From Clostridia bacterium (lineage in GTDB: Bacteria > Bacillota > Clostridia > Oscillospirales > Acutalibacteraceae), in the NCBI GenBank assembly GCA_017452785.1, contig JAFTLT010000050.1, positions 1 to 42,597 on the forward strand: a DNA stretch of 42,597 nucleotides, read 5' to 3'. The position numbers and the translations under genes were made by a program. Under the pieces are notes generated by a model. The model worked only from the letters and a program-made list of their open reading frames with translations. It made no database searches and was not told the origin of the DNA. Position 1 is the first letter of the stretch. Every line of letters begins with the position of its first letter. Positions 1 to 42,597 of this stretch are shown here, piece by piece.

Positions 1-23
1 GAGAAGCTGTCTGCGTGACCGCC

Positions 24-80
24 GATTTTTGGAAGCCTTTTCCATTCCGCTACGCTCCATTCCAAAGGCTTCCAAAAATC
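24..80. repeat. Long inverted repeat upstream of greA
   Basis: Two perfectly complementary 17-nt arms lie at 24-40 and 64-80, separated by 23 nt. They would form a long hairpin in RNA or a cruciform in DNA. There is no clean T-run directly after either arm, so it is not a textbook terminator. It may be the end of an upstream gene's transcript or a copy of a dispersed palindromic repeat; no second copy was seen in the window. Confidence 0.6.
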
Positions 81-170
81 ATTGTACTATACTTTGACTT
101 TATTTTTTAAAAAAATGGGTCACATCTATTTACAACGCAGAAAGTTTTCAATATAATGTAATATTTTTAC

Positions 171-199
171 TTGACAGCGAACAAGATATTTTATATAAT
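171..199 (+). promoter_or_regulatory. SigA promoter of greA-lysS
   Basis: TTGACA at 171-176 and TATAAT at 194-199 are separated by exactly 17 nt, a consensus housekeeping promoter. The transcript would start near 206, giving a leader of about 45 nt before the greA ATG at 251. Confidence 0.85.
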
Positions 200-250
200 A
201 TTAAATTGATAGTTTATATTCAAAATTTATTTTCGAAAGGAAGATATATA

Positions 251-733
251 ATGGCACAGGAAATTTTGCTCACTTCTGCCGGTCTTAAGGAACTCGAAGC
301 AGAGCTCGAAGATTTAAGAGTACGCGGCCGTCAGGAAATCAAAGAAAAGATTCAGGTTGCTCTTTCATTCGGTGACTTATCAGAAAACAGCGAATACGAA
401 GAAGCAAGAAACGATCAGGGTAAGCTCGAAGCACGTATCAGTGAAATCGAAGGCATCCTTTCAATGGCTAAGGTTATTGACGAAGATGCTCTGAGCACCG
501 ATATTATTCAGATGGGCTCAAAGGTTACAATCAAAGACGTAGAATACGGCGATATCTATAAATATCAGATCATCTCCTCAACATCAACCTCAAAGGACAA
601 GGGTGCAGACTACCTCACAAGTGACGAGTCACCCGTAGCTAAGGCTCTTATCGGTCACGCTGTGGGCGATATCGTTGAGGTTGAAGCTCCCATCGGCGTT
701 ATCAAGTACGAAGTTGTGGAAATCACAAAGTAA
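251..733 (+). CDS. greA: Transcription elongation factor GreA
   Basis: GreA rescues backtracked RNA polymerase by inserting its coiled coil into the secondary channel and stimulating transcript cleavage. The 160-residue product has the family's usual length. Residues 1-75 form the N-terminal coiled coil, with the acidic tip GDLSENSEYEEA around 41-52 (Asp42 and Glu45 are the catalytic acids), and the C-terminal FKBP-like domain carries SPVAKALIGHAVGD. ATG 251 is chosen because it is preceded by CGAAAGGAAG and because MAQEILLTSAGL is a typical GreA beginning; a longer frame from 206 would start at the transcription start. It has its own consensus promoter and runs into lysS after 23 nt, so the two are probably one operon. 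Confidence 0.96.
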   Translation: MAQEILLTSAGLKELEAELEDLRVRGRQEIKEKIQVALSFGDLSENSEYEEARNDQGKLEARISEIEGILSMAKVIDEDALSTDIIQMGSKVTIKDVEYGDIYKYQIISSTSTSKDKGADYLTSDESPVAKALIGHAVGDIVEVEAPIGVIKYEVVEITK

Positions 734-756
734 ATCCCTCGAAAGGAAGTAAACAA

Positions 757-2265
757 ATGTCAGAAGAAAAGAATATAGCACTTCCCAACGAGGAAGTTCA
801 GCAAGACGTTAACGAACTGCGTAAGGTCAGAGTTGACAAGCTCGAAGCTTTGCAGGCAGCAGGCAAGGATCCCTTTGTTATCACCAAATATGATCAAACA
901 CATCACAGTGTTGTAATCAAAGAAAACTTTGAAGAGCTTGAGGGAAAAACTGTTCGTGTTGCAGGACGCATGATGTCCAAACGTATTATGGGCAAGGCAT
1001 CTTTTTGCAATATTCAGGATTTAAAGGGCAATATTCAGTCATATGTTGCTCGTGACAGCATCGGCGAAGAAGAATATAAGGATTTCAAAAAGCTCGATAT
1101 CGGTGATATTATCGGTATAGAGGGCTCTGTTTTCAAGACAAAAACAGGCGAAATATCTGTTCACGCTGAAAAGGTTGTTCTTCTTTCAAAGTCACTCCTC
1201 CCCCTGCCTGAAAAATTCCACGGCCTTACCAACACTGATACAAGATACCGTCAGCGTTATGTAGACCTCATAATGAATCAGGAGTCAAAGCAGACTCTTA
1301 TCAACCGTTCAAAAATCATAAGAGCAGTCAGAAATTATCTCGACGGTCAGGGCTTCATTGAAGTTGAAACACCTATGCTTGTTTCAAATGCAGGCGGTGC
1401 AGCTGCAAGACCTTTTGAGACACATTTCAACGCACTTGATGAAGATTTCAAGCTCAGAATTTCACTTGAGCTTTATCTCAAGAGACTTATTGTCGGCGGA
1501 CTTGAAAGAGTTTATGAAATCGGCAGAGTTTTCCGTAACGAGGGTCTTGACACAAGACACAACCCTGAATTCACACTTATGGAGCTCTATCAGGCTTACA
1601 CTGACTATCACGGCATGATGGATCTGACAGAAAATCTCTACCGTCATGTTGCTCAAGAGGTTCTTGGTACCACCAAGATTGTCTACAACGGCATCGAAAT
1701 GGATCTTAGCAAGCCTTTTGAAAGAATCACAATGCTTGATGCAGTTAAGAAGTACGCAGGCATCGACTTCACCGACATCAAGACAGACGAGGAAGCTAAA
1801 GCTCTTGCAAAGGAAAAGGGCATCGAATTTGAAGCAAGACACAAGAGAGGCGACATTCTCAACCTCTTCTTTGAGGAATATGTTGAGCACCACCTCATTC
1901 AGCCCACCTTCCTTATGGATCATCCCGTTGAGATTTCACCTCTGACAAAGAGAAAACCCGAAAACCCCGACTATGTTGAACGTTTCGAATTCTTTATGAA
2001 CGGTTGGGAAATGGCAAACGCATACTCAGAGCTTAACGACCCCATCGACCAGAGAGAGCGTTTCAAGGCTCAGGAAGAGCTTCTCAAGCAAGGCGACGAT
2101 GAGGCCAACACCACTGATGAGGACTTTATGACAGCTCTCGAATACGGTATGGCTCCCACAGGCGGCATCGGTTTCGGCATTGACAGAATGGTTATGCTTA
2201 TGACCGATTCAGCAGCTATCAGAGATGTACTGCTGTTCCCCACAATGAAGAGTTTGGATAAGTAA
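757..2265 (+). CDS. lysS: Lysyl-tRNA synthetase, class II
   Basis: This cytosolic enzyme charges tRNA-Lys with lysine using ATP. The 502-residue length fits bacterial LysS (about 490-505). Visible domains are the N-terminal OB-fold anticodon-binding domain (about 60-145) and the class II catalytic core. Motif 1 is around 200-215 (EVETPMLVSNAGGAAARPF), motif 2 around 253-275 (YEIGRVFRNEG, then DTRHNPEFT), and motif 3 near the C terminus (GGIGFGIDRMVML, about 469-481). The ATG at 757 follows GAAAGGAAG. It is the second gene of the greA-lysS unit, and a clear hairpin terminator follows at 2348. Several short frames on both strands inside it are only shadows. Confidence 0.97.
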   Translation: MSEEKNIALPNEEVQQDVNELRKVRVDKLEALQAAGKDPFVITKYDQTHHSVVIKENFEELEGKTVRVAGRMMSKRIMGKASFCNIQDLKGNIQSYVARDSIGEEEYKDFKKLDIGDIIGIEGSVFKTKTGEISVHAEKVVLLSKSLLPLPEKFHGLTNTDTRYRQRYVDLIMNQESKQTLINRSKIIRAVRNYLDGQGFIEVETPMLVSNAGGAAARPFETHFNALDEDFKLRISLELYLKRLIVGGLERVYEIGRVFRNEGLDTRHNPEFTLMELYQAYTDYHGMMDLTENLYRHVAQEVLGTTKIVYNGIEMDLSKPFERITMLDAVKKYAGIDFTDIKTDEEAKALAKEKGIEFEARHKRGDILNLFFEEYVEHHLIQPTFLMDHPVEISPLTKRKPENPDYVERFEFFMNGWEMANAYSELNDPIDQRERFKAQEELLKQGDDEANTTDEDFMTALEYGMAPTGGIGFGIDRMVMLMTDSAAIRDVLLFPTMKSLDK

Positions 2266-2347
2266 ATCCTTATAAATAAAAGGTTTGAGGATACAGGTGA
2301 GTGATTTATACTACCATTTCCCTCAAAAATAAAATATAAATCACAAT

Positions 2348-2383
2348 AAATGACTACCTTAATTTGCAAAGGTAGTCATTTTT
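2348..2383 (+). terminator. Rho-independent terminator after lysS
   Basis: A 13-bp stem (2348-2360 with 2369-2381) and an 8-nt loop run into a short T-run. It lies about 80 nt past the lysS stop and closes the greA-lysS operon. Confidence 0.8.
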
Positions 2384-2402
2384 ACATAGCAAATATTGTA
2401 TA

Positions 2403-2699
2403 TTATTTTAATCTAAGATGCAATAAAGAAGAAATAATAGCAAAGGAGATTATTGATAATCCACCAAGCATCATAGCAAAAGATGCCACAATTACTAATG
2501 CAAAATGGTTTGTATCCTCATTGTCATCCTATAAATGCATTCTCCAAATAGAACATCATCAACTACCACAGGTGAAATAAGCACAAAATTTGACTCTTTT
2601 GTCGCTAACAGTGGTTCTGCAATTATTTGTCCGCACTGTGGCTCGAACCAAATTCCAATCGGTCAAAGAGTTTTCTCATTATTGACAGTTTTTTGGTAG
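2403..2699. pseudogene. Decayed coding remnant, strand uncertain
   Basis: No intact gene is seen here, but protein-like readings appear. On the minus strand a frame from about 2665 reads PIGIWFEPQCGQIIAE and continues to about 2535. After a one-base shift it continues as a hydrophobic tail (ALVIVASFAMMLGGLS) to a stop at 2403-2405. On the plus strand a 54-codon frame (ATG 2535, stop 2697-2699) contains a zinc-ribbon-like CPHCGSNQIPIG. Both cannot be real and neither has a convincing ribosome-binding site. I read this as the ruin of one or two small genes, possibly a membrane protein or a small zinc-ribbon protein. The product is not identified. Confidence 0.3.
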
Positions 2700-3192
2700 T
2701 CAAAAAACTACTAATGGCTGTGGAAATGTGGTCGGACCTGACAACCTTAATAAAAATTATTCATACATATTTGCATCAATTAAAACTAAACTAAGTGTTT
2801 TTATAATACTTTTTTGCTGATTATATAAAGTGGTTGCCAGATAATTAAAGGTTTTGCTGGTGTGGAGTAGTAAATTATATCAAAAAGGTACCATATAATT
2901 AACAAAAATCTGAACTGCCTTTTCCAAAAGAGGGCGTTTTTTGTTTTCTTTTAGTGCAATTTCATTCCAATAGCAACAGTTTTCCGTTGCAACCTATTCC
3001 GTTTACAAACATGCACGAGCAGTACCGCAAACAGGCTGAAAGTATATGTTTCTGAAAATAACGTTCCGTTTTTCCCTAATTTCAAAACATTAGGCATATG
3101 AGTTCTGTTAGCGTATCCCAACGTTGTGGGGCAGAAAAAAATAGAAAACAGTGTTAGGCTTCATTTTCCCCATTAAAATAACGTATTTGTAA
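2700..3192. other. AT-rich intergenic stretch without a gene
   Basis: No frame with a start, a ribosome-binding site and a sensible protein is seen on either strand. The one structured element is an orphan terminator-like hairpin at 2917-2942. The 3' part includes a short imperfect palindrome around 3118-3131 just downstream of the GH129 stop codon. Confidence 0.5.
2917..2942 (+). terminator. Orphan terminator-like hairpin
   Basis: A 7-bp stem (2917-2923 with 2929-2935, two G-U pairs) is followed by a run of T at 2937-2942. No gene directly precedes it, so it may be what remains of a lost plus-strand gene. Confidence 0.4.
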
Positions 3193-5106
3193 TCAGTGAT
3201 TTATTTCATAAACAGCCTTATCAAGGTCAATGGTTACTGTTGTTCCGTCTGAATAGGTTGTTTTCTGTTTGCGGTAGTTACCTAAAAATTCGTGTTTTAC
3301 CATTTCCTTATTATAGAGCTTGGCCTGCAAATCACAAAGAGGTGCAATGCGCTCAAGCTCCTTTTTAAGTTCATCATCGCTCATCATTTCAACATCAGCC
3401 GTGCGATTGTCAGTTCCGATTTTGCAAAGGGAGTTTCCGTAAGGATGAATATAGGGCATGCCGGCATTCAGAGCTCCGTATAAGTCGCCTTCCTCTCCCT
3501 TTGGAATACCCCAGTTATTAAACCAATTCCACGGAACCACTATACAGTCGTGATAAACAAGATTTCCAAGAGGAATGGGAATTCCAATCGCTTCTCCGTT
3601 TTCTTGAGGACGGAGCGCATGAGGTCCATGATGTACGAGAGCAAGATGATTGAGAAGTTGCATGCCGGGTTCTTCTGATGACATGATAAATCCTTTTTCA
3701 TTGAGATAATCAAAGCATTTGCCACGGAAATTCATGCTTTCCTCTCTTGTTATTTTATGGTCTTGGTGGAAGCATTCATCGCCTTGCATAATGGAAAAGA
3801 CATCGAGATATACACCTTGAACATCAATACCGTGTTCTTCAAGCTCAGCATAGGTTCTTTTGACTTCATCAAGGGCAAAAGCGGAGCAAAGATAACTGTG
3901 TTCACCGCCGTCCCAAATAGAACAGTATGGATTTGAGCCGTCAATATTGGTTAAGGCTTTTTCTTTATCGAAAACGGGGCTGTTATAATAATAATCTCTG
4001 TATTGGTCGTGGAGTGCAAAAACATATCCGAGTTCACGGCTGACAAGAGAAAATTCCCGGAATCCGTCCCATCCGCCTGCCTGTTCGCAAGGTGGAAGAA
4101 TATATGGATGATTGTTGTCATAGCCATCTTTTCCCCATCCGTCTGTGTGAATATAGAGTTTTTCAAGACCGAGAGACTTGAGCTTTTTAATCTGCTCAGC
4201 ACGCTCATAAAAAGTCGCACAAAGGATTTCGTTAGAGCCGTTTTTATCATAAAATTGTGATTTTTTGTTGATTTTAGAAAAAATCTTATGATGAAGAACG
4301 GGTGAACCGATAAGCTTTTTTATGTTAGGATTTTTTGCTATTTTTTGGTCAATTGTAACAAGTTGATTTTTCTTAATCAGATAGTTACGATAATCCTTTG
4401 CAACGGTATTGTAATCACCATTTTCATGAAAAATGAAACGGATTTTTCTTTCATATGACAACTTGCCCAGCGATGACTGCCAGTAAACCGAGTTAACGAA
4501 TGCTCTGTGTTTACCGAATGATGAATACATCGAAGCATCATAAGGAGTATCAACTATAGCAGTAAAAGAATGACCGTCACAGACTCTGCCCCAAACAGGC
4601 ATATAACATTCCCCGGTATTGATTTGCCGTTTAATATGTGTATAGCCAAATATGGTTGAAAGGTTCTTTTTGTATGCGTCAGGAAGTATAAATCCTTGAC
4701 GCATAGGGTCAACATGATACGACTCTTTACATTTTATTTTTGAGTTGAAGGGTGTGGGAAAATAAACTGCCTGCATATCATATCCTGTTTCGTTTTCTGC
4801 TTTTAATGAAAATTCTACCGTGTTTTCTTCAGTGATTTCGGCAGTACAAACAATAGTAAACGGCAGTTTTTTACCGAAAGCGACAAAACCGGAATAACGG
4901 GTTATAATTTTGTCCGTTGAATATTCAGTTTTCTTTTTTAACGCCGACCAAAACGGTCGAAAAGCACTGACATATTTGCCCCCTATTCTTTTTCGGATGA
5001 TTATATAGGGCTTTCTGCCGTCGCTCACCCAAGAAAAACCGTTGTGAACAATTTCATAATCGCCATTTCTTCTATTAAAACCAATTTTTATATTTTTTTG
5101 AGCCAT
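3193..5106 (-). CDS. GH129-type alpha-N-acetylgalactosaminidase
   Basis: This probably hydrolyses GalNAc alpha-linked to Ser/Thr (Tn antigen) from mucin glycopeptides in the cytoplasm. The 637-residue product has an N-terminal beta-sandwich (about 1-260), a TIM-barrel-like middle and a short C-terminal beta region, with no signal peptide. The key evidence is register. The Bifidobacterium GH129 enzyme NagBb is, from memory, about 630 residues with nucleophile Asp435 and acid/base Glu478; here GVYLDVFS puts Asp at 435 and MSSEEPGM puts Glu at 478. DUF5696-type annotation would be the conservative name. ATG 5106 is chosen over an upstream TTG because GCGGAGGATTGAA precedes it. It is transcribed alone from a consensus promoter and fits the neighbouring mucin-sugar genes. 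Confidence 0.75.
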   Translation of the reverse strand: MAQKNIKIGFNRRNGDYEIVHNGFSWVSDGRKPYIIIRKRIGGKYVSAFRPFWSALKKKTEYSTDKIITRYSGFVAFGKKLPFTIVCTAEITEENTVEFSLKAENETGYDMQAVYFPTPFNSKIKCKESYHVDPMRQGFILPDAYKKNLSTIFGYTHIKRQINTGECYMPVWGRVCDGHSFTAIVDTPYDASMYSSFGKHRAFVNSVYWQSSLGKLSYERKIRFIFHENGDYNTVAKDYRNYLIKKNQLVTIDQKIAKNPNIKKLIGSPVLHHKIFSKINKKSQFYDKNGSNEILCATFYERAEQIKKLKSLGLEKLYIHTDGWGKDGYDNNHPYILPPCEQAGGWDGFREFSLVSRELGYVFALHDQYRDYYYNSPVFDKEKALTNIDGSNPYCSIWDGGEHSYLCSAFALDEVKRTYAELEEHGIDVQGVYLDVFSIMQGDECFHQDHKITREESMNFRGKCFDYLNEKGFIMSSEEPGMQLLNHLALVHHGPHALRPQENGEAIGIPIPLGNLVYHDCIVVPWNWFNNWGIPKGEEGDLYGALNAGMPYIHPYGNSLCKIGTDNRTADVEMMSDDELKKELERIAPLCDLQAKLYNKEMVKHEFLGNYRKQKTTYSDGTTVTIDLDKAVYEINH

Positions 5107-5143
5107 TTCAATCCTCCGCAAATTATTCTGTATGCTTATGCAT

Positions 5144-5172
5144 ATTATATATTTTCATATTTATAATGTCAA
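5144..5172 (-). promoter_or_regulatory. SigA promoter of the GH129 gene
   Basis: Read on the minus strand, TTGACA (5172-5167) and TATAAT (5149-5144) are separated by 17 nt, a consensus promoter about 38 nt upstream of the ATG at 5106. Confidence 0.85.
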
Positions 5173-5263
5173 CATAAGACAAAAACAATATTTATCTAAC
5201 AGTAGATATAAATTTCTGCTGCAACTCTTTTTGCAAAAAGTTATGGAAAAAGTAATAAATCTA

Positions 5264-5272
5264 TGGTATAAT
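5264..5272 (+). promoter_or_regulatory. Extended -10 promoter of dfx-ftn
   Basis: TG-G-TATAAT (TG 5264-5265, TATAAT 5267-5272) is an extended -10 element with no good -35 hexamer 17 nt upstream. A perfect 14-bp palindrome, CTTTTTGCAAAAAG, lies at 5227-5240 just upstream and could be an operator. The resemblance to a PerR box is too weak to claim. Confidence 0.6.
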
Positions 5273-5304
5273 ATAATTACAATAAACTATGGAGGTTTTT
5301 TACT

Positions 5305-5688
5305 ATGTGCGATAACAATAAGTTTTACATTTGTGAGCATTGCGGAAATTTGATTGGAATGATCCACGATGCAGGAGTTCCCATGATGTGCTGTGGGCAG
5401 AAGATGACCAAGCTGGAACCGGGTGTAGTGGAAGCAAGCCACGAAAAGCATATTCCCGTTGTGTCTGTTGACGGCAATACCGTAACCGTAACCATCGGCT
5501 CTGTAGAGCATCCTATGGTAGAAGAACACCGCATCCTTTGGGTATATCTCCAGACCGATAAGGGCGGTCAGCGCAAGTGTCTCGAAGTCGACAAGGCTCC
5601 CACCATAACCTTTGCTCTTTCTGACGAGAAGCCTGTTGCGGCATATGCATACTGTAATCTCCACGGTCTGTGGAAGGCTGACATCTAA
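5305..5688 (+). CDS. dfx: Desulfoferrodoxin (superoxide reductase)
   Basis: This cytosolic non-heme iron protein reduces superoxide to hydrogen peroxide without releasing oxygen, a typical anaerobe defence. The 127-residue product has both modules. The N-terminal desulforedoxin domain holds the Fe(Cys)4 site Cys10, Cys13, Cys29 and Cys30. The catalytic domain carries His49, His69, His75 and the C-terminal pair Cys117/His120, with the gating Glu47 in EKH. The ATG at 5305 follows GGAGG by 9 nt. The ferritin gene follows after 17 nt, so superoxide disposal and iron storage are co-expressed. Its bases are richer in G and C than the flanking genes, which hints at separate acquisition. Confidence 0.95.
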   Translation: MCDNNKFYICEHCGNLIGMIHDAGVPMMCCGQKMTKLEPGVVEASHEKHIPVVSVDGNTVTVTIGSVEHPMVEEHRILWVYLQTDKGGQRKCLEVDKAPTITFALSDEKPVAAYAYCNLHGLWKADI

Positions 5689-5705
5689 TTAAGGAGGAAA
5701 CATCG

Positions 5706-6215
5706 ATGGATGCAAAAGTACACGAGCTGTTAAATCAGCAGATTAACAAGGAATTTTATTCCGCCTATCTATATTTGGACTTTTCTAACTACTTTGAGCA
5801 AGTCGGTCTTGACGGCTTTGCTAACTGGTATAAGATCCAGGCGCAGGAGGAGCGTGACCACGCTATGCTGTTCTATCAGTACCTCCAGAATGAGAGCCAG
5901 GAAGTAACCCTGGAAGCCATCGCAAAGCCGGATAAGGTTTTTACCTGTCATATGGATGTTTTGAAGGCAGGCCTTGAGCATGAGCAGTATGTTACCGCTT
6001 TGATCAATACGATCTATGGTGCGGCATACGATGTCCGAGATTTCCGTACTATGCAATTCCTTGATTGGTTCGTTAAGGAGCAGGGAGAGGAAGAAACTAA
6101 CGCCACCGATATGATTACTAAGATGGAGCTGTTCGGCTCTGATCCTAAGAGCTTGTATATGCTTAATCAGGAGCTGGCTGCAAGAGTATACACTGCGCCC
6201 TCATTAGTACTTTAA
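5706..6215 (+). CDS. ftn: Non-heme ferritin
   Basis: Ferritin oxidises Fe(II) at a di-iron site and stores it in a 24-subunit shell. The 169-residue length and four-helix pattern match bacterial FtnA. Ferroxidase ligands are visible: Glu16 (INKEFYSAYLYL), Glu49 and His52 (QEERDHAML), and Glu91/Glu93 (GLEHEQYV); the third-site acids lie in VKEQGEEET (124-130). The start at 5706 follows AAGGAGGAAACATCG. It is the second gene of the dfx operon and is closed by the hairpin at 6284. The 'bacterioferritin' alternative is unlikely because no heme-binding Met stands in the usual position. Confidence 0.93.
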   Translation: MDAKVHELLNQQINKEFYSAYLYLDFSNYFEQVGLDGFANWYKIQAQEERDHAMLFYQYLQNESQEVTLEAIAKPDKVFTCHMDVLKAGLEHEQYVTALINTIYGAAYDVRDFRTMQFLDWFVKEQGEEETNATDMITKMELFGSDPKSLYMLNQELAARVYTAPSLVL

Positions 6216-6283
6216 ATCAACATAAAATATAATCAGAACAGAAATAAAGTGGCGCAAAATTACCATGCGTTAAATAAAGAAAA

Positions 6284-6319
6284 GCCCGTAAGGTTGGAGC
6301 AAGCTCCTTCCTTACGGGC
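6284..6319. terminator. Bidirectional terminator between ftn and lnpA
   Basis: The 10-bp arms GCCCGTAAGG (6284-6293) and CCTTACGGGC (6310-6319) are extended by partly paired inner sequence. On the minus strand the stem is followed by TTTTCTTTATTT and on the plus strand by ATTCTTTG, so it serves lnpA best and probably ftn as well. Confidence 0.85.
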
Positions 6320-6356
6320 ATTCTTTGATTTCACGGTTTAATCTGCAAAATGATAA

Positions 6357-8555
6357 TTATTCATTGATTTGATACCACTTGATTTCGTTGGCGTCAAGGT
6401 GTAAGTCAAAACTTGAACCGTCGCCCACGTAAACGGTTGTGTCCTGTGGCTCATAAGTATTATTTACAACACAGTATTTATTGTTCTTCACGTAAGCGTG
6501 AACTTCAATATTATAGTTTGTTGAATACCAACGGAGAAGCTCATCTTCAGCATTTGCACTCCACAACACAGCACGATAAAGAACTCGGCTGTTTTCAAAT
6601 GAATACGGCAATCCGCTGATGTAAACACCTCTGCCTTTACCGAAGTTTTTAACTGCCATCTGAACTTCTTCGGCGTGTCTTACGGCAAAAGGAAGCTCTG
6701 TTGCATTTTGAATTAGGACAGTTGTCCCCTCAAGGGCAACTATGTTTTTCTTACCTTCACCAAAATCAACATTGCCGTTTGTATCGGCAAGAATAAAGTG
6801 GTCTCTGTGCTCTTCGGTGTTGTATCTGCGAGTGTTAAGAGTAAATCCATTTTCTCTTTCAACACCGAGTATGTCATCAAGCTGGAAGAATTTGCCCTGC
6901 CATTGATGTGCAGCAGGCTCACCAACACCGATAAAACCGCCCCCGTTATATACAAACTTCTTTACAGCAGTAATAATTTGCTCATCAGCCCAATATTCGC
7001 CACCGGATTGTGCAGTATCTGCATCACCAACATTGATGATGGTATCAAAGTTATCAAGGATTGAACTGTCATTTTTAATGTCATCAAAGCTGATAAATGA
7101 TACATCAAAAGGTGCACCGCTTAACGCCTCAATAACACCGAAGTAAGAATAATTTTGTCTGTAGTACAAACCATGATGTACCATATGATTTGACCAGGAA
7201 CGCATTTTTCCCCAGCAGTTAAGCACAGCAACTCGCTTTACACAATAAGGTGTTACACCTTGAATATTGTCATAAAGAGTACGAAATTCATCACAGACAC
7301 TCTTGATATAATCCACAAATTCAGGGAATTTAAGTGCGAGTTTAAGATAACCACCATAGCCGATACGCTGAATAGGACTTCTTAAAATTGCACGTCTTGC
7401 TGTTACCCAATTTACCTTTGCCTCATAAATCGGATCGCCGCCCTCACAGAATACATCGGGGAAGAAATAAGGTAAAAATCTGCCCTCTGTATATTTAACA
7501 TTTTTTATGTCGCTGAATAAACGAAGTGTTGCACCATTACCGACACTGCCAACAACTGCATCAAGTCCGATTGAGGCGAAATCATCCATAAAGGGCTCCA
7601 TACCAATCCAATGGTCGCCCATAAACATCATGGCTTCTTTGCCGTATTCGTGAACAATATCAACCATTTCTTTTGCAAGAAGTGCAACCTCACGCATCTG
7701 AAATTTCTGAAAATCCTTAAATTCCTTTGACGGAATACGGTAGGTGTTATTCATATAACCTTGGTCAATGATAAATTCAGGACGGAATTTGTAACCGACT
7801 TCCTGTTCAAACTGTTCAAGAATATATGGGCTTACAGATGCTGAGTAACCAAACCAGTCAACAAATTTTTCACGAGCCAGTTCATCAAATACAAGAGTAA
7901 ACTGATGGAAAAATGTTGTAAATCTTACAACATCGACATATTCGTGAGTTTCAAGGAATCTGCGAAGTCTTTTTAATGAATGCGCCTTAGTTTTAGGTTG
8001 ACGAACATCAAATGTGATTTGAGGCTCAACATCCTTCCACTCGTTCACAACAGCGTTATACATATGTACCGGGTCCCACATGATATAAGCCAGGAAGCTC
8101 ACAGTATATTCGTGGAATAAAGTTGCATTGTCAATTGTTACATTACCGCTTGTCTCATCATAAGACCAACAATCAGGAGAAACTGTTTCGCCTGTTGTGC
8201 GGTCAACAACTTCCCACCACCTTGTAATATCATCATAGTTGTTCACCTTGAGCATATCGGGATAAAGATGATCCATAAGGTGAATTTTCAATGTGTTGTC
8301 AACAGCAGTATAAAAGGGTGTCATAATATACATCTGCTGAACTTCATCAGGGTTAGCCTTTGCCCATTCATTGTCCTTTCTTGTTGTGTAGTAGGTGGCA
8401 TAAATTTTTGCCCCTGTATCCTTCAATTCCTGCGGAAATTCCGTGCCGTCACAGTCACGGATGGCATCAGCACCCCACTCTTCCACAATCTCAAGTGTTT
8501 CCTTAATAACATCCATATCGGTAGGTATTGTTACTCGTCCTTTTTTTATTGCCAT
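6357..8555 (-). CDS. lnpA: Galacto-N-biose/lacto-N-biose phosphorylase (GH112)
   Basis: GH112 enzymes use phosphate to split Gal-beta-1,3-GlcNAc (lacto-N-biose) and Gal-beta-1,3-GalNAc (mucin core 1) into Gal-1-P plus the free HexNAc, in the cytoplasm. At 732 residues with no signal peptide it has the family's size. The general acid is Asp314 in MFMGDHWIGME (Asp313 in the Bifidobacterium enzyme, from memory). Domains are a TIM barrel (about 1-440), a middle Rossmann-like domain (about 445-660, including GGGFIGVGEPAAHQ) and a C-terminal beta domain. It is the last gene of the GH136 operon, starting 11 nt past the GH136 stop with GAGGTG overlapping that stop. The GH112 Gal-beta-1,4-rhamnose phosphorylase is the alternative, but the neighbours favour lacto-N-biose. 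Confidence 0.9.
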   Translation of the reverse strand: MAIKKGRVTIPTDMDVIKETLEIVEEWGADAIRDCDGTEFPQELKDTGAKIYATYYTTRKDNEWAKANPDEVQQMYIMTPFYTAVDNTLKIHLMDHLYPDMLKVNNYDDITRWWEVVDRTTGETVSPDCWSYDETSGNVTIDNATLFHEYTVSFLAYIMWDPVHMYNAVVNEWKDVEPQITFDVRQPKTKAHSLKRLRRFLETHEYVDVVRFTTFFHQFTLVFDELAREKFVDWFGYSASVSPYILEQFEQEVGYKFRPEFIIDQGYMNNTYRIPSKEFKDFQKFQMREVALLAKEMVDIVHEYGKEAMMFMGDHWIGMEPFMDDFASIGLDAVVGSVGNGATLRLFSDIKNVKYTEGRFLPYFFPDVFCEGGDPIYEAKVNWVTARRAILRSPIQRIGYGGYLKLALKFPEFVDYIKSVCDEFRTLYDNIQGVTPYCVKRVAVLNCWGKMRSWSNHMVHHGLYYRQNYSYFGVIEALSGAPFDVSFISFDDIKNDSSILDNFDTIINVGDADTAQSGGEYWADEQIITAVKKFVYNGGGFIGVGEPAAHQWQGKFFQLDDILGVERENGFTLNTRRYNTEEHRDHFILADTNGNVDFGEGKKNIVALEGTTVLIQNATELPFAVRHAEEVQMAVKNFGKGRGVYISGLPYSFENSRVLYRAVLWSANAEDELLRWYSTNYNIEVHAYVKNNKYCVVNNTYEPQDTTVYVGDGSSFDLHLDANEIKWYQINE

Positions 8556-8566
8556 ATTGCACCTCG

Positions 8567-9856
8567 TTAATCAATGATAATAATTTTGTTATTTTTTAAT
8601 GTCATTTTTCCGTGATTGCGCTTTCTTTTAAGGGGAACACCTTTACGCATATAGAACTCGTTGTCGGCAACATATGCATCAGGATTACCCGATGGACTTA
8701 ATATACCGCCCAAGTCATCATAACTGACATTATTTGTAAAAGTGTTATTTACTGCTTCGTCGAGGCAAAACATTACGCAACCGCCCTCGTTAAGCCTTGA
8801 ATAATTATATTTGTAGGTTGTGCCATCACCTGAGTCGGCATCATAAGCCATACCGTCTTGGTTAAGTTTGGTATCAACAGCCTCATTGTAAACAAGAAGG
8901 GCATCCTTGCATTTCCAAGGCCATATTGCCGCCGCAACCTTACCCATTCGTTTTCCTGCTTTTGTATAATAACGGTCGTTAATTTCCAAAGCACAGCTGT
9001 CTGACACATTATGTTCAACAAGTGGCTTCAATGCGTACATTGGAGTTATTGCATCGCCACCTATATTTTTTAGATAATTACCTGTAATCAAAATGTTTTC
9101 ATTACCGAAGTTTTTGAACGTTTCATCTTGGAGAAACTTTGTTGCAAAATCAGCGTGACGGTATGTATAACCTACTGCAATCCCCCAACGACTGACATTC
9201 TTCACATAGCACCCCTCAACGGTTACACCGTCATATCTTGCAACTCCCGTTTTATCTTCATCGGCAGGCTTAAATGCTGTCATATAAATTCCGCCGTTGT
9301 TCATGTGCTTGTTATACACATTACCGTTAACATCGTGAATAAAAAGATTTTTCAAAGTGATGGAGTGTAATGTTCCTCTGTTCTGAGCAACCACAGCAAC
9401 ACCTGTTCTGTCCATTTTGTTGGGTGCAGAGTAGTTTTGGGGAGTCGTGAACTCTTCTTTATTTGCAATTTCAATATCTTTAATAATAATATTTTCAACA
9501 TCGAAAAGTAAAACTGATGATGACACATTACCCTTGTAAACGTGACCAATGTAATCGAGTGGCACACCATAATCCTGAAACCATATTCCGTTACCATTTG
9601 TGTTTATGAAAGGAGGTCTGTCGCTGTCACCATAAGACGCAATCTCAATAGGCTCACCGTTAATATCACCACAGTTTTTCAAATGCAAAAACTGATTATC
9701 AAATACCGAACCTCTTTCGAGCAGAATTTTATCTCCTGCATTTATCGAGAGACCATTGATTTTATCAAGAGATGAAAACGGCGATTGAGGCGTTAAACCA
9801 TCGTTGCCATTATTTCCGTTAAGAGAGCTGACGTAATATATCGTTGATTTCTTCAT
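8567..9856 (-). CDS. GH136-type lacto-N-biosidase, catalytic beta-helix
   Basis: This probably releases lacto-N-biose from lacto-N-tetraose-type chains, the substrate of the next gene. The 429-residue product is a right-handed parallel beta-helix with repeated short strands (VENIIIKDIEIAN, GVTVEGCYVKN, NENILITGNYLKN). In the Bifidobacterium LnbX family the catalytic pair is two Asp seven residues apart (from memory 411/418); here NQDGMAYDADSGD gives Asp334 and Asp341 with that spacing. No signal peptide or anchor is visible, unlike the secreted bifidobacterial enzyme. The start at 9856 has AGAGGAGCAATACG before it and lies inside the upstream gene, overlapping it by 38 nt, which implies coupled translation. 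Other beta-helix hydrolase families are possible; context decides. Confidence 0.72.
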   Translation of the reverse strand: MKKSTIYYVSSLNGNNGNDGLTPQSPFSSLDKINGLSINAGDKILLERGSVFDNQFLHLKNCGDINGEPIEIASYGDSDRPPFINTNGNGIWFQDYGVPLDYIGHVYKGNVSSSVLLFDVENIIIKDIEIANKEEFTTPQNYSAPNKMDRTGVAVVAQNRGTLHSITLKNLFIHDVNGNVYNKHMNNGGIYMTAFKPADEDKTGVARYDGVTVEGCYVKNVSRWGIAVGYTYRHADFATKFLQDETFKNFGNENILITGNYLKNIGGDAITPMYALKPLVEHNVSDSCALEINDRYYTKAGKRMGKVAAAIWPWKCKDALLVYNEAVDTKLNQDGMAYDADSGDGTTYKYNYSRLNEGGCVMFCLDEAVNNTFTNNVSYDDLGGILSPSGNPDAYVADNEFYMRKGVPLKRKRNHGKMTLKNNKIIIID

Positions 9857-10271
9857 CGTATTGCTCCTCTCTTATCTTCTTATACACAACCATTTTAGAT
9901 TCCTTAAACTTGAATTTTTCACCACCATATCTTGTAAACAAATCTCTGTTATTCTTATAATACTCTTTAAGTAGTTTTTTTCCAATGGGCAAATATGTGT
10001 AATGATTTTTTATTACATCCTTTTCAGATGCGAAATCGAGTCTAAAACGTGTTAATTCATAGTCAAGATATACGGGCAGGGTAAATTGCTTTAAACCATA
10101 AACAATTGCATCGTTTTTTAGAGCCTGACGACGCTTTTCATTTTCCTCATTACATCTACGGGCAACTGCTTCAAGACTGTCGTCATCAATGAGCCCAATC
10201 TTCCGAGCAAAAGTAAGACAAGCCAAAGCGTATTGTCTTTGCTCATCAGTTGTGAAATAAAACGAATTCAT
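9819..10271 (-). CDS. Small helical helper of GH136 (LnbY-like)
   Basis: This 150-residue, charged, mostly alpha-helical protein lacks a signal peptide. It begins TTDEQRQYALACLTFARKIGL and ends in a Lys/Glu-rich region (VYKKIREEQYDEEIND). I do not recognise a catalytic motif. GH136 enzymes need a helical partner: a separate chaperone (LnbY) in Bifidobacterium, or an N-terminal helical domain/subunit in Eubacterium-type enzymes. The position immediately before and overlapping the beta-helix gene by 38 nt, plus the size and helical character, make the same role likely here. It is the first gene of the operon, with TAGGAG upstream of its ATG and a consensus promoter at 10314-10342. Confidence 0.65.
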   Translation of the reverse strand: MNSFYFTTDEQRQYALACLTFARKIGLIDDDSLEAVARRCNEENEKRRQALKNDAIVYGLKQFTLPVYLDYELTRFRLDFASEKDVIKNHYTYLPIGKKLLKEYYKNNRDLFTRYGGEKFKFKESKMVVYKKIREEQYDEEINDILRQLS

Positions 10272-10308
10272 AATAATTCTCCTACTTGGTGCAAGCCATT
10301 ATTTAACC

Positions 10309-10342
10309 ATTAAATTATAATATTATAATTTAATTATTTCAA
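10309..10342 (-). promoter_or_regulatory. Promoter and 26-bp palindrome of GH136-GH112 operon
   Basis: On the minus strand TTGAAA (10342-10337) and TATAAT (10319-10314) are separated by 17 nt. A perfect 26-bp palindrome occupies 10309-10334, so its whole length overlaps the -10 box and spacer. That placement suits a repressor operator. The predicted transcript starts near 10307, giving a 36-nt leader. Confidence 0.7.
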
Positions 10343-10508
10343 GTCCTATTTGGATTAATTTAGTAGAATTTCCTTCCGTAATAAGAAAGTGGTTGAGAAT
10401 ACTATATCAGTACTCAGTATTGTTATGATTTTTATGGCCGAAAATTTGATTGTTGGGTTTCATGTTATTGTTTCATTGATTGCAAATAAAATAAAATTGC
10501 GAAAGGTA

Positions 10509-10537
10509 TTGATTTTTTAATGCTGTTCGTGTATAAT
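10509..10537 (+). promoter_or_regulatory. Promoter of tRNA-Ser
   Basis: TTGATT (10509-10514) and TATAAT (10532-10537) are 17 nt apart, ending 20 nt before the tRNA 5' end. Confidence 0.75.
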
Positions 10538-10557
10538 ATTAAGGCAACAAATTTCTT

Positions 10558-10650
10558 GGAGAGTTGTCCGAGCTGGTCGAAGGAGCACGACTGGAAATCG
10601 TGTAAGTCGCTAAAACGGCTTCGAGGGTTCGAATCCCTTGCTCTCCGCCA
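10558..10650 (+). tRNA. tRNA-Ser, anticodon GGA
   Basis: This type II tRNA has a 7-bp acceptor stem (10558-10564 with 10640-10646), discriminator G10647 and an encoded CCA at 10648-10650. The anticodon stem CACGA/TCGTG encloses CTGGAAA, giving anticodon GGA at 10593-10595, which reads UCC/UCU serine codons. The long variable arm (AAGTCGC...) and the GGTTCGAATCC T-arm are typical of serine tRNAs. Confidence 0.95.
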
Positions 10651-10652
10651 AA

Positions 10653-10692
10653 AATCCCCACAAAGCCTATGAAATCATGGCTTGTGGGGATT
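10653..10692 (+). terminator. Terminator after tRNA-Ser
   Basis: The arms AATCCCCACAAAGCC (10653-10667) and GGCTTGTGGGGATT (10679-10692) pair with one bulged base and are followed by TATTATTTT. It directly follows the tRNA CCA end. Confidence 0.85.
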
Positions 10693-10832
10693 TATTATTT
10701 TCATTAATTCTGTTGTAACTTTGTTTTTACCGATTATACTTTGCACAAGCTTTTCTTTGCAGAAACAATTAAATTTATAAGTATCCAACGGCGTATATCT
10801 TAACGCATTTTCGCATGTGTTAACTATTATTT

Positions 10833-10978
10833 TTATATTATGTCAAAGTATAAAAGTAAATTGAGAAACTCATTCATACCATTTACAAGCAAATGGCACT
10901 CAAGCTCCGCAAACTTAATTTTTACTTCAATATCATTCCAGCAGTACACATGTCTTTTTGTGTGCTTGAATAGAAATA
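10833..10978 (-). other. Possible coding remnant in a 506-nt gap
   Basis: The gap between tRNA-Ser and the next gene (10651-11156) has no intact gene. On the minus strand one frame of about 48 codons reads like protein (HVYCWNDIEVKIKFAE, then LLVNGMNEFLNLLLYFD) and stops at 10833-10835, but has no usable start and is preceded by a stop. It may be the 3' end of a lost gene. It is not identified, and chance cannot be excluded. Confidence 0.2.
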
Positions 10979-11096
10979 TTCATTTGCATTCTTAACCGTC
11001 AATGTGAACTGAGCGAAGTTAAAGAAACTTATTTCATGCCACCGGTGATAGCTACCATAATCGATGGGAGGCTAATCAATAAGTTTTTGCATTGTA

Positions 11097-11125
11097 TTGC
11101 AAAACAAAAGAATTATTAGTATAAT
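11097..11125 (+). promoter_or_regulatory. Promoter of the GNAT-like gene
   Basis: TTGCAA (11097-11102) and TATAAT (11120-11125) are 17 nt apart, about 32 nt before the ATG at 11157. Confidence 0.7.
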
Positions 11126-11156
11126 TATGTCAGTTTGAACTTTGCAGGAGGAAACT

Positions 11157-11951
11157 ATGATTGAATTGGCAGAAAAACTTGAGATTTCACAGGAAACAAT
11201 AAAAAAACTTCAGTCGCTGATAAATAAAGACTCGACAAAAATTTATCACTGTGCTGAAATGTGTATGACAAAAGGTTTTCATCACCTAAAATCAAAATCT
11301 CAGATATTTATTTTGGCTGTAATATTAAAACTTGCCGTTGACATTAAAACTGAATATGATAAAGTGGGCATTGATGAAAAAACATATTATGACACCATGA
11401 GCGATATAAAAATATGGTGTGACAAAACAGATGGCAAAGGGCTTAAAAATTACAATTGGCTTAAAAATCATGTGAGTTTTGAGCTTTTCAGACTTGGGAG
11501 ATTGCAGTTTCAGCTATATGAGTGTAAAAACAAAAACCTGCTTTATGACAAACTGCCCTTCGACTATGGAGAAAAGCTTATTTATGTGCATATACCTGAA
11601 GGTGAAAGCCTTGACGAAGAAAAATGCAGAAAATCTTTTAGGGATGCAAAAACGTTTTTCAACCACTATTTTCCGCAATATAAATACAGCTATTTTTTTT
11701 GTGAAAGTTGGATTCTTTTTGAAGGCAATAAAGATTTCATGGCAGAAGACAGCAATATCTTAAACTTTTCGTCTCTTTTCGATATCTGTTACAGTGTAAA
11801 AAATGACGATCAAGCAATTGAACGAATATTCGGAAAGCGAAAACTTTTAAAAAGTAATTATTCGGAAAAAACAACATTGCAAAGGAGAGCAAAACAATAT
11901 ATGTTTGAAGGCAACCGACTCGGTATGGGAATAGGAGTCAGAAAGGCTTAG
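11157..11951 (+). CDS. GNAT-like acyltransferase-domain protein
   Basis: The 264-residue cytosolic protein resembles the two-part acyltransferase-like family (NAT_N/GNAT_C type) found in gut Clostridia. The C-terminal half carries the pattern HIPEGE (about 145-150), a Ser/Ala-rich helix, then FFNHYFPQ, FFCESWILF (about 180-188) and EDSNILNF, which I associate with that family. The N-terminal half is helical. The substrate is unknown. ATG 11157 follows GCAGGAGGAAACT; the frame can be extended to a TTG at 11142 but that would swallow the ribosome-binding site. It has its own promoter and stands just upstream of the nucleotidyltransferase-kinase pair, so a part in the same sugar pathway is possible but unsupported. 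Confidence 0.65.
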   Translation: MIELAEKLEISQETIKKLQSLINKDSTKIYHCAEMCMTKGFHHLKSKSQIFILAVILKLAVDIKTEYDKVGIDEKTYYDTMSDIKIWCDKTDGKGLKNYNWLKNHVSFELFRLGRLQFQLYECKNKNLLYDKLPFDYGEKLIYVHIPEGESLDEEKCRKSFRDAKTFFNHYFPQYKYSYFFCESWILFEGNKDFMAEDSNILNFSSLFDICYSVKNDDQAIERIFGKRKLLKSNYSEKTTLQRRAKQYMFEGNRLGMGIGVRKA

Positions 11952-12129
11952 AACAAATATCATCTAATAAGTTATCAAAGAAAATCCAGTCGGGTTAACT
12001 ACGTGTTAAGTTGCAATATAGTGATAACCCTTGTCTTATGCTTATCGAGTTGTTCTGATAGCATTCAGCAAGTAAATATGTGCTAATATTTTAAAAAAAC
12101 GCTTAAATTAATTTTATTGTCTATATTTA

Positions 12130-12158
12130 TTGAATATTTTGTCGCAGTTTGATATACT
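12130..12158 (+). promoter_or_regulatory. Promoter of the nucleotidyltransferase-nahK unit
   Basis: TTGAAT (12130-12135) and TATACT (12153-12158) are 17 nt apart, about 32 nt before ATG 12191. Confidence 0.65.
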
Positions 12159-12190
12159 TATCGCAAAAGCATAATAAAGGAGTTTCTATT

Positions 12191-13099
12191 ATGAAAGATA
12201 TTACTTTAGTTATTATGGCTGCAGGTATGGGCAGCAGATACGGTGGTCTCAAACAGATTGATCCCATCGGAGCAAACGGTGAAATTATACTTGATTATTC
12301 TGTATACGATGCTATTGAGGCAGGCTTTGATAAGGTTATCTTTGTTATCAAGCATGAAATAGAAGAAGACTTTAAAAAGATTATGCAAGGAAAATATGAA
12401 GAAAAAATCACAGTCGGATATGCTTATCAGGATCTAAACACCTTACCTGACGGCTACAGCGTACCCGATGGCAGAACTAAACCTTGGGGTACAGGTCACG
12501 CTGTACTCTCCTGTGAGGGTATGATTGACGGTCCTTTTGCAGTTATCAATGCCGATGATTATTACGGCAAAGAAACATTCAAGCTTATATACAATGAGTT
12601 AAAAAATAGCAAGAACGAAAACGAATTCTGTATGGTAGGCTTTAAGATTGAAAACACTCTTACAGAAAATGGTCATGTTGCAAGAGGCATATGCCAGACT
12701 AATGCGGAGGGTTATCTCACGGATATTGTTGAAAGAACAAAAATTGCTATCAGAGCCAACAAGATTATGTTCACTGAAGATGATGGCGAAAGTTGGACAG
12801 AGCTTGATAGAGGTAGTACCGTATCGATGAACTGTTGGGGGTTTAGCGGTATGATGATGACAGAGCTGAAAAGCCGCTTTGCTGATTTCCTTAATAAAAA
12901 TGAAGACAATATGCTTAAGTGTGAATATTTCCTGCCCTTTGTTGTTGACGACCTGCTGAAAGAAGGCAAAATAAGCGTAAAGGTAATGGATACCACAGAA
13001 AAGTGGTTCGGTGTTACATATAAAGAAGATAAGCAGAAAGTAGTTGATGCTATCAGACAGAAGATAACAAACGGTATTTATCCTGAAAAATTGTGGTGA
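12191..13099 (+). CDS. Sugar-1-phosphate nucleotidyltransferase
   Basis: This 302-residue cytosolic NTP-transferase would join a sugar 1-phosphate to UTP (or another NTP). The nucleotide-binding signature AAGMGSRYGGLKQ sits at residues 10-22 and the metal-binding segment NADDYYG at 120-126. Family members with this signature beside N-acetylhexosamine kinases plausibly make UDP-GlcNAc/UDP-GalNAc from HexNAc-1-P; that substrate is inferred from the next gene only. ATG 12191 follows AAAGGAG. The kinase gene begins 84 nt downstream with no terminator between, so one transcript is likely. It differs from GalU and GlmU in lacking their longer architecture. Confidence 0.8.
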   Translation: MKDITLVIMAAGMGSRYGGLKQIDPIGANGEIILDYSVYDAIEAGFDKVIFVIKHEIEEDFKKIMQGKYEEKITVGYAYQDLNTLPDGYSVPDGRTKPWGTGHAVLSCEGMIDGPFAVINADDYYGKETFKLIYNELKNSKNENEFCMVGFKIENTLTENGHVARGICQTNAEGYLTDIVERTKIAIRANKIMFTEDDGESWTELDRGSTVSMNCWGFSGMMMTELKSRFADFLNKNEDNMLKCEYFLPFVVDDLLKEGKISVKVMDTTEKWFGVTYKEDKQKVVDAIRQKITNGIYPEKLW

Positions 13100-13183
13100 T
13101 GCTTTATTAATCATAATTTCGGTATTTTCATTAAATTACGCAGAAAAAAATAATATAAAAGACCTTAATTAAGGAGGATAAAA

Positions 13184-14290
13184 ATGATAAATCAAGAAAT
13201 TATTACTGTTTTCGAGGCATTTGAAAGAGGCGGAAACATTGTAAGCGTAAACCAGATTACAGCAGGTCTTATCAATGCCACATATCTTGTTGAAACTGAC
13301 AAGAGAGAGAAGTACATACTTCAGAAAATCAATACCTTCGTGTTTAAAAATCCTGATAAGCTTATGGAAAATATTATCGGTGTAACAAAACATATTAGAG
13401 ATAAAATTAAAGAAGTCGGCGGTGACTATAAGAGAGAAAATCTCAATTTCCTTCCCTGTAACAGCGGTGAGTATTACTTCCGTGATGAAAATAACGGTGC
13501 TTGGAGAATGTATATTTATGTAGATGAAGCATTGACTTATAACAAACCGAAAAATAATGATACTTTCAGAAGCGCAGGTCATTCTTTCGGTAGATTTATG
13601 AAGCTTCTTGCCGACTATCCTGCTGCAACACTTCATGAAACAATAAATAACTTTCACTATACTCCTGCAAGATACAAAAACTTCCTCAACGCAGTTGAAG
13701 CTGACATAAAAGGCAGAAAAGCAGTATGCGAAAAAGAAATTCAGTTTGTAATTGACCGCAAGGCAGATACTCATAAGCTTACAGACCTTATTGCCGAAGG
13801 TGTTTTACCCCTCAGAGTAACCCATAACGATACAAAGCTCAACAATGTTCTTTTTGATATTAATACAGATAAAAGTATTTGTGTGATTGATCTTGACACA
13901 ATTATGCCCGGCCTTTCACTTTATGACTTTGGTGACAGTATCCGTTCAGGAGCTAATATGGCGGCAGAAGATGAAGCCGACCTTTCAAAAGTAGGCATTG
14001 ATCTTACTCTTTTTGAAGCTTTTGTTGACGGATATCTCAGCGAAACTGCAAAAAATCTTTGTGATGCAGAACTCGACAACCTCGCTTTTGGTGCAAAATT
14101 AATGACTTTCGAATGCGGTATGAGATTCCTCACTGACTACCTTGAAGGTGATGTTTATTTCAGAACAACTCACGCAGAGCATAATATAGTAAGGGCAAGA
14201 AATCAGTTCAAACTTGTCGCAGATATGGAAAAACACATGGATGAAATGAATGCAATAGTAATGAAATACAAAGAAAAATATACAAAATAA
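13184..14290 (+). CDS. nahK: N-acetylhexosamine 1-kinase (NahK-like)
   Basis: It would phosphorylate GlcNAc or GalNAc at the anomeric hydroxyl with ATP, the step after GH112 releases HexNAc. The 368-residue protein has the aminoglycoside-phosphotransferase fold. The catalytic loop VTHNDTKLNN puts Asp216 at the active site and the metal-binding IDLDTIMPG has Asp236, a spacing of 20 as I recall for Bifidobacterium NahK (Asp208/Asp228, 359 residues). The start at 13184 follows AAGGAGGATAAAA. It is probably co-transcribed with the nucleotidyltransferase. The bifidobacterial lnp operon groups LnpA, NahK, GalT and GalE; here the kinase is on the opposite strand from GH112 and no GalT or GalE lies in the window. 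Confidence 0.85.
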   Translation: MINQEIITVFEAFERGGNIVSVNQITAGLINATYLVETDKREKYILQKINTFVFKNPDKLMENIIGVTKHIRDKIKEVGGDYKRENLNFLPCNSGEYYFRDENNGAWRMYIYVDEALTYNKPKNNDTFRSAGHSFGRFMKLLADYPAATLHETINNFHYTPARYKNFLNAVEADIKGRKAVCEKEIQFVIDRKADTHKLTDLIAEGVLPLRVTHNDTKLNNVLFDINTDKSICVIDLDTIMPGLSLYDFGDSIRSGANMAAEDEADLSKVGIDLTLFEAFVDGYLSETAKNLCDAELDNLAFGAKLMTFECGMRFLTDYLEGDVYFRTTHAEHNIVRARNQFKLVADMEKHMDEMNAIVMKYKEKYTK

Positions 14291-14333
14291 TTGGAGTTGC
14301 CATTTTCATAAATTCCTGAACAACATTAAGTTT

Positions 14334-14529
14334 TTATGCCGGAAAAAGACTTTCATCAAGCTTTACATCTGTACAGTAAGAGAGTTTGTTAATGTACTTA
14401 TATTTAACACCGCCACCGTAGTCATCCAACCATTCGTTAACAATAGCTTCTTCGCAGAAGTCAATTATTAATATAATTGTCGGCTCCTGCCTTTGAAGTA
14501 AAAAACAGCACTTCCTTTTAGCAAGTGTT
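14334..14529 (-). pseudogene. 3' remnant of an unidentified gene
   Basis: In the 315-nt gap between nahK and fucO a minus-strand frame of about 64 codons reads as protein (TIILIIDFCEEAIVNEW, then YGGGVKYKYINKLSYC, ending DESLFPA) with a stop at 14334-14336. It has no start, is preceded by a stop codon and lies beyond the fucO terminator. It looks like the C-terminal end of a deleted gene. The family is not recognised. Confidence 0.4.
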
Positions 14530-14544
14530 TAGTCAAAAATCAAA

Positions 14545-14588
14545 CAATCCCGTTGAGATTCAGAATTAACTCTGACTCAACGGGATTG
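14545..14588 (-). terminator. Terminator after fucO
   Basis: Perfect 13-bp arms CAATCCCGTTGAG (14545-14557) and CTCAACGGGATTG (14576-14588) are followed on the minus strand by TTTGATTTTT. It closes the fucose cluster. Confidence 0.88.
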
Positions 14589-14605
14589 TTATTTTTCAGT
14601 ATGTT

Positions 14606-15754
14606 TTACATCAGTTTAAGATAAAGCTCCTTGATTTCTTCAACGCTTGTATCTCTGGGATTACCGGGACGGCAAGCATCGTCAAAGGCTGATTGTGAAA
14701 GAAAGTCAACGTCTTCTGCTTTAACAATCTCTTTAAGGTCGGCAGGAATGCCGACATCAATTGAAAGTTGCTTCACAGCCTCAATAGCAGCCTTTCTTGC
14801 TTCTTCCAGGCTCATTTCATCAACACCGTTAACGCCCATAGCCTTTGCAATATCTCTGTACTTTTCGCCTGTTTCAGGTGCGTTGTATTCCATAACTGTG
14901 GGGAGGATAATTGCATTTGCAACACCGTGAGGTGTGTCATAAAGAGCGCCTAAGGGATGTGCCATTGAATGCACAATACCGAGACCTACATTACTGAAGC
15001 CCATACCTGCGATGTACTGACCGAGAGCCATACCTTCTCTGCCCTCAGCTGTATTTTCCACTGCACCACGAAGGCTCTTTGCAATAATTTCAATGGCCTT
15101 GATATGGAACATATCACTCATTTCCCATGCACCCTTGGTGATATAGCCTTCAATAGCGTGAGTGAGAGCATCCATACCTGTTGCAGCAGTGAGTCCCTTG
15201 GGCATTGTAGCCATCATATCAGGGTCAACAACGGCAACAACGGGAATGTCGTGAACGTCAACACATACCATTTTCCTGTTCTTTTCAGCATCAGTAATAA
15301 CATAGTTGATAGTTACCTCTGCTGCTGTACCTGCTGTTGTGGGCACTGCAATAATAGGAGTACATTTATTCTTTGTGGAAGCAACACCTTCAAGTGAGCG
15401 TACATCTGCGAATTCGGGGTTTTCAATAATGATGCCTATTGCCTTTGCTGTATCTATTGATGAACCGCCGCCGATTGCAACAATGCAATCAGCACCGCTT
15501 GCCTTGAATGCTTCAACACCTGTCTGAACATTTTCAATTGTAGGATTGGGTTTGATATTTGAATAAATCTCATAGGCAATCTCTGCACCGTCAAGAATGT
15601 CTGTTACCTTTTTAGTAACTTCAAATTTGATAAGGTCAGGGTCAGAGCAAACAAAAGCCTTTTTGAAGCCTCTTGCTTTAATTTCTGTTGCAATTTCTAC
15701 AATTGCACCTTTGCCGTGATAAGATGTTTCATTGAGTACAAATCTGTTTGCCAT
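14606..15754 (-). CDS. fucO: Lactaldehyde reductase / 1,2-propanediol oxidoreductase
   Basis: This iron-dependent group III alcohol dehydrogenase reduces L-lactaldehyde from the fuculose-phosphate aldolase to 1,2-propanediol, regenerating NAD+ during anaerobic fucose use. Its 382 residues match E. coli FucO. The NAD-binding GGGSSIDTAKA lies at 96-106. The Fe ligands are Asp195, His199 (MDALTHAIEG), His262 and His276 (VHSMAHPLGALYDTPH), each one below the E. coli positions 196/200/263/277. The start at 15754 follows AAAAGGAGTTAATATT. It lies downstream of fucI but is separated by 226 nt containing a broken GH35 gene, so it may be read from the fuc transcript or from a local promoter. Confidence 0.93.
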   Translation of the reverse strand: MANRFVLNETSYHGKGAIVEIATEIKARGFKKAFVCSDPDLIKFEVTKKVTDILDGAEIAYEIYSNIKPNPTIENVQTGVEAFKASGADCIVAIGGGSSIDTAKAIGIIIENPEFADVRSLEGVASTKNKCTPIIAVPTTAGTAAEVTINYVITDAEKNRKMVCVDVHDIPVVAVVDPDMMATMPKGLTAATGMDALTHAIEGYITKGAWEMSDMFHIKAIEIIAKSLRGAVENTAEGREGMALGQYIAGMGFSNVGLGIVHSMAHPLGALYDTPHGVANAIILPTVMEYNAPETGEKYRDIAKAMGVNGVDEMSLEEARKAAIEAVKQLSIDVGIPADLKEIVKAEDVDFLSQSAFDDACRPGNPRDTSVEEIKELYLKLM

Positions 15755-15784
15755 AATATTAACTCCTTTTGATCAATAAAGATT

Positions 15785-15968
15785 TTATAAATATTCCCTA
15801 TTTAGAAGCTTGACAATGTCAAGCATACCGCTGAAGTCGGAATATACTTTTTTCGATTTGTGAAGATTCCACCAAACACATGTTTCAACGGTATTAAGAC
15901 CCGCAAACTTAAGCAATTAATAACCTGTCTTCTGAATGTTAAGAAAGTGTGCGGAAGTAGTGAATTGA
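15785..15968 (-). pseudogene. Fossil of a GH35 beta-galactosidase
   Basis: Just past the fucI stop the minus strand reads SIHYFRTL, matching the N-terminal GH35 motif (G-IHYFR). After stops and a frameshift near 15925 it continues LLKFAGLNTVETCVWWNLHK and then DFSGMLDIVKLL, matching the family's GLNTVETYVPWNLHE and DFSGNLDIV blocks in the right order and spacing, before a stop at 15785-15787. Only about 60 residues of what is usually a 580-780 residue enzyme remain, in two frames. A beta-galactosidase once stood in the fuc operon. Confidence 0.8.
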
Positions 15969-15980
15969 AGTAGTTTTTAA

Positions 15981-17765
15981 TTATCCGTAAATCGGTCCGT
16001 ATTTCTCACAAGCCTTATAGTCAGCGCTCTGGCTGTCTTCCGTTCCGAAAGCTGCCCATGCGTGAGGACGGAAGATTTCATCTTCAGATACATTGTGCAT
16101 ATTTACGGGAATACGAAGCATTGAAGCAAGAGTGATAAGGTCTGCACCAACGTGACCGTAAACGGTTACGCCGTGGTTCGCACCCCAGTTAGCCATAACG
16201 GAGTAAACATCCTTGAATGCACCTTCACCTGTGAGTTTCGGAGCAAACCAGGTTGTAGGCCAAGTGGGGTCAGTTCTCTTGTCAATGGGAGTGTGAGCTT
16301 CATCAGGAAGATTTGCTGTGTAACCCTCGGCTATCTGCATTACAGGACCAACACCCTCAACGATGTTGACTCTGAGCATTGTTACAGGCATTTCAGCCTT
16401 GCAACGGAAGTGGCTTGAGAATCCGCCGCCACGGAAATATTCGTAGTTTGCTCTGCACCAGTCTGTAGCTTTAAGACAAGCATTGATGTCAGCTTCAGTC
16501 ATTTCCCAGAAAGGCTTCATACAGCTTTCGCCGTTTTCATTTTTAGCAGCACCGCTACCATCAAGAGCAGTTGCACCTGAGTTGATAAGGTGAATAAAAC
16601 CATCCTTTGCTTTACCTTCAGGCTTGATACCTGTAACTCTTTCACAAGCTTCGGGACTCCAGTATGTACGCACATCGTGAAAGCAGGGAGCACTCGCTGT
16701 AAGAAGAGTACCGAGGAGCATTGACACACCGTTAAGGTTATCATTTTCTGTTGCAAAGGCTGTGGGAGCTTTTGTACCATTCCAGTTAAAGGTTGAAGCC
16801 ATAATTGCTTCGGTAAAGTCCGCATTTGGAAGCCAGTCTGTCCACTGTCTCTGACCCTGGAAACCACCTGCAACAGCATTTTTGCCAAGTGCCTCTTCAT
16901 GCCAACCGATTTCGTCAAGCTTCTTGTTACCGTAAAGAATATCATTGACTATAATAGTCATCTTTGCGATAAATTCCCAATCCTTATCTGGATTAACTAC
17001 CTTGGATTTTCTGATGATGTCAGGAAGATTTTTACCTGCGTTGACGTCAAAGCCTTCCTTGCAGTTTGCTTTAATCCAGGCAAGAGCCTTTTCATATTCG
17101 TCTTTATCATAAATTTCAAGGGTAATTCTGCGTACAATTTCTGTCATATCAACCCACTCAGGGCGAATGCCGAGATACTTCTGGAAGAAATCTGCATTAC
17201 AGTAACTGCCTGCAATACCCATGGAGATACCACCGATATTGACATAGGATTTATTCTTCATCCAGCCTACCGCAACGGCACTTCTTGCAAAGCGAAGAAT
17301 CTTTTCCTTAACATCGTCGGGAATGGAATGGTCATTGATATCCTGAACATCCTTGCCGTAAATTGAAAATGCAGGGAGTCCCCTCTGGGCGTGTGCAGCC
17401 ATAACTGCCGCAAGATAAACTGCACCGGGTCTTTCAGTACCGTTGAAGCCCCAGACAGCCTTTATAGTGTTCGGGTTCATATCAAAAGTTTCTGAGCCGT
17501 AACACCAACAGCGTGTAACGCTTAAGGTTGCAACAACATTCTGAGTGGAAAATTCTTCCTCACACTTTGCGGCTTCTGCACCACCGCCGATGGTTGTGCT
17601 TGAAATAACGCACTGTACGGGTGTACCGTCGGGATATTTTAGAGTTTCGCTGATGAGCTTTGCAGCAGCGTTTGCCATTGCCATTGTATGTTCTTCTAGG
17701 CTTTCTCTTACACCACCCCAGCGGCCGTCAATAACAGGTCTGATACCAATTCTTGGATACAACAT
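15981..17765 (-). CDS. fucI: L-fucose isomerase
   Basis: It interconverts L-fucose and L-fuculose (Mn2+-dependent, cytosolic hexamer), the first committed step of fucose catabolism. It has 594 residues, against 591 in E. coli FucI. Active-site residues keep a constant +3 offset from the E. coli positions I recall (337/361/528): Glu340 ([10 protein letters not shown]), Asp364 (FHDVRTYWS) and His531 ([10 protein letters not shown]). The N terminus [20 protein letters not shown] is typical. ATG 17765 follows AAAGGAGAAAATATT, 18 nt past fucK. D-arabinose isomerase activity is a known side reaction of the family. Confidence 0.97.
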
Positions 17766-17783
17766 AATATTTTCTCCTTTAAT

Positions 17784-19196
17784 TTATTTCTTTATTATTT
17801 TGCAAAATCTTTCATAGGCTTCATCCCAACAGGCGGTATGTTGCGCTTCAAAGATTTTTACTTTTTCTGTTTCGGCAATGATTTCTCTGCCTTTTTCTAT
17901 ACTTTCTATTTTGCCCAAAGCTATGAGCTGAAGCATAATATTACCGAGAGCCGTAGCTTCAATAGGTCCTGCAATTACGGGTATGCCCAGACTCTGTGCT
18001 GCAAGCTCGCACAAAAATCCGTCTTTTGTGCCACCACCCATAAGGTGAAGCACACCGAACTTTTTACCCGTGCACTCGGCTATCTGTTCGAGGGCGAGTC
18101 GGTACTTGAGGGCAAGACTTTCATAAATGCATCTGACTAACTGACCAATAGTTTCGGGTACGGGTTGGTCTGTATTTTTGCAGAACGCTCTGATTTTATC
18201 GGGAAGATTACCGTGAGCTGAAAGCTCAGGAGCATCAGGGTCAATAAAACTTCTGAAAGGCTGACTTTCTCTGGCAAACATTTCAAGTTCATTATAGGAA
18301 TACTTCTTGTCTGTTTTTGCAAGGTCACGTCTTGTTTCCTGAATAAGCCACAGACCGCTGATATTTTTAAGAAAGTTAATCTTTCCGTTTGCGCCAATTT
18401 CGTTGGAAAGCTCAAGAGCGTTGCTCTGCTTTGTCATAACGGGATCATCAAGCTCACATCCGATAAGAGACCATGTGCCGCAGGAAAGAAAGGCAGCATT
18501 TTCACTTTTGGCAGGCATAGCCGCAACGGCACACTGTGTATCGTGCCCTGCCACACTGATAACGGGAATACCATTATACTCTCCGTTTATGGTTGCGCTT
18601 TCGCAAAGTGGCGGGAACAAGGTTTCGTTTATACTGAAAGCAGAAAGCACTGTTTTACTCCACTTTTTTGTTATGGGATTAAGCATTTGGGAAGTTGAAG
18701 CAATAGTGGTTTCACACACCTTTTTGCCCGTGAGCAGATAACCGAATAAATCAGGCATAAACAATAATTTATCTGCCTTGTCGGAGTTTTCGTCACAGAT
18801 AAGCTGAAACAGAGTGTTGATGTTCATTATCTGATTTCCCGTTTCGGCATAAAGTTCATCAGCATCAATCTTTTTAAAAGCCTTGCTCAAAGCATCTTTG
18901 GTACGCTCGTCACGGTAGTGGTAAGGCTCGTGGATAAGGGTGCCGTCTTTGTCAAGTAAGCCGTAGTCAACACCCCATGTATCGAAAGCCATAGAATCAA
19001 TTTTACCCGCTTTTTCTATGGCAATTTTAATCTCTGCGAGTATCATATCAACATCGTGGCAGATATGACCGTCAACGGTTTTCGGTATATTTTCAAAACG
19101 GTGGATTTCTTCGTAATTTATCTCTTTGCCGTCAAAAACCGCCTTTATGGCTCTGCCTGTTGAAGCACCGAAGTCAAAGGCTAAAACTGTTTTCAT
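17784..19196 (-). CDS. fucK: L-fuculokinase, RhaB-like FGGY kinase
   Basis: This FGGY-family sugar kinase (470 residues) would phosphorylate L-fuculose with ATP. It has the N-terminal phosphate-binding FDFGASTGRAI (7-17), FDTWGVDYG (71-79), the catalytic Asp219 in VAGHDTQCAVAA, and the adenosine motif MGGGTKDGF near the C terminus. By sequence it looks closer to rhamnulokinase (RhaB) than to E. coli FucK. Because it sits between fucU and fucI and beside fucA, fuculose is the likely substrate; rhamnulose cannot be excluded. Its ATG overlaps the fucU stop (ATGA), so the two are translationally coupled. Confidence 0.85.
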   Translation of the reverse strand: MKTVLAFDFGASTGRAIKAVFDGKEINYEEIHRFENIPKTVDGHICHDVDMILAEIKIAIEKAGKIDSMAFDTWGVDYGLLDKDGTLIHEPYHYRDERTKDALSKAFKKIDADELYAETGNQIMNINTLFQLICDENSDKADKLLFMPDLFGYLLTGKKVCETTIASTSQMLNPITKKWSKTVLSAFSINETLFPPLCESATINGEYNGIPVISVAGHDTQCAVAAMPAKSENAAFLSCGTWSLIGCELDDPVMTKQSNALELSNEIGANGKINFLKNISGLWLIQETRRDLAKTDKKYSYNELEMFARESQPFRSFIDPDAPELSAHGNLPDKIRAFCKNTDQPVPETIGQLVRCIYESLALKYRLALEQIAECTGKKFGVLHLMGGGTKDGFLCELAAQSLGIPVIAGPIEATALGNIMLQLIALGKIESIEKGREIIAETEKVKIFEAQHTACWDEAYERFCKIIKK

Positions 19197-19630
19197 TTAA
19201 CCACACCCTTTTTTAGAAGAATGTTAGCATAAATTGCTTTTTCGCCTGTAGCTATTATAAGATAAGCACCTTTTGCTCTTTCATAAAAAGCAAAGCGTTC
19301 CGTATAATCAATATCGTGGTGGGCGGGCTCATATTTTGCGAGGATTTCCTCGTAGGTCTGCCATATTTCAGGGGTGCCGCAGGTGTCGCCCTTTACAACT
19401 TCCATAAGAGCAACGGGCTTTTCCGTGTATGTATCGAGAGGGATAAGTTTTAAAACAGCATCCAGTATTTCAGGTACACCATGACCGTCGGCTCGGATAA
19501 CTACTGAATTTTTACCAACACTGTGGCACGGAAAATTGCCGTCAGCAATAACAAGCTCATCACCGTGGCCCATTTCAGCAAGCGCCTTTAAAAGTTCGGG
19601 TGAGATAATGGGAGATATTCCTTTAAGCAT
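19193..19630 (-). CDS. fucU: L-fucose mutarotase
   Basis: FucU (RbsD/FucU family) interconverts alpha- and beta-L-fucose so the isomerase gets its preferred anomer. The 145-residue length is typical. The family signature LAEMGHGDELVIADGNFP holds catalytic His22, and Asp30 follows. The ATG at 19630 is preceded by AAGAGGTGATGTT, 11 nt after fucA. Its stop overlaps the fucK start by 4 nt. RbsD (ribose pyranase) is the alternative name, but the fucose neighbours decide. Confidence 0.92.
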   Translation of the reverse strand: MLKGISPIISPELLKALAEMGHGDELVIADGNFPCHSVGKNSVVIRADGHGVPEILDAVLKLIPLDTYTEKPVALMEVVKGDTCGTPEIWQTYEEILAKYEPAHHDIDYTERFAFYERAKGAYLIIATGEKAIYANILLKKGVVK

Positions 19631-19641
19631 AACATCACCTC

Positions 19642-20352
19642 TTAATCTTTTTTATGAAGCATATCATCTCCGGGATTAAAGACTTTATAGCCGGGATGTC
19701 TGCCGGTAACTCTATAATAGCCACGAAGGTCAATGAGCTTTTGGATATTGTCTCTGCTTATATCATGACTTCCGCCGAGAATAACGGCATTGATTGTGAT
19801 TTTTGCCCAAAGTTCAAGACTTTCCATTCGGTAAAATGCAGTAATAACATCGCTGCCTACGGCAAGTGCGCCGTGATTTTCAAGAAGCATTACGTCGTGT
19901 TCTTCGAGGTAGGGTTCAATTGAATCGGGCACTTCGGAAGTCGAAGGAGTACCGTAAGGAGTAAGAGGTACAGAACCGATAACTGCCACGTCCTCGATCA
20001 TATTGTACATATCCATAGCCTTGTGAGCTACAGCAAAGCCTGTTGCACCGGGAGGATGAGCGTGAATAACACTGAAAACATCTTCTCTTTTATCGTAGCA
20101 GCGAAGATGCATTTTGATTTCACTTGAAGGTCTGTATCCCTCCTGAGCTTCAAGAATATTGCCCTCTTTGTCTAAAATAACAAGCTTATCGGGAGTTATA
20201 AATGATTTGCTGATGCCTGTGGGTGTTGCAATTACTCTGCCGTCAGGGAGTCTTGCACTTACGTTACCGTCATTTGCCGCAACCCAGCCGAGCTGCCACA
20301 TTTTATGACAGACATCACAAATTTGTTCTTTGATTTGCTGTAAATTATCCAT
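19642..20352 (-). CDS. fucA: L-fuculose-1-phosphate aldolase
   Basis: This class II zinc aldolase splits L-fuculose-1-P into dihydroxyacetone phosphate and L-lactaldehyde. It has 236 residues (E. coli FucA 215). The catalytic Glu78 is in PSSEIKMH and the Zn ligands are His97, His99 (VIHAHPPGA) and His160 (LLENHGALAVG), all at +5 from the E. coli positions I recall. GNVSAR at about 29-34 is the phosphate/substrate loop. It is the first gene of the fuc operon, with AAAAGGAGAAATCAT before the ATG and a strong promoter at 20385-20413. A ribulose-5-P epimerase of the same fold is the alternative. Confidence 0.92.
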   Translation of the reverse strand: MDNLQQIKEQICDVCHKMWQLGWVAANDGNVSARLPDGRVIATPTGISKSFITPDKLVILDKEGNILEAQEGYRPSSEIKMHLRCYDKREDVFSVIHAHPPGATGFAVAHKAMDMYNMIEDVAVIGSVPLTPYGTPSTSEVPDSIEPYLEEHDVMLLENHGALAVGSDVITAFYRMESLELWAKITINAVILGGSHDISRDNIQKLIDLRGYYRVTGRHPGYKVFNPGDDMLHKKD

Positions 20353-20384
20353 ATGATTTCTCCTTTTCTATGAAATACAATTTG

Positions 20385-20413
20385 ATTATAGCAAAAACAA
20401 CAGGAATTTTCAA
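20385..20413 (-). promoter_or_regulatory. Promoter of the fucAUKI operon
   Basis: On the minus strand TTGAAA (20413-20408) and TATAAT (20390-20385) are 17 nt apart, 33 nt upstream of the fucA ATG. These are the same two hexamers as in the GH136-GH112 promoter. Confidence 0.78.
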
Positions 20414-20447
20414 CAATTATATTGTAATTATAAATGTTATTTTAATT

Positions 20448-20930
20448 TTATTCGCACTTTTCATATGCCACTCTCGGTGCACCGTCACTGAGATAAATCA
20501 CGCCGCAATAAGTGAAGCCCAGTTTTACAAGAAGATTTTTCATCACATAGTTATCCTCGTGGGTGTCGATGCGTAAATGGTGGTACTGCTCAAGTGCCCA
20601 CCTGAGCATAAACTCCCCCGTACCCTTAACCTCACCCGAAGAAGCAATACGGTGCACAACGGCATGGGGTTCGTCCCTCAGCCACTCGCCGTCTATCTTT
20701 TTGTACGTGGGGTCGTCACCGACAGTAAAACGCAGAACGCCCACCACTTTTTCTTCGTGGATACAAACATAGCTGCAGCCTTCATTTACATCAGCTTCAA
20801 TATCATGCCTGAAGGGTCTTCCGTCTGCCCATTGTGTCAGATTATCGTGTTCACGCATAAACTGCCTTGCGGCAGCGTAGATTTCCATAACTCTGTCAAT
20901 ATCTTCAGGCTTTGTTTTTCTTATTTCCAT
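20448..20930 (-). CDS. GNAT family N-acetyltransferase
   Basis: The 160-residue cytosolic GNAT protein transfers an acyl group from acyl-CoA to an unknown amine. Visible parts are the N-terminal MEIRKTKPEDIDRVMEIY, the beta4 strand VVGVLRFTVGD, a VHRIASSGEVKGTG stretch at the CoA-binding position, and LLVKLGFTYCGVIYL near the end. ATG 20930 is chosen because AAGAGGTACCCT precedes it and the MEIRKTKPED start is typical; a longer frame from 20975 would overlap the likely promoter (TATAAT at 20962-20967 on the minus strand). It is a single gene between the fuc operon and the anti-sigma gene, with no sign of a link to either. Confidence 0.85.
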   Translation of the reverse strand: MEIRKTKPEDIDRVMEIYAAARQFMREHDNLTQWADGRPFRHDIEADVNEGCSYVCIHEEKVVGVLRFTVGDDPTYKKIDGEWLRDEPHAVVHRIASSGEVKGTGEFMLRWALEQYHHLRIDTHEDNYVMKNLLVKLGFTYCGVIYLSDGAPRVAYEKCE

Positions 20931-20980
20931 AGGGTACCTCTTAGCTTTTGATTTGGTCTTAATATTATAGCACATATTTA

Positions 20981-21009
20981 AAGGTACGCAAGTGTTTCCT
21001 GCGTACCTT
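20981..21009 (-). terminator. Hairpin after the anti-sigma gene
   Basis: Perfect 10-bp arms AAGGTACGCA (20981-20990) and TGCGTACCTT (21000-21009) enclose a 9-nt loop, 11 nt past the anti-sigma stop. The T-run is weak, so termination may be partial. Confidence 0.65.
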
Positions 21010-21019
21010 GTTTGAAATA

Positions 21020-21904
21020 TTATTCTGTTTTTGCTGCCTCTTCGTTTACCCTTATTGTGTCCTTAAGCACCTCACCGTCAAGACTCCACCATATAAATAC
21101 GTCCTCATTTTCTCTGCCCGGCACATTTGCATAAGGATAATAAACAAAAGCTATATGATTCTCCGGGGCATCAAGATTTAAAGAATCAACCTCCACAAAC
21201 CATGTCCAGTCATCACCTCTGAGCTTATCCGTGGGCTCATTACCTGTCTTTTCATAAGCATACACATATTCGGGAATTTCGCCCTGATTGCCCGTTTCCT
21301 TAGTCCACACCACTCTTCCCGATACAATAAGTGCTTCACAGCTTTTGCTTCGCTCGGCATCACCTATACTGAATGTATCAATCTGCTCAAGGGGCAAATG
21401 ATAGTCGTCTGTTACAGCAGGGCACTTCATTTCAATGCACAGTGCAGTTCTGCCGTCAACTTCTTTTAATTCGGCAGCTACAGCCCTTTTCGAATTGTTC
21501 TTGGTTGAATACATAACAAAAAACTTGTCGCCCTCATCTGTGCTGTAGCGGTAAACACGGTGAACTTCAATATCATTTATCTGTTTAACACAAATTCTAG
21601 TAAGCAGTTGATGTGCCGTCAAAGCAATCAGCAGACTCAATGTAAGGCATATAACTGTTGTAGCTGAAACCTGCCTGATTTTTTTCTTTTTCATCAGCTT
21701 ATTAAAATCTTTAACAGGTGACACTACATGAGTTTCAGGCAGTTTATCTGTCAGCTTTTCGTATTCAGCCTTGCAGCTTTCACATTCACACAAATGCTCA
21801 CTGACAGCTCTTTCAGTTGTGTCACTGACTATCTTATCGTGATAAAGCTCCAATAAATCACGGACAATATCGCAGTCAAGGATCTTTCTTTCATCGTTAG
21901 CCAT
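21020..21904 (-). CDS. Anti-sigma factor with zf-HC2 domain
   Basis: The 294-residue, single-span membrane protein would hold the partner ECF sigma factor at the membrane. Residues 11-50 form a zinc-binding anti-sigma (zf-HC2) domain: CDIVRDLLELYHD, then EHLCECESCKAEY with His37, Cys41 and Cys44. One membrane helix spans about 79-101 (VSATTVICLTLSLLIALTA). The outer part (about 110-294) is a soluble sensor of unknown type, rich in acidic and aromatic residues. Its start overlaps the sigma stop by 8 nt, the usual arrangement for a sigma/anti-sigma pair made in fixed ratio. The signal sensed cannot be read from the sequence. Confidence 0.85.
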   Translation of the reverse strand: MANDERKILDCDIVRDLLELYHDKIVSDTTERAVSEHLCECESCKAEYEKLTDKLPETHVVSPVKDFNKLMKKKKIRQVSATTVICLTLSLLIALTAHQLLTRICVKQINDIEVHRVYRYSTDEGDKFFVMYSTKNNSKRAVAAELKEVDGRTALCIEMKCPAVTDDYHLPLEQIDTFSIGDAERSKSCEALIVSGRVVWTKETGNQGEIPEYVYAYEKTGNEPTDKLRGDDWTWFVEVDSLNLDAPENHIAFVYYPYANVPGRENEDVFIWWSLDGEVLKDTIRVNEEAAKTE

Positions 21905-22418
21905 AGTATCCTTCCTCTCTTAATTTTTCTTTAATCATTTTTGTTGCTCTGTGATAGGTAACTCTCGCCCAGCTTTCGGTTTTCACAAACAGCTTTGCTA
22001 TGTTGCCAAAAGACAGCTGCCCGAAAACTCTCAGGGAAAAAACCTCTTTATAGGGCTCATTCATGGTGTGCAGGATTTTATGTATATACATAGCCGTGTC
22101 TTTATCGCTGATTAATTCTTCAGGGCTTCTTTTCCCCTCAGATGAAATACAGCTGAAATCCTCTGAGGGAATTTCACGCTTTTCTTTTTTGTATCTGTTG
22201 ATAAGCCGCCGTTTAGCTATTGCACAAAGCCAAGTGTAAAGGCTGCTTTCACCGTGAAATTTATCCGATGATTTAATCGCCTGCAAAAAGGTTTCCTGAG
22301 TTATATCCTGAGCCAGAGCTTCATTGCGGCAGAGGGACAAAACATAATGATAAAGAGCATCATATTCTGCCGAGAGAATTTCATCTGTTATTCTCTGCGA
22401 TTTGCTGTCCTTATTCAA
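21897..22418 (-). CDS. ECF-type RNA polymerase sigma factor
   Basis: This sigma-70 family extracytoplasmic-function factor (173 residues from the start chosen) directs RNA polymerase to stress or envelope promoters. Region 2 is seen in YHYVLSLCRNEALAQDITQE, TFLQAIKSS and SLYTWLCAIAKRRLINRYKK. Region 4 is LHTMNEPYKEVFSLRVFGQL followed by SFGNIAKLF and the recognition helix. The TTG at 22418 is preferred because AAGGCGGTGG stands at ideal distance before it. Upstream in-frame ATGs exist at 22454 and 22469, but the second lies at or before the predicted transcription start. It overlaps the anti-sigma gene by 8 nt. Confidence 0.88.
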   Translation of the reverse strand: MNKDSKSQRITDEILSAEYDALYHYVLSLCRNEALAQDITQETFLQAIKSSDKFHGESSLYTWLCAIAKRRLINRYKKEKREIPSEDFSCISSEGKRSPEELISDKDTAMYIHKILHTMNEPYKEVFSLRVFGQLSFGNIAKLFVKTESWARVTYHRATKMIKEKLREEGYYG

Positions 22419-22473
22419 AATTCCACCGCCTTTCACCTTTTTACGGATTGTCATGACCTTTTCCGTCATTCAT

Positions 22474-22501
22474 TAGACAACTATAAATTAAAAATGTTAC
22501 A
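22474..22501 (-). promoter_or_regulatory. Probable autoregulated ECF promoter
   Basis: On the minus strand TGTAAC (22501-22496) and TGTCTA (22479-22474) are 16 nt apart. An AAC-containing -35 and a GTC-containing -10 are the style of ECF promoters, and this one stands directly before an ECF gene. Transcription would begin near 22467. Confidence 0.5.
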
Positions 22502-22556
22502 AAATTAAGCAAGTTTTTTATATTTATTCAGGCTTTAGCGGCGGAAAAAGAAAAAA

Positions 22557-22585
22557 GAAGACGCGTCAAACCAATCCGCGTCCTC
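22557..22585 (-). terminator. Terminator after the GH2 gene
   Basis: The arms 22557-22565 and 22577-22585 (GACGCG core, one mismatch) are followed on the minus strand by TTTTTTCTTTTT. It lies 16 nt past the GH2 stop. Confidence 0.8.
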
Positions 22586-22600
22586 ATAAAGGTTATTAAC

Positions 22601-24817
22601 TTATGCCTTTTTAATTTTGTTTAGCTGAGCGTTAAGACCGAGAAGCTGTTCCTTAGTCATCTTAAGGCCTGTCATGCCAAGAAGTGATGTGAGTCTGATA
22701 ACGGTGAAGCCGCCCATCATCTGCATCATACCTTCGTTCATTTCAAAGCCTGCTGCCTTTGCACCTGCACCGATGCCTGCCTGAGCCATTATGCCCATAA
22801 AGAGTGCTCTTCCTTCTTCGCTTCTGAGCACATCACTCATCTTATCATTGAGTGAGAAATATCCGGGAACCTCTGTGATGTCGAACCAGTTGAGCACAGC
22901 ACCCTTTTCCTTGAGTCTGTAAGCCTCATTAAATGTGTCAACCTTACGGATAAGGCTTTCGTCTGTGCAGTCCCCTGCCTTTGCAGTGAGCACTGTTTCA
23001 CCCTTATTGGGCACATCATAATAGAAGAAATGCTCTGCGCTCTGCTGCTTGCCAAGGCTCTCACCATTTGCAAAGAGCTCAACCTCAGGAAGATTTGAGT
23101 AAACTGTTATCTTTGTTACATCCTCCACTCTGTCGGTGTAGCGCTTGCCGCAGATGTGCACAAAGGGTTCATCACTGAGCCATGCCTTATATGCATAGAA
23201 GGAGTCCTTCTTATACTTTCTGTCAAAGGTAACAAGGCCCTTGTGGTTCTGTCCGTTTTCGCCGCCTTCATTACGGGCATCTGCACCAAAGTCAAACATA
23301 TTCCATACGTGTGTTGCCCAAAGGTACTCTCTGGTGAAGAGCTGCTTGATAAGCTCTTCGTGATAATATGCCTGGTATTCCTCAGTATAGTCACCCTGAG
23401 TGGGGTTTGATGTGTGCCAATCGAGAGCCTCACAGCCATATTCACTCATACCGATGGGAAGAGTGGGGAACTTAGCGTGGAAATTATCAAGCCACGGGCC
23501 GTTCATTGATGTTTCTCCGCCGTACCAACCGAAATAGTGGTTATATGAAACTGTGTCGGGAATCTGAACATAAGGATCATTTATATCACACATTGAAACA
23601 CAAGCCATTGTTGTGAGTCTTGTCTTATCCCATTCGTGACAAAGGTCGTTGAGGATTTTGTGGTTTTCAATGAGGTCCGCATCTGCACCGTTCATTGTAA
23701 TTTCATTTGAAAGACCCCAAACAACAATTGACGGGTGATTATAGTTCTGAGCAATAAGCTCCTTCATCTGAGAAACTGTGTTTTCTCTTGCCTCAGGCAT
23801 ATGCTTTGAAATATAGGGAATTTCTGCCCAGATAACAAGACCCTTCTCGTCGCAAAGATCATAGAAATACTGATCATGCTGATAGTGAGCAAGACGGATT
23901 GTGGTTGCGCCCACTTCCATGATAAGGTCAATATCTTCTTCGTGATGTTCGGGAAGAAGCGCATTACCGAAGCCCCATCTGTCCTGATGGCGTGAAACAC
24001 CACGAAGGGGATATTTTTCGCCATTGAGGATAAAGCCCTTATCCGGGTCAATTTCAAAGCTTCTGAAGCCAAAACGTGTGCTTACATTGTCGAGTACACT
24101 GCCGTCTTCCATAAGCTTTGCCTCAGCAGTGTAAAGGTAAGGGTCTTTTCTGCCCTGCCACAGGTGGGGATTTTCAACAGTGAGAACTGCCTTTTCACCA
24201 CCGAGTGTTTCTGCAACAACATTACCCTGAGCGTCCTTGATAATATATGCAACCTGCTGTGACTGCTTTGCATTTGTCAGGTAGGTTTCAATTTCAGTCT
24301 TGCCGTCTGATGTGGGTGTAACCTTAATGCCGGGAGCACCGTAATAATCAAGATCGAAGTGACTCTCATTCACTGCAATAAGGTTAACATCTCTGTAAAG
24401 GCCGCCATAGAAGGTGAAGTCTGCCATCTGCGGATAAACGGGCACACCGTCACTGTTGTCAACGCTGACCGCAACAAGAGTGTTTTCTGTGAGGTACTCT
24501 GTGATATCAACTCTCCATGTGCTGTAGCCACCTTCGTGACGGGCAAGCTTTTTGCCGCCGACAAAGACCTCAGCAATTGAGTTAGCACCTCTGAATTCAA
24601 GATAATATCTGTCAGCTTCGGGAAGCTCTGATTTATTGAGAGTTTTTGCATAATAGCATGTGCCTCTGTAATAATCATTGTCACCGTCCTGACCGTCAAT
24701 AGCATTCCATGTGTGGGGAAGATTTACAAAATCCCAGTTAAGAGGCATTGTTTCCGGCACAGCTGTTGCCATTTTTGTGAATGCCCATTTTCTGTTAAGA
24801 TTGATAATCTGTCTCAT
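22601..24817 (-). CDS. GH2 beta-galactosidase
   Basis: This cytosolic GH2 enzyme probably removes terminal beta-galactose from imported oligosaccharides. The 738-residue product has the N-terminal sugar-binding jelly roll (about 1-140, NLPHTWNAIDGQDG), an immunoglobulin-like domain (about 150-255) and the TIM barrel. The acid/base is Glu372 (VWGLSNEITM) and the nucleophile Glu459 (IGMSEYGCEA). An unusual tail of roughly 110 residues (about 630-738) ends in a Met/Gly-rich helical region (NEGMMQMMGGFTVIRL). ATG 24817 is used because AAGGAG lies just upstream; the frame open to 24886 would include a hairpin and is not plausible. It follows the transporter gene and shares its direction. Confidence 0.88.
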   Translation of the reverse strand: MRQIINLNRKWAFTKMATAVPETMPLNWDFVNLPHTWNAIDGQDGDNDYYRGTCYYAKTLNKSELPEADRYYLEFRGANSIAEVFVGGKKLARHEGGYSTWRVDITEYLTENTLVAVSVDNSDGVPVYPQMADFTFYGGLYRDVNLIAVNESHFDLDYYGAPGIKVTPTSDGKTEIETYLTNAKQSQQVAYIIKDAQGNVVAETLGGEKAVLTVENPHLWQGRKDPYLYTAEAKLMEDGSVLDNVSTRFGFRSFEIDPDKGFILNGEKYPLRGVSRHQDRWGFGNALLPEHHEEDIDLIMEVGATTIRLAHYQHDQYFYDLCDEKGLVIWAEIPYISKHMPEARENTVSQMKELIAQNYNHPSIVVWGLSNEITMNGADADLIENHKILNDLCHEWDKTRLTTMACVSMCDINDPYVQIPDTVSYNHYFGWYGGETSMNGPWLDNFHAKFPTLPIGMSEYGCEALDWHTSNPTQGDYTEEYQAYYHEELIKQLFTREYLWATHVWNMFDFGADARNEGGENGQNHKGLVTFDRKYKKDSFYAYKAWLSDEPFVHICGKRYTDRVEDVTKITVYSNLPEVELFANGESLGKQQSAEHFFYYDVPNKGETVLTAKAGDCTDESLIRKVDTFNEAYRLKEKGAVLNWFDITEVPGYFSLNDKMSDVLRSEEGRALFMGIMAQAGIGAGAKAAGFEMNEGMMQMMGGFTVIRLTSLLGMTGLKMTKEQLLGLNAQLNKIKKA

Positions 24818-24847
24818 AGTGTCATTACTCCTTAAATCTTTAATAAA

Positions 24848-24874
24848 GCAGTCGGCAGGTTTTCTACCGACTGC
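24848..24874 (-). terminator. Terminator-like hairpin between transporter and GH2
   Basis: The arms GCAGTCGG (24848-24855) and CCGACTGC (24867-24874) are followed on the minus strand by TTTATT. It is weak as a terminator and probably tunes the GH2 level relative to the transporter, or protects mRNA ends. Confidence 0.6.
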
Positions 24875-24891
24875 GATTTTACTCATAATTG

Positions 24892-26325
24892 TTAAGCCTG
24901 CATGTCAGTGTTTGCTGCACGTCTTTCTTCAAGCTCTGCTGTCATTTCAGCAACCTTTTTCTTATTAAGGTCATAAACAAAAGCAATTGCAATAAACATA
25001 ACTGCTGCACTGAAGGTGTAAAGAGCAGCAACAAGCCACTTCATATTTGTTGCAACCTCAATAGGCTGATCTGCACCGAGTGAGCCATCATAACCGAGTA
25101 CCTTCATAATAAGCACAACGATTGAGGGACCCATACCCTGAGCCAGCTTTCTGAAGAAGGAGTGAAGTGAGTAAACTGTACCCTCTTCCTTGGTGTGGTT
25201 TTTCCACTCGTTATAGTCAATAGCATCTGCCATAAGAGCCCATGAAACACAGGTATAGAAGCCAAGACCGAAGCCGAAGAATGCCTGAGCCACAATGTAG
25301 CCGATAAGGCCTGCTGTGCCGTTGCCGAGAGGAAGGAAGAGAAGAAGAGCACCGAAAGTGCTGACTGCTGCGCCAACTGCACATGCTTCCTTCTTGCCGT
25401 ATTTGTTAACGATTTTTTTGATGAAAGGCATAAACAGGAACATGGGAAGATAGCTGATAAGCATAATGATGCCTGATGCCTTTGCATTGCCGAAATATGA
25501 CTGGAAAAGAACTGTTGTTGCAGTGGTTGAGCCCTGCATACCGATAAACATAGCCATAGCTGCAAGAGTTGCACCAACAGCCGCACGGTTTTTCATAAAG
25601 TTGCCGAAAGCCTTGAAAACATTGAATTTCTGTTTCTTTTCGCTGATGGTAACTGAATTTTCTTCCACACGGATTTCAGTTGTCTTGAGCATGAATGAGA
25701 AAGCAACAAGACCAAAGACACCCATAACGATTGCTGCAACAAACACAACCTCACCCTTAAGGTTATTGCTTGCATCATAGCAGATAACGGGAAGAAGAAC
25801 CATAGGAACAATGTTACCTATCATTGAACCGATTGAACGCCATGTTGAGAGCTCTGAACGCTCTGCGCCGTCAGTTGTGATAACTGACATCATTGAGCCG
25901 TAGGGTACATTTGCAATTGTGTAGAATGCATCCCAGAGAACATAACCTAAAACGAAGAGAACGCATCTCATCATCTTGGGAGCATTGGGAAGGGGAAGGA
26001 AGAAGAAAAGACCTGAGAAGAGAAGACCGATTGCACCTATAAGGATATAGGTCTTGAACTTGCCTCTCTTGTAATTTCTCTTGTCTGCGTCAAACATTGA
26101 GCCGAGAAGAGGGTCATTAATTGCGTCCCACACCTGAACAACCATAAGTAATGTTGCGTACATTTCTTCGCCCAGTGCCATAAACTGTGTCCAGAAAATT
26201 GCCATAATTGAGCTCTTGAGTGCGAAGCTCATGTTGCAGCCGAAGTCGCCTGCTGCATATGAAATTCTGTCAAGCATGCCGAATTTACGGTAACCGTTGG
26301 CATCGAGCTTTTTTTCCTTTGCCAT
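24892..26325 (-). CDS. GPH-family sugar:cation symporter
   Basis: The 477-residue, about 12-helix inner-membrane protein is of the glycoside-pentoside-hexuronide (GPH/MFS_2) type that imports small oligosaccharides with a cation. The N-terminal GPH signature is LDRISYAAGDFGCNM, followed by repeated hydrophobic spans and the mid-protein loop RVEENSVTISEKKQKFN. The paired GH2 enzyme suggests a beta-galactoside substrate such as lactose or a galacto-oligosaccharide. ATG 26325 follows CAGGAGGAAATTTTT; an upstream in-frame ATG at 26364 lacks a ribosome-binding site. The divergent AraC regulator next to it is the probable activator, which fits the absence of a good -35 box upstream. Confidence 0.88.
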   Translation of the reverse strand: MAKEKKLDANGYRKFGMLDRISYAAGDFGCNMSFALKSSIMAIFWTQFMALGEEMYATLLMVVQVWDAINDPLLGSMFDADKRNYKRGKFKTYILIGAIGLLFSGLFFFLPLPNAPKMMRCVLFVLGYVLWDAFYTIANVPYGSMMSVITTDGAERSELSTWRSIGSMIGNIVPMVLLPVICYDASNNLKGEVVFVAAIVMGVFGLVAFSFMLKTTEIRVEENSVTISEKKQKFNVFKAFGNFMKNRAAVGATLAAMAMFIGMQGSTTATTVLFQSYFGNAKASGIIMLISYLPMFLFMPFIKKIVNKYGKKEACAVGAAVSTFGALLLFLPLGNGTAGLIGYIVAQAFFGFGLGFYTCVSWALMADAIDYNEWKNHTKEEGTVYSLHSFFRKLAQGMGPSIVVLIMKVLGYDGSLGADQPIEVATNMKWLVAALYTFSAAVMFIAIAFVYDLNKKKVAEMTAELEERRAANTDMQA

Positions 26326-26451
26326 AAAAATTTCCTCCTGAATTTTAATAAGGTATTTATTCATAATTTACCTTAGTTATCATTTTACACTATTTTTATA
26401 TTTTTGGTGAGTATATTTTTTGCTTTTTGTGGTATTTTTTTTGGTTTTATC

Positions 26452-26480
26452 TTGATTTTTTGTGAAAATTATACCATAAT
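26452..26480 (+). promoter_or_regulatory. Promoter of the AraC regulator
   Basis: TTGATT (26452-26457) and CATAAT (26475-26480) are 17 nt apart, about 29 nt before ATG 26509. The shared 183-nt divergent region (26326-26508) is very AT-rich; on its minus strand no strong -35 is visible for the transporter gene. Confidence 0.5.
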
Positions 26481-26508
26481 ATTTTTACAGATAACAAAGG
26501 GTGATTAT

Positions 26509-27282
26509 ATGAATGTAAAAAATGAGAACGCAAAAAATCCTTTTTCAGAGCTTGTTGATTACTCTTTCAGGCAAGGCAATGACTTTATAAAAGAAATTGA
26601 ACTGCGTTACAGCTTTGAAAACAATATGATTAAAGCTGTTTCTGCCGGCAATTATAAGGCTCTTCGTGACAGTATATCTGTGGATGTTTTTCTGAGTAAT
26701 GTTGAAAAACGCACAGATGACAACCTGAGAAACCTGAAGAATTATATGGTTATTTTCAACACTCTGTTAAGAAAAGGTGTAGAAGTAGGCAATGTTCATC
26801 CTTTTTATATTCACAACCTCAGTTCGGACTTTGCCAAAAAAATTGAGCTTTGCAAAAATGAAAAAGAAATAGAAATGCTTTGGGGTGAAATGGCTTATGC
26901 TTATTGCAAGCTCGTCAAAGACCACAAGGACAAAGGCTATTCACCTCTTATAAAAAATGTTGTGATGCTTATTGACTCTGACCTGACAGCAGACCTGAGC
27001 CTTAAGGGCATTGCTGACGCCCTCGGAGCAAATGCAAGTTATCTGTCATCTGTTTTTAAAAAAGAAACAGGCCAGACCCTGACAGACTTTGTCAATATGA
27101 AAAGAATATCTCACGCAAAATATCTTCTGACAAACACCGATTTATCTGTGAGCACTGTAGGACAGCACTGCGGCATAACAGACAACAACTACTTTTCAAA
27201 AATTTTTAAAAAGCACACCGGCAAAACACCTAAAGAATTCCGCATCAGGCAAAGCTCAGAGCATATAGCCGGCAGTGAATAA
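26509..27282 (+). CDS. AraC-family transcriptional regulator
   Basis: The 257-residue protein has an N-terminal effector domain not resembling the usual cupin (about 1-150) and a C-terminal AraC double helix-turn-helix (about 155-250). Recognisable parts are LSLKGIADALGANASYLSS, FKKETGQTLTDFVNMKR, then VGQHCGITDNNYFSKIFKK and TGKTPKEFR. ATG 26509 is chosen (AAAGGGTGATTAT upstream) over a longer hydrophobic extension from 26404, which would cross the promoter. It is divergent from the GPH-GH2 operon and upstream of the GH89 gene, so it probably senses a sugar or sugar phosphate and activates one or both. Confidence 0.85.
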   Translation: MNVKNENAKNPFSELVDYSFRQGNDFIKEIELRYSFENNMIKAVSAGNYKALRDSISVDVFLSNVEKRTDDNLRNLKNYMVIFNTLLRKGVEVGNVHPFYIHNLSSDFAKKIELCKNEKEIEMLWGEMAYAYCKLVKDHKDKGYSPLIKNVVMLIDSDLTADLSLKGIADALGANASYLSSVFKKETGQTLTDFVNMKRISHAKYLLTNTDLSVSTVGQHCGITDNNYFSKIFKKHTGKTPKEFRIRQSSEHIAGSE

Positions 27283-27354
27283 TTTTATCATCTCACCGAG
27301 AAACATTCAAGCGGTAAATAATTGAAGAAAACTGCAGAACCTTCTGTTTTTCTA

Positions 27355-27383
27355 TTTACTTAATAAAAACTATCTGTTATAAT
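27355..27383 (+). promoter_or_regulatory. Promoter of the GH89 gene
   Basis: TTTACT (27355-27360) and TATAAT (27378-27383) are 17 nt apart, 39 nt before the ATG at 27423. Confidence 0.6.
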
Positions 27384-27422
27384 GTGTTGAATTTTTTTAC
27401 TAGATCCTTTTGAGGCCAAGCA

Positions 27423-29525
27423 ATGTTAAATCTCATCAAAAGAAACACTCCTGCTATTGCCGAATGTTTCACTCTTGAAACCACTGACAGAATAAACGGC
27501 AAAAACTACTATGAAATAAGCGCACTTAACGGCAGAGTACATATAAAAGGTGACTGCACAATCAGCCTTGCTATGGGCTATTATGCTTATCTGAAAAAAT
27601 ATTGCAGAGTCAACTATGCCCACTGCGGAAACACTGAGCTAAATGTCACTGAGGCTCCCCTGCCTACAGAAACAACCTTAAGTATTATTGATCAGGAAAG
27701 AAGAGCTTATCTCAACTACTGCACACTTTCTTATTCAATGCGCTCATGGGGTTGGAAAGAGTGGGAAAAGGAAATTGACTTTATGGCTATGAACGGCATC
27801 AATATGCCTCTCAGCGTTATCGGCAACGAGGCCACAATTTTCTATACACTTCTCGATTTAGGCATCAGCGAGGAACAGGCTCTCTCTTTCGTTGCAGGCC
27901 CATCATATTACGCTTGGCAGATGATGACAAATCTCGACTCCTTTATGCATATTCCTGACAAAAAATATATAGACAAACGCCTTGCCCTCGGCAAAAAGAT
28001 AATTGAGCGCCAGGTAGAGCTTGGCATGACTCCCATTCAGCAGGGCTTTGCAGGTCATGTGCCCGAATTCATCAAAGAGGTTTATCCTGACTCGTCACTT
28101 CAGCACCTGCCCACATGGTGCGGTTTTCCGGGTACTTGTCAGTTTGATCCCCTTGATAAAAACTTTGTCGCATTCGGCAGAGCACTTCTTGAAAAACAAA
28201 AGGAGCTTTTCGGTGCGTACCACTATTATGCCTGTGACCCCTTCCACGAAAATGAGCCTCCCACAGACGGCGGTGTGTATCTTCACAATGTTGGCAAAAC
28301 TATCTCAAAGATGTATACCGACTTTGACAAGGATGCCACATGGGTAATGCAGGGCTGGTCGCTGCGTGAAGAAATAGTAAAGGCCGTTGACAAGGATAAG
28401 CTCCTCATTCTTGACCTTGACGGCAGCAAGAGTGAACTTCACAAGGGCTTCTGGGGCTACAGTTTCATCTGCGGTACCCTTCACAATTTCGGCGACAGAA
28501 ACTCACTGCACGGCTCGGCAGAGCTCCTGAGTGAAAATCAGTATGCTGTTAGAAAAGAAAAATATCCCTCAATTGTAGGCACAGGACTTTTTATGGAAGG
28601 CTTTTTCCAGAATCCCCTTTATTACGATTTAGCCTTCCACACTATCACACAAGAGAAAAAGGTTGACCTTGACAGTTGGCTCACCGACTACGCTGAAAGA
28701 CGTTACGGCAGTGATGAGAATTGCCTTAAAAATGCGGTGTTTGCCCTGAGAGACAGCTGCTATAATCCCAATTGCATCGGCAGAGAAACAAGCTCAATTA
28801 TTGCCGCAAGGCCCTCCACAACTCACTATCACACCGCCCCCAACGACCATGTTGAGCTGAGATATGACAACAAGGTGCTTTTCAGTGCTTTGACAGAGCT
28901 TCTTGAAGCTGAAAACGCAACAACTGACGGCTACCGTTTTGACATCTGCGATATTCTAAGGCAGGTGCTTTCCAACAAAGCTAAAGAGGTGTACTTTGCC
29001 ATAATGGAAAGCTTCCGCTATGGCGACAAAGAAGCCTTTGAGGATAACTGCTCGCTGTTTGAGAAGATACTTCTCTCAGTCGACAGACTTCTTGCCACAA
29101 GAGACGAGTTGAGATTTGACACTCACATTAATGAAGCAGTTGCCAACGCTTGCTGCAATGAGCATAAGGAGATTTTCAGACAGAATGAAGTCACCCTCAT
29201 CACAATATGGGGACCCTATGAAAACAACGAGCTTTTCGACTATGCATGGAAAGAATGGGCAGGACTGATAAAGGACTATTACCTCCCCCGTTGGCAGATG
29301 TTCTTCAATGAGCTCAGAGCGTCCTTCGGTGAGGATATCAGCCACATTTCCGACACAGAATTTAATCACAACGAAAGAAACGACTATGAAACCACAGATT
29401 TTCAGCAAAAGCTCCGTGATTTCGAGTTCAGCTTTACACACGCTTACAAAGGCCGTGAGCGCAAGGGTGAGGATACAATAGTTGTGGCAAAAAAGCTTGC
29501 AGAAACATTTAAAGAGATTATATAA
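27423..29525 (+). CDS. GH89 alpha-N-acetylglucosaminidase
   Basis: GH89 enzymes remove alpha-linked GlcNAc, for example the alpha-1,4-GlcNAc cap of gastric-type mucin, or GlcNAc in heparan fragments. The 700-residue product has a small N-terminal alpha/beta domain (about 1-85), a TIM barrel and a helical C-terminal domain. Family blocks are YCTLSYSMRSWGWKEWEKEI, MNGINMPLSVIGNE and ACDPFHENEPP. The acid/base is Glu276 (DPFHE) and the nucleophile probably Glu392 (GLFMEGFFQNP). Their spacing of 116 is close to that in Clostridium perfringens GH89 (118, from memory). There is no signal peptide, unlike the large secreted C. perfringens enzyme, so it should act on imported glycans. It has its own promoter and a terminator that overlaps its stop codon. 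Confidence 0.9.
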   Translation: MLNLIKRNTPAIAECFTLETTDRINGKNYYEISALNGRVHIKGDCTISLAMGYYAYLKKYCRVNYAHCGNTELNVTEAPLPTETTLSIIDQERRAYLNYCTLSYSMRSWGWKEWEKEIDFMAMNGINMPLSVIGNEATIFYTLLDLGISEEQALSFVAGPSYYAWQMMTNLDSFMHIPDKKYIDKRLALGKKIIERQVELGMTPIQQGFAGHVPEFIKEVYPDSSLQHLPTWCGFPGTCQFDPLDKNFVAFGRALLEKQKELFGAYHYYACDPFHENEPPTDGGVYLHNVGKTISKMYTDFDKDATWVMQGWSLREEIVKAVDKDKLLILDLDGSKSELHKGFWGYSFICGTLHNFGDRNSLHGSAELLSENQYAVRKEKYPSIVGTGLFMEGFFQNPLYYDLAFHTITQEKKVDLDSWLTDYAERRYGSDENCLKNAVFALRDSCYNPNCIGRETSSIIAARPSTTHYHTAPNDHVELRYDNKVLFSALTELLEAENATTDGYRFDICDILRQVLSNKAKEVYFAIMESFRYGDKEAFEDNCSLFEKILLSVDRLLATRDELRFDTHINEAVANACCNEHKEIFRQNEVTLITIWGPYENNELFDYAWKEWAGLIKDYYLPRWQMFFNELRASFGEDISHISDTEFNHNERNDYETTDFQQKLRDFEFSFTHAYKGRERKGEDTIVVAKKLAETFKEII

Positions 29526-29560
29526 AACTGATGCTTCTCTCAGAAATGAGGGAAGCGTTT
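29521..29560 (+). terminator. Terminator after GH89, copy A of a direct repeat
   Basis: An 11-bp stem (29531-29541 with 29548-29558) is followed by TTTT. The surrounding 39 nt, including the GH89 stop codon, recurs with two changes at 30987-31026. Confidence 0.85.
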
Positions 29561-29572
29561 TAATCAGCCTCG

Positions 29573-29669
29573 ATAAAAATGCGTATTTACGCAAAATTAT
29601 CTAAACTGTATATTGACCTCTTAATGGAGCTATGCTATAATAGAGTCGACAAAAATGCGTATTTACGCA
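29573..29669 (+). promoter_or_regulatory. Promoter flanked by twin palindromic operators
   Basis: TTGACC (29613-29618) and TATAAT (29636-29641) are 17 nt apart. On each side lies the same element, TGCGTATTTACGCA, at 29580-29593 and 29656-29669, within a repeated 21-nt context (GA-AAAAATGCGTATTTACGCA, one base different). Each has 6-bp inverted arms around TT. The centres are 76 bp apart, about seven helical turns. This looks like a two-operator autorepression or DNA-looping control region for the ATPase gene. Confidence 0.75.
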
Positions 29670-29692
29670 CAATCATCGAAAGGAATAGTGCT

Positions 29693-30991
29693 ATGATAGA
29701 AAGAAAAAGGTATCTTGATAAGCTGATAAGCAAAAAAGAAAACGGTCTGGTAAAAATAATCACAGGCATAAGACGTTGCGGAAAGTCCTATCTTCTTTTT
29801 AATATCTACAAAAACTATCTTAAATTATCGGGTGTTAATGATGAATGCATTGTTGAGCTTGCTTTGGATGACGATGAAAATATAAAATACCGTAATCCTC
29901 TGGAGCTTGGGAAACACATTCGCAGTCTTATAAAAGACGACAGCAAAATGTATTATATTTTTCTTGATGAAATACAAAAGGTTGTCAGTATACAAAATCC
30001 CTATATTGAGGATGTTGAAGACAAAATCGGTTTTGTTGATGTTATTCTCGGATTAATGAAAAAAGAGAATGTTGATATTTATGTAACCGGCAGTAATTCT
30101 AAAATGTTATCTTCTGATATTCTCACAGAATTTCGTGGCAGAGGGGATGAAATAAGAGTAAACCCTCTCTCTTATGAAGAATTTTACAACGCATATAAAG
30201 ACGATAAAAGAAATGCGTGGAGAGAATACTTCACCTATGGCGGAATGCCTTTAGTCCTCAAAAAGCAGTCTCACGAGGAAAAGGCAAAATATCTGCAAGG
30301 ACTTTTTGATAAAATATATCTCAGTGATATAATGGAACGAAACAAGATATTTCATGAGAAATCTGTGCTCGATGACCTGTTAAACATTGTTTCCTCCTCT
30401 GTTGGCTCACTTACCAATCCCACAAAAATTTCAAACACTTTTAAAAGTGAGCGTCAGTTATCAATCACTGACGATACCATAGGCAGATATCTTGATATTT
30501 TCATTGATTCTTTTATGATATATAAAGCACAGCGATACGATGTTAAAGGAAGAAAATATATAGGTTCTCCGCAAAAATATTATTTTTGTGATATCGGTCT
30601 TCGCAACGCAAGACTCAATTTCAGACAACAGGAAGAAAACCACATTATGGAAAATATAATCTATAATGAGCTGTGTTACAGAGAATTCAGTGTAGATGTA
30701 GGTGTTGTGGAATACTGCTATAAGGATGAAAGTAAGCGTAGTAAACGTGCTTGGTTAGAAGTGGATTTCATTGCTAATAAGGGCAGCAAAAAATATTATA
30801 TTCAATCTGCGCTTAATATCGATAGCGAAGAAAAGCGACTTCAGGAAACTCGCTCTTTGAAGCAGACTAACGATTTCTTTAAAAAAATCGTGGTTGTCAA
30901 AGACAATATAATTCCTTGGCACGATGAAGACGGAATTCTTTATATAGGTATTGAGGAATTCCTTTTAAGAGCTGATTCTTTAGATATATAA
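29693..30991 (+). CDS. AAA_14/DUF4143 ATPase
   Basis: The 432-residue cytosolic protein belongs to the family with an N-terminal P-loop ATPase (AAA_14) and a C-terminal DUF4143 domain related to PD-(D/E)XK nucleases. Walker A is GIRRCGKS (25-32), Walker B YIFLDEIQ with Asp92/Glu93, and a sensor follows in VTGSNSKML. A winged-helix-like stretch (SLTNPTKISNTFKS) lies mid-protein. The nuclease-like motif is WLEVDFIANKG followed by YYIQ. The cellular role of the family is unclear; defence, toxin-like and mobile roles have been suggested. ATG 29693 follows CGAAAGGAATAGTGCT; a longer frame from 29579 would run through both operators. It is not linked in function to its neighbours. Confidence 0.88.
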   Translation: MIERKRYLDKLISKKENGLVKIITGIRRCGKSYLLFNIYKNYLKLSGVNDECIVELALDDDENIKYRNPLELGKHIRSLIKDDSKMYYIFLDEIQKVVSIQNPYIEDVEDKIGFVDVILGLMKKENVDIYVTGSNSKMLSSDILTEFRGRGDEIRVNPLSYEEFYNAYKDDKRNAWREYFTYGGMPLVLKKQSHEEKAKYLQGLFDKIYLSDIMERNKIFHEKSVLDDLLNIVSSSVGSLTNPTKISNTFKSERQLSITDDTIGRYLDIFIDSFMIYKAQRYDVKGRKYIGSPQKYYFCDIGLRNARLNFRQQEENHIMENIIYNELCYREFSVDVGVVEYCYKDESKRSKRAWLEVDFIANKGSKKYYIQSALNIDSEEKRLQETRSLKQTNDFFKKIVVVKDNIIPWHDEDGILYIGIEEFLLRADSLDI

Positions 30992-31026
30992 AACTGACGC
31001 TTCTCTCAGAAACGAGGGAAGCGTTC
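30987..31026 (+). terminator. Terminator after the ATPase, copy B of a direct repeat
   Basis: An 11-bp stem (30997-31007 with 31014-31024) is followed by TCTTTC. Its two differences from copy A (29521-29560) are one C-for-T change that turns a G-U pair into G-C, and one loop base. Like copy A, it contains the stop codon of the gene it follows. Confidence 0.85.
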
Positions 31027-31067
31027 TTTCTATTCCTTACGATTTCCTTAAGTCTTAGCAAAACCTA

Positions 31068-31097
31068 TTGCCCCCTCCCCTTTTCAGTTGCTATAAT
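31068..31097 (+). promoter_or_regulatory. Promoter of the PstS-like gene
   Basis: TTGCCC (31068-31073) and TATAAT (31092-31097) are 18 nt apart, 31 nt before ATG 31129. Confidence 0.6.
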
Positions 31098-31128
31098 AAA
31101 ATTGCAACAAACCGAAAGGAGAATGACT

Positions 31129-32637
31129 ATGAATAAGAAACATTTATCGAAACCACAAGCTATATTTGCCTTCGCCCTTATGATATTACTTCACTGCATA
31201 GGTGTTGCGGGTGTTTATCTTCTTGCAGAGGGCGGATTTTCAATCGGCACAGTTGCTTTCAGCTATGATGTGCCTGAGCTTTTATGCTTTGTGCCTTTTG
31301 CTTTGCCTCTTTTCGCCGATATTATTCTCAGATGTACGACAGACATCAAGCCTTATGTCACCCTGATTTCCGCAATCACCACGGTAATTATCAGCTTCAT
31401 TTTTTATCTCATTCATCCCAACAACTCAGACAACTATATGTTTTTCGGGGATAACTATCTTTTCGTTCTGCTCGCCCTCATCAGCTTTGCTGTCAGATGC
31501 GTTTACAGCATAGTTGATTTTATCCTGCTGAAAAAATATAAGCAAATAATCATCGGTGTACTCATAGCAGTTATAGGAGTTGGCTCTTTCATGGGCGGCT
31601 TTATGCTGGAAGATGACATAAACAGATATATTGCAAACAGGGGCACGGGTGCTGCCGACAGAACAGGCTCATGGAGTTCCATAAATCAAGATGTTGCACG
31701 AGGTGAAAACTGGCAGCAGATAGTCACTGACAGCCCCTTTAAATTAGGTCAAATCACACCCGTAACAGAAGACGGCTACACCAACAACTACTGCGATAAA
31801 GGCACATATCCTCATATAGACGGCTCAACTGTCTGCGTACCAATGGCAGTGGAATTTGCAAGACAGCACTTAGGCTTTGAGGACAGAACAGCCAATCAGT
31901 TTGTGCAGTTTTCAACTACCCACTATGCTTATGAACACCTTATACGCAAAGAATACACAAATGAAAACTATGTTCACTATAACTTTGATGCCTTTATCAA
32001 TATGTCAAATGTTGATCTCGTTATTGCTACAGAGCCCTCTGATGAAGAACTTACCTTGGCTGATAATTGGGGCATAACCCTGATAAAAGAGCCCGTATGC
32101 TATGATGCTTTCGTTTTCATCACACATAAAGACAACCCCGTTGAAAGTCTGACGGTAGAGCAAATAAAAAAGATATACACAGGTGAAATAACCAATTGGA
32201 AGGATGTTGGCGGTAAAAACGAAAAAATAAGAGCTTTTCAGCGAGAGAAAAACTCAGGCTCACAGACAGCAATGGAAAACCTTGTTATGGGTGGCGCTGA
32301 TATGATAGACCCCATCGAAGTTAAAATAATAGTTGGCATGGGTGAGCTTGTTGATGCTGTTGCCGAGTATGAAAACGAAACGGCAAGCATCGGCTACACC
32401 TACAGATACTATATCGACACCCTTTATAAAAACGACAGCATCAAGACTATTTCTGTCAATGGCATTGCCCCCACCGATGAAAATATAAGAAATGAGAGCT
32501 ATCCCTTCACCACAAATTATTACGGCGTTATCCGTCAGGATGACGAAGATAAAATCGGTGGTCAGTTCCTTAATTGGATGCTCTCAGACGAGGGTCAGCA
32601 GTGCATTGCCCAGGCGGGATATATAGCGCTGCGCTAA
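31129..32637 (+). CDS. Membrane-anchored PstS-like binding protein
   Basis: The 502-residue protein has about five membrane helices at the N terminus (roughly 10-32, 48-68, 76-95, 107-133, 138-158). These are followed by an extracellular PstS-type periplasmic-binding-protein domain (about 210-502). Binding-protein marks are GSTVCVPMAVEFAR, VDLVIATEPSDEE, the conserved LTVEQIKKIYTGEITNWKDV and the SGSQTAME loop, which in PstS contacts phosphate. Normal PstS is a lipoprotein without such a membrane domain, and no pstCAB genes follow, so this may be a sensor or scaffold rather than a transporter part. ATG 31129 has AAAGGAG 8 nt upstream; the in-frame ATG 31123 is too close to it. Confidence 0.78.
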   Translation: MNKKHLSKPQAIFAFALMILLHCIGVAGVYLLAEGGFSIGTVAFSYDVPELLCFVPFALPLFADIILRCTTDIKPYVTLISAITTVIISFIFYLIHPNNSDNYMFFGDNYLFVLLALISFAVRCVYSIVDFILLKKYKQIIIGVLIAVIGVGSFMGGFMLEDDINRYIANRGTGAADRTGSWSSINQDVARGENWQQIVTDSPFKLGQITPVTEDGYTNNYCDKGTYPHIDGSTVCVPMAVEFARQHLGFEDRTANQFVQFSTTHYAYEHLIRKEYTNENYVHYNFDAFINMSNVDLVIATEPSDEELTLADNWGITLIKEPVCYDAFVFITHKDNPVESLTVEQIKKIYTGEITNWKDVGGKNEKIRAFQREKNSGSQTAMENLVMGGADMIDPIEVKIIVGMGELVDAVAEYENETASIGYTYRYYIDTLYKNDSIKTISVNGIAPTDENIRNESYPFTTNYYGVIRQDDEDKIGGQFLNWMLSDEGQQCIAQAGYIALR

Positions 32638-32680
32638 GATAATAGATAATTATTAATAAATAAAAAAGGGAGTATTGCTA

Positions 32681-33085
32681 ATGAAAAAGTTAGTTTCGGT
32701 TTTGCTGACTATTATGATGCTTTTCAGTCTGACCGCTTGCGGCAACAGCACAGGTGCTGTAACCCCTGCATATTCTTCCGAAATTCACAGCAAGGAAGAT
32801 ATAGAAACAGCTATTGATGTAGCCAAAAGCTACTTTTTCAAAGAATTTGACGGTTGCAAGCTTTTGACTATAACCTACGGTGGTGACGATATATTGGAAA
32901 ACCACAGAGAATTCACTGAAAGCGGTGATATAAAAGATGTAATCGTTCTCGTTTCTGACTTTTATGTAAGCCCCAATGGTGGCGACGGTTCACTTAATCA
33001 AAACGACATTTACACCGATTGGAAGTGGATTATAGTAAAAGACAGCAACGGAAATTGGGTACATAAAGACCACGGATACGCCTAA
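32681..33085 (+). CDS. Small lipoprotein, DUF4829-like
   Basis: The 134-residue secreted lipoprotein has signal peptide MKKLVSVLLTIMMLFS followed by the lipobox LTAC, so Cys would be lipidated. The mature part (SKEDIETAIDVAKSYFFKEF, then ITYGGDD and DVIVLVSDF, ending WKWIIVKDSNGNWV) resembles the small DUF4829-type domain found in Clostridia lipoproteins. The function is unknown. ATG 32681 is used (AAAAAGGGAGTATTGCTA upstream). It lies 43 nt after the PstS-like gene with no terminator between, so the two are probably co-transcribed and may work together at the cell surface. Confidence 0.75.
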   Translation: MKKLVSVLLTIMMLFSLTACGNSTGAVTPAYSSEIHSKEDIETAIDVAKSYFFKEFDGCKLLTITYGGDDILENHREFTESGDIKDVIVLVSDFYVSPNGGDGSLNQNDIYTDWKWIIVKDSNGNWVHKDHGYA

Positions 33086-33112
33086 TTACCGCAGGCATTT
33101 CATCAAAAAACT

Positions 33113-33147
33113 ACCTCCGCCTGAAACAAAAATCAGGTGGAGGTTTT
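33113..33147 (+). terminator. Terminator after the lipoprotein gene
   Basis: The 12-bp arms ACCTCCGCCTGA (33113-33124) and TCAGGTGGAGGT (33133-33144, one G-U pair) run into TTTT. A further perfect hairpin with ATACTTTTCT/AGAAAAGTAT arms lies at 33181-33204, possibly the end of the convergent hydrolase transcript. Confidence 0.85.
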
Positions 33148-33225
33148 GTCATATCTTTTTTATTGCACTCGCCGTGCAGGCATACTTTTCTTGTAAGAAA
33201 AGTATCAAAAGAACTTTACTGCTTT

Positions 33226-34176
33226 TTATTCTACAAACTTCTCTATGAATTCGTCAATCTTATCTTCATATTCCTGCTTGCCGTCAACGTGCGACTGTGC
33301 GTGGTCAGCATTTTCAACAATAAGAATATCCTTATATTCACTGCCACAGCTGTCATAAAGCTCCCCTGCCATATATGCGGGCACAAGGTTATCCTCTCTG
33401 CCGTGTACAAACAGCATTGGCACCTTAGCGGTCTTCACGCTTTCCACGGGAGCAATCTCTCTGAAATCGAAGCCGTGGTTTATTTTGTGCACACAGTTAA
33501 CAGCCTTTAAAAGACCGTAATCGGGTATGCCGAGTCCTTTCATCTTAGAAGCAAACAGAGCCTTTGCCGTTGTGAAGCCGCAGTCCGCAACAGTAAACTT
33601 CACATTTTCGGGCAGATCATCTCTGCCACTCATCATGCAGACCGTTGCACTGCCCATGGAAACACCGTGAAGTATAATCTTTATATCCTCACCGAAGTTC
33701 TCTTTCATATAAGAAAGCCACTTCATGCAATCCTCTTTTTCATAATAGCCGAAGGTGCAGTGAGTACCCTCACTTTCGCCTGATGCAATGTGGTCAGGGA
33801 AAAAGATGTTCACTCCCCTGCCGAGATAGTACTGCGCAAAGCCGCAGAACTCTTTTTTGCCGTAGCTTCTGTAGCCGTGAGCGCCAAAGACATAAATGTC
33901 ACTTGGCTCTTCAGCTCTCATAAGATAGCCTGTGAGCTTTTCACCACGGTCTGATGTGATATAGTGCTTTTCATAGCCGTACTCCTCAACCCACCTAAGG
34001 TTGTTGGCAAGTAGCTCGCCCAGATGGCTCATATCGCAGCCTGAAAATTTTGCATTGATTTCAGGTGGCATAATCAGCTTTTTGTTAAACAGCATTTCGT
34101 CCATAAGGGTACATACGCCGTAGGTAGCGGCAAGAGTACCTGCAGCACCAAGAATAATTTTTGTTTTTGTCTTCAT
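33226..34176 (-). CDS. Membrane-anchored alpha/beta hydrolase
   Basis: The 316-residue protein has an N-terminal membrane segment (about 7-23) and an alpha/beta-hydrolase domain. The nucleophile elbow is LHGVSMGSA with Ser173; Asp262 (VHGREDNLVP) and His292 (ENADHAQSH) complete a plausible triad. AHGYRSYGKKEF is the oxyanion-hole region. The closest type is the family of Clostridia membrane hydrolases with unknown ester or peptide substrate (BAAT/DLH-like). ATG 34176 follows GAGGTGATAACAAC. It is a single gene convergent with the lipoprotein gene; nothing nearby suggests its substrate. Confidence 0.82.
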   Translation of the reverse strand: MKTKTKIILGAAGTLAATYGVCTLMDEMLFNKKLIMPPEINAKFSGCDMSHLGELLANNLRWVEEYGYEKHYITSDRGEKLTGYLMRAEEPSDIYVFGAHGYRSYGKKEFCGFAQYYLGRGVNIFFPDHIASGESEGTHCTFGYYEKEDCMKWLSYMKENFGEDIKIILHGVSMGSATVCMMSGRDDLPENVKFTVADCGFTTAKALFASKMKGLGIPDYGLLKAVNCVHKINHGFDFREIAPVESVKTAKVPMLFVHGREDNLVPAYMAGELYDSCGSEYKDILIVENADHAQSHVDGKQEYEDKIDEFIEKFVE

Positions 34177-34238
34177 GTTGTTATCACCTCAGTTTATTTT
34201 GCTTTTTTAATTATACCACTCAGCTTTATTGCAGTCAA

Positions 34239-34264
34239 GAAAAAAAGCCTCCCAATGTTGGGAG
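34239..34264 (-). terminator. Terminator of the small secreted protein gene
   Basis: On the minus strand CTCCCAA/TTGGGAG arms (34249-34255 with 34258-34264) are followed by GC and a run of seven T. It ends the transcript of the gene at 34275-34853. Confidence 0.85.
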
Positions 34265-34274
34265 ACTTCGTCTG

Positions 34275-34853
34275 TTATTTCTTCAGCTGATTTTGTTTAT
34301 ATACCGGGTTAGGGTTATTCTTATAAAGGTCGAAGGGCTCATACTGAGCACCGTGATTTTTGATTATGCGTCGCATAAGCGAGGGGAAGATAATTATAGG
34401 AAGATCCTCGTCTACGCCTGCGTTCCATGCACGCACGGCAAAGAAAATGCAGTTGAATATGGGATCCCACCAGTTATAGTCCACAATCTTTTTATTGACT
34501 GCGTCCAGCTCGCTCTGAGTAAGTCTTGTTGCAATAGCAAGCATATCAACATAATAGTCTCTTTCAGTTTCAAGGTTATAATAAACTCCGAAGCCGCCGT
34601 CAGGACCTGTTGAGCCGAAGGAGCCCACACTGACAGTGCCGCCGACGGGCACCGTAAATCTGCCCACCTTGATAGGCTTATCCGAAAGATTTTCAAAATA
34701 AAGGAAGAAATGATCAACCGGGTCTTTTGTGTTGATTTTTGAGCAGAGCCACATTCTTGCAACAATCTTTTCGTCGTTTGCCGCTGAGGCAGGCAAAGCT
34801 GCAAATGAGCAAAGCATAAGCCCCACAAGCAAAAGTGCAATAATTTTTTTCAT
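34275..34853 (-). CDS. Secreted protein of unknown function
   Basis: The 192-residue product has a clear signal peptide (MKKIIALLLVGLMLCSFAAL, cleavage near ASAA). I do not recognise a family. The mature N-terminal half looks like a compact beta domain (ARMWLCSKINTKDPVDHFFL, then KVGRFTVPVGGTVSVGSFG). The C-terminal half is helical with aromatic residues (DYNWWDPIFNCIFFAVRAW) and a basic end. There is no lipobox, membrane anchor or sorting signal, so it is probably released. AAAAGGAGTGTTTGT precedes the ATG, and it forms a single-gene unit with its own terminator. It could be a small binding or adhesion protein, but nothing shows that. Confidence 0.7.
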   Translation of the reverse strand: MKKIIALLLVGLMLCSFAALPASAANDEKIVARMWLCSKINTKDPVDHFFLYFENLSDKPIKVGRFTVPVGGTVSVGSFGSTGPDGGFGVYYNLETERDYYVDMLAIATRLTQSELDAVNKKIVDYNWWDPIFNCIFFAVRAWNAGVDEDLPIIIFPSLMRRIIKNHGAQYEPFDLYKNNPNPVYKQNQLKK

Positions 34854-34981
34854 ACAAACACTCCTTTTAACATCTGATAGCTTAATTAAAACAGTGTTTG
34901 ATAAAAGTTTTGCCGACTATTTTTGAACATACTTTAAACTATAAAGACCAACTATTAATATGTCAGGCTGTTTAAGGGCAC

Positions 34982-35005
34982 AAAAAAACGGAGTATGAAA
35001 CTCCG
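34982..35005 (-). terminator. Terminator of the ECF2 operon
   Basis: The arms CGGAGT (34989-34994) and ACTCCG (35000-35005) are followed on the minus strand by seven T. It lies 4 nt past the DUF6147-like stop. Confidence 0.8.
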
Positions 35006-35009
35006 ATTT

Positions 35010-35504
35010 TTATGCGAACACTACTGTGTTGGATGTGTTTTCTATTTTTTGAGTCATAAGTATATTTTTCTTAGCATAATGAATGGCCGTTACACGGTAT
35101 TGATAACCTGAACCAACGGCAAATGATTTACCAAGCATATACGAGAAGCCATCATCGTAAAGATCTTTATATGTAACATAATCTGTCCATTCTTGTGTGC
35201 TGTTAGCTCGTCTTTGAATTACTACCTCTTTAAATCCACACTTCACTACTGTGGAAGTGCAACCTGTTGTTCCGGCAATAATCAAATTATTTCCATCTTT
35301 CTTTATTCCTAATGAATATGTTAATATTAGTCCTGTTGCTCTTTCATTATTTGTTTTTATGTCGAGAATATCATTCAATTCACTTTCTGATAAATTAATA
35401 TCTTGCCAATCTACAAATACATCATCACTAGCTAAAGTAATTGTAGGATTACAAAAAAGAAATAACAGAATCACAGCAAGAATAGTACTTACTGTTTTTT
35501 TCAT
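35010..35504 (-). CDS. Secreted DUF6147-like protein
   Basis: The 164-residue product has signal peptide MKKTVSTILAVILLFLFC and probable cleavage near TLAS. The mature part is one beta-sandwich-like domain with the blocks LILTYSLGIKKDGNNLIIAG, TSTVVKCGFKEVVIQRR and GYQYRVTAIHYAKKN, which I associate with small secreted Clostridia proteins named DUF6147. The role is unknown; a surface or stress-response part is likely from context. It overlaps the end of the anti-sigma gene by 4 nt (ATGA), so it is translationally coupled to the sigma regulator and is probably part of its response or of its signal. Confidence 0.75.
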   Translation of the reverse strand: MKKTVSTILAVILLFLFCNPTITLASDDVFVDWQDINLSESELNDILDIKTNNERATGLILTYSLGIKKDGNNLIIAGTTGCTSTVVKCGFKEVVIQRRANSTQEWTDYVTYKDLYDDGFSYMLGKSFAVGSGYQYRVTAIHYAKKNILMTQKIENTSNTVVFA

Positions 35505-36370
35505 AAAGTAACTCCATTTATAGTTTTTGCAATACTCAAAATATCATCATAACTACAGTTAGAAAGTTCAATGCTGTATTCTATATCATTTATTGAATAT
35601 GAAATCAGACCACTTAGATTATCCAGTGAATAAAAAACAATAGTTTCAACACCATTAAATACAAAGTCTTTCGCTATATTATACTCATTATCGTGTACGC
35701 TAAATTTTCCAGTTAAAAACGATGTGTCATCCTCATAAGAAAATATCATTGCCCCACCACTCAGTTCCTGAACTAGTGAGCAAAAAGAAAATCTAACATA
35801 CGTATCCTTTGTATTAGTACCACTACACTCAAACTCCGTAATCTTATACAAATCCTGATTGTAGAAAACTTCAGGCAAAACAATGTTTTCCAATCCATGC
35901 TCCTCAAAAGCTAACAGAAGATCAACACTGTCATCATCAGATAAGTTTGTGATAAACCTATCCTTAACAAAGCGGACAATGCTTTCCGATGCATCGATAT
36001 TAAAATAGTCTGCGCTGACTGTTGTTATCACAGCCGCAAGCACTGCAACAACAGCAACAAGGGCAAATATTCTGCCGATTTTAATCTTTTTGTGCTTTTT
36101 CACAGCTTCTTTCTGAGACGTCTGATTTTCACTCTCAGCATCTTCAAGCATTTCTGCCATTTTTCTGTTGAGGGTGTCAATATCGGGCACCTCAGGAACG
36201 GGAATATCCCCTGCTTCCTGTCTGATGACCTGAAGGCACAAATCAATTAAATCTGCGTCTGCATCTTCGGGAGCCTTTTCCAGCTCCTTGTCAAGTATTT
36301 CTATAGCTTCGTCAGCTGTGAGCTCTGAGTTATCACGTCTGAGCATTTCAATCAAAGTTTCTCTTTTCAC
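35501..36370 (-). CDS. Anti-sigma-like membrane protein, DUF4367-like
   Basis: The 289-residue single-span protein has a helical cytoplasmic part (1-95, with SELTADEAIEILDKELEKAP), one membrane helix (about 101-120, IFALVAVVAVLAAVITTVSA) and an outer domain (about 125-289). The end of the outer domain (GLISYSINDIEYSIELSNC) resembles the DUF4367 sensor found in Clostridia anti-sigma proteins. It has no zinc motif. It lies 69 nt after the ECF gene and overlaps the next gene by 4 nt. The gene order sigma, membrane regulator, secreted protein supports its role as inhibitor of that sigma factor. The signal is not known. Confidence 0.75.
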   Translation of the reverse strand: MKRETLIEMLRRDNSELTADEAIEILDKELEKAPEDADADLIDLCLQVIRQEAGDIPVPEVPDIDTLNRKMAEMLEDAESENQTSQKEAVKKHKKIKIGRIFALVAVVAVLAAVITTVSADYFNIDASESIVRFVKDRFITNLSDDDSVDLLLAFEEHGLENIVLPEVFYNQDLYKITEFECSGTNTKDTYVRFSFCSLVQELSGGAMIFSYEDDTSFLTGKFSVHDNEYNIAKDFVFNGVETIVFYSLDNLSGLISYSINDIEYSIELSNCSYDDILSIAKTINGVTL

Positions 36371-36439
36371 TTTTTAGCCTCCTCGTTTATAAAGTTACAA
36401 AAAAAATAAAAAGTAACGCAATTTTTTCAAAAAAATTTT

Positions 36440-36997
36440 TTATTCATTGAGTCCCATTTCCTTCACACGCTGTTTGGCATAGACTCTTAGCTTGCATTTT
36501 GCACGGTAAAGCCGCTGCTTCACACCGTTTGTTGTGGTGCCAAGCTTCTTTGCTATTTCCTCATGGCTCATTCGCTTATCATAAAACATTTCAACCAGCT
36601 CATGCTCCTTAACTGAAAGCAGTTCATCTGCCATTAGGAATATTTCTTCAATTATTTCAGGCTGCATGCGTTCATCGTCAATGCTATATTCACTTTTCAC
36701 AACCATATTTTCTATTTTGCTGCTGAAGCTGACCATCTTTGTTTTTCTCAGGTTATGTTCGCTGTATGCCTTGCAAATTCTTCTGTAAGCAGTTCCGAGA
36801 AGCCAATGTGTGGCATCAACTATCTCCGTTCCTTTGAGAATGCTTTCCCATAAAGCGGTGAAAACATCAGAAACAACATCATCCAAATCATTGGGACAGC
36901 TTTTCATTTTTCTTTCACAATAGGCATATATATTGTCAAAATTTGCTTGCCATATTTCGGAATATCGCTTATGCTTTTCCTCAAGCGTTTCTTTCAC
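36440..36997 (-). CDS. ECF-type RNA polymerase sigma factor (second)
   Basis: This 185-residue sigma-70 family ECF factor has region 2 in NIYAYCERKMKSCPNDLDDV, VSDVFTALWESILKG and THWLLGTAYRRICKAYSEH. Region 4 is LLSVKEHELVEMFYDKRM, then SHEEIAKKLGTTTNGVKQRL with YRAKCKLR. The start is a GTG at 36997, with GAGGGGAAGTAGG just upstream and no better ATG. It is first in an operon with the DUF4367-like anti-sigma gene and a secreted DUF6147-like gene. A SigA-type promoter (37053-37082) stands upstream, so basal expression does not need the factor itself. It is distinct in sequence from the ECF factor at 21897. Confidence 0.88.
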   Translation of the reverse strand: MKETLEEKHKRYSEIWQANFDNIYAYCERKMKSCPNDLDDVVSDVFTALWESILKGTEIVDATHWLLGTAYRRICKAYSEHNLRKTKMVSFSSKIENMVVKSEYSIDDERMQPEIIEEIFLMADELLSVKEHELVEMFYDKRMSHEEIAKKLGTTTNGVKQRLYRAKCKLRVYAKQRVKEMGLNE

Positions 36998-37052
36998 CCT
37001 ACTTCCCCTCTTTTCTATAATGATGAAGTGTCATATTTTTACATTCCCCGTG

Positions 37053-37082
37053 ATTATACAACAGCATGGCATAATTTGTCAA
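37053..37082 (-). promoter_or_regulatory. SigA-type promoter of the second ECF operon
   Basis: On the minus strand TTGACA (37082-37077) and TATAAT (37058-37053) are 18 nt apart, leaving a leader of about 50 nt before the GTG start at 36997. Confidence 0.75.
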
Positions 37083-37135
37083 ATTCAGTCTGCTGATTTT
37101 TGTGAACTTCATATTTAATTTAGTGTTTATTTGTG

Positions 37136-37164
37136 TTGACTGTTTGAAAATAAAATGATATTAT
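37136..37164 (+). promoter_or_regulatory. Promoter of the G3P dehydrogenase-like operon
   Basis: TTGACT (37136-37141) and TATTAT (37159-37164) are 17 nt apart, about 50 nt before ATG 37215. It is divergent from the ECF promoter, about 54 bp away. Confidence 0.7.
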
Positions 37165-37214
37165 AAAATAGACATTATGACTTAATGGTAAAGATAAAAA
37201 AAGGAGGAAATATT

Positions 37215-38660
37215 ATGCAATATGATGTTGCCGTAATCGGTGCCGGTGTGTGTGGTGCAATGGTTGCAAGAGAACTCAGCAAGCTGGACATGAAGGTTGT
37301 TGTGCTTGAAAAATGCAACGACATTTCAATGGGTACCACAAAAGCCAACAGTGCAATTGTTCACGCAGGCTTTGACGCAGAAACCGATTCACTCAAAGCA
37401 AAGCTAAACGTTCAGGGTGCATCCCTTATGGCTTATTACTGCAATAAGCTGAATGTGCCTTACAAAAACATAGGCTCACTCGTTGTGGCTTATTCATGGG
37501 AGGAAATGCAAACCCTTGAGGCTCTTTTTGAAAGAGGCTTCAACAACGGTGTGCCTAACATGCAGATTATCAGTCAGGAAAAGCTGCGTGAAATGGAGCC
37601 CTATATCAGCGAAGAAGCAATCGGTGCATTATGGGCACCCACTGCAGGCATTGTCAGCCCCTATGAGCTTGCAATAGCGGCAATTGAAAACGCTGTGGTC
37701 AACGGTGCAAGAGTAAAAAGAAACAGCGGCGTTTTTGATATTGAATATAAAAATGATCTGTTTTTCCTTTCAACTGCCTCAGGCGTTGTCAAGGCAAAAT
37801 ACATAATAAACTGTGCAGGTGTTTTTGCTGATCAGATTGCAAAAATGATCGGTGACACATCATTTAAGATTATACCCAGAAAAGGCGAATATTACCTTCT
37901 TGACAAAACAGAAGCAAAAATGGTAAACCATGTCCTTTTCAAATGCCCCTCAAGCATGGGCAAGGGTATTCTTATCACACCTACAGTCCATGGCAATGTA
38001 CTTATGGGACCCACTGCAATTGACCTTGACTTTGACAGTAAGCTTGATGTTGACACAACAAGTGAGGGTCTTGACACAGTCAAGCGTGAAATAAGACAGG
38101 TTATCCCTCATATGACAACAAGAAATGCCATTACATCCTTCTCAGGTCTGAGAGCTCACATAGAGGCTGAGCACGCTGATTTTATCATCGGCCCCAGTGA
38201 AGCAAACGGCAAATTCATCAATGTTGCAGGCATTGAATCACCCGGTCTTACAGCTGCACCTGCCATTGCAAGATATGTGGGTCAGATTTTCCGTGAGATT
38301 GCTCCCGATTACACAAAAAAAGCTGAATTCATTGCCACAAGACCTGCCCCCGTGAGAGTCAACGAGCTTTCAGCCGAAGAAAGACGCAAGCTTGTTGAAA
38401 AAGACAAGCGCTACGGCAGAATCGTGTGCCGCTGCGAAGGCATAACCGAAGGTGAAATAATTGATGCAATCAAAGCTCCCTGCGGTGCAAGAGATGTTGA
38501 CGGTGTTAAGAGAAGAACACGAGCAGGCATGGGCAGATGTCAGTCAGGCTTCTGCGGCTCAAAGGTTGTTGAAATTCTTGCCCGTGAGCTTGATCTGCCT
38601 ATGAATCAGATTACAAAACACGGCAACGGTTCAAAGATACTTTACGGCAAGACGAAGTGA
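37215..38660 (+). CDS. FAD-dependent glycerol-3-phosphate dehydrogenase (GlpA-like)
   Basis: The 481-residue flavoprotein has an N-terminal DAO-type FAD fold (DVAVIGAGVCGAMVARELSK, residues 4-23) and a C-terminal Bfd-like [2Fe-2S] domain with Cys405, Cys407, Cys442 and Cys447 (VCRCEG and GRCQSGFCG). This two-part build is that of anaerobic glycerol-3-phosphate dehydrogenase subunit A and related Firmicutes oxidoreductases, which oxidise G3P to dihydroxyacetone phosphate. GTTKANSAIVHAGFD is the usual substrate/FAD loop. ATG 37215 follows AAGGAGGAAATATT. Two partner genes follow within 10 nt each, the usual three-gene cluster in Clostridia. The exact substrate is inferred from family and gene order. 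Confidence 0.85.
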   Translation: MQYDVAVIGAGVCGAMVARELSKLDMKVVVLEKCNDISMGTTKANSAIVHAGFDAETDSLKAKLNVQGASLMAYYCNKLNVPYKNIGSLVVAYSWEEMQTLEALFERGFNNGVPNMQIISQEKLREMEPYISEEAIGALWAPTAGIVSPYELAIAAIENAVVNGARVKRNSGVFDIEYKNDLFFLSTASGVVKAKYIINCAGVFADQIAKMIGDTSFKIIPRKGEYYLLDKTEAKMVNHVLFKCPSSMGKGILITPTVHGNVLMGPTAIDLDFDSKLDVDTTSEGLDTVKREIRQVIPHMTTRNAITSFSGLRAHIEAEHADFIIGPSEANGKFINVAGIESPGLTAAPAIARYVGQIFREIAPDYTKKAEFIATRPAPVRVNELSAEERRKLVEKDKRYGRIVCRCEGITEGEIIDAIKAPCGARDVDGVKRRTRAGMGRCQSGFCGSKVVEILARELDLPMNQITKHGNGSKILYGKTK

Positions 38661-38670
38661 GGTGACAGGA

Positions 38671-39927
38671 ATGCTGAAATATGATTTAGTTGTTATCGGC
38701 GGCGGTCCCGCCGGCATGGCAGCCGCACTCAAGGCAAAGGAATGCGGTGTAGATAAAATTCTTATTCTGGAAAGAGCTTCTTCTCTGGGCGGCATACTTG
38801 AGCAGTGTATTCACACCGGCTTCGGCCTTCACCATTTCGGCGAAGAGCTTTCAGGTCCGGAATACGCCTACAGATTTATTAAGCAGGTTGAAGAGACTGA
38901 CATCGAAGTCAAGGTTGACACAATGGTCACTGATATTCTCACAGGCAATATTGTTGTTGCAACAAACAACAAAGAGGGTATGCTTGAAATTCACGCAACA
39001 GCAATTATTCTTGCAATGGGTTGCCGTGAAAGACCCAGAGGCGCTCTTGACATTCCCGGTTCACGTGCTTCAGGCATTATGACCGCAGGTACCGCGCAGA
39101 AGTATGTAAATATTTACGGCTATATGCCCGGCAAAAAAATTGTTATTCTCGGCTCAGGTGACATCGGACTTATTATGGCAAGACGCATGACCCTTGAGGG
39201 AGCAAAGGTTGAAACTGTATGTGAGCTTATGCCATACTCAGGCGGTCTTACAAGAAATATTGTTCAGTGTCTTGACGATATGGGTATTCCTCTTAGACTG
39301 AGCTGCACTGTTATCAAAACCCACGGCATCGAACGCCTTGAGGGTGTTACCATTGCTGATGTTGACGAAAACCGCAGACCTATCCCCGGCACAGAGCAGT
39401 ATATTGAGTGTGACACTCTTATGCTTTCCGTCGGTCTTATCCCCGAAAATGAGCTCACCCGCAACGCAGGCGTAATGATTGACCCCATCACAAACGGTGC
39501 AATTGTTGACGAAAACAGACAGACTAACCGTCCCGGCATTTTTGCCTGCGGTAATGTTTTACAGGTCCATGACCTTGTTGACTATGTTACTCAGGAAAGC
39601 TACACCGCCGGTGAAGGTGCAGCAAAGTATATTAAGTCAAAGAATAAAAACAAGAGAACAAAGTATGTTTCAGTCAGACCCGAAGGCGGAGTACGCTATG
39701 TAGTGCCCCAGAATATAAACTGTGACACCTCTGAGGATGTTAAGCTCTACTTCCGTGTCAAGGATGTTTACCGTGGCGGAAAAATCACTGTTACAAGCGG
39801 TGACAAGGTGATTTATTCAAAGAAAAAGCCTAAGCTCGCTCCCGGTGAAATGGAATATGTTATAGTCAAGGCCGAGGACATCAGAGCTCTTGACAAAAAA
39901 GAAATCATTGTAAAGGTGGAGGTATAA
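38671..39927 (+). CDS. FAD/NAD-dependent oxidoreductase, partner of GlpA-like
   Basis: The 418-residue flavoprotein has two dinucleotide folds: FAD at the N terminus (DLVVIGGGPAGMAAALKAKE) and NAD in the middle (KKIVILGSGDIGLIMARRMT). The second FAD contact GIFACGNVLQVHDLVDYV follows, and a C-terminal beta domain of about 85 residues completes it. It probably passes electrons between NAD and the GlpA-like subunit. ATG 38671 has GAGGTGACAGGA before it; the frame is open 9 nt further to a GTG at 38662. It starts 10 nt after the upstream stop and ends 3 nt before the DUF1667 gene, a tight operon. Confidence 0.85.
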   Translation: MLKYDLVVIGGGPAGMAAALKAKECGVDKILILERASSLGGILEQCIHTGFGLHHFGEELSGPEYAYRFIKQVEETDIEVKVDTMVTDILTGNIVVATNNKEGMLEIHATAIILAMGCRERPRGALDIPGSRASGIMTAGTAQKYVNIYGYMPGKKIVILGSGDIGLIMARRMTLEGAKVETVCELMPYSGGLTRNIVQCLDDMGIPLRLSCTVIKTHGIERLEGVTIADVDENRRPIPGTEQYIECDTLMLSVGLIPENELTRNAGVMIDPITNGAIVDENRQTNRPGIFACGNVLQVHDLVDYVTQESYTAGEGAAKYIKSKNKNKRTKYVSVRPEGGVRYVVPQNINCDTSEDVKLYFRVKDVYRGGKITVTSGDKVIYSKKKPKLAPGEMEYVIVKAEDIRALDKKEIIVKVEV

Positions 39928-39930
39928 ACT

Positions 39931-40287
39931 ATGATTAAAGAAATGACCTGCGTAGCTTGTCCTCTGGGCTGTCAGCTCACTGTAGAGCTCAATGATAAAA
40001 ATGAAGTTTTATCCGTCACCGGAAACACCTGCAAAAGAGGCGAACAATACGCTCACGATGAATGTACCAACCCTGTGAGAATGCTCACAACCACAATAAA
40101 AGTCAACGGTGGCTCACTCCCCGTTATCCCCGTCAAAACATCAGCCCCCATTCCAAAGGGCAAGATGTTTGACTGCATGAAGGTTATCAACAGTGAAGTG
40201 GTTGATGCACCTATAAAAATGGGCGAAGTGCTCATAAGTAACATCTGCGACACAGGCGTTGACATTGTGGCAACAAATGAGATGTAA
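39931..40287 (+). CDS. DUF1667 protein, small iron-sulfur-like partner
   Basis: The 118-residue cytosolic protein has conserved cysteines at its N terminus (TCVACPLGCQL: Cys7, Cys10, Cys14) and Cys33 in GNTCKRGEQYA, an arrangement like the iron-sulfur site of molybdopterin oxidoreductases. DUF1667 proteins regularly follow the two flavoproteins upstream, so it is probably the third, electron-transfer subunit of the G3P dehydrogenase-like complex. ATG 39931 is preceded by AAGGTGGAGGTATAAACT, only 3 nt past the previous stop. No clear terminator follows. Confidence 0.85.
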   Translation: MIKEMTCVACPLGCQLTVELNDKNEVLSVTGNTCKRGEQYAHDECTNPVRMLTTTIKVNGGSLPVIPVKTSAPIPKGKMFDCMKVINSEVVDAPIKMGEVLISNICDTGVDIVATNEM

Positions 40288-40363
40288 GTTTTTTATTTGT
40301 GCTGATTATTTAGTTTGTGCAGTTTTACAAGCTAAGGCTGCTCTTTGCAAAAGGTAATAAAAA

Positions 40364-41168
40364 GGCTCTTTGTCAATAGTTGTGGTAAAGAGTTAAAACA
40401 GAATTATCAATCAAGCAGTTGTAATTAAGCAGCTGCTTGATTTTCGCTTAGTTTTTGATGAGAAAATATATGTAAAATGCGGTTTCTGAAACGTTTGAAA
40501 TTTTTTTGTAATCATAAGCATTTCGTTTTAGAACCTTGCATTAACTGTTGTTTTCATCATCTTTTAAGCTGTCATATCTTTTAATCAACAATGCTCTTGA
40601 CCGCTTAAAGTATTTTCTTAACTTAGGTTCAAGTTTCGTTTGTTAATCTTTTCTGATTCTTTTAAAGGCCCATATAGCATGCCTTATCCAATGATATTTG
40701 TCAACAATCTGAGTTGCGTTTTTAAACTATGTATCATAAATTTTAGAATAAGGCTTCCACATATCACTTACAAAAAACTCGACTTTATCCCGATCTTCTT
40801 TGGAAAACTGTTAAAATAACTTGTCAAATATTCTGATAACTGTTATAACAGACAAATTAACTTCCTTGAAAACACCGGTAAACGACCTTTCATCAGAGAA
40901 TTTTTAATTACGAAGGCCGAAAGTCTGTTTGCCCATTCAATAATATTTAGGAAGAAAAGAATTGTTTTCCGCAACTGATACAATTGTGCTGTTTCCTTTC
41001 AAGTTCAGCATAAATTATCGATTCTTTTTCGTTGATTTTAACTTTTTTATGATTACTTCTTGCAATCTGAGAACTTCCTGTGTAAAATGTGTGTAGAGCA
41101 TATTGGTTCCTCCGTTCATGGTTTCTCGACAATTCCATTTTAACGGATTTTTACCAAATATGCTCTAC
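40364..41168 (-). mobile_element. Degenerate ISL3-family insertion sequence
   Basis: This stretch holds a ruined ISL3-type transposase (40448-41101) with flanking non-coding ends. GGCTCTTTGTCAATAGTTG at 40364-40382 looks like an ISL3 terminus. At the other end GTAGAGCATATTGGT (41093-41107) and ACCAAATATGCTCTAC (41153-41168) form an inverted repeat around the transposase start region. No matching pair of intact termini or target duplication was found, so the boundaries are approximate. Confidence 0.7.
40448..41101 (-). pseudogene. ISL3-family transposase pseudogene
   Basis: On the minus strand the gene starts at ATG 41101 after CGGAGGAACCAAT (MLYTHFTQEVLRLQEVIIKK) and then breaks into frames with many stops. 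Later blocks are the zinc-finger piece ERKQHNCISCGKQFF, then FSDERSFTGVFKEVNLSV, FSKEDRDKVEFFVSDMWKPY, NATQIVDKYHWIRHAIWAF and LRKYFKRSRALLIKRYDSL, in the right order for an ISL3 transposase. The segment holding the first catalytic Asp between the helix-turn-helix and FSKEDRDK is missing. At about 650 nt it is half the usual gene and cannot be functional. Confidence 0.88.
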
Positions 41169-41410
41169 TTTTTTAGTCTCTATTTGTTACCCTAACATTT
41201 ATAACAGGCAAGTGTCTGAGCTTTGATAGAAAGTTTTGTTGCGGATTGTTTTTTTATTAAACTGTTTGCTGTCATAATCAAATCTAATTTAATCGGGTGT
41301 TTGATGCTCTTTTTATTATATTAAGTTAATACAAATCGCCCGCCGATTGTAAAATTAAAAGCCTGTTTTACATAAATATTAAAGTGAAATAATTTTAAGG
41401 GCGGTTGATT

Positions 41411-42451
41411 ATGCTGATTAAACTCAATAAAAATAAATTTGCAGCAGGACTTATTATTTTTTTTGCCTGTGTTATAGGGTCTGTTATAGCTTTTTTCTTT
41501 GCTTCGGCTCAGCAGTCTGCGGAAAAGAACTATATAAAATGGTTTGAATTCAATGTGAGCGAAAAAGCTCTTGAGGATGCTATGGCACTGGATATTGAAA
41601 CCTATGATATGCTTTATCACATAAGCTGGACAGATACTCTCGCTTATCTTGCCTGCAAAAACGGGAACAACTTTTCACATTATAAAAGCAGTGATATAAA
41701 ATCTATGCAGGAAAAATTAGGTGACATTTATACTGTTGACGATCTGATGAAGGATAACAAATATTATGCCTTTTATAAAGAGGCTTTTTCGGCAGCTCTG
41801 GGTGGAATTTTAGGCGAATATGAAAAGCAGGCACCTGACGGCAGTGGTGGGAAAAAGACGGTGTCAGGCTACGGTCTCGTTGCCTACAGCCCTATAGCTG
41901 AAGGCTTTTCTTATTCACATTATGACGACTTCGGCAATTCAAGAAGCTACGGTTACCGACGGCAGCACCTTGGCAATGACCTTATGGGTTATGTCGGCAC
42001 ACCAATAACTGCAATTGAGGGCGGTACTGTTGAAGCTATCGGCTGGAATCAGTACGGCGGCTGGCGGCTCGGTATAAGGAGCTTTGACGGCAAGCGCTCA
42101 TATTATTATGCACATCTTAGAAAAGGCAGACCCTATGCCGAGGGTATAGAGCTTGGCACACAGGTAAAGGCAGGTCAGGTTATAGGGTATATGGGTATGA
42201 CAGGCTACAGCACAAAAAGTGATGTAAACGGCATGAGTGTGCCCCACCTGCATCTTGGGCTTCAGCTGATTTTTGATGAAAGTCAAAAGGAGGGCACAAA
42301 TCAGATATGGCTGGATGTCTATAATCTTGTGAAGCTGCTGAGTAAAAACAGAGCTACTGTAACAAAAAGCGCCGAAACAGGCGAGTATAAGAGAAAATAT
42401 GACATTATTTCTCCCGATTACCCCGAAACGCTGCAAAAATACTTTGATTAA
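41411..42451 (+). CDS. M23-family peptidoglycan endopeptidase, membrane-anchored
   Basis: The 346-residue protein has one N-terminal membrane helix (about 10-32) and an extracytoplasmic LytM/M23 zinc peptidase domain. Zinc ligands are His186 and Asp190 (RRQHLGNDLMG) and His281 in VPHLHLG; His235 in YYYAHLRKG is the catalytic histidine. The linker (about 35-150) is helical and unfamiliar. The full ligand set implies active peptidoglycan cross-bridge cleavage, for growth or possibly sporulation. ATG 41411 has AAGGGCGGTTGATT upstream; the frame opens at 41405 with a TTG. It is a single gene between two insertion-sequence traces. Confidence 0.88.
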   Translation: MLIKLNKNKFAAGLIIFFACVIGSVIAFFFASAQQSAEKNYIKWFEFNVSEKALEDAMALDIETYDMLYHISWTDTLAYLACKNGNNFSHYKSSDIKSMQEKLGDIYTVDDLMKDNKYYAFYKEAFSAALGGILGEYEKQAPDGSGGKKTVSGYGLVAYSPIAEGFSYSHYDDFGNSRSYGYRRQHLGNDLMGYVGTPITAIEGGTVEAIGWNQYGGWRLGIRSFDGKRSYYYAHLRKGRPYAEGIELGTQVKAGQVIGYMGMTGYSTKSDVNGMSVPHLHLGLQLIFDESQKEGTNQIWLDVYNLVKLLSKNRATVTKSAETGEYKRKYDIISPDYPETLQKYFD

Positions 42452-42471
42452 AGAAGTGCATGTGTTAAAAT

Positions 42472-42597
42472 GATGTGACCCAATAAAAAAGAGAAGTAAC
42501 TTCAAAATATGGTGTAATGAATTCACCACAAACACATTTACCAAAGAAAGAAGTACTTCTCATGAATATTTTAACACAAGAAGCAAGAAAAAAGCAA
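42472..42597 (+). mobile_element. Left end of a probable insertion sequence (cut by window edge)
   Basis: TGTGACCCAATAAAAAAGAG begins a short non-coding lead containing a perfect palindrome GAAGTACTTC. It is followed by an ORF starting at ATG 42562 (MNILTQEARKKQ, 12 codons seen) that runs off the window. The ORF start resembles helix-turn-helix transposase/integrase proteins, but too little is visible to name a family. The sequence GATGTGACCCA at 42472-42482 is the exact reverse complement of 116-126 at the other window end. Confidence 0.35.

Follow-up and report, generated by a model that had tools for sequence, protein, structure and literature searches.

The window analysed here is a 42,597-nucleotide stretch of DNA from a Clostridia bacterium of the gut. 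Two overlapping genes lie on its reverse strand. The first, at 9819..10271 (-), encodes a protein of 150 residues whose AF2 model is nearly all helical (pLDDT 94.2). The second, at 8567..9856 (-), encodes a β-helix protein of 429 residues (AF2 pLDDT 93.7). A sequence-only reading had described the two as a helical, LnbY-like helper and a GH136 β-helix enzyme, overlapping by 38 nt, cytosolic in appearance and directly followed by a GH112 gene; each of these points held, the cytosolic look by hydropathy alone.

By sequence and predicted fold, the large protein is the GH136 catalytic subunit (LnbX/GH136II). It has five matches among PDB sequences with E values from 2e-168 to 2e-80, all of them lacto-N-biosidases, including 6kqs (ErLnb136, 2.1e-168) and 7v6m. 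The top six Foldseek rows for the enzyme model are likewise all lacto-N-biosidases, with 6kqt at E 2.5e-44, rmsd 1.4 and 59% identity. The two predicted catalytic aspartates, D334 and D341, which lie seven residues apart, and W314 are present in 40 of 40 aligned relatives. They were mapped to ErLnb136 by taking the chain number as the paper number plus 2, an offset derived from W548, D568 and D575.

On the same kinds of evidence the small protein is the LnbY/GH136I helper, matching the N-terminal domain of 6kqs in sequence and in fold. A profile check of both proteins, suggested earlier, came out in part: the LnbX and LnbY equivalogs matched, but NF047897 scored 316 bits and NF047894 47.1 bits, below their curated cut-offs of 2500 and 400. 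Neither window protein has a signal peptide or membrane segment by a simple hydropathy test, the 19-residue hydropathy peaking at 0.30 for the large protein (residues 1-60) and at 0.74 for the small protein.

The overlap and its conservation

The dual-coding segment at 9819..9856 (-) is 38 nt long (38 = 2 mod 3) and encodes the helper C-terminus and the enzyme N-terminus. The enzyme start, at position 9856, is the sole ATG, GTG or TTG between the in-frame upstream stop and a conserved YYVSS, and 7 nt upstream of it a Shine-Dalgarno-like AGGAG (9864..9868 (-)) lies inside the helper gene, in Arg-Glu-Glu codons; the start is credible on both counts. The identical 38-nt overlap is found in the MAG relatives L002, L003 and L004 (95, 94 and 90% protein identity), and so is no assembly error of a single genome. 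A promoter-like TTGAAA-17-TATAAT (10314..10342 (-)) precedes the helper start by about 40 nt; it has 11 of 12 consensus bases and is a consensus match only, the best of 33 sites where shuffling leads one to expect 21.5.

A scan of genome contigs gave 83 stretches encoding a relative; the best 80 of the 83 were taken and yielded 77 loci. A tree of these loci and the window (78 rows, midpoint root; further loci of the family sample were omitted as repeats or as scoring <340 bits) places 42 rows on one side of a branch supported at 100/100 and 36 on the other. The 42 consist of 40 overlapping rows and two fused ones. The 40 rows, which are 39 of the 77 loci plus the window, are of the split, cytosolic type, where "cytosolic" means hydropathy for the window and a short N-terminus for the other 39. 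When two fused Eubacterium ramulus genes were added in a second tree, whose 54 rows include 10 from the 36-row side, two origins of the fused form were required. In the fused rows L033 and L037 linkers of about 60-80 residues join the helper and enzyme domains; that of L037, a Schaedlerella fusion, is partly made of short CDSVQ-type repeats (about 4795-4990).

The distribution of the enzyme is patchy. Matches at E <= 1e-90 occur in 8 of 300 genomes sampled from the window's family, the window's genome included, and in 1 of 391 sampled from the class, again the window's own. In several of the relatives (L043, L046, L047, L048, L053, L056 and L057) the helper profile (E 1e-3) found no LnbY-like ORF in the available flanks of the GH136-like catalytic ORF; these relatives may need no helper or have a distant one. 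The same search gave none in L054, L065 and L066, the upstream sequence of L054 being only ~200 nt. Two Streptococcus suis genomes, L061 and L078, have a GH136-like gene with an LnbY-like ORF upstream and lie outside the overlap clade.

The overlap alignment listed 44 rows, reduced to 40 when four repeats of other loci were dropped. An overlap is present in all 40 split rows. It is 32-50 nt long, with starts chosen by script, and its phase is identical throughout. A Shine-Dalgarno-like match of at least 5 nt stands 3-12 nt ahead of the enzyme start in 33 of the 40 and one of 4 nt in six, 4-nt matches carrying no chance control; L034 has none. Synonymous sites were compared after thinning at 80% codon identity, which left 34 rows. 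In the enzyme frame the 12 overlap codons show an excess of synonymous identity over expectation of 0.134 (p 2e-4 by permutation), a value that none of 396 other windows surpasses, the highest reaching 0.108; in the helper frame the excess is 0.279 (p 5e-5), with a maximum of 0.058 among 125 other windows. The overlap is thus beyond chance, synonymous codons there being conserved in both frames above every other window of both genes. Across the 40 helper genes, 65 of the 70 glutamate codons at the Shine-Dalgarno-like site read GAG, compared with 186 of 570 at other positions (Fisher 2e-23); in the 34 thinned rows the figures are 54/59 and 153/484. The p-values are optimistic because related rows are not independent. 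Judged from this sequence conservation, the overlap has long coded in two frames, and helper Glu codons also serve as the predicted Shine-Dalgarno for the enzyme.

Translation of the pair

Long phase-1 overlaps are described as a known class in prokaryotes, and the commonest overlaps as those of 4 and 1 nt, in PMC3887535 and PMC10666635. The conservation of the overlap as a dual-coding segment is a stronger point than its length, which is itself not unusual. Common descent and compaction might have left the overlap behind as a by-product, without any coupling role. Long overlaps of this phase can, according to PMC3887535, arise without selection, and the mRNA at the enzyme start is unstructured, so that coupling is not called for. 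The constraint in both frames means that both ends are read; it does not imply that coupling is important. Set against a by-product are the GAG preference, at its Fisher p of 2e-23 over 40 related rows, and the clade's sole non-overlapping rows, which are four fused ones of 44 with two origins. We consider a by-product unlikely, though it keeps a substantial share of the probability.

A second alternative is that programmed +1 frameshifting within the overlap yields helper and enzyme as one fused protein. In its favour are the common phase of all overlaps and the existence of naturally fused relatives. But a Shine-Dalgarno-like match of at least 4 nt precedes the enzyme start in 39 of the 40 rows, no conserved slippery site was seen in the overlap alignment in a non-systematic inspection by eye, and the product of a frameshift would have none of the linker found in L033 and L037. 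A frameshift is extremely improbable.

The reading we prefer, and hold to be very probable, is a two-chain cytosolic GH136 lacto-N-biosidase made from overlapping genes, coupled with the helper first, and with GH112 next to it. Family, residues, overlap, Shine-Dalgarno-like site and synteny are given by sequence and fold; from these we infer coupled translation, assembly, activity and substrate. The helper would be translated first, and ribosomes would then initiate the enzyme gene at the ATG within the last codons of the helper, with the helper's Arg-Glu-Glu codons as Shine-Dalgarno. Co-translational pairing of the two subunits is plausible. The two chains would form one enzyme in which the helper clasps the β-helix and supplies Tyr115 to the active site, on its acceptor side.

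Tyr115 bears on a further alternative, that the helper is a mere folding chaperone which leaves the finished enzyme, the overlap serving timing and not stoichiometry. The residue is conserved in 38 of the 40 rows, and its counterpart is Tyr145 of ErLnb136. There the helper is a permanent domain, Y145 lies near the active site and Y145A increases KM 4.9-fold, as given in the main text of PMC7335108. With naturally fused helper-enzyme forms also in existence, a chaperone-only role is very unlikely. If coupling between helper and enzyme is real, moving the genes apart would be expected to give less of the active enzyme. The conserved overlap of this enzyme-helper pair makes a clear, testable case.

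Pathway genes, substrate and import

The gene at 6357..8555 (-), 11 nt past the stop of the large ORF, encodes a GH112 1,3-beta-galactosyl-N-acetylhexosamine phosphorylase (TIGR02336 941 bits, cut-off 560; Pfam Lact_bio_phlase 1.7e-216; 3wfz 1.7e-210). At 13184..14290 (+) is a NahK-like N-acetylhexosamine 1-kinase, the next step of the LNB/GNB pathway (4wh1 1.4e-91), and at 12149..13099 (+) a nucleotidyltransferase (NTP_transferase 2.3e-6; 3pnn 7.2e-90, an entry with no named function), which may serve the pathway as its sugar-1-phosphate uridylyltransferase. The three genes fit a lacto-N-biose pathway, the third by its presumed role. After import, lacto-N-tetraose or a similar type-1 chain would be split by the GH136 pair to lacto-N-biose and lactose; GH112 would phosphorolyse lacto-N-biose to Gal-1-P and GlcNAc, and NahK and the nucleotidyltransferase would process these further. 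The window's subclade has 27 rows, and in 25 of them GH112 is immediately downstream; L003 and L021 end <260 nt past the enzyme, too short to tell. One relative with the helper-enzyme-GH112 cassette, L009, is a named strain, Eubacterium coprostanoligenes ATCC 51222. In the other 15 rows of the clade GH112 is adjacent in two. In L002 the downstream GH112 gene reads as two ORFs, either a real break or an assembly error.

The Lewis a/b-specific enzyme is recognised by the shortening of two loops, according to the main text of PMC7335108. In the 6kqs alignment both loops of the window enzyme align to ErLnb136, a lacto-N-tetraose enzyme, without gaps (under the derived +2 numbering), which makes lacto-N-tetraose the likelier substrate. 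The main substrate could instead be another, for instance a mucin-type or fucosylated type-1 chain. Fucose-pathway genes, a GH89 gene and a GH101-like gene are also present in the window, and the three relatives nearest to it were from the colon or rectum of roe deer, not from infants. Given the loops, such a substrate is distinctly less probable.

The fucose-pathway-like genes, at 14606-20352 (-), are those of a lactaldehyde reductase, an L-fucose isomerase, a rhamnulokinase-like kinase and a class II aldolase. Together with GH89 at 27423-29525 they give the region the look of host-glycan foraging. The gene at 3193-5121 (-) encodes a 642-residue DUF5696, weakly GH101-like protein; the near relative L003 carries a homologue upstream of its helper gene.

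ABC permeases are present in 12 of the other 15 rows of the clade. None of this type was found in the subclade's 27 rows, seven of which have no gene upstream of the helper and whose flanks outside the window are at most 5 kb, and SBP_bac_1 and BPD_transp_1 have no match on the window's contig. The binding protein of Roseburia hominis is presumably of the SBP_bac_1 type. The window's genome (90% complete) has 15 MFS_2 and two SBP_bac_1 matches, the latter PotD-like and MalE-like to judge from their neighbours. Eight subclade genomes of 1.7-2.6 Mb (L004, L006, L008, L009, L017, L018, L020 and L022) have 1-3 SBP_bac_1 and 13-21 MFS_2/GPH matches, while four from the other 15 rows, larger at 3.2-6.5 Mb, have 14-47 SBP_bac_1 and 5-38 MFS_2 matches; fragments are counted and completeness is not given for the compared genomes. 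Since SBP_bac_1 is scarce and MFS_2/GPH matches are many in the subclade, a GPH-type symporter as importer of its cassette is a guess worth testing, and no more than a guess. The pair suggests that type-1 chain oligosaccharides enter by an importer that may not be of the ABC kind.

Comparison with known lacto-N-biosidases

The closest precedent is RhLnb136I/RhLnb136II of Roseburia hominis (PMC7335108, 2020). As the main text of that paper describes it, this enzyme is split into two genes, has no signal peptide or transmembrane segment and is active only when co-expressed, and its locus holds GH112 and an ABC transporter. The compact variant that the sequence-only reading proposed, an intracellular GH136 followed by GH112, is thus not new. 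The co-expression requirement was shown in R. hominis, whereas the window pair is known from sequence and fold; and no ABC transporter was found beside it. The main text of PMC7335108 does not mention an overlap of the R. hominis genes, its sole "overlap" having another sense, and a conserved GH136 pair overlap is undescribed in the titles or abstract starts among the matches listed in literature searches. The traits of the pair beyond precedent are the conserved overlap and the missing ABC importer. Relative to that main text, the additions are the dual-coding overlap and a recurrent subclade cassette of helper, enzyme and GH112 with no ABC permease found nearby. A broader picture would have the clade's cytosolic GH136 enzymes rest on an ancient overlap coding in both frames, with the ribosome-binding site and start of the enzyme gene spelled by the last helix of the helper, so that synthesis is forced to be helper-first and matched; in the subclade the enzyme would be freed from the ABC importer and part of a minimal helper-enzyme-phosphorylase cassette fed by a GPH symporter. 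This picture is possible but on balance doubtful.

ErLnb136 of E. ramulus (6kqs/6kqt) resembles the window pair in its catalytic domain (59% identity), helper-domain fold and key residues. It is however one fused chain, with the GH136I domain at residues 7-224, where the window helper is a separate chain of 150 residues; and GH42 is reported for it in the main text of PMC7335108 in place of the GH112 of the window. LnbX/LnbY of Bifidobacterium longum (5gqc) also combines a helper with a β-helix (40% identity; TM-score 0.93 by query length). Its chains, as described in the same main text, are longer and have a signal peptide or membrane segment, and its locus is without further CAZyme genes. 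The window pair extends the R. hominis type of intracellular lacto-N-biosidase to a Eubacterium coprostanoligenes-like group.
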